Source of the DNA: Byssothecium circinans
Taxonomy: Eukaryota > Ascomycota > Dothideomycetes > Pleosporales > Massarinaceae
DNA: 64,000 bases
Assembly: GCA_010015675.1 (NCBI GenBank)
Contig: ML976997.1
Coordinates: forward strand, 534,431-598,430
Direction of reading: 5' to 3'
This document shows, piece by piece, positions 1 to 64,000 of this stretch (within the stretch, counting starts at the first letter, position 1; every line of letters begins with the position of its first letter). A model generated the notes under the pieces. That model was not told the origin of the DNA. It was given only the letters and a program-made list of their open reading frames with translations, and made no database searches. The position numbers were made by a program, and so were the translations under genes.

Positions 1-756
1 TACTTAAAATTGGACCTACAGGCTCTCAAGAGTGATCTCCGGTGGATCAAGGAACTCTTCAAGGAGGAGGACAAACCCTTCTTGCGCATCTGGTCAGAGA
101 TGCTTTGCCACCGCTCTAATCTCTCGAAGCAGGACTGGCTGGAATACGGCGACCATGCGTGGGAGGCCATCTGCGAGGCTCGGACGAACAGCGCTCAGGT
201 CATCGGCTCAGAAAACATCTGCGAGCGATACCACTCCCATGGAAGCGAACCGTGTTTCAAGACCTTCGACACTGCTCAGACGATTGAGGATGTCGCCATG
301 GAAATCTGCGAGCGAATCTCCGAAGAAGTCGCCAAGAAGGTTGTGGATGGCATCGTTGCTCTTCAACGGAATGGGACGATCGCAGAAGGGGACAAGGAAA
401 AGATCAAGGCCGAGGCCGAAAGCATAGACCTCGCTCTGGAACATGAGTCGCTAGCGATGAAGTCTCGCTACGACTACATGGAAGCGCGGCGCATGAAGAG
501 CCTCGATCTTGGAAAGCTCGTACCTGCCTCCGATAAGTGGTACATTCGCGATGAAGCGTCGGGGGAGTTCGTTATGCATGTGCCGCGTGAAGACCTGATA
601 AAACAGGCAATCCGTAGGTGGAGCTTCCATCGGAAGTGCTCAAAGAAGTATTGGGTGGATGAGGAAAGTCGATGGAAGAACTGGTCCAGGCTCGTGGCTT
701 CTTCGACGCGTGAAGCCGATATGGGTGTGAGTCTCAGCCCAGATGGGGATGATTGA
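1..756 (+). CDS. YH-HG motif family protein, 5'-truncated by window edge
   Basis: The reading frame is open from base 1 to the stop at 754-756, so only the C-terminal ~251 residues are present. No ATG is needed at the left edge, and the first in-frame ATG is internal. The product has no recognised domain name. It contains CERYHSHGSEPC, an instance of the C-x2-YH-x-H-[GD]-x3-C motif found in three other proteins of this window. The C-terminal ~130 residues are charged and helical (KIKAEAESIDLALEHESLAM and onward), followed by a Trp/Tyr-rich tail. That tail resembles the C-terminal piece of the decayed copy at 2513-2842. Its position beside four relatives suggests local duplication. The spacing of Cys and His would suit a small metal site, but this is inference. 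The function is unknown. Confidence 0.75.
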   Translation, partial: YLKLDLQALKSDLRWIKELFKEEDKPFLRIWSEMLCHRSNLSKQDWLEYGDHAWEAICEARTNSAQVIGSENICERYHSHGSEPCFKTFDTAQTIEDVAMEICERISEEVAKKVVDGIVALQRNGTIAEGDKEKIKAEAESIDLALEHESLAMKSRYDYMEARRMKSLDLGKLVPASDKWYIRDEASGEFVMHVPREDLIKQAIRRWSFHRKCSKKYWVDEESRWKNWSRLVASSTREADMGVSLSPDGDD

Positions 757-1663
757 GTGCATCTTGGTGGATATGTTGGTCGATTGTGTATGAATTTGAG
801 CTCGTTTTTGTATGTTTTCTGTCGTTTTCAATGTTGTGTTTTGCTTGCTTAGCATAGTCTCCAGCGTTCATCTCTTGTGTTCGGTACAGTAATGCTCCAG
901 CAAGTTACTTTGGGCTGGGGTATTTGTCATTTCGCCATCACGCAACCGCAAGCGACAAGTTCTGAAAGTTGGTTCTTGCGTTACAGCAAGCTTTGCGCCG
1001 TAGAATCGAACAATCAGTCACTAAGTTACATATCTACTGATACAATGCCTCGATAAATGTGCCCTCAATGAAACGGCTAACATCCTCAATAAATGAATGA
1101 GAGGAAGAAGTGATCTAGTTACCGAAGTTGTGAATGCATTTGCATATATTTTTACCTTTTCTCCTAACCCACCGACGCCTGTCCGAGAAACTGTATGATA
1201 GAGATACCACTCTCAGCGACCAGTAAGTTACTTAGTATTAATTTGGGCCTTATAAAGTTAGTGAAGCTTTCATCAATATAAGCCTCCTATAGGTTATGAT
1301 AAACGTGCAGTTATTACTAATACTCGTGCATTTTCCTTCGCGGTGAAATACACGTGCGCGTGTCTGCCCAAAATACGCTAGATCCTCTACTCCTGCATTT
1401 AAAAACCTACCCTACCTCCTAGCTTTGTTTCTCTCCTTATCCCGGCTTCATCCAGAGCATAGCACTAGCGTGCGACAGCTCCACCTTTGCCGTAAGCGAC
1501 AACGCCTCTCTAGCGTATTTACTGGACCGCTCAGTCCAACATCGCGAACAAGTATAAGGTACGTAAATGCCCTAAGGCAGCATCCCAGGAGAAGGGTAGT
1601 ATTTCAATTTATACCTGCTGGCGCGCTCACGCACGCGACTTTAACACCGCGTAGATTTTAAAC
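757..1663. other. Intergenic, no gene seen
   Basis: AT-leaning sequence with short frames only and no recognisable coding or RNA feature. It separates the truncated family member from its decayed relative. Confidence 0.5.
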
Positions 1664-2842
1664 ATGCCTTCCGCGAAGCGTCGTCGCGAGGACTCCAATG
1701 AGCCTACCTCGGCGGTCTCAGCAGAATAATCGAGCCTGATGAATGCATCCAAGCGCCCATACAACCAGTCTTCTGCTACAATGAAGGTGTCAGCTGCATC
1801 TGCATCAGCGGGTACCGCCGTCACGATCACCCCGCGGCCAACTCACCAAACGGCGACCCTCGGCCACCCAAAAAGCGCCCACGCACAAAGAAGGAACAAG
1901 ATACACCGGTGGAGAACTCAGCTACTGCCGTCCCACCGCTCCCTGATGTTCCCGACGCTCACCTCCCAGATCGTTCCGTTCCGTACCCGACCACTGTTAC
2001 CTCGTCGAAACTTGACATGCATCGCCTCGAGCTCGTCGAGCAGTATCTTTTCCGGAACCAGAAACTCGACGGTATTGTCGAAGACGTCAAGAAGCGAAGC
2101 ATTTCCGATCTTGGTACCCGAGGCAGCGCTAACAGGAAGATCCACGAGTATGGAGCGTAGTTCTTCAGGGAACAGGGTTGTCGTCGGCCGTGGGGTCTTC
2201 TGAATTTGGCCGAACAGAAGGCTGCTAAGGCCAGTGGGTTGACTAAGGATCACTACAAGCTCCACGGTCAAGGAGAGCAGGATGGCAACACGACTACGGA
2301 TCATCAGAAAGGCGGTCTTTCCATGAAGGATCCTTCGGCACAATTGTAGGATGCCCATACTCTAGCAAATGCATCTGCCCACTAGGAGACTACCGCCCCC
2401 ACTCGCCAGACCAAGTCGCGCCGTACAAAGGGGAAAATGAAGGAAGCACGGTCAGTAGTTCAACAGCCTTTTCATACACCCATCACCAACTCGACTGGGG
2501 CAGTTACGGGCCATGACGCCTCAAAATCTTCCGCAAGAGCGCGCGCACTATCTCAAGGAAGAGCTTGTACAGTCTGATTTAGTCTTCAAGAGTCTGACTA
2601 TGCAGAGCAAGCTCACCGCGGAGCACTTGCGCAACCTGAGCCAGAATGAGGGTCTAGACGATGAAGGCAAAGACGACTTTTATGTCGACCCACAGACCCA
2701 AGAAAAGTTCTACATCGACCCAGACTCTAAGCGGCTCACCTGCGTGGAACCCATATCCAGACGCATTGCACGAGCGGAGATGGAGTACTGGTACTACCGA
2801 GAAGAGAGTTTGGCCGAGTGGGAAAAAATCGCGTGGGGTTAA
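1664..2842 (+). pseudogene. Decayed member of the YH-HG family
   Basis: The remains begin at ATG 1664 with a basic N-terminus (MPSAKRRREDSNEP) that stops at 1727. The coding signal then moves to another frame, which reads PKKRPRTKK (an NLS-like run), then MHRLELVEQYLFRNQKLDG. That last stretch matches the conserved block VIDEYIFRNQSWAGLEQG of the gene at 11095. Next comes GA-stop-FFRE...RPWGLLNLAE, where the stop (TAG, 2158-2160) sits at the Trp of relatives (AWFMHFR, TWYIRE), so it looks like a TGG to TAG change. Two more TAGs follow near 2347 and 2383. After another frame change, 2513-2842 encodes a charged C-terminal piece (LVFKSLTMQS..., YWYYREE) resembling the end of the gene at 1-756. 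The motif-bearing middle is missing. Introns could explain one frame change but not the three in-frame TAGs. Confidence 0.65.
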
Positions 2843-2866
2843 GGAACGCTACATTAGGAAGACTTT

Positions 2867-2885
2867 GGGGGGGGGGGGGGGGGGG
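2867..2885. repeat. Run of 19 G
   Basis: An uninterrupted poly-G tract just downstream of the decayed family copy. It may form G-quadruplex structure, and its exact length may be a sequencing artefact. Confidence 0.9.
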
Positions 2886-3319
2886 AGGTTTGACAAAAAA
2901 GGGCGTATGCATAGCCTGAGCGATTTGATACTATTGTGTTTCCCCTGAGTTCTTGCTTTTCGTGTCCTCACTTTGCTTATCCGGCAAGCGTTCTCTCTCA
3001 ATGTTTGGAAAATGTTTTCCCATGATTCCCTGCTACGGTACAGTTTTACCCGAGTAATCAAGAGTATCTTTAGAGTCTAGTGCCGACAAGGTTAGCATAA
3101 TAGGAATGCGGCAGAAAATCCAAGACAGCTTATGCGCACGTCTTCTATACCCTCCCACATGACGTACGTAGAAAATATTTACAACCTGAAAGGCAAAGCC
3201 ATGCAGGTATGCGTGGGTGTAAACGAACAAGATGGGTGAGAGAAACAGCTGGAATTTATACGCAGTGTGCGACATTAACCGATCACGTGACTAAGCACAA
3301 GCCTAGAGAATTTAACCCG

Positions 3320-3401
3320 TGTGAAGCTGGATAACCGCCCCAAACTTGGCCCTCGTGGCCCTCGATCCGGGTTCTTCGACTCGCGATGGCCACAACTCTA
3401 G
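3320..3401 (+). repeat. Dispersed repeat, copy A
   Basis: It begins TGTGAAGCT, contains CAAACTTGGCCCTCGTGGCC and ends GATGGCCACAACTCTAG. The same order of segments recurs at 13072-13163 with scattered substitutions and a few indels. CACGTGAC lies just upstream of both copies. A partial extra copy of the end (CTCGCGATAGCCACAACTCA) lies near 3597. Confidence 0.75.
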
Positions 3402-3696
3402 CTGCCTAAATATATAATAAGTATCTAGGGCACTTGTTATAATTCGAAGCAGCTGTATTGATTTTTGGCTGTGAGTCTCAAGATTATGACGTCTTCTAGT
3501 TAAAGACTCGTCCATGGGTCAAGTACTTTGTTTATATAAGAAAATCCTCCAGAACTTCTAGAATTCGTTCCAATTATGATATTTCCGCTCCACTTCAACT
3601 CGCGATAGCCACAACTCAGCCAAGTACTAGACGAGATCAGTGGACTTTTGTCCACTCAGTTGATTTGCATTCTTCCACCAGAATTCTGAGCTGTAA

Positions 3697-3730
3697 GGTA
3701 TTGAACTCTATATTTCTTGACCTGAGATAG
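3697..3730 (-). repeat. tRNA-like segment (possible SINE relic), copy A
   Basis: GGTATTGAACTC, a 15 bp spacer, then GAGATAG. The same pair occurs at 13226-13261 with a 17 bp spacer. On the minus strand the first part reads GAGTTCAATACC, which fits a Pol III B box (GWTCRANNC). No complete tRNA fold is claimed. Confidence 0.35.
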
Positions 3731-3876
3731 CAAGTTACTTGGTCCGTAAACAAGTAAGGCCCGGTGAAATACTGCCGGCGAGGCTGGCTGCTGGTTCACC
3801 GCTCCTTTCCCTCTTCCCGCCGCCCCCATATAGTAAATAAACAACAAACGAGTTCTCCTGCACGCGACAAATTGCA

Positions 3877-6259
3877 ATGAGCCACGCTACCACTCGCACC
3901 AAGAATAAATATTACCCACGGCATACTTCGCTACCAGTTCTCCCCTCCTGCACTTCCACTTCTACAACAACACAACATCGCAAGCGCCCTCGTGATTCAT
4001 CAGCACCCATAGAGCCACAATTTGCGAGCTATAGCATCTGTAGTTCTCCCGCAGCCACAACAGTTCCCCTACGAGAGCACAGCAGAGCTATCGGTCTTTC
4101 CACCCAGCACCTGTCAACTACGAGTCTCGCCAACCCCACGAAGATGGCTAGAAACCCCTCCCCCGACAGTGCCCTTGGCCATCCCATGCAAAGAGTCTCT
4201 GTTCCCGCATGGATTGCTCCGTCCACTGGACGTGCGAACGAAAACGACGATGACATCGGCCTGGCCCTGAACGTAGATGATACTAAAGATAGCACTGGTA
4301 AGTTCATCATTTCACACTTCACCATTGATGCGGCTAACAGTATAGACCGCCCCTCTATCTTCGAGGAGACCACCGAAGACACATACCTGTCCGTTATATC
4401 TAAGAACAGCAATGAGACATCAGCGGCGGAGGCGGAAGGAGATAGCATCGCCAAAGCCGCGCGGCCACTGCCACCAAAGGATAAGGGTGGCATGTACCTC
4501 TATCCCTGGCGCACTCCCATCGAGTCTCTCACACTCAACCCCACCACCGACATCTACGAGGGATACATCAAGTACATCCACTGGTCCCGCTTCGATGGCA
4601 TGACTCGTTCTGTAGCAGCAAAGATGTTCGACGACGCGGGGTATGAGACACAGGAGAGCCGCAAGAATCAAAAGCGCCTCGCCGAGTCCAGCCAACAGAA
4701 TCGCGGCAGGATTCAGCGTCGCTGGCTGCGCACTTGGTACATAAGGGAGAGTGTCCTGCTACCATGGGAGTTCCTCACCAAGACCGAGAGGGAGGATTTG
4801 GAGAAAGAGGGAGTGACGGCTGACGACCGCCCTTTTATCCATCCAGAACAGCATCGGGATATGAGGTCATCCACGGCAAATCTTCCAGTGCGCGTAGAGA
4901 AGAAAGCCAAGCATATAAGGGAGAAGCCGGCTTCTGAGTATCCGTCGCCTGAAAAGCCGCTCATACACGCCTTGGAGCATTACACACTGCGGAAAAACAT
5001 GCCGTCAAAGTAAGTCATTGCATACCTCTACTACCTTTGCATGAGAGATACTGACAACATACAGGGGCAAGGGGGGCGACTTCGCAATGGCTTTGTCGAA
5101 TCTTATAGGAGCCGTCAGTGATCCGTTGACGATCGAGTTCACGGACACCGATGAAGTAAGTCGGAGATCGTTGACCGTCTCCAAAGCAGCTGTGGTCAAG
5201 CACTGCACCATTGCAGCCGAGCCCGGGAACATCGTCGACAACAAGTTGGTGATCGGAGGCTTCCTGCCTTTTAGACTGGCCAAGGCCTGCTTCGATGCCT
5301 TGATGCCAGATGCGTTGCCGTATTTCCCCGAGTACCAATTCGACTTCTCAAAGGACGAACTTGTTGGTATGGTGAGGGAAGGACACAGTGTTCTTTTCGA
5401 CCACGAAGGGAAAGTGGTCAAGACAAATTGGAACATAACAGCCGCCTTCGACGTGTACTATGTCGCCATGGTGTTGGGATGCGACCGCCTCAAGGATATG
5501 GCGGTCGATCGTATACACTGGCTATTCATTGATGCGCGGAAAACCTGTGCGCGTAGTAATGGCACCTTGCGGCTTCTCGACACTTTCCCAATTCACGACA
5601 TTGACTCGGAATTTCTGAACAGCTTATCCCAAGAGCACGATAAAGGCATAATCAAGCTATACACTGACCTCGTCCAGGAAGGGATGAGTGACGAGCTGAA
5701 TATCAATCCATTCAAGTTCGCGAACCCAGCGTTCAAAGAGGTTCATCGTCGGCGTTGGGAAAATTCTGCCATTGAGACCAAGGTCCAACAGAATTTCTGC
5801 GCTTCATATCATCGGCATGATGTTGGGGAGTGTCACAAAGTGCAGGAAGGCGCTTTCAATTACGAAGCTCGGTTGGGAGGAAGCTACGAGGACCTCCAGG
5901 AACGCGTCCAGCTCCAACACCAAGCTACTCTTCAGCATATTGGCCACAACGAGGGTTCCAAAGGCTTTTTAAAGTTCAATTGCGACAAGCAGATCTTCTT
6001 GCTCAAGATCGAAGAGCAGATTTTGCGTGCATCCATCAAGATCGAGAAATTGGAGGTTGCATTGCAAATCAATCGGCGGAACTCCGAGAACGTGACCAAC
6101 GTGCAGCTAGAGTCCACAGCAGTTGCAAAGCAGCGAGCCCGTCTACATCACCTGTACCTGACTGTCGATGGCGCGACGAATTCGGATTCAATGCCAAGCG
6201 AGGCGACTCTAGTGGCACTCTGTCCTCAAGTTTCGCTGTCAGCTCACGGGAATGTTTAG
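3877..6259 (+). CDS. YH-HG motif family protein with BTB-like region
   Basis: The model joins 3877-4297, 4346-5009 and 5065-6259, giving about 759 residues. The second intron (5010-5064) is required by frame. The first (4298-4345) is 48 bp and in frame, but has GTAAGT, CTAAC and TATAG signals. The N-terminus is low-complexity and basic (HRKRPRD). A middle block (YIKYIHWSRFDGMTRSVAAK ... WYIRESVLLPWEFLTKTERE) matches the other copies. After the second intron comes a BTB/POZ-like region (LTVSKAAVVKH, AAFDVYYVAMVLGCDRLKDM). The motif CASYHRHDVGEC follows, then a charged coiled coil (about the last 100 residues). ATG 4144 is an alternative start, since its context CGAAGATGGC matches the start of the gene at 11095. 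A BTB region would suggest a protein-interaction role, but the function is unknown. Confidence 0.7.
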
Positions 6260-7585
6260 GAGACGATGAGCTCTCCAATTTTCCCAGACGTTTACAACGT
6301 ACGATAAACATGGTTAGTGTTTCGGAGAATAAAAAGGGAGCTTGTAGAAGATTCCGGGATTTTGGAAACAGCGTATTTACATTGAAGAGACTATAGATGC
6401 ATTTGCAGGTAGATGTATAGATGTTGAGTAACTTGCGTATTTATTAATAATGTGTTTTGCTTGGTTCTGTCTAATTTTATTCCGTTTCTGCAGTTATTTG
6501 CCATATGTTAGACAGTGGAGGCCTGAGAGCAAGTGTAAGAAAGTGACGTATTGTGTTTTGAGCTGAGGTGCTCAGGAGAAGCGGCAGAACCGCATGGAAT
6601 AGTTTGGTACTGTTCAGCCCAACACCATATTATATCCTTTGCGGGAGCGCAAAATTGACGTCCCTTACTATTTTTACTTATAATAGCAAAGACTGTAACC
6701 ACGACTCCTCCCTTCTTATAATCTATAGCACGCGCCTCTTTCCCCACCTAACCACCGCGGTACCATCCACGACGCACCTTCTTTGTCCGCCTTCACAGCG
6801 ATAAATACTACCTACAGGATGCCTATCTTAAGAGAGCACTTTTGCGCGGCGAGCGTTGCACTGTAACATTGTAGTCCCGTCGCCGTCATCCGACTAGCGT
6901 TCTGACAGCTACCGGCGTTTTTACCACTGTGCAATAATTTGGTTTGCGTCGTTACTATGAAAATCAAAAACGTATCGTCACCCTAACGTTGGCGCGGTGC
7001 TTTTATTTTAGCTAACAGCAACCAAGACAACAGGAAATAACAAGATAGGCTTTGAGACTCCAAAGTAACGTAATTTAACATTCGCCCACCCCTGATCACT
7101 GCAAATATCTGATCGATGGAACGAAGAACTGCTGCGTCGCAGCCAAAGCTCTTCGTTCGCGAATATGTTATAGATGGTAGCAAATAACAAGCACCTGTCA
7201 GGCCATACGTCTAGGCACAGGTATAATATTTAAGCAGTTCTATTGCGTAAGTATGTTCTGAAGGAGCTGTTAGGTATTTGTAACTTATGGTGTGTTGATA
7301 TATGTGGTAGTAAAAAGCTCCCATCACTACGAGATGCTGGTATCACATATAGAATAGAAGAGGGGCCCGAGTATAAAAACCTAAGCTATTTATCCCTAAA
7401 GTTTGGGATATAAAGGTGTAACATTATGAAAATTTCGACATAACTCCGCTACCTGCCGTTAACATAGCATGCTTATACAGGACATGGAAAGCTTCCATTC
7501 CATCAGACTAATGCAATGCAAATAATCAAAGCCGGCACTGGATACATGACCCCAGCAGAACAAAATTCCGTAGACCCCACTAAAT
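6260..7585. other. Convergent intergenic region, no gene seen
   Basis: AT-rich sequence between two convergent family members. Only short frames are present and no RNA gene or repeat was recognised. Confidence 0.5.
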
Positions 7586-9763
7586 CTACTGCCTAATCCT
7601 CTGCATCACATATTCCTTGTCGCGTTCGAATATGTCCCTCAGCTCCCCACGAAGGTCTTCGGAAAGATTCTCGCACTGGTCTGAAAGAATATCGATCAAC
7701 TCACAGACCAGAAGTTCATCCTTTGCCATCGAAGCCAGGTGCTCGTAGCATTCATTGTCGCCATGAGTGTGATACGCTGAGCATGTATTGTGAGAGGAAC
7801 AGTTACAGGTCGTCACAAACTCCCCAGGCTCGAGATCTAGCTTCGTCACGTACCAATCGTAGTCATGGAATGTTGAGATCCCTTCCGGAATGAGGTCAAA
7901 CTGATCGCGCAACCAACCGGGGTATCCGTCCTCGATGTCCCAGGGATTGGGGTGGTCTTCGATAATGACGTCGAGAACGAACATCATCATGTGCCAATCT
8001 TCAGCCGAGGCTAGCTGATGAAACAGGCCCTTGATGTCCTCCGGAAGTACGTGCTGGTACGCACCTGTTGTCGTCACTCCGTTCCCCAGCGCCTGGTCAT
8101 GCTCTAATTTATCCTCAAAACATTGCCTGAGGTCGTCGGCCACCCTGTCACAGATATGCGTGAACCCAGCTGCATGAGCGAAGTGACGGAGTTGCCAACG
8201 CATAGTCTTGTCCCAGATGATGGGGGTGACGGCCACTTCCTCATCCCTGAGAAGACCAACTCGGTCGACGATTTTAGGGACCTCGAAGTCAAACTGAGGC
8301 AATCGGGCCATTGGTGTGGGATATGTTCCATGGTAACATATGCGTCCAAGTTGTTCATTCCACAGGTCACCTGCCCTGGCCATTGCAATAAGACGAACGT
8401 CTTCGTGTGATGGGTCTTCTGGAAAACCTTTCTTGTACGCGGCCGCCAATACCTCCGCCTCTTTTTCTGAGTGGATTGATTTCCACGTCGCTACGAGAGC
8501 AAGGCGGAAGTAATCTTTGCCAGACAGCCTACATATAACTGTTAGTTCATGTGCTGTTACCATCGATTTTCGCGAGTATGCTTACATCGTGGGTGCCGGG
8601 GAAGAATCTGCGTGGCTTGGGGAGGAAGGTGGCTGATTTGACATCGATGATGAGAGCAGGCTTGAAGAGGAGGACTGGCGGCTTCCCGGAGTGTGTAAAG
8701 TCACGGTATTACCTGTCACGGCAGCGCGGGTGCTGTCAGATTGTTTGGAACCCTCAACTACCTCTACTGTACCATCTGACAGAATATCCCCAGATGAGAC
8801 TATATATTGATCATAGTTAGCGGTCCCTTGCGTTTCAGCATTCGGAAGAGCGATCTGAGCCGCAACAGTTTGATGGTTACTGGGACCGGGCTGTGTTGGG
8901 GTGGCAACTGTCGTTCCATCAAGAATGTCTTTGACACTCTTCGCTATCGCAGCTGCCCGAGCCTTTGCAACAGCTTTCGACTTAAGCGTGATCGCCGGAG
9001 CAGCGGGCTGACCAGGCGCAGGCGGTACGTTGACGGGCAGATAGTCTTCCGTCAACCCCACATTCCGGAAGGCGCGCTGAATGGGTCGCGGCCATGCTCG
9101 CATCGGTCGCGCCAGGTCACGCTCGCTGAACCATGTAGAGTTCACACGGGAAAAGACGTGGATGAGTGCCGATATTGCAGTCTGCTTTTGCTTCGGGGTG
9201 ATGTTTTCGCCGCCGACTGAACCACCAGCATTGTTGTAGTCGGCTACACATTCTGGGTATGACCGCCGATTGTAGACGTAATTCTGGACCAACTGGAGCT
9301 GTCGTGCGTTCAGAGACGACGCCGAGTTTGTGGGAAGTACCCGAGGGACGAAGCCGAGGGTCCCGTTCATGGTGATGACATCCCACAACGCCGCAGCTTG
9401 AGGATACTGCACAGGATTGGGACGGCTTGGGGTATGGGCCCCTACAATGGCCACAGATTGAAGTGCAGTCGTGGCCATAGGAGTTGGACCTGAAACCGTT
9501 AGAGGGCGTGAAAGGTGCGCGTTGGATGTGCCCGTTCCTTTTTGTGCGTTCGATATCCTAAAGATTCACAGTTAGTATACTGTATGCTCTTAGCACTAAG
9601 CGGATGCGTCTTCATTTTAGAGAGCTTACCTATTGGAGGCCTGCCGTGTATTCCTCTTCTTCGGCTGTCGCATAGGGGATGGCGGCACGTCTGACAACTC
9701 ACTGTCAGTATCCTCAAGATCAATCCTGGTCCTCTTGCGCAACGCTCCCGAACCGCCAGACAT
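7586..9763 (-). CDS. YH-HG motif family protein, three exons
   Basis: Exons on the minus strand are 9763-9630, 9557-8586 and 8528-7586. The introns are 72 and 57 bp, both GTAAGC...TAG, both phase 2, giving a 682-residue protein. The start ATG is followed by a basic N-terminus with RKRTR and PKKRN runs (nuclear localisation is possible). The conserved family block LQLVQNYVYNRRSYPECVAD lies in exon 2 and is followed by an Ala/Ser-rich linker. Exon 3 holds a globular region (VTPIIWDKTMRWQLRHFAHA, LFHQLASAEDWHMMMFVLDV). Both of those segments align with the gene at 11095 (VTPILWTANRLWEQLLHAAA, LFIQLDQAEDRGTIFWLLDI). The motif CSAYHTHGDNEC is at residues 618-629, followed by an acidic helical tail. 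The splicing is well supported by frame. The function is unknown. Confidence 0.8.
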
Positions 9764-11094
9764 GGGTGTAAAGGATACTTGCTACTTAGTGGCAGTCAAA
9801 AATAAAGAGAGAGATGTATTAGATTTTTGGGGTCATACAGTTGGGTGTAGACAGTTTTGTGAAGGCTCCCCAACAGGGATGGTGTGAATATGACTCGAGA
9901 GAGGTATCCGTAGAATGCGCGGGTTGTGGTAGAAAGTGCGGGTTGTGGTCCGTTGAGGGCGTGATCCAATGAGTTGAGAGGCTGTGGGGTAGTGAAGGTA
10001 CCACATGGTAACCTCTGTGGGATATTTGAACCTGAAGGCGCTGCCAAGACACTTATTTTTCTTAGCGCGCTTTTCGCTGTGAAGGGACAGCCGAATTCAG
10101 ACTTCGGGAGTAGGACAAGAAATGACGCTGCCAGAATAGCGCCCAAGCTCTATCGACTCCCGAGGTAGTGGTCGGATATTTACTCGGATATATACCCGGC
10201 TCGATACACATCATATAGATAATCATGAGGCGTGCCATCCATGGTACCATAAGCAGGGCTAGGGAAGAATGGCACGGGAGAATGATGGTACCTACCTTCG
10301 ATTCGAGAAGGAGCTGCATGTCACGTACAAGACTTAGAAGGCGATTCCCGAAATGTGAAAGTGCCTTTCATGATAAATTGCGATATCATTCGAAAAGCAC
10401 GGAGTCAAAATGGCACAACAATTGTTAAGTGGTTTAGCCATTAATTGCTAGGTTCCACTACAAGAGTGTGTATAGCAAAACCCGTGATCCATGGCGTTAT
10501 TAGTATGCAATAAATGACGACCTCGGGAGTAGCTAGTGTGGAAAATAGGAGTGCTGTAGATGCATATCGGTTTTAAGTCCTTGTGAACAGCCTAAGAGGC
10601 GCAAGACATAGTCACGATGCAAGCTTGGATCCGCCAAATACCCATAATATCTTTTTATAGCATATCTTGAACTTTGGGAATGCGACAGAAAAAAATAAGC
10701 AGGACCCCACACTATAAGCTATAGTTCGCTCATAGTTAGCACAGAGGATAGAGGAAAATCTGCCGGGAACTATTAGTGAGACTATTCATTCTTCCATGGC
10801 CGTGAGCTAACCTTTAGCACTTGAACAAATACATACTGTATATACACCCCTCATCATGCATATACAATGCGGATAGTCAGTAATTCTGTGGCCCTGCTGA
10901 TGAGCGGAATGTCGGGATGTTCCTATGCAAACGCCGCGTTAGGAGCCCGCAGGTACTTATTTTGTTCTACTACAGCCACGGGCGTGATATCCAACACTCT
11001 ATACTTCCCCAATCCACAACGTATACGGTATAGCCCCACCCTTCCTTCACTCTTTCTCCACCAAAATCCATCCCAGCTCGAGCTGCCACCGAAG
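9764..11094. other. Divergent intergenic region, no gene seen
   Basis: Separates two divergently transcribed family members. Short frames only. AT-rich, with several GGTACC sites but no clear gene. Confidence 0.5.
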
Positions 11095-12805
11095 ATGGCC
11101 AACCGCAACGCTCCGCTCTCCTTTGGCCCCGACCCCGTCACTGCGCCAAATGCACACACTGCCTATGTTAACGCGACACAAGGCCTCATGCACCGCCCTC
11201 CGTAGAACGCCGAATCCACCTTCGGCGTCACCAATGTTCCCCTCCCCGTACTCTACGTGATCGACGAGTATATATTCAGGAATCAATCTTGGGCAGGGCT
11301 GGAACAGGGTTACAACCTTCGCGGAGGCAAAGCATCTAGCGCGCGACCGGATGCGGCAATGACAAGCATGCTGCGGAGGCACAGCCCGGCCTGGTTCATG
11401 CACTTTCGCGTTGTTTTCCCTTGGAAGCTCCTGACGTTGGCCCAGCGGAGACAGTTCAGGAACCAAGGTCTCGGTGAGGGGAATTTCCCTTGTGTGCCAC
11501 CGTTGGTCTTCACTCCAGCCCCTGGGGTTATACCTCCGCTGGTGCAGAATGCGGCTCCCGTGCCTCCCACCGTCCCGGTGGTTCAGCAGGGTCCATTGGT
11601 CGCTCATTCTGCACAGGCTCCCGTTATCGGCTTACGGGTTCCTCGGAAGGCGATAGCTGCTCCGTCTAGCCCACAGGACCGAAGCGGAAAAGAGGCCGCA
11701 GACGACGCTACCGATGACAGGCCTAACTATGAAGGAGCTCCAACACCGCTAGTCTCCCTTGGTGACTACGACGGCAACAAGGATGCGTTCAAGCCAAACG
11801 ATGGAGATGCCAAAGCCTCGATCTTCAATGCCAAGCCAAATGCTGTGGGGTAAGTGAAACAGATGCCACGTCTATCGTATGATGTAAGTTAACAATGCTA
11901 GACTTCCAGTGGAGGAGTATATTCGACAAGGTCTCCGCCACCAGTTCACAGTCTTTCCCCTACGCATCTCCGCCTTGGACCAAACCGGTCACCGTGTCAT
12001 CGCCCTGGCCAGATTTGCACCGGCCGAACATCGCGTTGGGAGTACGGACCTCGAAACCTTAACCATCTTCGAGCACACAATGTGCCCCCGCCCACAAGGC
12101 CAATTGCCAGGCTCTATTTACGTCTACAATCCGACTGCAACAAACGGGTCACCGGTCACCGTCACCCCCATTCTTTGGACTGCCAACCGTCTGTGGGAGC
12201 AGCTTCTACACGCAGCCGCGTTGCGATCGACCGATTCCCATGATCTCGTTCTCGACTCCTTGAACCAATTTGTCGACCAGCTCATAAAGGATGGCGGATC
12301 ATTCATCCACTTGATGCCTAGGTCCAGACTTCTGCGGCTGTTCATCCAGCTTGATCAGGCCGAGGACCGTGGCACCATCTTCTGGCTGCTGGATATTATC
12401 ACTCTTAGCACTGCCAAATTTTTGAACGAGCCCGAGCCACCATATGAGGATGGCTTGAATCAATTCTCTCATTACCTAGTCATCAAGTATAGGTACTCAT
12501 ACGTGGGCGCTTGCCTAGGATACAGAGGGCATTGGGCATTCTGTGCGAGGTACCATGCGCATGGTAGCGAGTTATGCTATACTCGGCTGCAAGAGATGGT
12601 TTCACCTGAGCTCCAAGCCAGACAATTGTATACTGCCGCCATTCAAAAGATTATTCGAGATGGTATGGCTACACCGGGGGGGATTCAGGCACTGGGGAAT
12701 GAAAAGGAAGTGATCTTGAACGAGCTTGTTCGAGCGAGAGGTGATGAGGCCCATGAGGCAAGACTAGTCTATTTTCCGACAGCTCTGACACATGCCTTGC
12801 GTTAA
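11095..12805 (+). CDS. YH-HG motif family protein with one in-frame TAG
   Basis: Exons are 11095-11849 and 11902-12805 (52 bp intron, GTAAGT...CTAG, phase 2), spanning 553 codons. An in-frame TAG at 11203-11205 splits 36 N-terminal codons from the rest. The upstream part starts at GAAGATGGCC, the same context as the alternative start of the 3877 gene. The main part carries the family block VIDEYIFRNQSWAGLEQGYN and then WFMHFRVVFPWKLL. A Pro-rich linker, the globular region (VTPILWTANRLWEQLLHAAA) and the motif CARYHAHGSELC follow. The TAG could be a true nonsense change. It could also be the end of a 39-bp GT-AG segment, which would be very short for an intron. If translation starts after the TAG, the first ATG is inside the domain (near 11357) and much of the block is lost. 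The function is unknown. Confidence 0.6.
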
Positions 12806-13071
12806 GCTTCCTGCTAAGCATCCTGGACTCTATCCAATGCGTTGTTATCCTGGACAGAACAGTTGCTTCTCGCTTATTGGTAGCGCTGCATCCTTATGTA
12901 TGCACAATTAAAACTTCTAGTGCCCAGTCATTGCTAATTTAACTCTGTCGTCCCCTAGTATGAACGGATCTGTTGTTTCTTAGTGTTACTTGTTGCCCTC
13001 CGCCTCCACCCCCCCTTTTTTTTATCGATACAATAAAGGCTTCTCAAGACCTCTCACGTGACCAAACTCGT

Positions 13072-13163
13072 TGTGAAGCTAGATATTAGCAATAGCCGCT
13101 ACAAACTTGGCCTTCGTGGCCCTCTACCAGAGTTCTGAAAACTCATGATGGCCACAACTCTAG
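13072..13163 (+). repeat. Dispersed repeat, copy B
   Basis: Matches 3320-3401 segment by segment: TGTGAAGCT, then ACAAACTTGGCCTTCGTGGC, then GATGGCCACAACTCTAG. The two copies lie near different members of the same gene family. Confidence 0.75.
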
Positions 13164-13225
13164 GTAAGTGACCCTGCTCAAGAGATAAGCATTAGAAGAA
13201 AAGCAACATCAACACTAGAGCGGGG

Positions 13226-13261
13226 GGTATTGAACTCACACTCGTGCAATATTCGAGATAG
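13226..13261 (-). repeat. tRNA-like segment (possible SINE relic), copy B
   Basis: GGTATTGAACTC, then 17 bp, then GAGATAG, as at 3697-3730. The minus strand has a B-box-like GAGTTCAATACC, and upstream of it TAGTCGAATAGG, which fits an A box (TRGYNNANNNGG). It lies 62 bp after repeat copy B. Confidence 0.4.
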
Positions 13262-14601
13262 AGGATCCTATTCGACTAGCTCGGTCGAGGTCACAAGAGT
13301 TGACTCATTTGAGCCTGAAGCACCATCTGTAAACCCCTCTCTAAGCCTTTTAGGCGGTCCCTCAGCGGCATTCGCCCGTTAAAATCCTGTGCAAGTGGCG
13401 GAGTCGGCTCAGCCTCTAGCTTATTCAAAGAGGCAGATTGATATTGTTCCACCACGCTGGGCCTTTTGAGTGGCCTTGAATTGTCATTTGCTGGCTCTGC
13501 TAGTTGCGTAAAGGCAGCATTTTAGCCTTAGCAAACCAGCCCGTTAGAAAGTCCCGAAATAACTGCTCATCTTCAGCGTCTATCTCAAGAAGAATAACTC
13601 TGTTGATGTCGCTGCGGTATAGATGCTGTACGAGCTTTTGACTGTGACGAATCCTGCAACGTATTCGAGGATCTGTTCTAACTGTAATTCGGAAAGTTCA
13701 AGGAGCAGTTGAATGGTATATACCAATCCGCTAAAGTCAAAGGCGCTGTATTTGAGCTTTTTTGCAGACGCTCACTCCTTATTGCGAAACGGTCCCTCAT
13801 ACGTAAACCTGATCATGTGCATTATCTCGTTGCTAAGATGCCTGTTTAATATTTGAGCAGCTAACACTAATGTTTTCTAGTCAGTCGCCTACGCTCAAAG
13901 CCTTGTTAATTGTTCGAGAATACATCCAGACATTGGTCGTCGTTGGTCTGAATATCTTCGCTGATCCTAATAAGCTGAAGTTGAAATTGCCGCTAGAATA
14001 AAAGCATGGTAGTGGTGTACCAATAACGGCAGCGCGACTGAATTATTTTTAGGGGGCGAGATAGGGCATTTCGCCAGTGGGAATCTTAATATAGACTAGC
14101 GTACCTTAGCCTGCTACCTAATACAAAAACGCCGTCGGTGTGTTATAGTCCGTGCATTGAGGGGTTTCTCGTCCTAGTTGTTTGTTAGCTATAAGGGCCT
14201 CGGCGCTTAAGCTAACATACTCTTGCGCGTTTACCAATCATCATAGATGGATGCCTGGCGGATACGAGCTCTATTGAGAAACATGGTAGCAGGGCCGAAT
14301 GTGAGGCACAGCGTACGGCACATTGTGCATTAGACGGGCCGGCTGATCTTGTTGACGACGATATATTAACGGTGGGAAGCCTCCAAAATTTCCCAGTCAC
14401 TCTCCAGCAATCAACTTACAGAGTCCTCTTCGATCTTTAGCTCGTTCATTTCCACCTCTGAACACTACTGTTCCTTCCGCTTCTGTCGGCGAGTTCAGTA
14501 TCCCAGCAATAAGCAAAGCCATTATTCAATTAGGGAACCAGCTTCGTAATGTAATCACACCATGCATGTTAACAAGGATCTATTCTAACATATCCAAAAG
14601 A

Positions 14602-15058
14602 ATGTCTAGCTATCCCCTTTTCATCGTGACTTATGATCGCGGTAAGCGCTAGGATAACTCTACTAAGAAGAAACTGTTCTATTGGGCCCTTCTTCCTTAA
14701 GACTAGGAGCGCCGCAGGTGAAGGCCTTACATTTCAGCTTCGAGGAATGCCAGGAGCCTTTTATTATTTGGGGGAAGAGAGGGTGAACATCAACTCGTCT
14801 AGAAGCAAGAATGGAGAGCTCAAAATTAGGGCTATTCCTATAAGCAAGTACGACCGCTTTAAGCAGCTTTTAGCAGCTGCGCCTATCGACAATGTTGAAT
14901 CTTCGAATTGGAACTGTCAAGACTAGAGCTTGAGCGTCTTAGATTAGCTCCAGCAGGAGGGATTTATTAAGGAGCAGTATAAGAACAACGTTATTAAGTA
15001 TTAGCTTCGCGAGGATAAGTAGTTCGAATAACCAGGAGTGTGGATAATGCTTAGGTAA
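14602..15058 (+). pseudogene. DUF6914-like relic with RIP-type stops
   Basis: From ATG 14602 one frame reads MSSYPLFIVTYDRGKR, stop, DNSTKKKLFYWALLP, then two more stops. After a frame change near 14705 the signal continues with GEGLTFQLRGMPGAFYYLGE, ESSNWNCQD, stop, SLSVLD, stop, LQQEGFI and further stops. The order (a start such as LYIVTY, then YWALL, then a Trp/Cys segment before an acidic helix) resembles fungal DUF6914 proteins. That family match is from memory and unverified. All stops are TAG or TAA at places where Gln or Trp would be expected (for example after WNCQD), consistent with C-to-T or G-to-A change. The gene is clearly broken. Confidence 0.5.
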
Positions 15059-16318
15059 AAGGGCTTTTTAGTTTAGAATTGCTAGAGAATACGCTTAATT
15101 CATAGTTTAGACGGATAAGGATCTAAGACTTTCCCTACAAGTACTTTCCACCACTACATGTACCTATTTTTAAATAATAATTTAGTAAACTTTTAATATG
15201 CTGGCCACTAGCTAGCTATCTCCTAATTAATAATTCTAGTAATCTTTCTAGTGGATGGCTCAACGAGAATATAATCCCTACATAGGTCTGCGTGGTTAAA
15301 TATAATGTCGTAGTCGTCTACTAGTTGTTAGCGATAAGATATAGTAAGTTTAGGATGAGGACACCATGTGACGGGCGCGACAAAGATATTATGCAATTCA
15401 GACACAGAGGTGAATGGACCGCAGGGAAGACCGTTGTTCAGATGATGATCGTACGCTGGTCCGCTAATACAAGATCTAATATAGCTAGGCTCTGGACGCT
15501 GGATAGCCCGTAGTTTATTAAGGTAGTTAGAGAGATCTCGTTGCGTCGTTACTTACGCTTCTTCACTCATGTTCGTCCAAGTATTGGTCAGAGACAACCC
15601 TGGAATAAGGACTATAGAAAACTAACTACCACTCTCCTTAACCTGGGATTTGATCACCGCAGGCACAGGGATCAATGTATTGCGCTGAATGAAGAAGATA
15701 GTATCTACTTCTCTCTGGACTTCATGACGCGTTCCGTACTTGATAAAGATAAAATTGTTGTACTTTTGAGCCCGCTTAGCTAAGGGCTGAGTGGCGCGAC
15801 CGGAAAACGCAGCTGGTGTGCCTAACATGGCTGGCGTTGGGTATGAGTAGCCGTGACGGGTCTCGGTGTAAGTTCGAAAGTTGAACAATCGTGCGGTGTG
15901 GATGTAGAGGGCATAAGGGTAAGGAAAACGTATGCTAGGTTGCCAAAGCTACGTTTATTTGATCGCATACTTGGCCTAATCGGGAATGGCAAAGATCTAA
16001 CCGAATGTAGCTAGTAGACTAGGAAGCGCCACGCTTAGGCCAGTTTAGGTTACAAGCCAAGAACACTGCATACAAAAAATCCAATGCAGCAAAAGAATTT
16101 GCCAAAAACATACCTACAACAGCAAGGATTAACCTTGTACACAAGAGTAGTATAATCTCCTAGCTAGTCCTCTGCATCGCTAGCGCCTACGTTAAAATAC
16201 CAAAATTCCGGTCAGACTCTCGCCGCGAGGCGCAACAGCAGCAACCGGTACACCAGCTTCGGCATCTCCCCTTTCGCGAAAACCAGGCGGCGGCGATTCT
16301 TGCAAATTATCGTCATCG
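15059..16318. other. AT-rich decayed region
   Basis: No intact gene. Apart from the broken frame at 15325-15783, it holds AT-rich stop-dense sequence (about 15050-15320) and short frames only. Confidence 0.4.
15325..15783 (+). pseudogene. Unidentified broken reading frame
   Basis: One frame runs for about 152 codons with a single internal TAG at 15511-15513. It joins ...ARLWTLDSP to FIKVVREISLRRYLRFF. The composition is protein-like (NKDYRKLTTTLLNLGFDHRR, ALNEEDSIYFSLDF) and basic to mixed, with no family recognised. It lies between two other relics in a stop-rich region, so it is probably a remnant. It could be chance. Confidence 0.3.
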
Positions 16319-18102
16319 CTAACGTCGAAAAGCCAACATGGTCGGACGGTCGTTGTACAGTAGTCCGATGCCCTCAAACTCGTGCTCCGCGTCGTGGATG
16401 CTCGATTGGCGACTGAAGCACTTGAAGCAGAACGAGATGCACTTTTCATTGTATACCCCGAATTTCCTGCATATGCCAGGGTCATCGTCATCGTCATCGT
16501 CAGCGTCAGGTTCAAGCAAGTCAGGCATGTCCAAAACTGGTTATGCAAGTCAAAAGGCGTGGGAATAGAACTGACAACAAAGCAACTGTTCGCATGTGGC
16601 GCCTTTCAGAGTCGCCGGCTTCAACCTCGTGGAACGTCTTGTCCCACTCCTCTTCAGTCTCTTGATCGGGTCTAAATAACTCTTGTGCGTTCCCTAGGTT
16701 CGAGTAAGTTGCATGTCTTCCTCTTGGAGTGTGCGACCGACCGGAGCAGTTCGGGAGCTTTCAATGGCGACCCCACTCTTCTTTCGTGTTGGAGCCGGAG
16801 CCTCGAGCCCACATGTCAGCGTTTCGTTCAAGTAGCCCCTTCACGGTGAGGACGGAGCCGGAGCGCGCCGCCCACATCAACGGCGTCCACTTGTCGTAGT
16901 CTGCCTCGTTAATGTCAATGTTCTTGAATGTGTCCATTAGGTACTGGAAACAGTCCCTGTACGTCGCTGATGCAGCGAAGTGGATTGGCATGCGGCCCAT
17001 GGTGTCTTTCACATCTATCTTAGCGCCGGCCCTAATGAGGACCTTGATGGCGTCGTCCCACAATGACGCGCATGCGACATGCACAGCGCGGCGCGGCGCG
17101 GCGACCCTGGCTGTCGGAAACCTCTAGCTGGGCATTGCGCCGGATGCGCTACTTTAGGAGCTGGGTGCCAGCAGAATTGTTGGTTCTGGCCAAATTTGCA
17201 GCGCGGATGATCGGGTAGGTAGCCGAACGGGACTCCACCAGCTTTTGTTAATTGGTACTCTGGCTTCGTCAACCAAGTAGACTACCGCGCCATGGGCTTC
17301 AGTTTCGCGTGGTCTTGGACGCCCAACGCCGTATGTATACAGCAATGACTCGCCGTACTCCGGATCGACCGTCTCGAGCTCCGCACCCGATCCTACAAGC
17401 ATCTTGGCCATCCTCAAGTCGGCCTTGCTGACGGCTAGATGAAGGATGCTGCCGAAGCGGGGATTACATCTGTTTACGCCGGCACCTTGCAACGCTCTCG
17501 TTGCCGTTGCCGACGGCAACTGAGAGGGGACCGTGTCCGTCCCGGTCTTGAAAATCAAACGAAGCATTGGCTTCCACGAGTAGCTGGACTACGGAGAGGG
17601 GGGTCTTCCCCCGAATACCATGAAGCCGAGTTCGGCCCGGGTCGTCGACTTGATCTAAGTAAACGCTGGAGGGTACAGAGAGCGGCAGTCGCGGACGGGG
17701 CCTGCCACCACATTCTTCAAATCAGATTCCGTCCGCAGCAGTAGCAGTATATCTCCCGCATCATTCCCGTTCCTGTTTTTTAATGTTGGGATCGCCCCGC
17801 CTTTGAGAAGAGCCTTGACACATTTGGCAGTTAAGCTAAAAGTAACGTAGGCATGTTCCCGCTATGGTGCTCTTGGCCTTGGCGACTGCTCCCTCTGCGC
17901 TTTCCACGAGTCCTTCTTCAGGTGCGTGGTAGAACGAATTGTGGCTAAATTTGACATCGCCGTCCTTCACCGTGATTATTCCGCCAAAAGCCTCTTCTAT
18001 CTTAGCCACAGTGCCTTGCACGTCAAGGTCCTCAAATCGCTCCGCCGCATGTTCAACCCAATGGAAAACGGTCTCGCCTCGTGTACGGAGCGCGGGAGCC
18101 AA
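16319..18102 (-). pseudogene. NACHT/STAND-ankyrin-ZZ protein relic
   Basis: Reading the minus strand from 18102, the first frame holds ITVKDGDVKFSHNSFYHAPE and ends IAGTCLRYF. This resembles the segment after the NACHT ATPase in fungal STAND proteins (V...H.S, then ...IA..CL.YL). Ankyrin-like repeats follow in changing frames: AKCVKALLKGGAIPTLKNRNG, then GSILHLAVSKADLRMAKMLV, then HVACASLWDDAIKVLIRAGA and GRMPIHFAASATYRDCFQYL, and DKWTPLMWAARSGSVLTVKG. The last frame (16534-16319) has C..., ISFCFKCFSRQSSIHDAEHE, a ZZ-like zinc-finger end. Frame changes occur inside repeats, for example at a GC-rich CGCCGCGCCGCG run near 17090 and at a duplicated CTA near 17220, and one TAG lies at about 17153-17155. 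Splicing does not explain them. The ATPase itself is not seen. Confidence 0.65.
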
Positions 18103-18756
18103 ACAGGAGATAAAAACCTTATACCACGTTCTCTACCGTTGCCAACGGGCGACAAAACGACGATTTTTTTCCCGCGATTTCGGATCTCGGCGTTCCCTCG
18201 ATGATGGATAGATACCGAGCCGGGTGAGAGAATGACGCGTCCCAAACGTATTACGGCACATCGATTGCATTGCTCGAGCAAACTCTCCCTCTGCTGCAGC
18301 ATGAAATCTTCGTAGATTGGGCGGCGCTTGGGTTATCAGGGGATCCAAGCCCGATCGATCGTAGCTCTTCGGTCAAGCTGGTCTTTCGAGCGGGCGAAGC
18401 GCAGGGCTGTCGTTGAGGTAGGTTGATGCGCGCTTCTTCGATAGGGAAGAAAGAATGCAACACCTAGGTCCTCCTCCGAACTAGACAGGATAGGACAATA
18501 CGGTATTCGGTGTCCCTGTAGCTCTCTCTGCTCCTCTAGCACACGATGCAGAAACCAAAGGTGCAGGATAGATACCTATTGGATAGGTCCCACATTAAGT
18601 TCGCAAAAGCATAAACGCGCGCGTCAACGAGGGTCTGTATCCTCCTATGCTCTGCTCGGCCATGCGATGTACACTTTCATGTCGTTCTTTGTATCAACAT
18701 AGAAGAATCTCTAATTAACTCTTTACCCATCTAGACTGACTGGCTACGAACTGGTC
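18103..18756. other. Intergenic, no gene seen
   Basis: Between the upstream end of the NACHT-ankyrin relic and the stop of the peptidase gene. Short frames only. Some may be further unrecognisable remains of the relic. Confidence 0.4.
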
Positions 18757-20522
18757 TCAGAAATGAAGGTCCGACAGGCCGGCCTTTTGGATATTTTCCT
18801 GCAGCGTGCCGTTCAGCATCACGCCGAAGGGCGCGCTTTCAGTGGCGCAGAAATTGTCCTGGCCCGGTAGCTGTGTGCTCTGGAAGTAGGCGCGTACCTT
18901 CGCGAAGGCACACTGGTTGTTGGTCAGCGCGGTGACGTGCTGGGGACGCGGTTAGCAGTGGTTCTCGAAAGATGAAGCGGTGGCAACCTACTCCCATGGC
19001 GTCGACGGTGAGGATCTGCGCATTTTTGTATTTTGGAGCGCCTGAGCGTGAACTGGGTGTGGTTAGCATAGCGTCATACAGCACAACGGCGTGGCCACCT
19101 CTGTGCGCGCGGAAATTCGTACTTTTCAATCGGAGTTACTGGGTCGTAGGTATTGCTCACGAAGAGCATTGGTGTAGCAGTGTCACCCCCAAACGGGCCT
19201 GTGAAGATGTTGGTCTTGATCTTCCACCCAGTACACCCGAGCGAGTTCTTCATCCAGAGTTCGCCGATGATGCTCTGAGCCTTGAGGCTCTGGATTTGCG
19301 GCTGCAATTCCTCTAGAGTCCGTCCATAGTACATATTATTCTGATCAGAGCAGGCCACGGCTAAGGTATATTCCCCAAGCACCTGGCCCGCCGGCCCGGG
19401 GTCCCCCGTTGACGCTATGAGCTGCTGCGTCCACTGCTTGAGCATGCCCGAGTCGAGCATGCTTGAGTCGAGCGCGGCCTCGAGGCCGACGAGGACCTGC
19501 GAGAAGTTTTCAAAGCTCGCCAGCGGCGTGTAGGCGGCACCCAGGGCGGTGGACTTGAGCGTGAGCAGGGCCTTGGCGATATCGGTGGAGTTGCTCCAGT
19601 GGGCGGCCTCGGCACTGCGGGCGTCGAGCTGGGTGAACGACGCCTTGAAGCGCGCGAACGTGTCCTGCGCCGAGTTCCCTGTGGCGTACGGGCACCGTGA
19701 GGGGGCCGCGCTGCAGTAGATGAAGAATAGTGCTAGGACGCCGTCCAGATGGTTGATGCTGTTGGTGATCCAGCCGCTTAGGTAGCTCTCTGGGCCAACG
19801 ACGGCGTCAAGGACGGCGTTGCCCACGCGTTCGGGGAACATGGACGCAAACGTCTGCCCGACCATGGTGCCATAGCTAATGCCGTAGAAGTTTAGTAGGC
19901 TGCTATTCTTAGCAGCGCTGCGGCCCTCAGGGGTGCGGGCGTAGGCGTCGGCGATAGAGACAAGGTCGCGCGCGACGACGGCCGTTGACATGTGCGGCCC
20001 AGCGGAGTCGGCGCCCGATCGCTGCGCGCACCGGTCGCCAATCTCTCTGCCGTACTCCAAGAAGCCGTCGTAGAAGCCGTTGCTGAGCCGCGGGACGGTA
20101 TCACGCCGGGTACTATTCCCCGTACAGTCGAGCGCTGGCTCGCTGCGGAACATGCCGCGCGGGTCGAAGCTGACGATGTCCCAGTTAGAGCCAATAACGG
20201 CCTGCAAGGCGCTGCCGCTATCGCGCACCAGGTCTACGCCTGAGCCGCCAGGGCCGCCTGGGATTGCCACGACCATGCCCTGGTAGGGCCCGTCCGTAGA
20301 GTTGCTGGCGGCTGCGTACTTCAGCAGCGGAACCGCCGCCCGGCCATGGCACTGGTTCTTGCATGTGTAGTCCAGCGGGACCTCGAGCTTCGCGCAGAAG
20401 AAGTTCGTCCCGCACGGGCTCCACTTCAGCTCTGCCGAGGGCGCAATAATAACGTCCTCGAAGGCCCAACTACCCTTCGTGGCGGCGGCGAGCGCGGCCG
20501 CGTAGTACTTTGTGGCGACCAT
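18757..20522 (-). CDS. TAP-like secreted serine peptidase (alpha/beta hydrolase)
   Basis: Minus-strand exons are 20522-19123, 19052-18992 and 18939-18757, with introns of 70 and 52 bp, giving 547 residues. Proteins of this family (tripeptidyl aminopeptidase-like) release short peptides from N-termini outside the cell. Visible features are an N-terminal Ala-rich stretch (possible signal), the oxyanion-type GGPGGSG at 89-95, and FDPRG. The nucleophile motif GISYG has Ser216. NTYDPVTPIE carries the acidic residue near 460, and the last two exons form the TAP-like C-terminal domain with the catalytic His in MGH. The first intron was placed so that the protein continues with APKYKNAQ, as the family requires. 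ATG 20522 was chosen because a TATAAA lies ~95 bp upstream. An ATG at 20642 would precede that TATA. Confidence 0.85.
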
Positions 20523-20616
20523 GGCGACGGAAAAGACGCCTCGGAGTGGAACTGTAACGAACGTTGATAGAAAATAGAAATATGATATCCACAGAGGTGA
20601 GAAGGATGACGGCCCC

Positions 20617-20622
20617 TTTATA
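20617..20622 (-). promoter_or_regulatory. TATA box of the TAP-like peptidase gene
   Basis: TATAAA on the minus strand, about 95 bp upstream of ATG 20522 and downstream of the ATG at 20642. It argues for the shorter start. Confidence 0.5.
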
Positions 20623-22156
20623 CCGCCGAGCCTATTTGGCAAGCTAGTAGGCTAGGGCGAAGCCCAAGCCCGTTACAGACTTGGGGTGTTGGTGAAGGTT
20701 AGAGAGCAGAGGAGCGTGGTCCGTGTCCAAGGTTATATCGTTGAGCTTCCACTCCTCTGAATCCTCCAACGCGCGTCTGTGAGGCTCAGAGCGGTAGTAC
20801 CTAAGTATCGTGCGAGACCCTTTTCCTACCCTGGATACACGTCTAGTCTCCCGCGCCCTAGTTGGTTAGGCGCATAAACCATGAACGCCATCAATACGCG
20901 CATTGGCTAAGTCCTTAAAATAGTGTGCCGTAGCTACCCGTGGAGCGTAGTGGGTACAACTAAAATCAGAATCACGTGGAAATTTTGTCCCTAGCGAACC
21001 AATAAAACCTTACACATCCGAGGAGCAATACTTACACGCACGGGTGGTTTCAGAATTCCGTTTTATTAGACTAATTAGGATTACGCTAGGACACCCCATC
21101 AAACAGCTTACCTCTTGTAGATTCGCCGCCTCACAAGGGTGTGGCCGGTGCGCGGCCTCCCTATCTGTGGTGGTAAAATCCAGTAGCAAGCTTCTTTCAT
21201 TACCGTTAAGTACCATTGATATCGCCTGTATTGAACTGAACGCTAAGCCGCCGTAGTAGTAAAGATAGCCGTCATTGCTATGGACTTAACCGAGGCAGTG
21301 ATAGCACACCAAAACTCGGAAACGGTTCGGATGATGACCTGCACCTGAACTAGTAACTGGCAAATAGGTACGCTCACACCTCTGGGAAGGCTGTTGACAG
21401 GATCATAAGGATTCGAAAACAGATCACCATTCTCAGAACGGCTTGGGCTGTTGCCGATCGAATCATATCATACGACGGCGGAGGTGTTTTTGTATGGACC
21501 AGCTCGTTCCCCAGTCCTCGGTCGGCACATGTTGCGGGAATAAGGCTGCATACGAATCCTCGAAAGCGCGGTTGATATGTTCGTGCCTCGCTGTGGCTAA
21601 TACAGTAGCTGAAGAAGGGTTTGGCAGCTTCTCATAGCCATCCGTGACCTTGGGACGCCGGGAAGCATAGTCTTGCACACATAAGCTACCCATTTCGGTG
21701 CTTGGATGCAACGCTGTGAGATACTGCCCACCAGTTGCAAGATCATGGCTAGAGCGAGGTCCTTCTTCATCAACTCGGTCGACGGTTTTCTTTCAAGCTT
21801 GAGATCGTCGAGGATGCTGTTAGTCACCCTTTTTTGAGCCTCTGTCGCATATTGGTGAAATCTTCGCCCTTTTGTACGTCGCTCAGCCGCTGCATTGTAA
21901 GTTTCCCTTGTCGAATCTAGGCGCTTATGCAGCTATTTAGACAACAGGCTGCCCAAGGTTGTTGGAAGCATTTCAACAAACAAGCCCTGAAGCTACCATG
22001 GTATCTTGGAATCACTCCCTTTTTGGAAACCATAAAAATAAGAAATACAAAATCATATACATAAATACGGACTATCTTACAACTGCGCACCGATCGATCC
22101 CAAGACTGCTTACGCTAGCCAGTAACTCCAACCTGCGAAGGAAGGCTTCACCTCAT
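20623..22156. other. Intergenic, no supported gene
   Basis: Two overlapping minus-strand frames (21827-21597 and 21711-21463) have protein-like stretches but no recognised family and no clear start or splice. They could be remains of one gene. Nothing else is seen. Confidence 0.4.
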
Positions 22157-23475
22157 TTACCCAATGACCATCACGCCAGTTTCTCCAGATGGCTTGTTGT
22201 TACTATCGATCAAAGGCTCGCACTTCTCCAAGCTGAACTCAACGTCACCAGTACACTTCAATTTGAAGGCCTGACACTTAAGAGTCGGCGTGAACCAGCC
22301 TATCCCCAAATATCAGCTTATCAACACATTTGCTAACAAAGAAATGGTACTTACCATTGTAATCCACGTTCGACTTCAAACTGAAGCTCAACGTCACCGT
22401 GTCAGTAACACTTCTAGACTCAGACATGGACATTCCCTCCGTCACGGCGTTCGACCATTCTTTGGAAAAGGTCGATGTGATTGATCCTGAGGGACCTGCG
22501 GGGAAGACCGAGTACCCGGCTTGGAGGCTAAGTGATACGCTGTTGCCTTCCGACTTGGTGATGGACTTTTCGTTCGAGAGTGTTGAAGTGACTGATACTG
22601 ACACGGCGACAGATCGACTGCATGATTCGCTATTGCCACAGTTCAAGGTGTCGCCATAGACGACCTGCTTCCCGGCCTTGGTGTAGGTGAAGCCATCGGG
22701 CGCTGGCTTGGAGCACTATGCCATCTCAGTTAAAGGCGCACTACAAGGAGTGAATGGAGAGTACGTACAGTAACACCGGGCTTTGTGTCTGGGGGAGGAG
22801 ACGGTGGGTCATTTGGATTTGGATTGCGCCAGCTCCTGGCCTCCATGTTGTCAGTCCCGACAACAGGGTTCTCAGATGGCATCGAGCGCCTGGCGCGCCT
22901 TTTCTTGCCACTTGTAACAGCTCCTGCAGTCGAGCAATCGCCATTGCAGCAAGCACCGACAGAGATTCCACGTGACCCGACATTCGAAAAGTAACATCCC
23001 CCATGGGCCACAGAGAGCACGACGTTTCCGGCGAGCTTGGAGTTGATACTGCCTCTATCCGTGTTATACGGCTCAAACAGGAGGATACGGCAACCCTGTG
23101 CTGTTCAAACCCTCAGTTGGTCAACTTTCAATGCAGGGAAGCGAAGACTTACCGGGCTGTTGAACGTTCCACCAAACATCGTACCCAGCACCAGATTTTG
23201 AAGCAGCACTCTCCATGTTGAAGTTTTTCACGGTGGTCGGCTGGTCCCAAGATGTGACTTCGATGCTCTTGTTTCCCTCACAGTAAGAGCAGCCGTTGTC
23301 TTCGCCGAAGCCCATGGCGCATGGGACGATTCGAGAATTAGCTGCATGGCCTGGTTGGACCAGAATAGTCGCGATGGACAACTGAATTATGAGCATTAAT
23401 TCGCGCTGGTGCTTTCTGCTCTAGTCAAGCAAACATGGGCGGACTTACTGCAAGTGCGATGATGCCCCGCATCAT
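22157..23475 (-). CDS. Secreted protein with aerolysin-like Ser/Thr/Val region
   Basis: Five exons on the minus strand: 23475-23449, 23381-23153, 23100-22769, 22715-22355 and 22299-22157. The introns are 67, 52, 53 and 55 bp with GTAAGT or GTACGT donors, and every join keeps phase, giving 363 residues. The first exon encodes nine residues and completes a signal peptide with the second (ending near PGHAA). The secreted part has several cysteines, including the CCNGDC cluster. A KKRRARR run is a possible furin/Kex2-like site, and a short Pro-rich linker follows. The fourth exon is an alternating Ser/Thr/Val segment (SVAVSVSVTSTLSNEKS, SESRSVTDTVTLSFSLKS) like the amphipathic strands of aerolysin-type pore-forming proteins. 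A Cys-containing tail ends it. The resemblance is by composition only. It could instead be a lectin-like or structural secreted protein. Confidence 0.75.
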
Positions 23476-24619
23476 GAAGGAACGTGTAGAGGGAAAGTAA
23501 AATTCTGAAGTTGAAGGAGTGACGTAGAAGAAAAAATGTATTGTGGAATGGAACGGACTGCACATAAAAATTCTCTAGGGGTTTGCTACTTATACGGCTC
23601 ATGTATTCCTTGCAGAGTCCGTCCAGATCAATGTTTCCTCTCAATGTAGTTGTCCGTAGATAGTCCGAAATTATCTGTCTTATCCCTTCGCACTTCAACA
23701 AAGTCATACGCCTATGCACCGCCATACAGAAGGTTTGTAACATTTTGGGGTGATGTATTTCTGCCATACCGGATTCGCTTACCCGTTGCGCGTATGTGGA
23801 GCTGAAGTACTCGTCTCACCCTAGGCAAAGGAATGCATACCCTTGACTACTGGTCATGGTCATATTTTGACGTGTGACCCCTGTGTCATGCTAAAAGACA
23901 AACATAGTACCAAAAATCAGGCATTTATGGTATTGTCAATCATGCTGAAACTTCGATTGGCCTGGGCGGCATGTGGTGTGCACATAGCCACTTTGGATGC
24001 ATGTCTGTACCATGATCCAGATGGTACGGGGTGTATTGACTACGGAGATTTGTCTGAAGGCGGAGGACGCTTTGCAAAACACAGCTCCGCCTTGAGTTTC
24101 GTATGGCACAAGATATGCTATATGGAACAGCTAGCTGTATATTCGACCTATAAATCCTGCCAAAGCACGATGGTTGCTGCTAGGAGCGAGAGCCCAAGGC
24201 GGTTTTCACATTGTTAAATTCGGCACATCATATGGGAAGCAACAAAACACCGTCATAGCCATCGAAAGTAGTTCGTAGAATCTCTATCTTATTCCCGTCC
24301 TAACAATGAGATGTCTTTGCTGTCGTACGAATGCTCTACCTCTCAAATACCAGAGATAGTCAGATGATGGCAAATATTCTAGAGCCGTGCGCTACGCAGT
24401 CATCAATCGCCCCGCATTATATTTAACCTATAACCCACTTTCCTATTTCGACTTTCATCTTACCAGGCTTAGTACCACTATGCTTCAAAATAGGGTCGAA
24501 AACAACCGCCGAAAACTATACGTACGAGATGCGCACCGTCAGTACCCTGGAGTGAGAGAGACCTTTATCTCCGACGGACCTATTCAGCTCCACATTTTGA
24601 ATGTGATATTAGAGAATTG
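23476..24619. other. Intergenic, no gene seen
   Basis: Divergent region between two secreted-protein genes. Short frames only. Confidence 0.5.
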
Positions 24620-24625
24620 TATAAA
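24620..24625 (+). promoter_or_regulatory. TATA box of the secreted-protein gene at 24779
   Basis: TATAAA about 155 bp upstream of ATG 24779, in a pyrimidine-rich leader. Confidence 0.45.
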
Positions 24626-24778
24626 ACTGCCCTGGGACTTTAATATTCGCAGGACAAACAAAATAAACATTCATTGTCAATCGTTCAGCTCATTTACCAA
24701 CCATCACTCTTCAACACTTCAATTCACTCACCCAATCCACTCTTTACAACTTCAACCTTTCGATTCCAATCGCTCAAC

Positions 24779-25297
24779 ATGAAGTACCTCGCAGCTATGC
24801 TTCTTAGCGCCGGCCTCGCCACGGCCCTACCCGCCTCCCCCATCACCCCACCTTCCACCACTCCCACCAACACCCTCGCCAAGCGCATCTTCAAAGAAAG
24901 CAACTGCGGCCTCGACATGTACCAATCCATCGGACAGGGGGCAACCTTGACTGGTCTACGCACCCTGCAACGCATCGACGGCTACGACCGCGGCGACAAA
25001 GACTTCCAAGACATCATCTGGGGCGTCCCCGGCAAGTGCACTATGATCTGGTGTGGTGGCCAGGTCGGTGTCTATTTCTGCGTCGACAAGACGGATGACG
25101 GACGCAACATTCCGTTCAATCCCACCGATCTGGGCAAGGATCTGGATAGGACGTATCGCGATTGTTATGGAGGGCCGCCGAGCCATAGGGAGAGGGATGT
25201 TGCTAGGGCTTTCCAGTACTGGGGGCAGGGGTATAATCTGTTGGTGCAGGGGTCGGCGGATTGTAAGTACAGGAACCAGATTACTGGAAACAGCTGA
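24779..25297 (+). CDS. Small secreted cysteine protein (effector candidate)
   Basis: Single exon, 172 residues. A clear signal peptide (MKYLAAMLLSAGLATALPA) is followed by a Pro/Thr-rich propeptide ending in AKR, a Kex2-type site at about residues 37-39. The mature part has cysteines in NCGLD, GKCTMIWCGG, YFCVDK, RDCYGG and ADCKYR. The spacing of C...WC...VYFC.D resembles a common family of small secreted proteins of plant-associated Dothideomycetes. In that family a C..I.C....I..C.D core is held by disulphides, but this is recalled and not verified. An enzyme function is unlikely at this size. The start was chosen as the only ATG that gives a signal peptide. An ATG at 24674 would add a long non-secretory leader and lies close to the TATA box. 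Confidence 0.75.
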   Translation: MKYLAAMLLSAGLATALPASPITPPSTTPTNTLAKRIFKESNCGLDMYQSIGQGATLTGLRTLQRIDGYDRGDKDFQDIIWGVPGKCTMIWCGGQVGVYFCVDKTDDGRNIPFNPTDLGKDLDRTYRDCYGGPPSHRERDVARAFQYWGQGYNLLVQGSADCKYRNQITGNS

Positions 25298-26196
25298 ATT
25301 AAGCGGAATGGAGATGTCGGGTGAGGTGGTTGAAGTTCCCGGTGGTCATTGTTGGGCTGGGCGGCTGTGGAAGTGTTGGTTGGTTCCTTTAGGACAGTGT
25401 TTCGATTTTTTCACTTCTTTATTTCGTCATTTCCTTTTTCACTTTTAGATCTCTCTGTTCTTAGTTTGTGGTTTACTTTAGAATTGCGCCCCCAAATTGT
25501 TGATTGTAGCTGTCCCATTACACAGTCGAATATATCAGACCCAAACTACATTGTCAAAGTGAATCCCGCAGCTTAATACCCCCCATATACTAAACCCTCA
25601 CATGCTTTGGAGGATTTGAGCTTCTTCGTTTCATAAACGAAGGAGCATCAATGCAAAGATGGAAAATCTGTTACAATCGGCCGTAGCCTTTTGAGTAGTA
25701 TTGCAAGGAATGGGAAATGGCTACATCTCCACCAATTACCCTCATCGATTCCACAAGTCGCGAATTGCGTTTGCCCTCAGTGTCCATAATCTAATTATAA
25801 CCTTCAATAAGACAATCTGGAGTTCAGGTAGGTTTCCGTTGTCTCCTTTTGCTCTACCGCCATTCTGGAAGAGATCCGAATAATGCTGCTTCAGAGTCTT
25901 ACCGGACTATTGTCCGTAGATCACGCACGAGAGCCTGCAGGGCGACTGCCGCAACTATTTCCATGTCGGTGAACTCTCTTTTACGTTTTATGTTGGTGCT
26001 GGGGCCATTACCGGTGATAACCTTGGGGGGGCGCAGGTATGCTTATTGTTTCTCACGGAGCTGAATCTGACAAGTAGGCAACATTTACGGCCGACGCAGA
26101 GACTCCGCCCCTTCGAATCGGAGCATCACTTCCGACCCAGTATGGTCGCTGACTATCTCATTGTGGAAGTGAAGGTTTGGGTAGTAGAAAGCAATG
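25298..26196. other. Intergenic, no gene seen
   Basis: AT-rich 3' and 5' flanks of two same-strand secreted-protein genes, with no coding signal. Confidence 0.5.
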
Positions 26197-26204
26197 TATA
26201 TAAG
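26197..26204 (+). promoter_or_regulatory. TATA box of the secreted-protein gene at 26361
   Basis: TATATAAG about 160 bp upstream of ATG 26361. The downstream leader is rich in C and T. Confidence 0.45.
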
Positions 26205-26360
26205 CCGCATAGTCTTCAACTTTATATTCTTCAAACACTCACTCTCTTATGCTTCTGGCAAGCTTCCTTTTTATCCCACTTCTTTATTTCATTCCAATCT
26301 TGGATTCATCACTAGACTACACTCCTTTTCCATCAACTTACCAATCCCATTCATTTCACC

Positions 26361-27298
26361 ATGCGAATTTCACTTCTTACACTCGTAGGGCTTGCCGCTC
26401 TGAGCGGCAAGCTTGGAGCCCATGCTCGAGCACTGCCAGTAGATGCGATACTCCCACCAAGCTCCCTTTCGAACCCCCTCGACAACACTGCTGAGTTCGA
26501 TTTGGTGGATAAAATCAAGCGAGCTGTGCTCGCCGCAGCTCCTGCACCTCCAACACCACCTCAGCCGCCCAAACCTCCCCAACCACCAACCCCACCCGGA
26601 CCACCCAAACCACCTCTACCCCCAAAGCCTCCGGGGCCCCCAAAACCTCCAGTACCTCCCCAGCCGCCCAAGCCCATCCCCGGCCGATGCAGAGTGTCCA
26701 AGAGAACGCGCTTCGCAAACTTCCTCCGGTCCCTGAAGCCACCGGCCAAAAGAACAGTCGAAGATACCATGGATGCCGAAAAGATCTACGCCTGGCTCAA
26801 AACATCCCCCATCAACCCCGAAAAACTCGTCTTCTGGGGCGGCGATCAAATCGGGCTCAATATGGCGGATGAATTTATCAAGAAGAACCCCGATTACAAA
26901 CATTACCATACCATGGATGTCTTTGGCGTTACGAGCGGGTTCTGGAAGTACTTCGACACTGAATACTTCGCTGCCAGGGACTCGGCTGAACTGAGGGCCG
27001 CTCAAGCGGCGAGGGGGACTTATGCTCGGTCGATGGCTTTGGCTCGATTTGCGAAGAACCCGCTTGTGTTCAATTATCATGGTGGTAAGTGCAGCCCTGA
27101 GAATTTTGGGATGCCTTGGTATGAACTGACACGTTGATAGCTCCAGAGGGCGGTCTCTTGAATAAGGAAATGCATCAAATGAAATATGCTGGGAAAATTT
27201 ATTTGATGAACAAGGATGCGACTCGGGCTGATGATGTTGAGATGGACCTTGATCCGAACGATTTTCCAGATCCGGAAGTCAATCCAACCAACTGTTAG
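26361..27298 (+). CDS. Secreted protein with proline-rich linker
   Basis: Exons 26361-27084 and 27141-27298 (56 bp intron, GTAAGT...GATAG, phase 1) give 293 residues. A signal peptide (MRISLLTLVGLAALSGKLGA) is followed by a short propeptide-like region and a linker of about 50 residues made of PPxPP units (roughly residues 60-110). A basic stretch with KR pairs comes next. The C-terminal ~160 residues are globular, with VFWGGDQIGLNMADEF, RSMALARFAKNPLVFN and GGLLNKEMHQMKYAGKIY. That part resembles in outline a widespread fungal secreted family of unknown function. I cannot name it with confidence. The modular signal-linker-domain layout suggests a cell-wall or apoplastic protein. Confidence 0.7.
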
Positions 27299-27638
27299 TG
27301 AGCAAGATATATGGTCAGATATGGGGTTGGACAGAAGGGGATTAGATAGAGAGTTAAGAATGAAGAGCGACGTCTGTTTTGCGTGAGCTTGAGGAAATGT
27401 AATATACCCGTTTTGATGGCGTGAGTGAAGAGCCAAGCACGTGACAAGATGGTTGCCGCGTGAGAAAACACGCCATCCTGATACAGACTAGCGCCACCTA
27501 TGCAGGACCGTACGTCATCAGACCCTCGCAGCTGCCCCTCTATCTCCACCGAAAAAAGCCACCACTCTCGCCATGCTTCTGCCTCTCCCACCCCCAATGT
27601 CGCAGTAAGAGTCAAAGGTGAAAGAGAACGAGACAATC
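27299..27638. other. Short intergenic region
   Basis: Separates the secreted-protein gene from the Sac-phosphatase gene. No further feature seen. Confidence 0.5.
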
Positions 27639-30632
27639 ATGCCCGGGCTGGTCCGCAAACTGCTCATCTTTGCGGCTGTTGATGGCCTGATTTTGCAACC
27701 CGCGCCGCCGCGCAATCACCCGCCCGCGACGCAGCAAGCCATCAAGGTCGACTACAAGGGTAATGTCGGGCCTTTACTCAAAGATAGAAGGCAAGAAGAT
27801 ACTGCGCCTGTCTCACTGGAAGCCCATGGGATTATAGGGCTGCTGAAGGTCGCTACGAGTTTTTTCCTCGTTTCGATATGTGGGAGGGAACAGGTCGCAG
27901 AGATACGCGGGAAGCCGGTCTATAAGATCACCGATGTGGTGCTTATACCGCTGGCGTCGCAGGCCGATGCCGACAAGGCGATCGTGTTGGCGAAGGAACA
28001 TGTCAAGCGACGTAACGAGGCAGAAGGGCTGGGTGAGGATGCTTATGATAGCGAAAGCGAGGACGAGGCGCCTAGTGTGACCGACTCGCTTGTCGAGGAG
28101 CCTCCAGCTCCCCCAGCAGAAGCCAAGGACTCAGCCACGGGACAGCGAGGTACATTGAATAGGAAGACGAGTGTCGCCGAGGATGTAATGCAGCACAAGG
28201 GGCTGTATGGGCGGTTTGCGGATAGATGGTTTTCGAAGAAAGGATGGAAGAATGATAAGCGCCGGGCGCAGGGTATGAGCTCAGAAGAAGATCTGCGCAA
28301 GACGGAGCCGAAGAACGTGGAGTCGACGATGCCCAAAGAAGAGGAGGAGAATCCAAAGAGCCCCTCGATGCCGGATGGTCTTCCTGTGGAAGATAAGGAT
28401 GTGCCCGAACCGGTCAGTCCACAGGACATCCCGAAGGCATTAGCAGGTCAAAAAGATGATACGACGAACGCCCTACTGCCTAAGATTCTACGCACTACCA
28501 AGATGTACTTTGCATCTGGCAACTTTTTTTTCTCCTACGATTACGACCTGTCGCGAGGGATAGGGCAGCAGCAGCTCTCATCAAGCCTCCCTCTTCACAA
28601 ACAATTCGACCCTCTATACTTCTGGAACCAGCACATGGTCTCATCGTTCGTCGACGCAGGCCAACACACGTTCGTCCTCCCAATAATACAAGGCTTCGTT
28701 GGCCAGCGACCGTTTAGTATCAAGGTCGTCAGCGGCCAGTCCAACAGCGTAGTCATCGATTCAGAGTCAACTCCAGATGACGTAGAACTTCAGTCCTTAA
28801 ACAAGGACGAAAGCGCCGATCCCGAGTCGGATTCTGATACGAATACCGACACACCTACCCCAGAGCCATCGAATGGCAAAGACTTCTTCCTTACATTGGT
28901 CTCGCGACGATCGAATAAGAGAGCGGGACTTCGCTACTTGCGACGCGGCGTGGATGATGAAGGCAGCACGGCGAACACGGTCGAGACGGAACAAATACTT
29001 TCCTCCTCTACCTGGAACACCACCCAAGACACCATCTTCTCTTTCACGCAGCTCCGAGGCTCGATACCGCTCTTCTTTTCGCAATCTCCCTACAGTCTCA
29101 AGCCACAAGTGGCTACGTGGGGCTCGACCGATACCAATGCGAAAGCTTTCAGACGCCACTTTGCCGACATCTCGTCAAAATACGGCGCCATATACAGCGC
29201 TTCGCTTGTAGATAAACATGGCACCGAAGCTAAGATTGGTGAGCTGTATGAAAGACACTCGAAGATCCTCAACGAGAATGGAGGCATGGACGGCAAGGGG
29301 AAGAAGCTCGACTTCGAGTGGTTTGACTTTCACAATGTGTGCCGCGGCATGCGCTTCGAGAATGTGTCAAAGCTTATGGATACGCTGGGTCCCTTCTTCA
29401 AAGAAACGAGCTGGACAGAAATCTCTGAAAATCAGATCTCGCGCAAACAGTCTGGTGTGATACGCACAAACTGTATGGACTGCCTTGACCGTACAAATGT
29501 CGTCCAGTCTGCTTGTGCGCGCACCGCACTCGAGGCTCAGCTCTCGGCTGGCAGCTTCAACATCGATCTCCAGAACGACCCGAGCACGTCGTGGTTCAAC
29601 ACTCTTTGGGCTGACAACGGGGACGCAATATCACGGCAGTATGCTGGTACTGCTGCGCTCAAGGGTGACTTTACACGAACACGAAAACGACAGATTACTG
29701 GCGCGCTGACGGATTTTGGACTTACTTTAACGCGATACTACAACAACATCGTCAACGATTACTTCACCCAGGCGCTCATTGACTACCTCCTCGGCCGTGC
29801 TACCGACACCATCTTCGCCGAATTCGAAGCCGACATGAAAAGCTCTGACTACTTTATCGACCTCCGCAAAGTCCGACAAGCAGCCATAGAACGCTCCGCC
29901 GGCATCGTGATCGAAGATAAAGAGGAAGACCTCATCCAAGGCTGGACGTTGAGCGTACCGACCCAAGCAAACCACCTCAAGACGGCCACTTTTGAAGAAG
30001 CGGTCCTGCTACTCACCGAGAAAGCGCTTTACTTCTGCCGACTAGACTGGGGCACCGAGAAAGTTCGCGAGTTTGAGCGCATCCAGCTCGACAACATCGA
30101 GGGCATCTTCCGCGGCGTCTACATCACCAGCACCCTCGCACAGCGACACATGGACGAGGGGAAGAACGTCGGCTTCGTACTCCGCTACCGCGCCGAACCC
30201 ACCGGCGAGCTCGTCCGGCGCAACACGCGCTCCCTCGAATCTGGCAACTCGGGCGCTCCGTCTGACTCCAAGTCCTCCAAATCAAAGCAATCCGACACCC
30301 ACCGCTTCCTCGCCTTCAAAGCCTTGCCTCCGCGCAGCAGTATCCCGCCTTCCACATCCAACTCTTCACTGCCCGAGACGCCCGACAACGAAATCGAAGT
30401 CGTGAAAAGCATATGCGACGAAATTGCGCGAAGCGCAAATCGGAAGAAAGGGGCCGAGCAAGTGAAATGGAGTGTACCAGGTACGGATCGGCTCGAGGAG
30501 ATGGGCGATGATGCACAGGAGAGGGAGCTGAAGGTTGAGGAGAAGGATGTGATTGGGCTGTCAGATGCGAAGAAGAGTACGGGGTATTTGGAGCAATTGG
30601 GATATTCGCTGAAGAAGATGGTGTGGGCTTAA
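27639..30632 (+). CDS. Sac-domain phosphoinositide phosphatase with hSac2 domain
   Basis: Single exon, 997 residues from ATG 27639 (MPGLVRKLLIF). Sac phosphatases remove phosphate from inositol lipids at membranes. The catalytic loop RTNCMDCLDRTN carries Cys612 and Arg618, the C-x5-R-T signature of this family. The N-terminal Sac domain is interrupted by an acidic, Ser/Pro-rich insert (roughly residues 130-275). After the catalytic domain comes an hSac2-type segment (RSAGIVIEDKEEDLIQGWTL, DWGTEKVREFERIQLDNIEG), typical of INPP5F/Sac2-like proteins and a possible dimerisation or PH-like unit. The C-terminus is low-complexity and charged. No transmembrane helix is seen, unlike Sac1 itself, so a peripheral role on endosomal or plasma membranes is likely. 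This looks like an ordinary conserved housekeeping gene. Confidence 0.92.
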   Translation: MPGLVRKLLIFAAVDGLILQPAPPRNHPPATQQAIKVDYKGNVGPLLKDRRQEDTAPVSLEAHGIIGLLKVATSFFLVSICGREQVAEIRGKPVYKITDVVLIPLASQADADKAIVLAKEHVKRRNEAEGLGEDAYDSESEDEAPSVTDSLVEEPPAPPAEAKDSATGQRGTLNRKTSVAEDVMQHKGLYGRFADRWFSKKGWKNDKRRAQGMSSEEDLRKTEPKNVESTMPKEEEENPKSPSMPDGLPVEDKDVPEPVSPQDIPKALAGQKDDTTNALLPKILRTTKMYFASGNFFFSYDYDLSRGIGQQQLSSSLPLHKQFDPLYFWNQHMVSSFVDAGQHTFVLPIIQGFVGQRPFSIKVVSGQSNSVVIDSESTPDDVELQSLNKDESADPESDSDTNTDTPTPEPSNGKDFFLTLVSRRSNKRAGLRYLRRGVDDEGSTANTVETEQILSSSTWNTTQDTIFSFTQLRGSIPLFFSQSPYSLKPQVATWGSTDTNAKAFRRHFADISSKYGAIYSASLVDKHGTEAKIGELYERHSKILNENGGMDGKGKKLDFEWFDFHNVCRGMRFENVSKLMDTLGPFFKETSWTEISENQISRKQSGVIRTNCMDCLDRTNVVQSACARTALEAQLSAGSFNIDLQNDPSTSWFNTLWADNGDAISRQYAGTAALKGDFTRTRKRQITGALTDFGLTLTRYYNNIVNDYFTQALIDYLLGRATDTIFAEFEADMKSSDYFIDLRKVRQAAIERSAGIVIEDKEEDLIQGWTLSVPTQANHLKTATFEEAVLLLTEKALYFCRLDWGTEKVREFERIQLDNIEGIFRGVYITSTLAQRHMDEGKNVGFVLRYRAEPTGELVRRNTRSLESGNSGAPSDSKSSKSKQSDTHRFLAFKALPPRSSIPPSTSNSSLPETPDNEIEVVKSICDEIARSANRKKGAEQVKWSVPGTDRLEEMGDDAQERELKVEEKDVIGLSDAKKSTGYLEQLGYSLKKMVWA

Positions 30633-32695
30633 TCCTTCCGTCCCCATGGCTGGGGGCTCATTAGTGTAAGGAGCGTAATGGGCAAGCCCTGGAGCGAGGT
30701 GGCCTGGGTGATGAGACGGATCGGGATAGCATACGATACACATGATACCACGGAGTGTTATTTGGCGGACTGCAAGCACCAATACAAATAATTATGGGTC
30801 CGACCTTTCTCATCTTCTGCAATTTTCTCTCGGCTGCGCGTTCAGCACCTCCCACCAAATTTACTCCTGTCCCCCCACAACAACTACGCGACTCAAGCTC
30901 ATTTAACAAATCCACTCAGCATGACTCTTCCACTCCACAATATCTCCGGCCATCTTCGCTTCAATAATAATGAGATGCTGCAAAACTCCTCGCGACCTCT
31001 CTACTCTGATGGAATTTAGAAAGCCGGGTAGGAAATAACACAACGCTACATTCGAAATCTTTCGCCAAATTCCAGACGCGGAGCAGTGAGCACATCCTAT
31101 ATAATCTTTTAAAGCAGTGTTTCCCCCCATCCCCCATCCTCATTTCCCATATCCTGTTTTCCGAAAATTTCTCTGCGATCACAGGAGATCGGGATCTCGG
31201 ATTAATTGAGCATGACAACATCCACGCGGCGCGCACATCAACTTTCAAGCATTTCCAACAAGCACCGAGGCCCGAAGCTTTTCCATAAACTATGTGGAGC
31301 CCCATCTCTTGTCCTCCTGTGCCCATGGGCCAAGACCCGTGGGGGGTGCGGGGGTTTTCTCTCGCGCTGATGGATTTTGCGGTGGGGCGGGGAATGGCTG
31401 CTTTGGGAAGGGTATCCGACGACGTCGCGATTGTTGGGATGGGATGGGAGGATTAAAAGAAGGTGTGCGTGCATATATCGGGGGAATTCGTGGGAGGAAT
31501 ATGAGAGGAGGGTTTGCTAGGAGGTACGCAGTGTGGTTTCTTTCGATGCGTTGTTGCGCCCCTTTTTTATGATTCTGAGGAATGGCACGCCTGTGCTGGG
31601 CTGCGACCTTCGAAGAGCCGCGGAGCCTCACTACTAGTCTCGGCTCTCCATTTCTCTTATAACTCCGACCGTGTCAGTGCATCGCTTCGGCAGCTCGCCA
31701 ACCCGGCATCGAGGACGTTTCTCCCGTCCTCGTCGAAGCTCGAACGAACAAGCAAAGACCCTACATCTCCCAACAACAGCAGCATCCATGTACCCCGTTG
31801 AAAGCCTTCCCGTGGATCCCTAAGGCAGAGGCGAATGCGGGAGGTGCGCCAAAGAAACTAATAGTGGAAGTGTCTTCACATGCATGATGTACGCTGATGT
31901 TGGGAGGATTATGGGACTCGGCATCGCTGGTCAAGCTTTCTCTCAGCAGCGGGAGGCTGACGCTTGAGCGCGATCGCGACTGGGGTCAGGGTTACATTTA
32001 CATGGATGTAGCATGTGAGACGGTTCCATGGTGAGATGGAAGAGGAAAGGCGGGGATACGTCAGCGGCGTTGCTTGCTGGATGAGTGGCTCGTGCTGCGA
32101 CTGCGGGAATAATTTCGTGGAAGAGTGACGTCAAAGGGACGGCTGCGTTTCATGCTGAAGATTCTGGATTTTGAAGAAAAGAAAGAGAAGGGCTGCTTGT
32201 AGAGGAGCATTTTGGGTGAGGTGGGATGGAATAATCTAAAGACTAAGGGCAAGAATTTGTGGAGGAGGGCTTGGAGAAAGAAAAGAGCGAAAGACGGACG
32301 ATCGCGATGCATCAACCATCGGCCTCCCGACTTATTATTTTCTGACATGAATGATCCATCTCCACTTCACTAAACACAACATTGCCGACCAATCCACGCC
32401 CAACGCTACCGGACCCTATACTCAGTCAGGTAATCGGGCAGCACCAACTCGCGCTCCGCTCCATCGTTGCGTTCCTGTGACTGAGGTTGCGGGGCCCTCT
32501 CACGTTGCGCGAGGCCTTGCTGGCTCCATGGGGATTATTTCTGGGTCTGAGGGGTCCCCAAGCGGGTGGCCTGGGGTGCGGGTGGGACGTGTATAAGACC
32601 TGCTCGTTCCCTTGTATTGGGATCAACTGAGCACGCTCACCGTTCCAACGGGTCGCTTTACATATCAAGTTGATTGAATGTGAGGAGTAGCTACC
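30633..32695. other. Long intergenic region, no gene seen
   Basis: About 2 kb with short frames on both strands and none with recognisable content. It probably holds the promoter of the transporter gene at its right end. Confidence 0.5.
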
Positions 32696-34470
32696 ATGTA
32701 TCAAATTGGTAATATCTACGGGATCACCGCGATTGCGGTTATCGGTGGAGGGCTTTTTGGTTTTGACATCAGTTCCATGAGCGCTATGTCCGTCTTCCCT
32801 CTCCTTTCATCCCATCCTATCACCCTTATTCAAGCAACATCTAACGTACTTTCAGCCTCCCCACCCAACAATACCGCTGCTACTTCAACCAAGGCCCCCA
32901 TGGCCCCGGCTTCGACGACTCAACAGAATGCTCCGGTCCAACCGCCAACGTACAAGGCGGCATCACCGCTTCCATGCCCGGTGGTTCCTTCATCGGGGCC
33001 TTGGTCTCCGGCTACCTAACCGACATGTTCGGCCGTAAAACCACCATCCAAATCGGTTCCGCCATCTGGTGCATCGGCTCCATCATTTCCTGCGCCTCGC
33101 AAAACATCGGCATGCTAATCGTCGGCCGCTTCATAAACGGTCTCTCCGTCGGTATCTGCTCAGCCCAAGTTCCCGTCTACGTTTCCGAGCTTGCGCCTCC
33201 GTCTAGGCGTGGAAGAGTTGTCGGTGCCCAGCAATGGGCCATCACTTGGGGTATCCTCATCATGTTCTACATCTCGTATGGCTGCACATTCCTCGAGGGG
33301 CCCACGGCGTGGCGTGTACCATGGGGCTTGCAGATGCTTCCCGCCGTCGTTCTCTTCCTTGGTCTGATCCTGCTACCTGAATCTCCGCGTTGGCTCGCGA
33401 GGCATGATAAGTGGGAGGAGTGCCATGCTGTGCTCACGCTTGTGCATGGCAAGGGCGACCCGAATGCACCGTTTGTGCAGTTGGAGCTAGAGGAGATCCG
33501 GCAGATGATTGATTTTGAGAATCAGAATGCCGATGTAACGGTTTGGGAACTATTCAGGCCGAGGATGTTGAACAGACTGCACATCGGTATCTTTACACAG
33601 ATTTGGTCCCAGCTTACGGGTATGAACGTTATGATGTACTACGTAAGCCACCGTCCTCTCCACCCAGACCTACAGAACTAACGAGAAACCAGATCACCTA
33701 CGTCTTCGGCATGGCCGGCTTAAAGGGCAACAACAACCTCGTGGCCTCATCAATCCAATACGTAATCAACGTCTTCATGACCATCTCCGCACTCATCTTC
33801 ATCGACCGCTGGGGCCGTCGGATCCCCCTCGTCGGCGGCGCGCTGCTCATGGCGACGTGGATGTTCGCCAACGCGGGACTCATGGCTTCCTACGGCAAAC
33901 CCGCGCCTCCTGGCGGTCTCAACAACATCGCAGAACAGAGCTGGGAGATCACCGGTGCGCCCGCGAAAGCGGTCATCGCGTGTACGTATCTTTTCGTCGC
34001 GAGCTATGCGCCGACTTGGGGCCCGGTTAGTTGGATCTATCCGCCGGAGCTGTTCCCGCTGCGTGTCCGTGGGAAGGCTGTGGCGTTGACGACGTCGTTT
34101 AATTGGATATTTAACTTCGCCCTGGTACGTCTTCCCATCACCCCCCTTCAGTACTCCATCTAACACAACGCAGTCCTACTTCGTCCCCCCCGCGTTCGTC
34201 AGCATCAAATGGAAAGTCTACGTCATCTTCGGCGTCTTCTGCACCGCCATGGCCCTCCACACATTCTTCGTGTTCCCCGAGACGAGCGGCAAGACGCTGG
34301 AAGATGTCGAGGAGATGTTCCTCGAGGGCGTCCCGGCGTGGAAGACTAGGGTCGAGTATAGTAGCTCGAGGAAGGTGGAGGGGGGCGAGTTGAGTGATAA
34401 GGAGAAGGCGCTGGGACGGGGCCTGGAACAGAGTCCGGAGCGCGTGGAGAATGCTGAGGTGAAGGCTTAA
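32696..34470 (+). CDS. Sugar-porter MFS transporter (hexose type)
   Basis: Exons 32696-32787, 32856-33642, 33693-34124 and 34174-34470 (introns of 68, 50, 50-49 bp class, all GT-AG and phase-consistent) give 535 residues. It should import a hexose or related sugar across the plasma membrane by proton symport. Family marks are FGFDISSMSA at the end of the first helix, GYLTDMFGRKTT (the loop 2-3 motif), and VPVYVSELAP. PESPRWLARH follows helix 6, DRWGRRIP is in the second half, and PETSGKTLEDVEEMF follows helix 12. The protein spans the usual 12 helices. Both tails are short, the C-terminal one charged (KEKALGRGLEQ). The substrate cannot be told from sequence. Confidence 0.9.
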
Positions 34471-35112
34471 GGGGTGTGGTATGAGTGGAGACGAGTGGAG
34501 GAGGGGGTGATGGGGTTAGATAGTTGGGGGGCAGTGTTGTTGTGGCTTTGATATTTGATACCAATCAACTTACTACATTGGACGCTTTTCGCATGCGTCT
34601 CGTATTCATCCCTGCTGTATGTGCATCTGCATACTGACCACGGTGTTGATAGGTCCACCACATGCTTGCGGAGGCAGCCGTGTCTGCCTCGCGACTTTAC
34701 AATAAGATACTTCAGCCCCGTCTCGTCTCACTTCCTAACGTTTCTTCTCTGGCATTTTCCGCTCCGCACTCCATACACTTATCTTTTCTGTACTTTGCTG
34801 AACGGTCTTCGATTGCATGGGCACCTTCACCGCCGTCACGACAGAGATACGTCAGCGCCTGCCTTGCGAAGTAGGCTGTGCCGGCCTCGCGGATAATATC
34901 TCAGCCTCATCGCATTTCAATCTTCCTCTTCTCCAATTCTCCCTCTTCTTCGCTACTCCACTCGAGGAATCCTAATACTTCTACGCGAGGTCGCGCTTCC
35001 TTATCATTGTACTGGGCGTTGCAACTAGATTGGAGAAAACACAACACCAAAGACGTGTGATTGCAGCCTCCAAAATCACCTCCTATACTCCGAGCAGCGC
35101 GCTCTCGACAGA
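34471..35112. other. Intergenic, no gene seen
   Basis: Flank between the transporter and the HET gene. Pyrimidine-rich toward the right, consistent with a fungal promoter and leader. Confidence 0.5.
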
Positions 35113-36765
35113 ATGCGACTACTCGATGTTGGCACGAAGAAACTGCACACCTTCATCGAATCTAAAATCCCGCCGTACGCGATATTGTCGCATACTTGGC
35201 TCAAGGACGATGAAGAGGTGACGTTCGCACAGATCCAACAGCCCGAACGTTGTCAGCACATGCTGGGGTATCATAAGATTGAGTTTTTATGCCAACAGGC
35301 AGCAAAAGATGGCTTCCAATACGCGTGGATCGATACCTGCTGCATCGACAAGACATCAAGCGCCGAGCTCTCTGAGGCCATTAACTCGATGTTTCGATGG
35401 TATGAAAAAGCCGAAAGATGCTACGCACTTCTTTCAGACATCGACAATAGTGAGGAGCAATCGTTTCTGACAAGCCGTTGGTGGTCAAGAGCGTGGACGT
35501 TACAAGAGCTGCTAGCACCTACGACCGTCGACTTCTTCGATAGAAATTGGTGCCTAATCGGAAAAAAGTCCGACCTCGCGGAATCGATTGAGAAATCGAC
35601 AGGCATTAGCTGCAAAGTGCTCCGATCCCAACCCCTCCACCATTCCAGCGTTGCCCAACGAATGTCATGGGCTTCAAAGCGAGTTGCGACGCGGTCGGAG
35701 GATGTCGCCTACTCTCTATTCGGGATATTTGGTGTCAATATGCCTCTTCTGTATGGGGAAGGCGAGCGGGCGTTTTTGCGCCTGCAACAGGAGGTCCTTG
35801 AGACTTCTGGGGATCATAGCCTGTTCGCCTGGAACTTTGACTCCGATTTAATATTCGAACAGAAACTGATGCCCTGTTCGATAACCTTCCCTAATTCTGG
35901 TGGACTATTTGCCGCATCTCCATCCCAATTCTCGACTTGTGGAAGAATCGTGAGTCATGGGGACATAATACTCAATCGAGAGAGCCGCCGCTTTGGCAGC
36001 GGCATTGAACTCAATATGTATGGATTCTGGTTGTCAAATGACGGTGAGGAAGCCTCGGTAACAAGGTTCTGGATTGGGCTTCTACCATGCGTCAATCTCG
36101 ATACACCCACGGCCCCCATTGGTATCATCCTCGCACCTCTAATGGGCAACCATGATAAGTTCATACGAATAAGCCTGCCGCAGAAACAACGCTACACATT
36201 TCATGTTCGCTGTAAAGACGCTGTTCAAGCTTCTGAAGAGCGAATATTCGTTAGCGAATTTGGGCGTTTCGCGCGAAGCGCATTGTCGCTTAGCTACACC
36301 TCTACTCTCACTTACAACGTTTCTCTTTGCAACGACCTCAAATTTGAGGGATACGACTTCCTTTACGCCTCACACACGTTCAACCCTAAGACGGCCACAT
36401 CCCGTACATGGCACTGGCACGATTCAGAGTCTACCTTGCACTATGGCGCCGACGCACCAGTTACGGTCCTCCCTCCGCGAGCTGCGATTGTTTTCCACAA
36501 TCAAAGTAACGGTCGCCTACTTTGCGTTTTCCTTGAATGTGAAGATTTTGTTCCCGATGGAGACAAAAAATTCAAGATCGGTCTGGTACCCTTGCGGGCA
36601 AATACTCTTGACGAGGACGCTCTTGAAAAAGCCATAAGTGCGATGTACAAGGGGTCCAGCATCTCCGCGTCTTATATGACAGTTTGTGGAGAATACGCTC
36701 TCTCGGCCGTTACGAACAGAGTTTTCCATCATGTATTCTACCATTTCACACTGTATAAGCACTAG
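35113..36765 (+). CDS. HET-domain protein (heterokaryon incompatibility type)
   Basis: Single exon, 550 residues. HET domains act in non-self recognition between fungal cells and can trigger cell death when activated. The domain occupies about residues 20-250. It shows YAILSHTWLKDDEEVTFAQI, YAWIDTCCIDKTSSAELSEA, SRWWSRAWTLQELLAP and the closing SEDVAYSLFGIFGVNMPLLY plus GEGERAFLRLQQE. No STAND ATPase or repeat domain follows. The C-terminal half is of unknown fold with repeated beta-rich stretches. It resembles the large group of stand-alone HET proteins with a conserved MRLLDV start. The start codon is the first ATG in the frame and gives the standard N-terminus. Confidence 0.9.
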   Translation: MRLLDVGTKKLHTFIESKIPPYAILSHTWLKDDEEVTFAQIQQPERCQHMLGYHKIEFLCQQAAKDGFQYAWIDTCCIDKTSSAELSEAINSMFRWYEKAERCYALLSDIDNSEEQSFLTSRWWSRAWTLQELLAPTTVDFFDRNWCLIGKKSDLAESIEKSTGISCKVLRSQPLHHSSVAQRMSWASKRVATRSEDVAYSLFGIFGVNMPLLYGEGERAFLRLQQEVLETSGDHSLFAWNFDSDLIFEQKLMPCSITFPNSGGLFAASPSQFSTCGRIVSHGDIILNRESRRFGSGIELNMYGFWLSNDGEEASVTRFWIGLLPCVNLDTPTAPIGIILAPLMGNHDKFIRISLPQKQRYTFHVRCKDAVQASEERIFVSEFGRFARSALSLSYTSTLTYNVSLCNDLKFEGYDFLYASHTFNPKTATSRTWHWHDSESTLHYGADAPVTVLPPRAAIVFHNQSNGRLLCVFLECEDFVPDGDKKFKIGLVPLRANTLDEDALEKAISAMYKGSSISASYMTVCGEYALSAVTNRVFHHVFYHFTLYKH

Positions 36766-38493
36766 AGGAAGAGCTAGTTTTACTTGCGGCTTCATTGAGA
36801 ACCACGCAGAGAATCCCAAAATACAAGATGAGCCCAAACCCAAGACCGCAGCACTTGACCACGAGCTATCGTCAAACATCCCTTAGGTCTCTCGTGGCAG
36901 CAAAATCTCGCAGAATAGCATTGCCAACAATCACACACTGCATAAACCATCTAAGGGTAATACAGATCTTGATGCTCGGCTTAATCTTACTAATCTAACT
37001 TCAAGCCAAGATTTTCCAACTGCGAGATTCTCTAACCCACTCTGCGCAAGTGCGGTATCAGCAGTGCCTTGGCAGGTCAAATCAGCATTAATTGTGAAAT
37101 GTACGGTTCATGTGCGGCACCGTGGGACTTGCACACGTAAATCGTGATTGAGGCGCGGTATCTGTGCACGTCTGCCACCATACCGAGTTGGTTTAGGGAG
37201 ACCCAAATGAATGGTCTAGGACTAGGTTTTGCGTGTTCATAGTCCACGTGGGCAGTATGGGTGTCATTATTGTGTCGAAGACAATAGCTTAATTCGGTCC
37301 TGGTATTCGGGAGCACTGTGGTTCCAAACGTTCCAATGGTTTGCAGCGCGAGCTTCACTTCTCTAACATCCAGAATAGAGTCGCCAAAACGAGCCCTATT
37401 TCTCTGACGATTATTGCTGACGTACTGTAGGTGTTCAAACACCCCAGAGTGTTTACGATCACGTTGCGCACAAGCCCGTATCATCGTGTCCGTTGAGCTG
37501 CACAGGCGGGTGGCTTTCTGCAGGTGCAGCGTAGCTCACGAACAGCCCTTCTCAGCGCATATTGTAGGCGTATTTCCCAAGTACCTCACTCGTTATACAC
37601 TTTTCGATGATGGCTCGGCACCATATCTCCGCCAAGTAATACGTCGATCTGCATTGGACTGATGGTAGTCTAGTCATCGTAAGAAATGACACCGACTACT
37701 AGATCGGGCAGTCAGTCCCAGGCCTTAAAGGTAATCCTAGCTACTCGAATCTGCATGTACACCCAATCTCATCTGAAGCTAAGCCCGATATATTCCAAGA
37801 CTCCAAGGCTTTGATCCCAAAATGAATGAGGAGTTAGCACCGGTGGTGGCTGAGGCTGCGCATCGTTCCTTAGCTCAGTTATAAAAGAAAAAGAACACGA
37901 GCGCAAAGCGACGCACGCTTCACTATCCAGATACCACTCCATCAACGCCCAACGACACCTCATAGATACTTCAAAAAAAAGTAAACAATAGTCGAGGCTA
38001 ACTCTTGGCACAGAGGCGGTGCAAGGAACGCGTCCTCCCTCTTCGCCTTGGCCGGTGCCAAGTTTCGCCGAAACCGCCAATCCCATCGACCCAATCACAC
38101 GCGTCGGAAATCTAAATCATGACTGTAAATGGCACTGGTACGCTACGTTTGACATTTGGATCGCCCTGGCAGACAGGCTTGGAACACATCACCAAGTCAG
38201 TGCCACAGCCAAAAGGCGGACCCGAAGGCCAAGGCCGCGTCGGACGAAGGCGGCAGTCTTGGGATGCGGAGGCATTGCGTAGGGATGGTACGAATTTTGG
38301 CTTTTGGTTTAAGTGATGAACAGGCTGTGGTGTTGGGGGCACGGCGGCTGCGTGGCATATAGGGATGCGGGTGGGACGGAGTTTGGGGGCTGTGTAAAAG
38401 ATCGGTATTTGTTCAGGACGACTTCTTCTCGCGACCAGAGATAGTATTTGCGACATCCTTTCTTCGCTCGTCATCAATCCACGTGATACTTCA
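36766..38493. other. Long intergenic region, no gene seen
   Basis: 1.7 kb with short frames only. No recognised repeat or RNA gene. Confidence 0.5.
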
Positions 38494-39814
38494 ATGGCAA
38501 AGATGCTGCGGCTCGTCGCAGCGTCGCTAGCTTTAGGTGAGTCTTTACCCGCACCCCTCCCCTTCATCGTCAACATGACTGACATTTCCCTTCAGTACCA
38601 ACAACCCTCGCCGCCGTTCAAAGACAATGCCCTGCGCAAAATGTCTGCTTCAGCCTCAACATCCCCGATCAGACGCTGGCCGACAAAACCGATGACATCT
38701 TCCTCCAACTCACCGCGCCTACGACATACTCCTGGGTCGGTGTCGCCCAGGGCATGCAAATGAACGGCGCAAACTACTTCATCATGTACACCTCTGCCAA
38801 CGGCAACAACGTAACTGTCAGCACTAGATCCAACAACGCCGGGCACAGCATGCCGATCCACACCGCCAACACCGAGTTCGAGCTCCTAGCGGGCAGTGGT
38901 GTCGCAAACGGTGTCATGACCGCCAACATCAAATGTACGTTTCTCAACAACGCCTGTACACGTCAGTGAACAGATGAAGAACATACTGACATGACCAAGG
39001 TTCGAACTGCAAAGAGTGGTCCGGTGGCACCATGGATCTCTCCGACAACACCCCATCCACATCCTGGATCTACGCCTTCCTGCCCGGCACCCCACTAAAC
39101 ACAGACTCCGTCTCCGCCATGATCAGCGAGCACGAAACCCACGGCAACTTCAACTTCGACCGCACATCCCACGGCGGCCCAGATACGAACCCGTTCCTCA
39201 ACCTCACCGCCACAAACACGACTTCGACGCCTGCATCGGGCGGAGGCGACGCTAGCAACAAAGCCACGATCATCAGGGCGCACGCCGTCCTCGCATGCTT
39301 AGCATGGGCCTTCCTCTTCCCCCTCGGCGGCATCATGATCCGCCTATTTTCGTTCCACGGACTCGTCTGGATGCACGCTGGTGTCCAGGTGCTGGGACTC
39401 TGCCTCTACGTCGCTGCCGTCGGTCTGGGTCTCTCCGTCGCCATCGGCGAGTACACGGGCGACAAGCACGCCGTCATCGGCCTCGTCCTCTTCGCTGTCT
39501 TCTTCTTCCAGCCGCTCTCGGGAATCGTGCATCACACCATGTTCAAGAAGTATATTTCGCGCACGCTATGGTCGCATATCCATCTCTGGATCGGCAGGCT
39601 CGGCATTACCCTCGGCATGATCAATGCGGGGTTCGGGTTTCAGCTTCATGACAAGTCGATGGATAATTGGGAGGTTAAGGCTTATACGGCTTGTGCGGTC
39701 GTGGTGTTTGTGGCGTATGTGGCGAGTGTTTTGTTTGGGGAGGTGAGGAGGACGAAGAGGGGTGGGAATGGGAGTATGGAGATGAAGGGGAGTGGGAGTG
39801 AGGCGCAGGGATAA
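38494..39814 (+). CDS. DOMON-cytochrome b561 membrane protein
   Basis: Exons 38494-38536, 38596-38934 and 39000-39814 (59 and 65 bp introns) give 398 residues. The first exon supplies most of a signal peptide (MAKMLRLVAASLAL, completed by PTTLAAV). Residues ~20-200 form a DOMON or CDH-type heme-binding domain (CFSLNIPD, YSWVGVAQGMQMNGANYFIM, where the Met may be a heme ligand). The C-terminal half has five to six hydrophobic helices of the cytochrome b561/ferric reductase type. Their histidines fall in RAHAVLACLAWAF, FSFHGLVWMHAG, DKHAVIGLVLF and HHTMF...HIHLWIGRLG. The likely role is electron transfer across the plasma membrane, for example feeding extracellular redox enzymes. The tail is basic and cytosolic. 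Confidence 0.88.
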
Positions 39815-40394
39815 GGATGCGACTGTCTGAGTGAGTCGGTGGACTTGGTGCTGTGGGTGTAGGTCGGAGGTAATCGTCGTCGTCGTCGCTTTTATTGTTG
39901 TGGTATTGTCGGAATGATTTTTCGAGGAAGAATCGTGAAGATGTGTATACTAGTCCCAACACGTCACTGGCATTTGCATTATTAGCACCATTCCCCTTTA
40001 TCAGTTGCAACACTCCTATCTTTCGAATTAAATAATATAACCCCTCCATCCCGCAACGTTCTTGGACACACTGGGTCGCTAGCCAAGCCCGACTCTCATT
40101 CGTGGAACGGGAATGGTTTTACCACATGGGAAATTTCATTTATCTCCTCCCCACTAGCGTCCCCGTGCGCACGATCGTTATTCTACGAGTGGAGCATCTT
40201 CATGGTCATAGAGAATACTCCGGAAAAATGTCACACAAGAACTTCGGTGGTGATATTGAATGTACGGTTGCGCCATTGCAAAGGGGGGTGGGGGGTATCG
40301 TAGGGTATATGTATGAGTGTCGCTTCCCTCCAGAGTTCGGTGTCTTCGGTCGTCGTTCAAATCTTCTATTTCACCCTGAGAGACTGTAAGTAAA
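39815..40394. other. Short intergenic region
   Basis: No gene. It lies between two same-strand genes. The left part is rich in GTCGTC, and the right part is the probable promoter of the PL9 gene. Confidence 0.5.
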
Positions 40395-41660
40395 ATGGCA
40401 AAGATCAGCTTAGTTCACTTCCTCCTCATGCTGCCCGCAGCCTGGGCCGCTGAGATATATGTGTCGCCCTCTGGCGCCGACAACGCGGCAGGAACACAGA
40501 CGGCGCCTCTGAAATCCATCCAGTCGGCCATCAACAAAGCCGTGGCCGGCGATACCGTCTACCTACGCGCAGGAACCTACACACCTACCGCCAATATCCA
40601 AATCACCAAATCCGGCACCGCTTCAGCACGCTACACACTCGCGGCCTATGCCAACGAGGCCGTCACCATCGACGGCGAGTCTCTCCCCAACACACCCGCT
40701 CCAGTCGGCGGCAGCATCCCGAATGCCGACCGCGGAATCCTGCATGTCCAAAAGGCGAATTACTGGACCATCAAGGGATTGACGCTGATCAATGGACCGT
40801 ACGGGATTTATGTGCAGGACTCGAACAATGGCGTGTACGAGCGCTTAGTGACGCACGATAACTATGAGACGGGGTTCCAGATGCAGGGCGCTAGCGCGAA
40901 CAACCAGGTGCTATGGCTAGACAGCTATCGCAACCGCGATCCGAGGAAGAACGGGGAGAGTGCGGATGGCTTTGCCCTCAAGGAAGGAAGTGGGGAAGGA
41001 AATGTGTTGAGGGGGGCGAGGTTGTGGGACAACGTCGATGACGGTTTGGATTTCTGGTAAGTTCCTTTTTCGTTTTGGATGGCTCGTCCGAAGTCGGATG
41101 GTAGAGGAGCGGATGCTGATGGTGGGAACAGGGAGTTCAAGTCCGGGATCACGGTCGTCGACACTATCTCGTGGGGTAATGGTTTCAACCGCTGGGGCTT
41201 TTCCCCCTTCGAGGGCGACGGTAACGGCTTCAAGCTCGGTGGCGGCGGCGCTGGAGACATCGGGCCCGCTAACCACAACATCACCAACTGCATCGCCTTC
41301 AGCAATGCCGCCAAGGGCTTCACCGATAACAAGCAGACAGGCAACTTCATCCTCCTCCGTAACACCGCCTGGAACAACGGAGATGTCGGTGTCCAGGTGT
41401 CGACCGCGGTCGCGACTCTAACCAACAACATCGCTGCCGTGAACAAGAAGACGACGACGAATAGCGCACAGGTTTCTTTGAGCAGTAGCCAGAAGTTGAG
41501 CGGGAATAGTTGGAGCAGTGGGACGTGGACGAATGCGACGTTTGCGAGTGTGGATGTTGGGCTTGTGAAGGGAGCGAGGGGAACTGATGGAAAGATTGAG
41601 GGGAGCAACTTCTTGTTGCCGACGGCGGGCGGTGCCATTGGAGCGACGACGCGGTGGTAG
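40395..41660 (+). CDS. Secreted PL9-type pectate lyase (parallel beta-helix)
   Basis: Exons 40395-41056 and 41132-41660 (75 bp intron, phase 2) give 396 residues. A signal peptide (MAKISLVHFLLMLPAAWA) leads into AEIYVSPSGADNAAGTQTAP, the usual start of right-handed beta-helix lyases. The hallmark stretch is DNVDDGLDFWEFKSG (Asp-rich, calcium-binding in the family), then GNGFNRWGF and EGDGNGFKLGG, where Lys255 is the probable catalytic base. These match polysaccharide lyase family 9, which cleaves polygalacturonate by beta-elimination, so plant pectin is the expected substrate. Length and coil pattern fit a single-domain enzyme with no carbohydrate-binding module. Exo or endo action cannot be decided here. 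Confidence 0.85.
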
Positions 41661-43314
41661 TGTGTCCAACGATCGGAGGGTGTCTCATTTAATCGTAGCG
41701 TATTTGAATCGTTTTTGTTGTTCTTGAAGACAATGCGTGATCGCTGAAGGATCTAGAATCTAATCGCTATTAGGATGGAGTGGGAGCAGCTGTTGTGCGT
41801 TCACGGCTCCATGAAGAGTCTTTGAAACATCAAACAATCGCTTATGAGTCGATTCATAACACAGGCGCATCGTTAGTGGTTGAGATGGTGGAGAGGCGTT
41901 CGATATGCCCTTCGTGAGTGTGGAGTCGCCTTCGTATGCAATGGTCTTCCGATCTCTTCGACGTGAGTCGTTGGTGGCGCTAGATACTCTCCGTACAAGG
42001 CTGGACTTCACACTAAAATACGAAAATGAATCTCGTATTGCGGTTTTAGTCGAGCGAACCTCAACCTCGAAGAACCTGAAAAGAAGTCAACTGTTAGAGC
42101 CGGGCCTGCTCGCCTGCAGTCTCCGTATTCTTCAGAAAGCCACGAAGCATTTCCCGCGCGGACCATCCACAAGAAAGCCAGGTGGCACAGCCAGCCTCGT
42201 GAATATTTGTGTTATCCAACACTTCCAAGAATCCGCCATTGGGTAGAAGGATCGCGAGTGACAGCCTCTGAACTTGTCGTTGCGCCCAGCAATCCTTCAA
42301 GCGCCTCATATCGCGTGGTGGCTCGACATGTCGGATTGACGGCAGAACGGCCCGGCTAAACCGGGCGGCAGTGAAAGGCTCACGCTCTCGTCACCAGTGC
42401 CTGGAGGTTCCAGAAGTCGAATACGAGGTTGATTGATGCAACAAGACGATAAAGGTCTTAGAGGTCGGCGGAAGGGGTCCTGTGAGGCAGCGGCACGAAT
42501 GACTGCGTGTGATGAAAAGGATGTTGGTTTTAGATCAATCCATGTCTATTCTCTTCTTCTGCGTCCACGGCGAGAAGGCCAAATGACACTTGCAGTTAGC
42601 TGTTACATAGGTGATGTCCATCACCCAAGGGTTATTTAGGCAGTGTACCAGTGTCAGTGCCACCATTACTCGGTCACGCATCATGGACGGGATGGACACG
42701 AGACAAGATCAAGTTCTTCTGCCGTTACCTAGGATAGCCGCAGACGTACATATAGCAAGCATTGTTGTAGATTGAGAAGGCGTAGATGAAGGACGGATTG
42801 GATGAGCGTGCATGTGTTGCGAGGATCTTGCGCGGGGGTGAGATTTGGGGGTCGAAACGGACACAAAGACCTTGTTATCGATAAGATGAATGACTAAGCT
42901 AGCGGCTTCTGCCTTTCACATCCTCCAATTATCCTTACCTTTCATCCACCACTGGCACCATCTCATTCCATCCGAATCCATCGTATGTTATTACCTATTA
43001 TAGTCATATCTATATTCTTTGATGGTCAGAAGGACAGTGCCACAGCTGGACCCAGATACTGTCAGTGCCACCTATTCATTCCTTCCTCCGGGACTTCAAC
43101 ACGCCTTCGACCGATATTTGGCCACCTATATCTTCCGTTTCAGGCCTCCTCCTCTCGTCAATAGCAGAGAGGGGTATGCAGCCACGACGCTACGGCACTT
43201 ATTCGAAGCATCGGAAGAACTCACCGTGGTGTGAAGAGCGGATACTCGCTCAAATGCGGTCACACTATATGTGGGACATCAGCATGCGGTTAAATATCGA
43301 GTAGCTCAGGAACC

Positions 43315-43339
43315 GCCTTCTAGAAAATTTCTAGAAGGC
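43315..43339. repeat. Palindrome with 12-bp arms
   Basis: GCCTTCTAGAAA, one central base, then TTTCTAGAAGGC: a perfect inverted repeat that could form a hairpin or bind a dimeric factor. Confidence 0.85.
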
Positions 43340-43374
43340 TTCACGAACCAGGGAATCTGCACTGATGGTTTATA

Positions 43375-43389
43375 CACGACCCGGTCGTG
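43375..43389. repeat. Palindrome with 7-bp arms
   Basis: CACGACC, one base, GGTCGTG: a perfect short inverted repeat 35 bp downstream of the larger palindrome. Confidence 0.7.
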
Positions 43390-44487
43390 GGGATCAGACC
43401 CACTTGCCTGGTCTTAGTGAGTGGCTGACCCGTACTGCAGGCGAGGGCACTATAAGTGCTGCTGCACTTTTTGAGGAGAGCCTGTAAATGCGTGTTATGG
43501 TCTCTGTTGAGGCAAAACGAGCGCGTGTCTACATTAACCTAATTTACCCGATCCCGGTTGATCTTGAATCGCAACACCAGGAGATCGAGTCCAACCGCAT
43601 GCACAGGTGCAGTCTTCGATGTCCGTGGCTTGCCATGATAGTCTCTCTATACCGTACAGCCTCACACCGCGGGCAGGGCATCAATTCAACCTGGAGTTCA
43701 TCCTCAATTCTCAAATCCCCCGCATTCTCCACGCCGTTCGCCCCATCCCCCGGTCACGAAGCCAGGGAAGACGCCCATCAAACCTACGCGATCTCCTCGC
43801 TTGTTTGCCCAGGGCTGCACCTGAGCTTGCACTAGGCACTTTCAATAATAATGGGTGCTGTTACGACAGGGAATGGCACACCCGTTCGACCGCTTGCATC
43901 TCCTTCGATGCAATGCTAAACGGGAAACTCCATGTTGACGGTCATGAGCGAATGAACTACGAATTTCTTGCATCTAGCCCGTCATCTTGTGCTGACAGAT
44001 AATGCAGACTAGCCGTTTATGGCATTTAGTTGGGCTCGCTTGCTCCCCATGGGGGCTGTAGCTAATGTGCGCCGCCAGGCTCGTCAGCCGCAGTGTCCAA
44101 TAGATGCCTCTTTTTCCATATAGCCGACTTGTCTGCAGTTGTCGACCCGGGATTCTCGGGCCTGCACGTTCGCCAGGGTAACGGGTGGCTTGATCTAACG
44201 TGCTTGGCCTCATGGGAAAATCTTGACTGGTGGAACATGGCTCTCTTTTTAGCACAAGTCCCTGTACATTCCGGCATCTACGGCCGGCCAGCCGTCAGGC
44301 GAGGAAGTGCTGCAGTATACAGACCGCGTTTCTGGACCCTCTTCATCGATTTCGTGTCTAGCATAAATACCAGGCAATCGACCATGGGTGCTGTTGTAGA
44401 CCCCAAGTCTCCTGGCCTTTCGACGAGGCCCAAGTCAATCTTCAACACTTCCCTCATCACTTGAATTTGCATCTTCAAGTCGTCAAC

Positions 44488-46234
44488 ATGGTCGCCATTG
44501 CAGCTGGAAACCAGGCGGCGCGCGATGACGCGCCCGAGTTTGAGAAGGTCAATTGGAAGAAGGATCCAAACATGAGGAAGCTGTACTTTTGGGCATCCAT
44601 TCTCTGTGTTGCTTCTGCGACCACCGGTTACGATGGGTGAGCTCAGAATCTTGAGGATGGTGCAAGAGCTTCACTAACAGTGTCTAGAATGATGATGAAC
44701 TCCTCGCAGCAGATGGACCGATGGACCAACTACTTCAACAAGCCAGACGACAACCGCTTGGGACTTATGAACAACGCCTACAACATCGGCAGTATCGTCA
44801 GTTTCTTCATCGTGTAAGCATACCCTCCGGCATCATCGTAAGGAATCAGCAATCTGACCAGCATTAGGCCCTTCGCTGCTGAATGGTGGGGACGTAAAAT
44901 CCCAATTGCCATTGGCTGTGCCATCATGGGCGTCGGTGCTGTTATTTCCGCCGTTTCGACTAACTGGGAGATTTACATGGCAGGCCGTCTCGTCCTCGGT
45001 TTCGGCAATTCGTTCGCCCAGATGTGCTCGCCCATCCTTCTCACTGAGATCTGCCATCCTCAGCACCGTGGTATTTTCACCGCCGTCTACAACTGTCTCT
45101 GGAACTTAGGCGCCTTCTTCGTTGCTTGGACGGCGTGGGGAACTTCGCAGGCCAACAACGAGTGGTCGTGGAGGTCAATCACCCTTCTCCAGGCTCTGCC
45201 CTCTGCCATTCAATTCACTTTCATCTACTGGGTTCCCGAGTCTCCGCGTTGGTTGATCTCCAAGGAGCGCTATGATGAGGCCCTCAACATGCTCGCCTAC
45301 TACCACGCCAACGGCGACACTCAGAACGCAACCGTGCAGTTCGAGTACAAGGAAATGAGGGACACCATTCGCTTGGAGTCTGAAGCCAACAAGAACTCCA
45401 GCTACCTCGATTTCCTCAAGACGCGCGGAAACCGCTGGAGGCTCGCTATTCTCATCTCGCTCGGTATCATTTCCCAGTACTCCGGCAACGCGCTTTTCTC
45501 CAACTACATCAACTTGGTCTACGAGGGCGCCGGTATCAAATCACAGAACAAGAAGATGGTTCTCTCCGGTGCTGAGCGCATTTTGTACTTGGGTGTCTCC
45601 GTCTACTCGGCTACTCTGATCGACAAGGTTGGTCGTCGCCCGCTGTTCTTGACCGCCACCGCTGGCATGGTGACTTCGTTCGTCTGCTGGACGATCACTT
45701 GCGCTATATACGAGAACTCGAACGAGAAGAATGCCGCGGCTGGTTATGCTCAGATCCCCTTCGTCTGGATCTTTGGTGTCTGCTATGCCATCGCTTGGTC
45801 TGGTCTGCTCGTTGCCTACGCGCTCGAAATCCTGCCGTACCGTCTACGTGGCAAGGGTCTCATGATCATGAACATCACCGTCCAAGCCATCTTGGCCGTC
45901 GGAGGGTATGTCTCTTCCCATTCCCATTTTCACCTCCTTGGCAGAGTGTACTAACAGAAACAATAGTCAAACCAACCCCGTCGCCTGGAAGCGTCTCCCT
46001 CACCACTGGAACCTCGCTCTCTTCTACACCCTCTGGATCACCGTCGAGTTCATCTGGGTCTTCTTCGTGTACCCTGAGACCAAGGGCCCAACGCTCGAGG
46101 AAATTTCCAAGATCTTTGATGGGGACGATGCCGTCGCTCATGTTTCGCTTGAGGCGGTCGAGAAGGAGATTGAGGCGGAGAGGAACTCGGTTTCGCATGA
46201 GAAGGGTGGGTCTGTGCATGTGCAACAGGCTTAG
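44488..46234 (+). CDS. Sugar-porter MFS transporter (lactose-permease-like)
   Basis: Exons 44488-44636, 44688-44813, 44868-45905 and 45967-46234 (introns of 51, 54 and 61 bp, all phase 2) give 526 residues. Family marks are ATTGYDGMMMN at helix 1, FAAEWWGRKIP (loop 2-3), MAGRLVLGFG, and CSPILLTEICHPQHRG. WVPESPRWLISKERYDEAL follows helix 6, DKVGRRPLFL lies in the second half, and YPETKGPTLEEISKIFDG follows helix 12. The hydrophilic N-terminal ~30 residues and acidic tail are cytosolic. The pattern fits fungal transporters annotated as lactose permease or general sugar transporters. Substrate and proton coupling are inferred from the family. It differs clearly from the transporter at 32696, so the two are not a recent duplicate. 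Confidence 0.9.
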
Positions 46235-47157
46235 AGGGCGTTATGTAGTGGATTATTGATGAAAGATGGGCGTTTAGTAGGGGCGAGAAGGGGGTTAATG
46301 TGGGCGGGGTTGGGATGGAATGGGATCATGAGCTCATATACCAAACAATGAATTTGTCAATTTCGCGACTTTGCTGTTTTTATGCTTGGGTGCTGCTGTT
46401 TTGTACTGATGTCACCTTTGTATTGCCACGGGCTGATCGGATTCTCCCCGTGCATGGACAGTCATCTGAACCGCTCGGATAAACAAACACCCGCCTATCA
46501 ACAACCACCATCTTGGATGACTAGGTTCTTTATATGTGGCGTACAGGGGTGCTTCGTTCTTCTGCGCCTCGACTCTTAGTCTTGTTCGTTTCCAGTGATG
46601 TGGCTTGCTTACTCATGCGCTCACCCGTAGGATCGGGTAAATAAGAGTTTCGGTTTCCGATTTGGTTGATCAGGGGAAAGGCATGGCGCTGGCTGAGGTT
46701 TAGTAGGGGTTGAATTAGAGGGAAATGTTGCAGTGGGGAAGACCACGAGGGTTTGTTTCGTTGCGTGCGTTGTGGGTACGATTTTTTCTTATTTCACGCA
46801 TATCTGGTTCACCAAAGGTAGGTTTTCTGCTCGTAATACCCTTGATAAATGTCATCAGTATTGTATCGCAAAGCGAGGAGTTTATGTTGCACCTAAGCAG
46901 TACTTGTGCGTTTTACTCTAGCCTCTTGTCAAAGTGAGAACTTGAACTGTTTTACGAAAGGAGTGAAAAGGGACTTGTGTTCATAGATTGTTGAAATTCT
47001 GGGTAACCGCTTGACAATTTAGTACAAAACAAAAAGGTATAAATACGATTGACAAGGTTACAGAAAAGGTTGTAGAAGCAAGAACTTGCCGTAGAGGCTC
47101 GAGTCATCCCCCTGACTCTAAAAACTGATGACCAAACGAAACAAAATACATATGAAA
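46235..47157. other. Intergenic, no gene seen
   Basis: Short frames only. It leads into the microsatellite. Confidence 0.5.
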
Positions 47158-47420
47158 CCCACACACTCACACACTCACACACTCACACACTCACACACTC
47201 ACACACTNNNNNNNNNNNNNNNNNNNNNNNNNNNNNNNNNNNNNNNNNNNNNNNNNNNNNNNNNNNNNNNNNNNNNNNNNNNNNNNNNNNNNNNNNNNNN
47301 NNNNNNNNNNNNNNNNNNNNNNNNNNNNNNNNNNNNNNNNNNNNNNNNNNNNNNNNNNNNNNNNNNNNNNNNCACACACTCACACACTCACACACTCACA
47401 CACTCACACACTCACACACT
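47158..47420. repeat. ACACACTC microsatellite around an assembly gap
   Basis: An 8-bp unit (ACACACTC) runs from about 47158 into a block of 165 N (47208-47372) and resumes to 47420 with the same unit. The true array length is unknown. Frames that run through the N block are meaningless. Confidence 0.95.
47208..47372. other. Assembly gap (165 N)
   Basis: Unresolved bases inside the microsatellite, probably a collapsed repeat. Confidence 0.99.
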
Positions 47421-47505
47421 ACCACAGTATAAGGGAGGATAATGGAACATATGAGATAACCGAAATTCCTGGAAAGCTGCTTGAGAAGAGACATCAGTCG
47501 TTCTT

Positions 47506-47910
47506 CTAACCTTGTAAACTCTTGTATTTATCTTTGCCTACTCCTGTGACCTCCCCAAAGCCTAGAGAAGAATAGTTTATCTCTCCTACCCTCCCGAACA
47601 TCCGCTCGTGGGCCAGTTTAAGCTGCCGATCACGTTTTTCTTTTTGCTCACGAGCTTCCTTCGACTTCTCGTCTTCATCCATAGTGTTTGGCGAACCTCG
47701 GGAAGAGCCGTGAAGACCAGAATCGTCGGAAGCTTTGGACGTGGGTTCTCCTTCATTGACCTCTCCTACGTCATTAGTGGAGCCTTTGGGATTGTTGGTG
47801 GAGAGCTTGAGTGGACCATTAGAATTGGGGGCTCCCTTGAATTTGGACTCTTCGTTCTCCGTAACCTTGCTTTCATGACGCTTCGACAAGTCGGTATAGA
47901 TAGCGCTCAT
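47506..47910 (-). CDS. Hydrophilic, probably disordered protein (cluster member 1)
   Basis: 134 residues from ATG 47910 (MSAIYTDLSKRHESK), the first ATG in a frame that opens at about 48050. The protein is rich in Lys, Glu, Asp, Ser and Asn, with an acidic-basic helix (EDEKSKEAREQKEKRDRQLK) near the C-terminus. It ends in a less charged tail (MFGRVGEINYSSLGFGEVTG). No family is recognised. In-frame upstream sequence (RSIARKRFIS) looks like a mitochondrial presequence but has no ATG. Translation of it would need an unseen upstream exon, and the TATA box at 48090 leaves little room. It is the first of four consecutive minus-strand genes of similar character. Confidence 0.55.
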   Translation of the reverse strand: MSAIYTDLSKRHESKVTENEESKFKGAPNSNGPLKLSTNNPKGSTNDVGEVNEGEPTSKASDDSGLHGSSRGSPNTMDEDEKSKEAREQKEKRDRQLKLAHERMFGRVGEINYSSLGFGEVTGVGKDKYKSLQG

Positions 47911-48089
47911 GTTGTGGTAGAGAGTGACGGAATCCGAGATGAAGCGTTTGCGGGCTATCGAGCGTAAAGATAGTCGATGTGGTGAGCTGATAGTCCTTAG
48001 AGATGTTGCTGGCCGCTTTTGCACGTAATTCAATTCGTAGGAATGCTGTGTAGGTTATAAGGAACAATTATTCCACGAAAAGACGAGCC

Positions 48090-48097
48090 TTTTATAG
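48090..48097 (-). promoter_or_regulatory. TATA box, cluster gene 1
   Basis: CTATAAAA on the minus strand, 180 bp upstream of ATG 47910. The same box precedes the three neighbouring genes. Confidence 0.55.
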
Positions 48098-48890
48098 TTG
48101 GTCTGAAAATGACTGTGCGAGAAATATGACAGTAGAGATCTGCGTTGAGTCATGCCTGTGTAAAACTCCAATTCGAAATGAGAACTTGCCTTGTCATAAA
48201 ACAGATGTTGACAAATATTGAACGGACTCACAGCTGTTGGTAAGAGTCATAGATTTATGAATCTTGAAAATCAGTTTAGCGAATTCCGTAGCGTATTAAT
48301 ATCTATCCCACAACTTTTCGCGTCGTACTAGATCTTCCCCTGCCAATAATAGAGGAGGAAGCTCCAATCGCTCCGCCTAGTTACTGTCGACTCGTCTGTA
48401 ACGATGAACTTATGGCCGGGGTGTAGACTAGAGGCATAAAACCTGGATATCCTGTATTCATTTTGTATAGGCGTAAAGAATAAGACAGAACTGTTTAACG
48501 CCCTTAACTTGAGACTAAGAGTCTTCTTCGCAGACACGTAGTACTGTTGAAAGAACTTAATATCCTAAGACGATCATTCTATACGCAGAATAATTTATAT
48601 TGCTATAACTCTAAAGAAAACCCAGAATCGCAAGAAGATACATTACACCACCAACAACCAATACAATAATAATAAACCTGTAGCTACCAAAAGAAAAGTT
48701 TATTTTCGAAAAAATAGTCTTAAGGAATGAAGCCAGTACAGTAACTAACTCAAGATATAGAGTGCAATGAGTTGTGTCTGTCTTGAGTAAGCCTTGTGAA
48801 GAATTTAGGCGGCCTATTTACTGACTTCGTTACTTACCACGAGACAACTTTGGAATCAGCCACATATGACCTTGCCACTATGTTATTTAT
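48098..48890. other. AT-rich intergenic region
   Basis: No gene seen. Promoter flank of cluster gene 1 and 3' flank of gene 2. Confidence 0.45.
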
Positions 48891-49140
48891 CGCCTCGAAG
48901 CACGAAGTTTGCTCGCCCGAATTTTCAATTTAGCTTCCTTCAAGTCAAGCCCCGCTAGCTCGTTTTCGTATTCCAATTTTTTCCGAGCTGATCTGTGCAA
49001 TATGTCTTCTTGTTCTTCCAGAGGCTCTTGGTTTCCTGACGACCGAGTGAATTTTTGGTTTCCTGCCCCAGGCTTTTTGCCTGTTGCCGTTCATAAAGTT
49101 CACGCTCCAGAGCAGCCTTCATTTGAAGTTGACAGTGATA

Positions 49141-49536
49141 CTAGAGGTTGTCTGGTTCATCCACTGAGTCCCGGCGTCCGTACGATCGATGATTGTCGTT
49201 CCGGATATGCGTGGAACTACGATAGGAGGAACCTTGGTACGGTTCGTCGAAGACTTCGTCTGATGAACAGTGCGTACGAGGCGGTTCGTCGAAGTCCTCG
49301 TATGCCGAAGAATGTGTACGACGGTTGTAAGCTCGCTGCTTTCCCCAATTTTCACGCTCTTCCGACCGTCGTTCCGAGGTATACGTTTGATATGGGGATT
49401 CGCTTTTTGAATCATACTCCTCAGTGACGTCTTCGACACTGATGCCATCTTCCTCTTTCTCAGCATAGTGTGTCCTGCGTGGTTCTTCCGGCATACGGAC
49501 TACAGCCCTGCTGGGGTCGTATCCGTTTGAAGACAT
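49141..49536 (-). CDS. Hydrophilic, probably disordered protein (cluster member 2)
   Basis: 131 residues from ATG 49536 (MSSNGYDPSRAVV) to TAG 49141. It is charged and rich in Ser, Tyr, Arg, Glu and Asp with two FDEP units (AYEDFDEPP, SDEVFDEPY). An ATG at 49689 in the same frame lies only 19 bp from the TATA box, so it is probably upstream of the transcript start. Beyond the TAG the frame stays open for about 60 codons with a coiled-coil-like start (KAALERELYERQQ). A second frame then reads LEEQEDILHRSARKKLEYE to a stop near 48895. The gene may therefore have an undetected intron or be decaying. No family is recognised. Confidence 0.5.
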   Translation of the reverse strand: MSSNGYDPSRAVVRMPEEPRRTHYAEKEEDGISVEDVTEEYDSKSESPYQTYTSERRSEERENWGKQRAYNRRTHSSAYEDFDEPPRTHCSSDEVFDEPYQGSSYRSSTHIRNDNHRSYGRRDSVDEPDNL

Positions 49537-49707
49537 GGCTAACGATTTGGCCAGGCCCGAATTGTATGCTGTTGTTTGGCAGGATCGGATAACCGTGAGG
49601 GGAAGGGCTGTACAGTGTTGTGGTATTGGGTCGATAGCGGAATTTTCCTTTCTTTGTAGAATGTGTTGTTGGAGGAATAAAGAAGGCATGAAGACGAAAG
49701 GGGAGGG

Positions 49708-49715
49708 TTTTATAC
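49708..49715 (-). promoter_or_regulatory. TATA box, cluster gene 2
   Basis: GTATAAAA on the minus strand, 172 bp upstream of ATG 49536. Confidence 0.5.
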
Positions 49716-50203
49716 CTCAGTGTGAATCATAGGTTGTGTGACTGAAGGCTTAGCATTACCGGTAGGTCAGATAAAGATGACTACCACGTAGCAATCTGAA
49801 GCGAAAGTATGAAGAGACGAGTCAAAGCTATGATGTGGAATCGCGTATGAGCAAGAGCGTAGTTAGGGTATTAAGACCCCCTACCAACTGAGAGAGTTGT
49901 GAGTCGATCAGTAATGACAGGAACCAAGAGATTGCCAATCCGTAAATTCAACTAAGCTAATTAATTAAACCATGACTCCAACAGCCTAAACAGCAAAATC
50001 ACATATAAGACATAATCAAAAACTCTCCCAAAATGTCCATCCGTGTAGTAGCTGCAGAAAAAAGTGAAGCAAAGAAAATACAGTGTTGACGATGTTGCCG
50101 AAGCGGCAACGTAAGCTCAGTCATTCCAGAGATGGAACTATTCCTACCCCCAGTTGCCTCCCGACTTTCGGATCCATCGAGAATTATGAGTCTTTAATGA
50201 CAG
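49716..50203. other. Intergenic, no gene seen
   Basis: Promoter flank of cluster gene 2 and 3' flank of gene 3. Confidence 0.45.
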
Positions 50204-50467
50204 CTAATACTTTCCCTCCCGTCCAGTTATGATACCCTGGCGCCCTGGGAAGTCTGGATCGTTTGGGACCTTGCTAATATTCGTGATCGGAGACGGTTTC
50301 TGTTGCTTCTTGGAAGCTTCGCGGGCTGCACGCCGCACTTTATCCGCTAAATCTACTTCTTCCTTTTCCCACTCTTCATCGACCTTTCTCTGGTCCTGCC
50401 GTTTGCGTTCATGTTTTTCCAGTCGTCTCTTAACCTCTTCTAGATCAAGTTTTTTGTCACTCGGGAC
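50204..50467 (-). other. In-frame coding-like extension after the TGA of cluster gene 3
   Basis: 87 sense codons plus stop in the same frame as the preceding gene. The product would be a charged, probably coiled-coil helix followed by a Pro-containing tail. Its composition is coherent with a protein and unlike random DNA. Confidence 0.5.
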
Positions 50468-51037
50468 TCAGGAGTCGTGGGGGGCTTTCTTCTTATGGGA
50501 TCTTTTTTTGGGAGTAGAAAGGCCAAGTTCTTTGGGATCAGGTTTCGTGGAGTGTCGTGGTGCGTCGTCGTGGTATGTCCGAGGATTTGGAGTGTCTTGG
50601 TGGTTTCGGTTGCCGTACGTGGTGCTTCCTTTTTCGTTAGGTGAAGGTCCATACCTTGGACTAGGCCCTTGGATGTAAGATGTTCGATCGTTGTGACTAG
50701 GTTGGGCTTGCGTAGGAACTTGACGCGTAGAATAGCGCGGATTAATGGTCCGCTCCTGAGGCATTTGACAAGGAGGGATTTTGGACTCGTAGCTGTAATT
50801 CCGATACTGTTGAGAGCTCATATAGCTTCCCGGCGGTGGAAAGTGGCCACGACTACCGAAACGTGGGTATCCCGATGGTGGAAAATAGTTGCCTTGTGCA
50901 GCGCCGGCAGTGTTTAGGCAGTTGTGTTCGTCGTATTGTCCACCGTGATGCATATAGCGAGAATCCACGGTCCCTAATCTGCACGAGGCATTGTCATTGT
51001 ATTCTTCCGCTCCATAGTGCTCCGGCTCGTGATTCAT
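50468..51037 (-). CDS. Tyr/Pro-rich disordered protein (cluster member 3)
   Basis: 189 residues from ATG 51037 (MNHEPEHYGAEEYNDN) to TGA 50468. It is low-complexity, rich in Tyr, Pro, Gly, Ser and His (YFPPSGYPRFGSRGHFPPPG) and ends in a basic stretch (KKRSHKKK). After the TGA the same frame continues for 87 sense codons (to a TAG at 50204-50206) with a strongly charged helix (LDLEEVKRRLEKHERKR, EEWEKEEVDLADKVRRAARE). No GT donor lies in the ~140 bp before the stop, so ordinary splicing does not explain it. The gene is either shortened by a nonsense change, read through, or mis-sequenced. NPRYSTR resembles DPRYSAR in cluster member 4. The function is unknown. Confidence 0.55.
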   Translation of the reverse strand: MNHEPEHYGAEEYNDNASCRLGTVDSRYMHHGGQYDEHNCLNTAGAAQGNYFPPSGYPRFGSRGHFPPPGSYMSSQQYRNYSYESKIPPCQMPQERTINPRYSTRQVPTQAQPSHNDRTSYIQGPSPRYGPSPNEKGSTTYGNRNHQDTPNPRTYHDDAPRHSTKPDPKELGLSTPKKRSHKKKAPHDS

Positions 51038-51204
51038 TTTTGTCTGAGTAATATCTCTGCCCGCACTTGAGTTCGTGATGATCAACGAGTGTCTGGAATT
51101 TGGTAGTTGAAGGTAGGTTTTTGTGATCTGGAGGTTGCAAAAGAAGTGCTTTTGGTTTTGCTGAAGAGAATGATGGATGGTCGAGGAGCTGGCGAAAGGA
51201 ACGC

Positions 51205-51212
51205 TTTTATAG
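51205..51212 (-). promoter_or_regulatory. TATA box, cluster gene 3
   Basis: CTATAAAA on the minus strand, 168 bp upstream of ATG 51037. Confidence 0.55.
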
Positions 51213-51275
51213 ACTAAGGCAGCATGACTGGACTGGATCAATGACTCGAGATTTGACTCTTTTGCGACGATGAGA

Positions 51276-51297
51276 TGCTGTGCATGTGAGAGGCGAC
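51276..51297 (-). promoter_or_regulatory. Upstream element shared with cluster gene 4
   Basis: On the minus strand GTCGCC-T-CTCACATGC followed by ACAGCA. It matches 52708-52732 (GTCGCC-A-CTCACATGC, then GTC, then ACAGCA) with one substitution and a 3-bp indel. It lies 64 bp upstream of the TATA box. Confidence 0.5.
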
Positions 51298-51554
51298 TAG
51301 TAAGGCTGGTGTATGAGACACATTGTATATGACGCATAGGCTCTGCGTCACCATCACTAAGTCAGGTGAATATGAGTTTGGTGTAATAACTGCGTTGATA
51401 CATATTTTTACCTACGGACCATGATGACACTTAATAGTTGTTGGTTGAAGATTACTGGATGAGAAATGGCATAAATAGGAGATTTTCATTGTATGAATAC
51501 AGGTAGTTTACATGATAAACAAGGATATAGTAATGCACCACTATCTCCTTCTCT

Positions 51555-52583
51555 CTACCACCATTCCGGCGGTTGGCGTGCAGACTCCTCACGCAAACTT
51601 TCCACAAAGTCTTCTCCATCCATACGTTTCTTCCACACACTACGCCATACATCACCCGTTTCCATTGCTTTCCTTACCTCCTCTTCCCGTTCCGTCTTAG
51701 GACGATGTCGATCTCGAGGGTGAGGCCGGAACTGCATGGAAAAGAGTCGCTTAGAATAGTTTGAAGTATGGTTGGAGTCTTCATGTTCGTAATAGGGGTA
51801 AGGGTCGGCTCGGAGTGGAGGTGCCTCACCAGTAGCATACATCTGCGCCTGCGGGAAGCTCCTATCATCTCGTCTAGGCCATGAATGATAACGAGCAGAG
51901 TATCGAGGATCAATTTCCGGGAGGTTGGAGCTTGTGTAAGCCGTAGATTCGGGCTCAAGCCCGAAGCTCTCGTTCGAATAACGTAGATCGCGCTCGTTTG
52001 TGAAGGGTACACTATCTCGCGATGCATGTGCAGGCTTTTCGTACACTTCAGCATCCACATGGCCGCGAAAATTCTTTCTTAGCTTATATTTGAGATACTC
52101 ATCTGAGCATTTTTTGTGACTCTTGGGGCGTGAGTTCCTAGCGGAATTGTCGGATCGGTAGGGATCCTTGTCATACATTTTCGCTCGATCGTCGGGGTAA
52201 CTTTCCCCATAACCATCGATATCCGATGGCTCATCAAATTCATAATCCGGAGAAGGGCTCGCCCTCGATTGTTCGTATTGACTTGAGTCGCTGAAATCCC
52301 TCGACTCGCCCTGGAAATAGCGATCCGTGTAGCCCTTCGCCGCCTTTGCGCGCTCGCGATGTCTCGGAGAGTAGGTTCGGCTGCCAAAATCCTCGGGGGA
52401 CTCTTCCTTAGTTCTTTTTCTACTTTTTCTGTTCTTTTTTGGCTTTGGGGAGGGCGTTTTGGACCCGGAATGTATATCTTCCAGAATGTTCCCGTCGTAG
52501 GACTCGACAGAGTTGCTGTCGGAATCAGGCTCGTACTTTGGGTAAGGAATGATCTCCCTGTTCGCGTTGTTTGATGAAGACAT
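51555..52583 (-). CDS. Hydrophilic Ser/Asp/Arg-rich protein (cluster member 4)
   Basis: Single exon, 342 residues from ATG 52583 (MSSSNNANREIIPYPKYEPD). It is acidic at first, then carries a basic NLS-like run (PKPKKNRKSRKRTKEE) and long Ser/Asp/Tyr/Arg-rich low-complexity stretches. The C-terminus is more ordered and Trp-containing (ETGDVWRSVWKKRMDGEDFV ... QPPEWW). The end may be the functional part, as it is the only stretch with hydrophobic periodicity. No family is recognised. Expression is likely strong or inducible, judging from the TATA box 93 bp upstream and the shared upstream element. The frame is intact, unlike members 2 and 3. Confidence 0.65.
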   Translation of the reverse strand: MSSSNNANREIIPYPKYEPDSDSNSVESYDGNILEDIHSGSKTPSPKPKKNRKSRKRTKEESPEDFGSRTYSPRHRERAKAAKGYTDRYFQGESRDFSDSSQYEQSRASPSPDYEFDEPSDIDGYGESYPDDRAKMYDKDPYRSDNSARNSRPKSHKKCSDEYLKYKLRKNFRGHVDAEVYEKPAHASRDSVPFTNERDLRYSNESFGLEPESTAYTSSNLPEIDPRYSARYHSWPRRDDRSFPQAQMYATGEAPPLRADPYPYYEHEDSNHTSNYSKRLFSMQFRPHPRDRHRPKTEREEEVRKAMETGDVWRSVWKKRMDGEDFVESLREESARQPPEWW

Positions 52584-52675
52584 GATTGCTATACAAAATC
52601 AAGTGGAGATGTTGTAAACTTCGTGAAGGAAATAATAAGACAGAAGATAGAAAGGGGAGCAAGGGTAGGCCACGC

Positions 52676-52683
52676 TTTTATAG
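52676..52683 (-). promoter_or_regulatory. TATA box, cluster gene 4
   Basis: CTATAAAA on the minus strand, 93 bp upstream of ATG 52583. Confidence 0.55.
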
Positions 52684-52707
52684 GTATAGGGTGATGACTG
52701 TTTCTTG

Positions 52708-52732
52708 TGCTGTGACGCATGTGAGTGGCGAC
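52708..52732 (-). promoter_or_regulatory. Upstream element shared with cluster gene 3
   Basis: Counterpart of 51276-51297, 25 bp upstream of the TATA box. The conserved core on the plus strand is CATGTGAG-N-GGCGAC. Confidence 0.5.
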
Positions 52733-53491
52733 ACGTCTTCCAAACAGTCATCATGGGATATTGACTTGAGTACGGTAGCGTAGTATTGGGGTTGATGTTA
52801 TGCTGGACTGACTGTTTACCGGAGTAATGAACTGTAGGCTGCGCGGAAAACCTATCCAGGATAATCCAGTCGTGGTACTTTATCTTGATGATAAGCTTTT
52901 CTAGTATTGTCATTCTTCGCCGTTATGTTTTCGGCGGGAAGAGCGGGTGGGTGTCGATTCACAGAGGCGGGAAGATGAGTCATCGACGAAGTGACTGAAA
53001 GGGAGCAATATCTCTCGAAACAATGGTCTGCAAAAAATACAAGGGGATATAAATTACCAAATACTCCGCATTAAATTTAAAGTCGTGCGAGTAGCGCGAG
53101 TCTTCACAGCTTATTTGCTGAGGTGTCTTCCCGTGAGAAGGTGGTGGTCCGGTACGATGGATAGACGCTAGTCGTGGTTGGGTTAGCGGCTTCGGTCCTC
53201 ATAGCGAACACCGCCAGCCTCCCTGACTCCTGCGACTTCTGACGCACTTTTCCATCACCGAATCATCGCCATTTCATCGTCGTCCATCGGACTCATCTTC
53301 AAAATCCCGTCCAACATGTAAAAGTCGCTCTTCCTACGTCATTAATCAATAACTATGCGGGGTCGACCGCGCAACAGCGTTCCCGACGGCGCATCCGTGT
53401 GATTAACATGCATATGGAGGTACGAGCATCTACAACCTCTAGGTCATCAAATCTCATCTCTTTACTCTCCTCACCCCCGCTCCTCTTCGCT
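52733..53491. other. Divergent intergenic region
   Basis: Promoter region between cluster gene 4 and the amidase gene. No gene seen. Confidence 0.5.
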
Positions 53492-55305
53492 ATGGTGCCT
53501 ATAATCGTTGCTGTTGTTGCTCTTCTGCTAGCCTTAGGCAAAGAGTCACAAGCGCAGAACGGGAGCGTCCTAGATGTCGACCCCCTCCAGGCGCCATACC
53601 CATACTATTTTCCTCCCATCGACGCGGTAAACTCAACGGGCCTGTTCCCTATACCATCATGCTATGGCGTGAGGTTGGAAGAAGCGACCATCGACCAACT
53701 GCAAAGCCATTTGAGCAACGGCACGTTGACATCGTCCAAGCTTCTGCAATGCTATCTGAAGCGGGTATGGCAAGTCGACGAGTACATCAGCTCTATTACC
53801 GAAATCAACCCGGACGCTGAGGCTATCGCTAATGCGCTGGATGCGGAACGAGCTGCAGGACGTGTGCGAGGTCCACTGCATGGCATTCCCTACATTGTCA
53901 AGGATAACGTAAGGTCTTGGCCCCCATACTTGACAGCCATTGATTGACACCTTCCGAGATTGCCACCAAGGACCAGATGGAGACCACAGCAGGTAGTTGG
54001 ATGCTGTTGGGAAGTGTGGTGCCGAGAGATGCGCATGTGGTCGCGAAGCTACGACAAGCAGGAGCATTGCTGATGGGTAAAGCTGCGCTCTCGGAGTGGG
54101 CTGATATGCGATCGAAAAATTACTCTGAAGGGTACTCAGCAAGAGGCGGACAAACCAGAAGCCCCTACAATCTCACGCTCAACCCTGGAGGTAGCAGTAC
54201 GGGCAGTGCTGCCGCCGTCGCCGCGAATGTCGTGTCTTTCGCGCTTGGGACGGAAACCGACGGCAGTGTCATCAACCCCGCCGAACGCAATGCACTGGTC
54301 GGCATCAAGCCGACAGTCGGGCTTACATCACGGGCTGGAGTGATTCCGGACAGCCTCCACCAGGACACCATTGGGACCTTTGGGCGGACCCTACGCGATG
54401 CCGCATATGCTTTCAATGCCATCTACGGCGTCGATGCTCGCGACAACTACACACTCGCTCAGGTCGGTAAGACGCCGGCGGGAGGTTACATGCAATATCT
54501 CACAAATAAGTCCGCCTTACGAAATGCCACCTTTGGTCTGCCCTGGAATAGTTTCTGGGTACACGCTAACGAAGCTCAGCAAGCGACTCTCCTGTCTCTT
54601 ATCTCACTCATCTCATCCGCCGGCGGTACCATCATCAACAACACCGAGATACCCACCTACCGAACGATGGTAGCGCCAGGTGGTTGGGACTGGGACTACG
54701 GATCCAAACGCGGCTTTCCAAACGAATCTGAATGGACCGTGGTGAAGACTGACTTCTACAACGACATCAAAGCCTACCTTGCTGAATTGGAGAATACCAA
54801 AATCCGCAGCGTCGAAGATATCGTGGCGTACAACTACGCAAACGATGGCACAGAGGGTGGCAACCCATGGCCGCTCGGTATTCCCGCATTTTACTCCGGT
54901 CAAGACGGTTTCCTTGACAGCTTGGCCACCAAGGGTGTGATGGATGAGACCTACTACCAGGCTCTCGCCTTCATGCGGAAGAACACACGGGAAGACGGCA
55001 TCGATGCGGCACTGGCGAACAATGGCCGCCCTCTCGATGCCCTCCTTGTACCGCCCGATGTTGGGCAAACTTATCAGATTGCCGCTCAAGCGGGATACCC
55101 TATGGTAACGCTTCCGGCTGGCGTGAGCGCTAGCGATGGGATGCCGTTTGGCCTCGCGCTAATGGGAACGGCATGGAGTGAGGGAAGCTTGTTGAAATGG
55201 GCGAGCGCGATCGAGGATTTGCAGTTATGTAGTGGAAGAACTGACTTGAAGAGGACGTTGCCTAAGTGGTACGGATACCTTGAGAAGAACATACCAGTGC
55301 GATGA
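53492..55305 (+). CDS. Secreted amidase-signature enzyme
   Basis: Exons 53492-53908 and 53959-55305 (50 bp intron, phase 0) give 587 residues. Amidase-signature enzymes hydrolyse amide bonds with a Ser-cisSer-Lys triad. Here Lys137 (in YIVKDN, the last residues of exon 1), Ser218 (in NPGGSSTGSAA) and Ser242 (in TETDGSVINPA) have the expected spacing. The usual GGS(I/V) context is DGS, a mild departure. ATG 53492 (MVPIIVAVVALLLALGKESQ) gives a signal peptide or anchor. An in-frame ATG at 53408 would add 28 residues and weaken it. The protein is close to the fungal secreted amidases of glutamyl-tRNA amidotransferase A type. Its substrate is unknown. Its proximity to the UstYa and precursor pair allows, but does not show, a role there. 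Confidence 0.88.
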
Positions 55306-55753
55306 ACTTCACCGGAATTGTTCGATCGAAATGGTATGTGATGCTCGTCTTGGAGTGGTAGTAATTTGCTCACACCGGAATACACTTGAGCGAAATCGAA
55401 GCGTTCATCACCGCGATTCATCAACCATGTTCAGCGCGTTGGCTCTGACATAGATCGTGAAAATACATCTGCGCCCTCGTGACTCGCGCCCTACTCAATA
55501 TACGCATTCTCTGTCGAACTCTTGGCGAAAATCGATCGAGAAAATGTATTACGGTAATCACGGTCTCTGGGGAAATCTTTTTCGTAGAAAATCACGAGTG
55601 AAGATCATTTTAACAAGACGAAAATATCGAACCGGCCCGTCATTTCTTCACCACTTATTCGCTACCCGAGATCCTGGATAAGCCCGGACCGATGCTCTAC
55701 CGCGAGGTTACGGCACCGTTTCCTGTCGCAAAGTTTAATTTCGTCGAAATCTT
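55306..55753. other. Convergent intergenic region
   Basis: Between the amidase stop and the stop of the small membrane-protein gene. No gene seen. Confidence 0.5.
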
Positions 55754-56027
55754 CTAAACTCGTCCAAAGTCCGTCCCCCGCATCTCAGCCAAACGCGCAT
55801 CATCCCTTCGTCTGTCTCTATACTCGCGCAATTGACGGTAGTTATGAAGATCGGTCATGAGGGCGTCGACGAGGTAAAACACGGCGCCGAATAAGACCAG
55901 GCTTGCGAATAGGATGATGATGAGCCAGCCTGGGAGGCGGTGGGAAGGTGGGACGTCTGTGATGGTGGGTTAGCATGGTTGAGGGAAGGGAAGGAGGGGG
56001 AGGGCTACCGGATTTGTTGAGGGGCAT
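55754..56027 (-). CDS. Small single-pass membrane protein, two exons
   Basis: Minus-strand exons 56027-56009 and 55956-55754 (52 bp intron, GTAGCC...CACAG, with GCTAAC branch site, phase 1) give 73 residues. Six residues from exon 1 (MPLNKS) join DVPPSHRLPG. A transmembrane helix (WLIIILFASLVLFGAVFYLV) follows, then a charged tail (NYRQLREYRDRRRDDARLAE). The long open frame visible on this strand is a different frame, so the gene is easily missed. No family is recognised. It is same-strand with the next two genes up to the UstYa-like gene. Confidence 0.65.
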
Positions 56028-56253
56028 GCTGGGGCTAACTGGTGGTTTGACAGTGTGGTTGGTGGTTGTAGATGAGAAGCGGCAATTTCGAGGGCACCGT
56101 TATTTTCGAGGACGAGGAATGAGGCCTATAGCCACGAGCGTTTGCTTCTCAGGCTCACGTCATCACGCATGGACGCGTGCAACGCGACACAATATCAACT
56201 TCTTGGGAATTCCTAGGTAGGAAAGTGAATGATCACGACCCTTACACTGCATT

Positions 56254-56598
56254 CTACACAGTGTACCCCCTCCTCGCTCCCTCATACGCCGGGGGCACAT
56301 CCCCGCTCTCCACTATCCCAACCCCACTCTTAGCCACAGTCTCGTAGAGAGGTAGCGTATCCACACTTCTAGCAACACTCCTAGCTGCATCTCGCCTCCT
56401 TACCTCCTCCTGCACCCAAACCTCATCGTCGTTTTGGAACAAATATTCAGGTAGCGGGTATTTGCGCAGTATGTACCATATGATTCCGACGAGGAGAGCA
56501 AGTCCAAGGCATGATGCAATGGTGATTAGGATACGGGTAGCGGAAGTTTGTACGCCTTTCGGGAGATGGGACTCCTTGTGCTTGGAGAAGGGGTCCAT
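56254..56598 (-). CDS. Single-pass membrane protein with PPxY motif
   Basis: 114 residues from ATG 56598 (MDPFSKHKESHLPKG). One transmembrane helix (ILITIASCLGLALLVGIIWY) at about 24-45 is followed by a charged cytosolic or lumenal tail ending in VPPAYEGARRGYTV. PPAY fits the PPxY motif that binds WW domains of Nedd4/Rsp5-type ubiquitin ligases, so regulated trafficking is possible. An in-frame ATG at 56802 gives an unlikely leader. No family is recognised. It lies between the smaller membrane protein and the UstYa-like gene, all on the minus strand. Confidence 0.6.
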   Translation of the reverse strand: MDPFSKHKESHLPKGVQTSATRILITIASCLGLALLVGIIWYILRKYPLPEYLFQNDDEVWVQEEVRRRDAARSVARSVDTLPLYETVAKSGVGIVESGDVPPAYEGARRGYTV

Positions 56599-56910
56599 GA
56601 TATTGGTTATTTGGGGCTGGACGGTGTGGTATGGTGGTGGGGTTTGGGTGCGCTGTTTTGGATGGGGGATTGCGCTGTTGGTAGCAAGGTGGGCTTTACG
56701 GAGAGTAATATTTTGCAAAGAACGTTCTAAATCAACGTACAGGGAGAAGTGGAGAGTGTGTGTGAGTGTGAGCGAGAAAGGTGTTGGCATACACAAGTCC
56801 ACACTATAATCGACGTGTTGACCATGTCAAGGTATCATCGACTACATCGCGAAGCTGAGAGGTGTGTCAAAAAACGTCGCTTAGCAAACTGTTCCTTCTA
56901 TTCACTTTAT

Positions 56911-58106
56911 TCACAAATTGTTATCCACATCCAGCGGCAACCCGTGACCTTCCGGCTTTGGCTTATGGTTTGGATTCTCAAAGCCCCAATACTCATAATA
57001 TTGATCCGCGGCTGGAAGCTGCTTGACGCCCGGCTTGATCATTTCACCCATCTTCATGACTTCCACGTACTTGTCCATGTCGATCGTGTTCGCCTTGCGC
57101 CATTCGGTGAATTTGTCGAAGTTGACGCATTGTTTGTTGATGGACCTTCACACATGGCGTCAGTGAGATATCCTTTGTCATAATTGAGGGATTGAGTTTT
57201 GAAATGAAAGGGGAATGAAGAGAGAACAATAGGATTACATGTCTGGGAACGGATACTGCTGCGTCTCGATCCAATGCAGTGGAATGAGGTCGAGGTTTGC
57301 GTTACACTGGATGTGTTGGAGAAGGATGTCGATGCAGTGGTTGATGTGGATCTCGCGCTGCTTCATCTTATCTGCGCGAGCGCGGCTTTGGTTATCTGTT
57401 TATCACGGTCACAATCAGCATCCTGGTTCTGATGTTCTTGGTTAGGATTACCCACAATACTCCCCGTAAGCGTGATGTCGCAGCGAATTCAAGCAGTGAA
57501 CCTATTTTTACCGCCATTAGTTTTGTTTTCACACTCTTTGGATTACGTTATTCTCACTTGATGATACGCGTCAAAGATAGTGGCATACGAATCATTGCCC
57601 AATCCCCAGATCTCGTCTTCCAATTTCGCCACCGTTGATGGATCAGTTCCCATTTTGATGATATCTTCACGCGTAGCCGGGTACACGCGTGTTAGTTCCC
57701 ATTCGTCCCAGATCGCATCGTCTTCTGGGTTAGGGAGACGACGCGCGATTCCACTGCCGCCTCGTGGAGGGTAGAATGAGCCGTTGATCTTCTTGGTTAC
57801 CGGCTCCAAGTCAAATTGCGAGAGTACGGGACTGTATGGTGATATTCGGCGGTAATCGGCATTGATAACAAAGTGTCGGGAGTAAAAGTATGTGACAAAG
57901 AGTGTGCTGGAGAGAATGAAGAAGCAAAGGTTGAGTATCGACACGACGAATAGTGTTGTTCGGCTTATCGAAGTTTCGCTTGAGCGATGATGACTGTGCT
58001 TTTCATTCAAGAAACCTTTTGTTTCCTCATCATCTTGCTCTGAAGATGAGTCGCGATTTGATGTAGTCGCCAACGGATTGTACTCAAACTTTCGGAAAAG
58101 GCCCAT
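56911..58106 (-). CDS. UstYa-like (DUF3328) oxidative cyclisation protein
   Basis: Minus-strand exons 58106-57558, 57501-57456, 57395-57239 and 57145-56911 (introns of 56, 60 and 93 bp) give 328 residues. UstYa-family proteins carry out oxidative cyclisation or other oxidation of peptide cores in fungal RiPP pathways, and occur in other secondary-metabolite clusters. The layout is typical: a cytosolic N-terminus, a transmembrane helix (TTLFVVSILNLCFFILSST, about 50-70), then the conserved domain. It has both HxxHC motifs: H182-Q-V-H-C186, split across the first intron, and H215-I-N-H-C219. IPLHWIETQQYPFP follows. The gene is divergent from the repeat precursor at 58995, about 0.9 kb away. That pairing is the main reason to infer a RiPP locus. 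A role in some other pathway remains possible. Confidence 0.88.
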
Positions 58107-58994
58107 ATTGACGTGAGGAAGAATGGGTGAGAACCAGAGGGAGGATGGAGGTCGTGGGAAACAAAATTTACCCCACTGGGGACTGGCATGTTCACCGGTG
58201 ACTAACTATGCTTGCAGTCATATGACGCCCATTAACGGACGAGTAGATAACGACATCTTGGCATGTTGCAACAACGAGCCTTCCAACACATTCACTATTC
58301 TCGATCAAGAAGCCATCATCAATAACATTGATGTTCCTGTCAGATCCTTCATGCAAGGCTATTCGGTTCCCTGCTTAACCCACCAATCACAAACTCATGC
58401 ATCCTTCAAATGGAAAGATGTCGCGAGACGTCTAGAATTGATCGGCGTGTAGGTGCATCGCAGCTCCTACAGATGATCACATGGTGCAGGTCTTAGCCGC
58501 TCAGCTTGTCAGATATAAGCCTTCAGGCAACCAACCTGCCTAATAAGGATACCCATATGTATATCAGTCTGAGTAAGAGAGGGGAAATTATTTCATCAGG
58601 TAAAGCGGGCTGCATTGTAATATAGTGACAACAATGGCCCTGGTAGACGGTATGATCCAATATGGTATGGCTTCGTGTGTGCTGTGCTAAGCTTTCTTGA
58701 CGAAATCTTGCTTGAATGCTTTGTGACAGCTCGCGCTCTTAGCGCTGCTTGATGTAACTTTATCATTGGTGTCCGGCGTTGACTTCGGGTTGGATAGACG
58801 GTAGAACATGGCAAAAAGGCAAATACCTTGATAAAAGGCGTCATTGGAGGAACTGCCAAGATATAACGATCACTGATAACATGCATCCTATAAGAACCAT
58901 ATCCCCCATCGTTCATCGATCCCACACCACCTCGGTCTCAACCAACAAGTCTCCCATCAAACCCTTCTACCCTTCTACCCTTCTACCGATCACC
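58107..58994. promoter_or_regulatory. Divergent intergenic region of the putative RiPP pair
   Basis: About 890 bp between the UstYa-like gene and the precursor gene, possibly a shared control region. A frame at 58123-58452 (plus) has no family content and is not called. No clear TATA was seen for the precursor apart from a weak CTATAAG near 58887. Confidence 0.45.
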
Positions 58995-59348
58995 ATGCGT
59001 TTCTCCAGCCTTGCTTTTGGCCTAACGGCCCTTTTCTCCACCATGGTGGCTGCCGCCCCCATCGACGTTTCTAAGCGTCTTCCCACTCCTGAGGAATTCG
59101 ACCTCCTCTCTTCCGTAGAGAAGCGTGCCGTCTACCAAGCATGGTACCGCGCTACCAACATCATCCCCGCCACTGACGAGGAGAAGCGCAGCCTTGACGA
59201 CAAGCGTGCTGTCTACCAAGCGTGGTACCGTGCCACGAACATTATCCCTGCCACCGATGAGGAGGAGAAGCGCAGCCTCAATGACCGTGCTGTGTACCAG
59301 GCGTGGTACCGCGCTACCAACATCCTTCCTTCTACTGATGAGGAGTAA
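58995..59348 (+). CDS. Putative Kex2-processed repeat precursor (dikaritin-type RiPP)
   Basis: Single exon, 117 residues from ATG 58995. A signal peptide (MRFSSLAFGLTALFSTMVAA) and a leader with KR at 27-28 come first. Three copies of a 19-residue repeat follow (residues 45-63, 72-90, 99-117), each starting AVYQAWYR and ending TDEE. KR pairs precede the first two repeats (43-44, 70-71) and follow them (64-65, 92-93). Only NDR precedes the third. Repeats 1 and 2 are identical as protein although 9 of 57 bases differ, all silent. Repeat 3 has I to L and A to S changes. In dikaritin pathways such a precursor is cut by Kex2 and the Tyr-containing core is cyclised by UstYa proteins. Here a UstYa-like gene is divergently adjacent. 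Other possibilities are a peptide pheromone or a secreted repeat effector, but the alpha-pheromone pattern is absent. Which residues form the final core is unknown. Confidence 0.8.
   Translation: MRFSSLAFGLTALFSTMVAAAPIDVSKRLPTPEEFDLLSSVEKRAVYQAWYRATNIIPATDEEKRSLDDKRAVYQAWYRATNIIPATDEEEKRSLNDRAVYQAWYRATNILPSTDEE
59127..59345 (+). repeat. Three-copy 57-bp coding repeat of the precursor
   Basis: Copies begin at 59127, 59208 and 59289. The linkers between copies are 24 bp each, the first holding two KR codon pairs and the second one KR pair plus a single Arg codon. Confidence 0.9.
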
Positions 59349-60518
59349 AGGTGGTTGAAGGTAAGTTATCGATGCCCCATGGTGTTGTGAGAAGAAGCCT
59401 TTGTTGACTGTGACGCAGATGCTTGATGATGGAAAAAGATAGTGCAGCATCTCAGCTAAAGGGACATGCAGCCTTGGAGGCGATAGATGAATGGTGATGC
59501 CCTATATACGACCTCTCTTTGACAACTTGCAATAAATCAATCGTCGTGATCTTTTCTCCATCACCAATAGCAGTTCGCATATGGGGCCGCGAATTGAGTT
59601 CATTCAATCATCGTGTTGTACGGAGTGGGGCAGTTCCGAACTTGTTTTGTAGAGCCTTGTGCGCAGTACTGCATCTCTCTGTTCTCGCGCTGCTTACCAA
59701 GATGGCGGGTGTACCTTTGCGTAAGCTCTCCAATCGAACTTTGGGCGATGTGCTAAACGATGAACGAGTATACGGCAGCCCTGATTGGCAAACATACAGT
59801 GAGGCATCACGGAGCGACTTCCCCACATGACTGACTAGCTTTGGTTCTTCTCTGGCAACTCAACTCAGGCTGTTCAATACGCATAAATAGAACTGCTAAA
59901 ATGTTTCCCCAATAATATCTTGGACATGTTTTGATAAGTAAAGGGCAGATACAAGTATGTCATTGATCATTGCAATTGTTTAGACTGGGGTTTAGGCACA
60001 TGTATAGCCCTCGTGTTGCGCTCGAGTATTGCACGTACAGGATCATAGCAGAAGTTGAAGGGAGAATTCCACATTGTGGAACGGTGGAAAGCATATCAAG
60101 GCAGTCAACACACTATTATACATGTGCGAAGAAGCCATGGGCCGCTCCATCTTGTGTTATGACACGTACCGTCGTAGATGACAAAGCTACAAATCGAGCC
60201 CGACACTGCCTCAAGGACCCTCCAGTTTCATGTGAATGACCTTATCCGAAAAACGACGGGACCAGAATTTAGTAAACAAAAGTATTTTAAAGTGATTCTA
60301 ACGCCGAAATTCAAACAAGCCTCTTTGAAACACATTTCATTGAGATCAGTCACGTGGCAGGTGAAAATGGAAGATCACGTGAACCTTGTACGGCCTAGGA
60401 AGGTTTAAGCGAGTCGCACTCCTCAGCCGCAACATCAGGCAGCCACTTTCTCATCACTCACTGCACATCGCAGTTTTGCTGTCATTCTTTGCACCATCGA
60501 GCCATTAAAAAACTCACC
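59349..60518. other. Intergenic, no gene seen
   Basis: The 3' flank of the precursor gene contains a GTAAGT...GCAG segment (59361-59418) that could be an intron in the 3' UTR. The rest has short frames only. Confidence 0.4.
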
Positions 60519-61790
60519 ATGGGGCGCTTCACCGAAATTCCCAACGAATTACTCCTCGCGATCATCGAATGCGTGGACTCCGCTGGAACACTCAGCGCCC
60601 TTTCACAGACCTGCAAACGCTTCGCTCGACCAGCCAGCGAAGCCCTCAACGCGCACACTTGCCTATCATGGAAACTAAACAAGACGTCGCAAATGGCTCG
60701 ATTCACAGCTACGAACCAGGGCAACGACATGGTCAAGACGATCCGCCTGGCCCCTCAGACAACTACGTTGAAAGCGTTTAATGTCGGCATGACGACCGCC
60801 TTCAGGCAGCTAAATAATCTATGCGCATGCCTTTCTACGCTCCCCAATCTATCGGCCTTCTCACTCAATGTCGCCAAAGAAGTGGATCGTTGGTGTGCAT
60901 TGCCGGCACGACCGCTCTCCGACATATTGAAATCGCTTCCTCCGTCCGTCGTCAATTTAGAACTGGACACCGAAGGCATCGATGGGATCTGGAAGAACAA
61001 ACCCAAGACTTCCGAAGACCTGAATCTATGTCATACCATCAGCGAGCTGCTTCCTAGACTCGAAACGCTTCAATTACGATTATCCTGCATATGCACCGAG
61101 CTCTTTCGTTCTCTTGTTATGGTCGCTGACGCCCCGCGGAAGACCTCGAAGTTACGCTTCGCAGCCATCAACTGCAATTTTCAAGAACAACGCGCTGTGG
61201 AGCTTGTCATGCCGAGTAAGATCAGCGACTGTCTAGCTTATGGCATGATTAATCCGCTCAGACCAATGGCTGGCGTGGAGGGTTTCAGTCCACACGATTT
61301 CTTCACCCATGTCTTGCACTTCAAGTTGCTTGGAGCGTTTCCACATCTAGAGCGTTTTTTGATCATTTCTTGGGAGCCGAGGAGTCATGTTTGTGTAAGA
61401 GATGTTGCTTCGTTCTCCATGACCAATTACCCAATTTTGCCTTTGAGTTCGCGCTCTGATCATGATCATCCGCGTTGCATTCTCCGCGGACATGATGACG
61501 AGCTCTATTGCGATGGGTACGATGAGGTCGATAGAGCCTTGTTGAATGAGACGTTGTGGTCTCAAATGAAGAATGGGGCGAGGCTGCCACCTGTGAGAAA
61601 CCCCACAATGAACGAGTATCGGATCAATACGCAGTCGTTGAAGAGCTTGGAGAGCGATTTGAGGGATCTGGACGGTACGTCGATGGAGGATGATGATTGG
61701 AATAACTTAGAGGAGATGCGGAGAACCCAGCACGTTGTTGTGAGACGCGAGCCTTTCATCATTCGAGGGGTGGTAGAGGAGGATATTTAG
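60519..61790 (+). CDS. F-box protein
   Basis: Single exon, 423 residues from ATG 60519. An F-box at residues ~1-45 (FTEIPNELLLAIIECVDSAG, LSALSQTCKRFARPASEAL) would bind Skp1 in an SCF ubiquitin ligase. The remainder holds leucine-rich stretches at intervals (STLPNLSAFSLNV, LPRLETLQLRLSCICTELF, FPHLERFLIIS) but no clear consensus repeat. It is the substrate-binding part by position. The C-terminal ~60 residues are acidic (DGTSMEDDDWNNLEEMRRT). Such genes are numerous and variable in filamentous ascomycetes. The target cannot be predicted. Nothing ties it to the RiPP pair beyond proximity. Confidence 0.8.
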   Translation: MGRFTEIPNELLLAIIECVDSAGTLSALSQTCKRFARPASEALNAHTCLSWKLNKTSQMARFTATNQGNDMVKTIRLAPQTTTLKAFNVGMTTAFRQLNNLCACLSTLPNLSAFSLNVAKEVDRWCALPARPLSDILKSLPPSVVNLELDTEGIDGIWKNKPKTSEDLNLCHTISELLPRLETLQLRLSCICTELFRSLVMVADAPRKTSKLRFAAINCNFQEQRAVELVMPSKISDCLAYGMINPLRPMAGVEGFSPHDFFTHVLHFKLLGAFPHLERFLIISWEPRSHVCVRDVASFSMTNYPILPLSSRSDHDHPRCILRGHDDELYCDGYDEVDRALLNETLWSQMKNGARLPPVRNPTMNEYRINTQSLKSLESDLRDLDGTSMEDDDWNNLEEMRRTQHVVVRREPFIIRGVVEEDI

Positions 61791-62177
61791 AGGAAATCCG
61801 CCGCAACTACACGTTGGTTTCACGAGTGGATATGGTTATTCGTATTCTAGAAGTTGTGCGCCATCGTCTACACGCAATGAAAGCATACCAGGGGAGGAGA
61901 AATGAAAGCATCACATCAACTCCAAACTGACCCACATGTAGCCTGTCAGTCATAAGCTTTACTCCCGCTTCCGAGCCGTGAATTTAATATCCGAACACTA
62001 CCACGCGAGCGTACGGCAGAGTCTGAAACAGTAGAGCATCGAAGACCCCTGCACTGATCACCCGTCTCATTATTCCCCACTCCACATTCATGTTTCGAGA
62101 ACATTGCCTGCGGCACGAATTCAGGAATTGTGAAAGTGCGGCTGGCCAAAATACTTTCCATGTATTTCTGAGGCCTT
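61791..62177. other. Short intergenic region
   Basis: No gene seen. It leads into the promoter of the secreted-protein gene. Confidence 0.5.
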
Positions 62178-62185
62178 TATATAAA
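62178..62185 (+). promoter_or_regulatory. TATA box of the secreted-protein gene at 62287
   Basis: TATATAAA about 105 bp upstream of ATG 62287, in a clean pyrimidine-rich context. Confidence 0.55.
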
Positions 62186-62286
62186 GACCGCACCTCTTCT
62201 CTCATCCGCCTTAAGCCTTCGCATCCCACTAATATCCACACCATCGTTCAACCCGTCACTCGCTCAAACAACCAACAGCCACCACC

Positions 62287-62827
62287 ATGCAGTTTCCAAG
62301 CACCCTCCTCCTCGCCCTCCTTCCCTCCCTCACGCTCGCAACGCTTGCTCCCTGCAGCTCCAATACCTCAGGCAAAGTGCCCTCCAGCGCTGCGTGCAGC
62401 GCAACGAAAACCTCCAAAAACATCCAAGCGGCCGAGTGCGCCTACAACACGCGCACAGGTGGCAAACAAACATTTGCAGTATGGACGCGCACGAAGACGA
62501 ACTCGAATGGACTTAGTTATGGGACTTGTGCGGCATATACGTGCACGGCGCCGACGAGCAGTGAGTTGACGGCGAATGAGGATGGATGGAGCTTCTTTTG
62601 GAAGTAAGTATACCCCACGTTATTGTTACAGATTTGGGAAGGCTATATGGAAAGAAAGCGAGGGGTGAAAGAGTGAAATGTATCGAACATGATGGCTAAT
62701 ACGACACAGTGGCAATGGCGAGGATAGCGGTGTGGGAACTGGATGCATTCGTGATCCCAACACCACCGAGTGCGGATGTGAGAGCTCTGACGGTGTGTTC
62801 CATGTTGGGAAGGATGACTGCAAATGA
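62287..62827 (+). CDS. Small secreted cysteine-rich protein (effector candidate)
   Basis: Exons 62287-62603 and 62710-62827 (106 bp intron, GTAAGT...CACAG, phase 2) give 144 residues. A signal peptide (MQFPSTLLLALLPSLTLATL) precedes a mature part with many cysteines in APCSSN, AACSATK, AECAYN, GTCAAYTCTAP, TGCIRD, ECGCESS and DDCK. Ten cysteines suggest five disulphide bonds. The exon 2 reading was set by phase and keeps the Cys pattern open to TGA 62825. No family is recognised. Size, cysteine content, signal peptide and strong TATA box fit a secreted effector or antimicrobial-type protein. Confidence 0.75.
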
Positions 62828-64000
62828 AAATGCCTTGAACGTCGCTATCTGTGGTTCCTTTCCATTTGAAGCGCGCAGCTACATCGCCATGACGGATGCC
62901 TGGCTCGATCGCGGTCGACGGTCGCGAATGAAGCCCGCATTAAAGGAATGGCGGCCTGTCTCCTATATGTATATAATTGGGGTAAAATTGAAGGCTTACT
63001 CGCGCTTTGGAGCTGGTCGTGCGCAATGTGCTCATCATCGGGTTCACTAAAATCATGTTCTAGGAGTTGAAGGATGGCAGGCTTGCGACAACGATAATTT
63101 CTTCACTCTCTGAAATGCAGGAGTACAGACTCAAAATCTGGGACTTTGCTGACATCGCCATTAATGTCAGACTGTATCTCTCGTAAAAATCGCATCAAGA
63201 TACCCCATGTGGACAATTTCCTCATCCACCTGTTGAAACCGGCGAATGGCGTCATCATGCTTTGTCAAAGCTGTCGGACTCCCCGCCTACATGACCCTTG
63301 CACTATGGCGCACGTAATCCAGCATGACACCAGTTTTGAGTAATTCCTAACTAGGTATGTGTTTGAAAAGGATCAGTTTCAAGGCCTTTGAGGAGTGAGG
63401 AAGAAACGATGACCACCGAACCCCGATATTGTACTTCCGTCCCTTGTGGTAGCAAAGTCTTAAAGGATTAGCCAACAAACCTACTCGACAAAACCCGTCC
63501 AAAGGTAACTTAGTGCCTCACACTCCCCTAATTGCTAAGCTCTAGTGGTGGCACGAGTTTTAATAGCTTATTTCCCCGGATTTGTATTTCCGCGAGAGCG
63601 ACGCTATCGCGGACCTGAGATTCTCCGTACAAGATCCCCACTAAAGCGAACCAAACTGTCGTTTGATGCTTGTCGGTGAACTCGACGATTCGTGAATATG
63701 CATTTTTCCCATTCGACTCTTCCTTCGTTCATGCAACGACGACCGGTTTTTGAGCATTATACATGCTAGACGCCAACAGCCGGAAGGAAAGCCATGCAAA
63801 TAGTATATGGGACGAACTAATTGTGGTGTATGATGAGCTCTGTACTCCGTTGGATTTTCGATCCAAAGTGGTAAAAACCACATGCGCGCTACTAACGTAG
63901 TGGCTTACGTGATGCGCAGGTTCGCGTGATGCGCACCCCACACCAAATCACCCCTTTTCACAAACGCTGTGCTAGCGCCATCCACAATAGCTAAATAATT
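62828..64000. other. Intergenic to window end, no gene seen
   Basis: Short frames only. CGTGATGCGCA occurs twice near 63908-63933 as a tandem-like pair. Nothing else is recognised. Confidence 0.45.

What the first reader, a model, noticed from the sequence alone, without database searches (positions are those of the whole stretch)
56911..59348. Divergent UstYa-like gene and Kex2-repeat precursor: candidate new dikaritin-type RiPP locus
The precursor has a signal peptide and three 19-residue repeats bearing two Tyr and one Trp, with KR sites. The adjacent gene has both HxxHC motifs of the UstYa family. This pairing is the known signature of ustiloxin-, phomopsin- and asperipin-like pathways, but the repeat does not match any core I recall. 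No methyltransferase, P450 or tyrosinase gene is seen nearby, so the locus is compact.
Basis: partly seen in the sequence, partly recalled or inferred. Interest (0 to 1): 0.9.

Follow-up and report, generated by a model that had tools for sequence, protein, structure and literature searches.

The report
Fungal peptide precursor with dedicated oxidase
This fungal locus pairs a small secreted-peptide gene with the gene for a copper-type oxidase that probably modifies the peptide, and relatives in several other fungi carry both genes with an almost unchanged peptide core, which suggests an undescribed family of modified fungal peptides.

Summary
A UstYa (DUF3328) gene (minus strand, four exons, 56911-58106, 328 aa, both HxxHC motifs) lies head to head with a 117-aa precursor gene (58995-59348) holding three 19-residue cores. 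Searches listed 52 other precursors and 81 UstYa relatives. Seven precursor hits list the same longest-contig length as a UstYa hit (0.17 expected by jitter); two pairs carry consecutive locus tags (Ascochyta rabiei, Paraphaeosphaeria minitans). Twenty of 27 precursors on contigs of 4 kb or more had no such match, so linkage is shown for some relatives only.

The triplication is unusual: 42 of 53 family members have one core, so surveys that require three repeats would miss them. And YR[A/S]TNI, in 52 of 53 proteins, is the conserved feature, not 'two Tyr and one Trp'. I propose that the UstYa enzyme oxidises the core in the secretory pathway, probably by a Tyr-based cross-link, and that cleavage after Arg releases it. 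Chemistry and role are untested. It is a new variant of a known kind, the dikaritin-type RiPPs; four core strings searched in the held papers gave no hit.

The parts
57558..58106 (-). UstYa-like gene, exon 1: N terminus, one transmembrane helix, domain up to HQ of the first HxxHC motif
   Evidence: the TM helix is inferred from the AlphaFold model of the homologue P0038 (helix 49-80)
57456..57501 (-). UstYa-like gene, exon 2: VHC of the first HxxHC motif, then LNSLRHHAYGEY
   Evidence: splice junction agrees with homologues
57239..57395 (-). UstYa-like gene, exon 3, with the second HxxHC motif HINHC at 57334-57348
   Evidence: His and Cys of both motifs invariant in the 39 homologues (of 81) aligned
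56911..57145 (-). UstYa-like gene, exon 4 and stop codon
58107..58994 (.). 888-base intergenic region between the two divergent start codons, a possible shared promoter
   Evidence: coordinates; the promoter role is inference
58995..59348 (+). precursor peptide gene, single exon, 117 aa
58995..59057 (+). signal peptide, about 21 residues (MRFSSLAFGLTALFSTMVAAA)
   Evidence: hydrophobicity rule and conserved N terminus; cleavage site inferred, no SignalP available
59079..59126 (+). leader LPTPEEFDLLSSVEKR between two KR sites; PTP[ED][EQ]F occurs in 41 of 53 family members
59127..59183 (+). core copy 1, AVYQAWYRATNIIPATDEE, preceded and followed by KR
59208..59264 (+). core copy 2, AVYQAWYRATNIIPATDEE, preceded by KR and followed by E-KR
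59289..59345 (+). core copy 3, AVYQAWYRATNILPSTDEE, preceded by NDR (no dibasic site), at the C terminus

Best explanation
The locus is a two-gene, dikaritin-type RiPP locus. The precursor enters the ER by its signal peptide. The adjacent UstYa-like protein is membrane-anchored with its two HxxHC helices in the lumen, and oxidises the core around the conserved YRATNI, most likely making an intramolecular cross-link from the Tyr of YRATNI (perhaps to the following Ile, as in ustiloxin-type Tyr-Ile links). Cleavage after the conserved Arg by Kex2 or a like protease, then trimming of basic residues, releases a roughly 19-residue oxidised peptide that is secreted. Shown here: both gene models, selection on the core, both HxxHC motifs, and co-occurrence in some relatives (same-length contigs, consecutive locus tags). 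Inferred: localisation, cleavage, the modification and the bond. The confidence given is for the pairing with oxidative modification of any kind; the cross-link part alone I put at about 0.5, and the second rival lies inside the 0.8.
For: UstYa match and both motifs. Seven same-length contig pairs, two with consecutive locus tags. In a quick tree of 81 hits plus the window's protein, the seven partners, the window's protein and Cytospora schulzeri span one clade of 40 rows (SH-aLRT 100); 0 of 42 rows outside it have such a partner (Fisher P 0.0044; the clade was defined by spanning these rows, so this describes rather than tests). In a smaller tree of 46 rows the matching clade of 28 has 99. 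In this genome the core pattern occurs only in this gene: 3 hits, reversed-pattern control 0. Its UstYa has no close paralogue here: the next match by score is 29% identical, the remaining ones 25-37%. YR[A/S]TNI in 52 of 53 members; at least two Asp/Glu in the 9 residues after 66 of 68 cores. In the model of homologue P0038 (mean pLDDT 77.9) helices 179-195 and 211-228 hold the two HxxHC motifs, as described for the copper enzyme CctR in PMC12435403 (first of three parts of the text read). PMC9233826 (passages) describes Tyr-Ile cross-links made by UstYa-type enzymes in dikaritins.
Against: Clathrospora has both genes, but on contigs of different length (50,315 and 131,752), and for Pyrenophora tritici-repentis the listed lengths also differ (3,961,536 and 2,796). 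Lophium, Mytilinidion, Pleomassaria, Alternaria atra, Pyrenophora seminiperda, Cytospora mali and C. chrysosperma have a named precursor hit but no UstYa hit bearing their name; Melanomma, Neocucurbitaria, Neodidymelliopsis and others show the reverse. The distance correlation of the eight pairs is not significant (rho 0.52, P 0.058). 18 of 68 cores lack KR/RR within 8 residues upstream, copy 3 here included. Of the 39 clade members beside the window's protein, 8 show one HxxHC motif and 1 none, by length probably fragments. There is no product, expression or mass evidence.
Confidence: 0.8

Rival explanations
1. The precursor gives an unmodified linear peptide (a pheromone- or hormone-like signal), and the UstYa gene beside it acts on something else.
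For: The core is strongly conserved: WYRATNI is invariant in the 32 proteins (of 37 hits) of alignment A1, YR[A/S]TNI occurs in 52 of 53. A single core is unusual for dikaritins, whose precursors average 5 repeats according to PMC10512285 (passage). 20 of 27 precursors on contigs of at least 4 kb show no UstYa match.
Against: Seven same-length contig pairs, two with consecutive tags. PMC7329392 reports that almost all mating-factor and pheromone genes, with three exceptions, lack a DUF3328 neighbour (abstract).
Confidence: 0.1
2. The two genes form a functional pair, but the UstYa-like enzyme does another oxidation (hydroxylation, desaturation or chlorination) rather than cyclisation.
For: DUF3328 proteins are implicated in halogenation, hydroxylation and macrocyclisation, and CctR was shown to hydroxylate (PMC12435403). 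UstYa homologues are needed for desaturation as well as cyclisation in phomopsins (passage of PMC10512285).
Against: Asperipin-2a, which has just one DUF3328 protein (PMC7329392 section 7), is cyclised. The Tyr of YR[A/S]TNI is kept in 52 of 53 members, and Tyr is the linkage residue in ustiloxins, phomopsins and asperipin-2a (PMC7329392 section 7).
Confidence: 0.3
3. Chance adjacency: one of many UstYa genes in this genome happens to lie beside an unrelated repeat-protein gene.
For: The genome has 56 UstYa exon matches. Only 2 of the 20 other UstYa stretches read, of about 36 other places by my count, hold a Kex2-repeat ORF by the same scan.
Against: Same-length contig pairs and consecutive tags in other genera. 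By the same scan no other such ORF lies in the rest of the window or the next 20 kb.
Confidence: 0.03

Closest known systems
Ustiloxin and phomopsin dikaritins
   Same: Signal peptide and Kex2-bounded cores (PMC7329392 abstract); UstYa-family neighbours (section 7); Tyr in the core, often with Asp nearby (passage).
   Different: Core YRATNI instead of YXIX (passage); one UstYa gene instead of 2 or 5 (section 7); no tyrosinase on the contig; one to three cores instead of the 16 of ustiloxin B (passage of PMC10512285).
Asperipin-2a
   Same: A single DUF3328 gene (PMC7329392 section 7).
   Different: Its core, FYYTGY (recalled, from no call), is unrelated.
Epichloecyclins and victorin
   Same: Multicore precursors thought to be Kex2-processed; a Tyr-Ile link is reported for epichloecyclins (PMC9233826 passages); both counted as dikaritins in PMC10512285 (passage).
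   Different: Those precursors are multicore, while 42 of 53 members here have one core; their core sequences were not compared in any call.
KEX2-processed repeat proteins (KEPs)
   Same: The window's precursor has three repeats with Kex2 sites.
   Different: Both surveys require at least three repeats (PMC7329392 section 13; PMC6339444 section 24), so the 46 of 53 members with one or two cores would fail. None of the new conserved motifs printed in PMC6339444 section 10 matches.
Ascomycete alpha-pheromone precursors
   Same: Small secreted Kex2-processed peptide (PMC6339444 abstract).
   Different: A UstYa gene is adjacent here; pheromone genes almost always lack one (PMC7329392 abstract).

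Membership tests
Dikaritin RiPPs | DUF3328/UstYa protein with two HxxHC motifs (class-defining enzyme, as reported in PMC12048977, passages) | tested here: met
   HQVHC and HINHC; Pfam UstYa 39.7 bits on the frame holding exon 1, cut-off 25
Dikaritin RiPPs | Precursor with an ER signal peptide | tested here: met
   Hydrophobicity rule and conserved N terminus; no SignalP available, so the site is inferred
Dikaritin RiPPs | Several cores separated by Kex2 sites | tested here: met
   In this window three cores, KR before two of them. Not met by the 42 of 53 family members with one core
Dikaritin RiPPs | Precursor and UstYa genes close together | tested here: met
   Start codons 888 bases apart here; same-length contig pairs for 7 of 52 relatives
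Dikaritin RiPPs | UstYa-dependent cyclised product | not testable with these tools
   No mass or expression data
Dikaritins in the 2015 five-gene sense (quoted in PMC12048977, passage) | Tyrosinase in the cluster | tested here: not met
   No tyrosinase match on contig C21 (30 of 30 candidates scored). The same passage reports working clusters that lack one or more of the five, and a later definition by the DUF3328 protein
Dikaritins in the 2015 five-gene sense (quoted in PMC12048977, passage) | Methyltransferase in the cluster | tested here: inconclusive
   No Methyltransf_25 match on contig C21, but 50 of 95 candidates were scored and other methyltransferase families were not searched
KEX2-processed repeat proteins (PMC7329392 section 13) | At least three tandem repeats of at least 8 aa between KR, KK, RK or RR sites | tested here: inconclusive
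   Three repeats, but the third lacks its own dibasic site (NDR)
Ascomycete alpha-pheromone precursors | No DUF3328 gene beside the precursor (a strong trend with three exceptions in PMC7329392, not a strict definition) | tested here: not met
   UstYa gene adjacent

The most novel reading that the evidence does not exclude
YRATNI peptides are a conserved, usually single-core, oxidatively modified peptide signal of Dothideomycetes (also found in Cytospora), not a lineage-specific toxin: a hormone-like RiPP made by a precursor and one dedicated copper oxidase, triplicated in this fungus.
Probability: 0.3. Interest if true: 0.8.

Novelty: new variant of a known kind. Interest (0 to 1): 0.6.

Why it matters
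The two large surveys of such precursors looked for at least three repeats. A UstYa-linked family that mostly has one core, yet keeps that core nearly unchanged across at least three orders, would mean that repeat-based mining misses part of the field. A nearly invariant core also gives a clean substrate for working out what bond a single UstYa enzyme makes, and raises the question of whether some of these peptides are signals rather than toxins.

Tried and rejected
First splice model: a 320-aa UstYa with a later acceptor for exon 3. Homologues of mostly 327-329 aa showed that the acceptor lies 24 bases earlier, giving 328 aa. The homologue search used the 320-aa version.

Distance correlation between the eight precursor-UstYa pairs was not significant. 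Viral contigs gave no relative of the UstYa. No solved structure matched by sequence (E up to 1) or by fold (0 matches at E <= 0.001). A published core was looked for and not found in the held library: (four core strings, anywhere in the text, 0 papers); some searches were topic searches whose listings I read. Supplementary tables could not be read, so a three-repeat member may be listed there unnamed.

A wider control with all UstYa places and random stretches was planned; only 20 stretches were obtained, so the background rests on those, the window and the next 20 kb. The scan needs at least two similar Kex2-bounded pieces and a crude signal-peptide rule, so it cannot see single-core precursors.

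Full report
What is there. The window is G000:C21:534431-598430 of an unnamed 48.4-Mb, 109-contig genome; from the relatives it is a fungus of or near Pleosporales (inference). On the minus strand, 58106 down to 56911, is a four-exon gene for a 328-aa UstYa/DUF3328 protein. Its first HxxHC motif is split by intron 1; the second lies in exon 3. On the plus strand, 58995-59348, is a single-exon gene for a 117-aa precursor: signal peptide, a KR-bounded leader LPTPEEFDLLSSVEKR, and three 19-residue cores. The start codons are 888 bases apart and face away from each other. KR precedes cores 1 and 2; core 3 follows NDR.

Is it more than chance? Cores 1 and 2 differ by 9 nucleotides, all synonymous (P 1.3e-6); pairs 1-3 and 2-3 also lean synonymous (P 0.011, 0.004). 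One search lists 37 proteins at E <= 1, the window's own included; a profile of 25 of them lists 53, again with the window's own (only the 7,999 candidates sharing most words were scored). In this genome the core pattern gives 3 forward hits, all in this gene, and 0 for the reversed pattern; a homologous precursor gives three matches, all in this gene.

The family. Of the 53 precursors, 42 have one YR[A/S]TNI core, 4 have two, 6 have three and one has none; the last is the Ascochyta rabiei protein P0127, whose annotated model ends before the core. Some single-core entries are fragments or odd gene models (for example P0015, P0129, P0033), so 42 is an upper bound. Among 68 cores the residue before YR is Trp in 59, Ile in 8 and Thr in 1; the residue four before the Tyr is Tyr in 53, Phe in 13 and Leu in 2. 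So 'two Tyr and one Trp' describes this member, not the family. At least two Asp/Glu stand in the 9 residues after 66 of 68 cores, and an Arg lies 4-8 residues upstream of the Tyr in 64 of 68, but KR/RR within 8 residues upstream in only 50 of 68: the named Cytospora forms have EARK. The leader motif PTP[ED][EQ]F is in 41 of 53.

Co-occurrence. One search lists 81 UstYa relatives. The database shows the longest contig of each cluster of proteins; equal lengths link seven precursor hits with a UstYa hit: P0009/P0049, P0010/P0055, P0030/P0046, P0031/P0093, P0033/P0068 (Setomelanomma holmii), P0119/P0060 (Paraphaeosphaeria minitans, tags PMIN03_007071 and 007070) and P0127/P0053 (Ascochyta rabiei, tags EKO05_0010179 and 0010178). 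That is 7 of 52, or 7 of the 27 on contigs of at least 4 kb; jittering the lengths by up to 10% gives a mean of 0.17 and a maximum of 3 in 20,000 draws. That equal length means the same contig is an inference, a strong one where the tags run on. In a quick tree of the 81 plus the window's protein, the seven, the window's and Cytospora schulzeri span a clade of 40 rows (SH-aLRT 100). None of the 42 rows outside has a same-length partner (Fisher P 0.0044); as the clade was defined by these rows, this describes rather than tests. The named rows outside are mainly Xylariales and Hypocreales (orders partly recalled), but also two Pleosporales, P0098 and P0115. The window's genome has one close member; the next match by score is 29% identical.

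Against linkage: 20 of 27 are unmatched; Clathrospora has both genes on contigs of different length, and so, by the listed lengths, has Pyrenophora tritici-repentis; seven named species with a precursor, among them Lophium, Mytilinidion and Alternaria atra, show no UstYa hit under their name, and several with a UstYa show no precursor. The database is clustered at 90% identity and small genes are often missed in annotation, so these absences are weak but unresolved. The distance correlation of the pairs is not significant.

Neighbourhood. Pfam was run on 29 of the 61 window ORFs of at least 140 aa (listed) plus one smaller ORF, and on 8 of 9 ORFs of at least 150 aa in the next 10 kb. Found: an amidase upstream, an F-box protein downstream, and farther off sugar transporters, a HET-domain protein, a SacI-type phosphatase, an alpha/beta hydrolase, a beta-helix protein, an APH-type phosphotransferase and a fungal rhodopsin-domain protein. 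Genome-wide searches put no tyrosinase, P450 or Methyltransf_25 match on this contig; the last two scored only part of their candidates.

Mechanism. CctR, a DUF3328 hydroxylase, is a membrane-bound copper-dependent dimer; its HxxHC(x)nHxxHC motif forms the copper centre and its C-terminal domain is proposed to lie in the organelle lumen (PMC12435403, abstract and first of three parts of the text). The model of homologue P0038 (mean pLDDT 77.9, from 39 of the 81 homologues) has a long helix at 49-80, then helices at 179-195 and 211-228 that hold the two motifs, which agrees. Known dikaritins link Tyr to Ile, or use Tyr residues otherwise, through UstYa-type enzymes (PMC9233826 passages; PMC7329392 section 7). 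The simplest reading is that this single UstYa enzyme oxidises the YRATNI region of the precursor in the secretory pathway and that cleavage after Arg releases the peptide. Tyr-to-Ile is my guess for the bond; another oxidation is quite possible.

Novelty. No paper in the held library contains WYRATN, YRATNI, AWYRAT or SWYRAT. The two KEP surveys required at least three repeats (sections read), and the new conserved motifs printed in one of them do not match. Supplementary tables were not readable. A 2025 lichen paper names a single core peptide as one possible reason for finding no repeats (passage). The family reaches at least Pleosporales, Mytilinidiales and Diaporthales (for Cytospora, Melanomma and Lophium; other orders recalled). 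I rate it a new variant of a known kind.

Noticed in passing
L020:7272 (plus strand), G000:C9 about 1181771: Another Kex2-repeat-like precursor (195 aa, repeats of VPDADTSYERFQDDVNR) within about 4 kb of two UstYa matches: a second candidate RiPP locus in this genome.
   Followed up: partly
L029:6150 (plus strand), G000:C37 about 257849: A third candidate: 180-aa precursor with about nine repeats around QDDGWKISKR, under 1 kb from a UstYa match.
   Followed up: partly
G000 whole genome: 56 UstYa exon matches in about 37 places by my count, against 9,399 DUF3328 counts in 1,461 strains in PMC7329392 section 7, about 6 per strain by my division. 18 of the 20 other stretches read show no Kex2-repeat ORF by the scan; single-core precursors may hide there.
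   Followed up: no
P0061 (Cytospora schulzeri); P0130, P0131 (Cytospora mali, C. chrysosperma): Cytospora, a sordariomycete genus, carries both genes, though in different species of the lists; its UstYa groups with the Pleosporales clade rather than with the other Sordariomycetes: horizontal transfer or an old duplication.
   Followed up: partly
P0121, P0123, P0004: Some precursors carry a diverged extra copy (IYRPFEF, WYRPVQF) beside YRATNI, so a second core type YRPxxF may exist.
   Followed up: no
P0125 (Alternaria atra): A UniRef name calls this family member an 'RxLR effector protein', very likely a naming artefact.
   Followed up: no
window 56257-56826 and 55754-55969 (minus strand): Two small ORFs, each with one hydrophobic stretch by eye and no Pfam family, lie just beyond the 3' end of the UstYa gene; whether they belong to the locus is unknown.
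   Followed up: no
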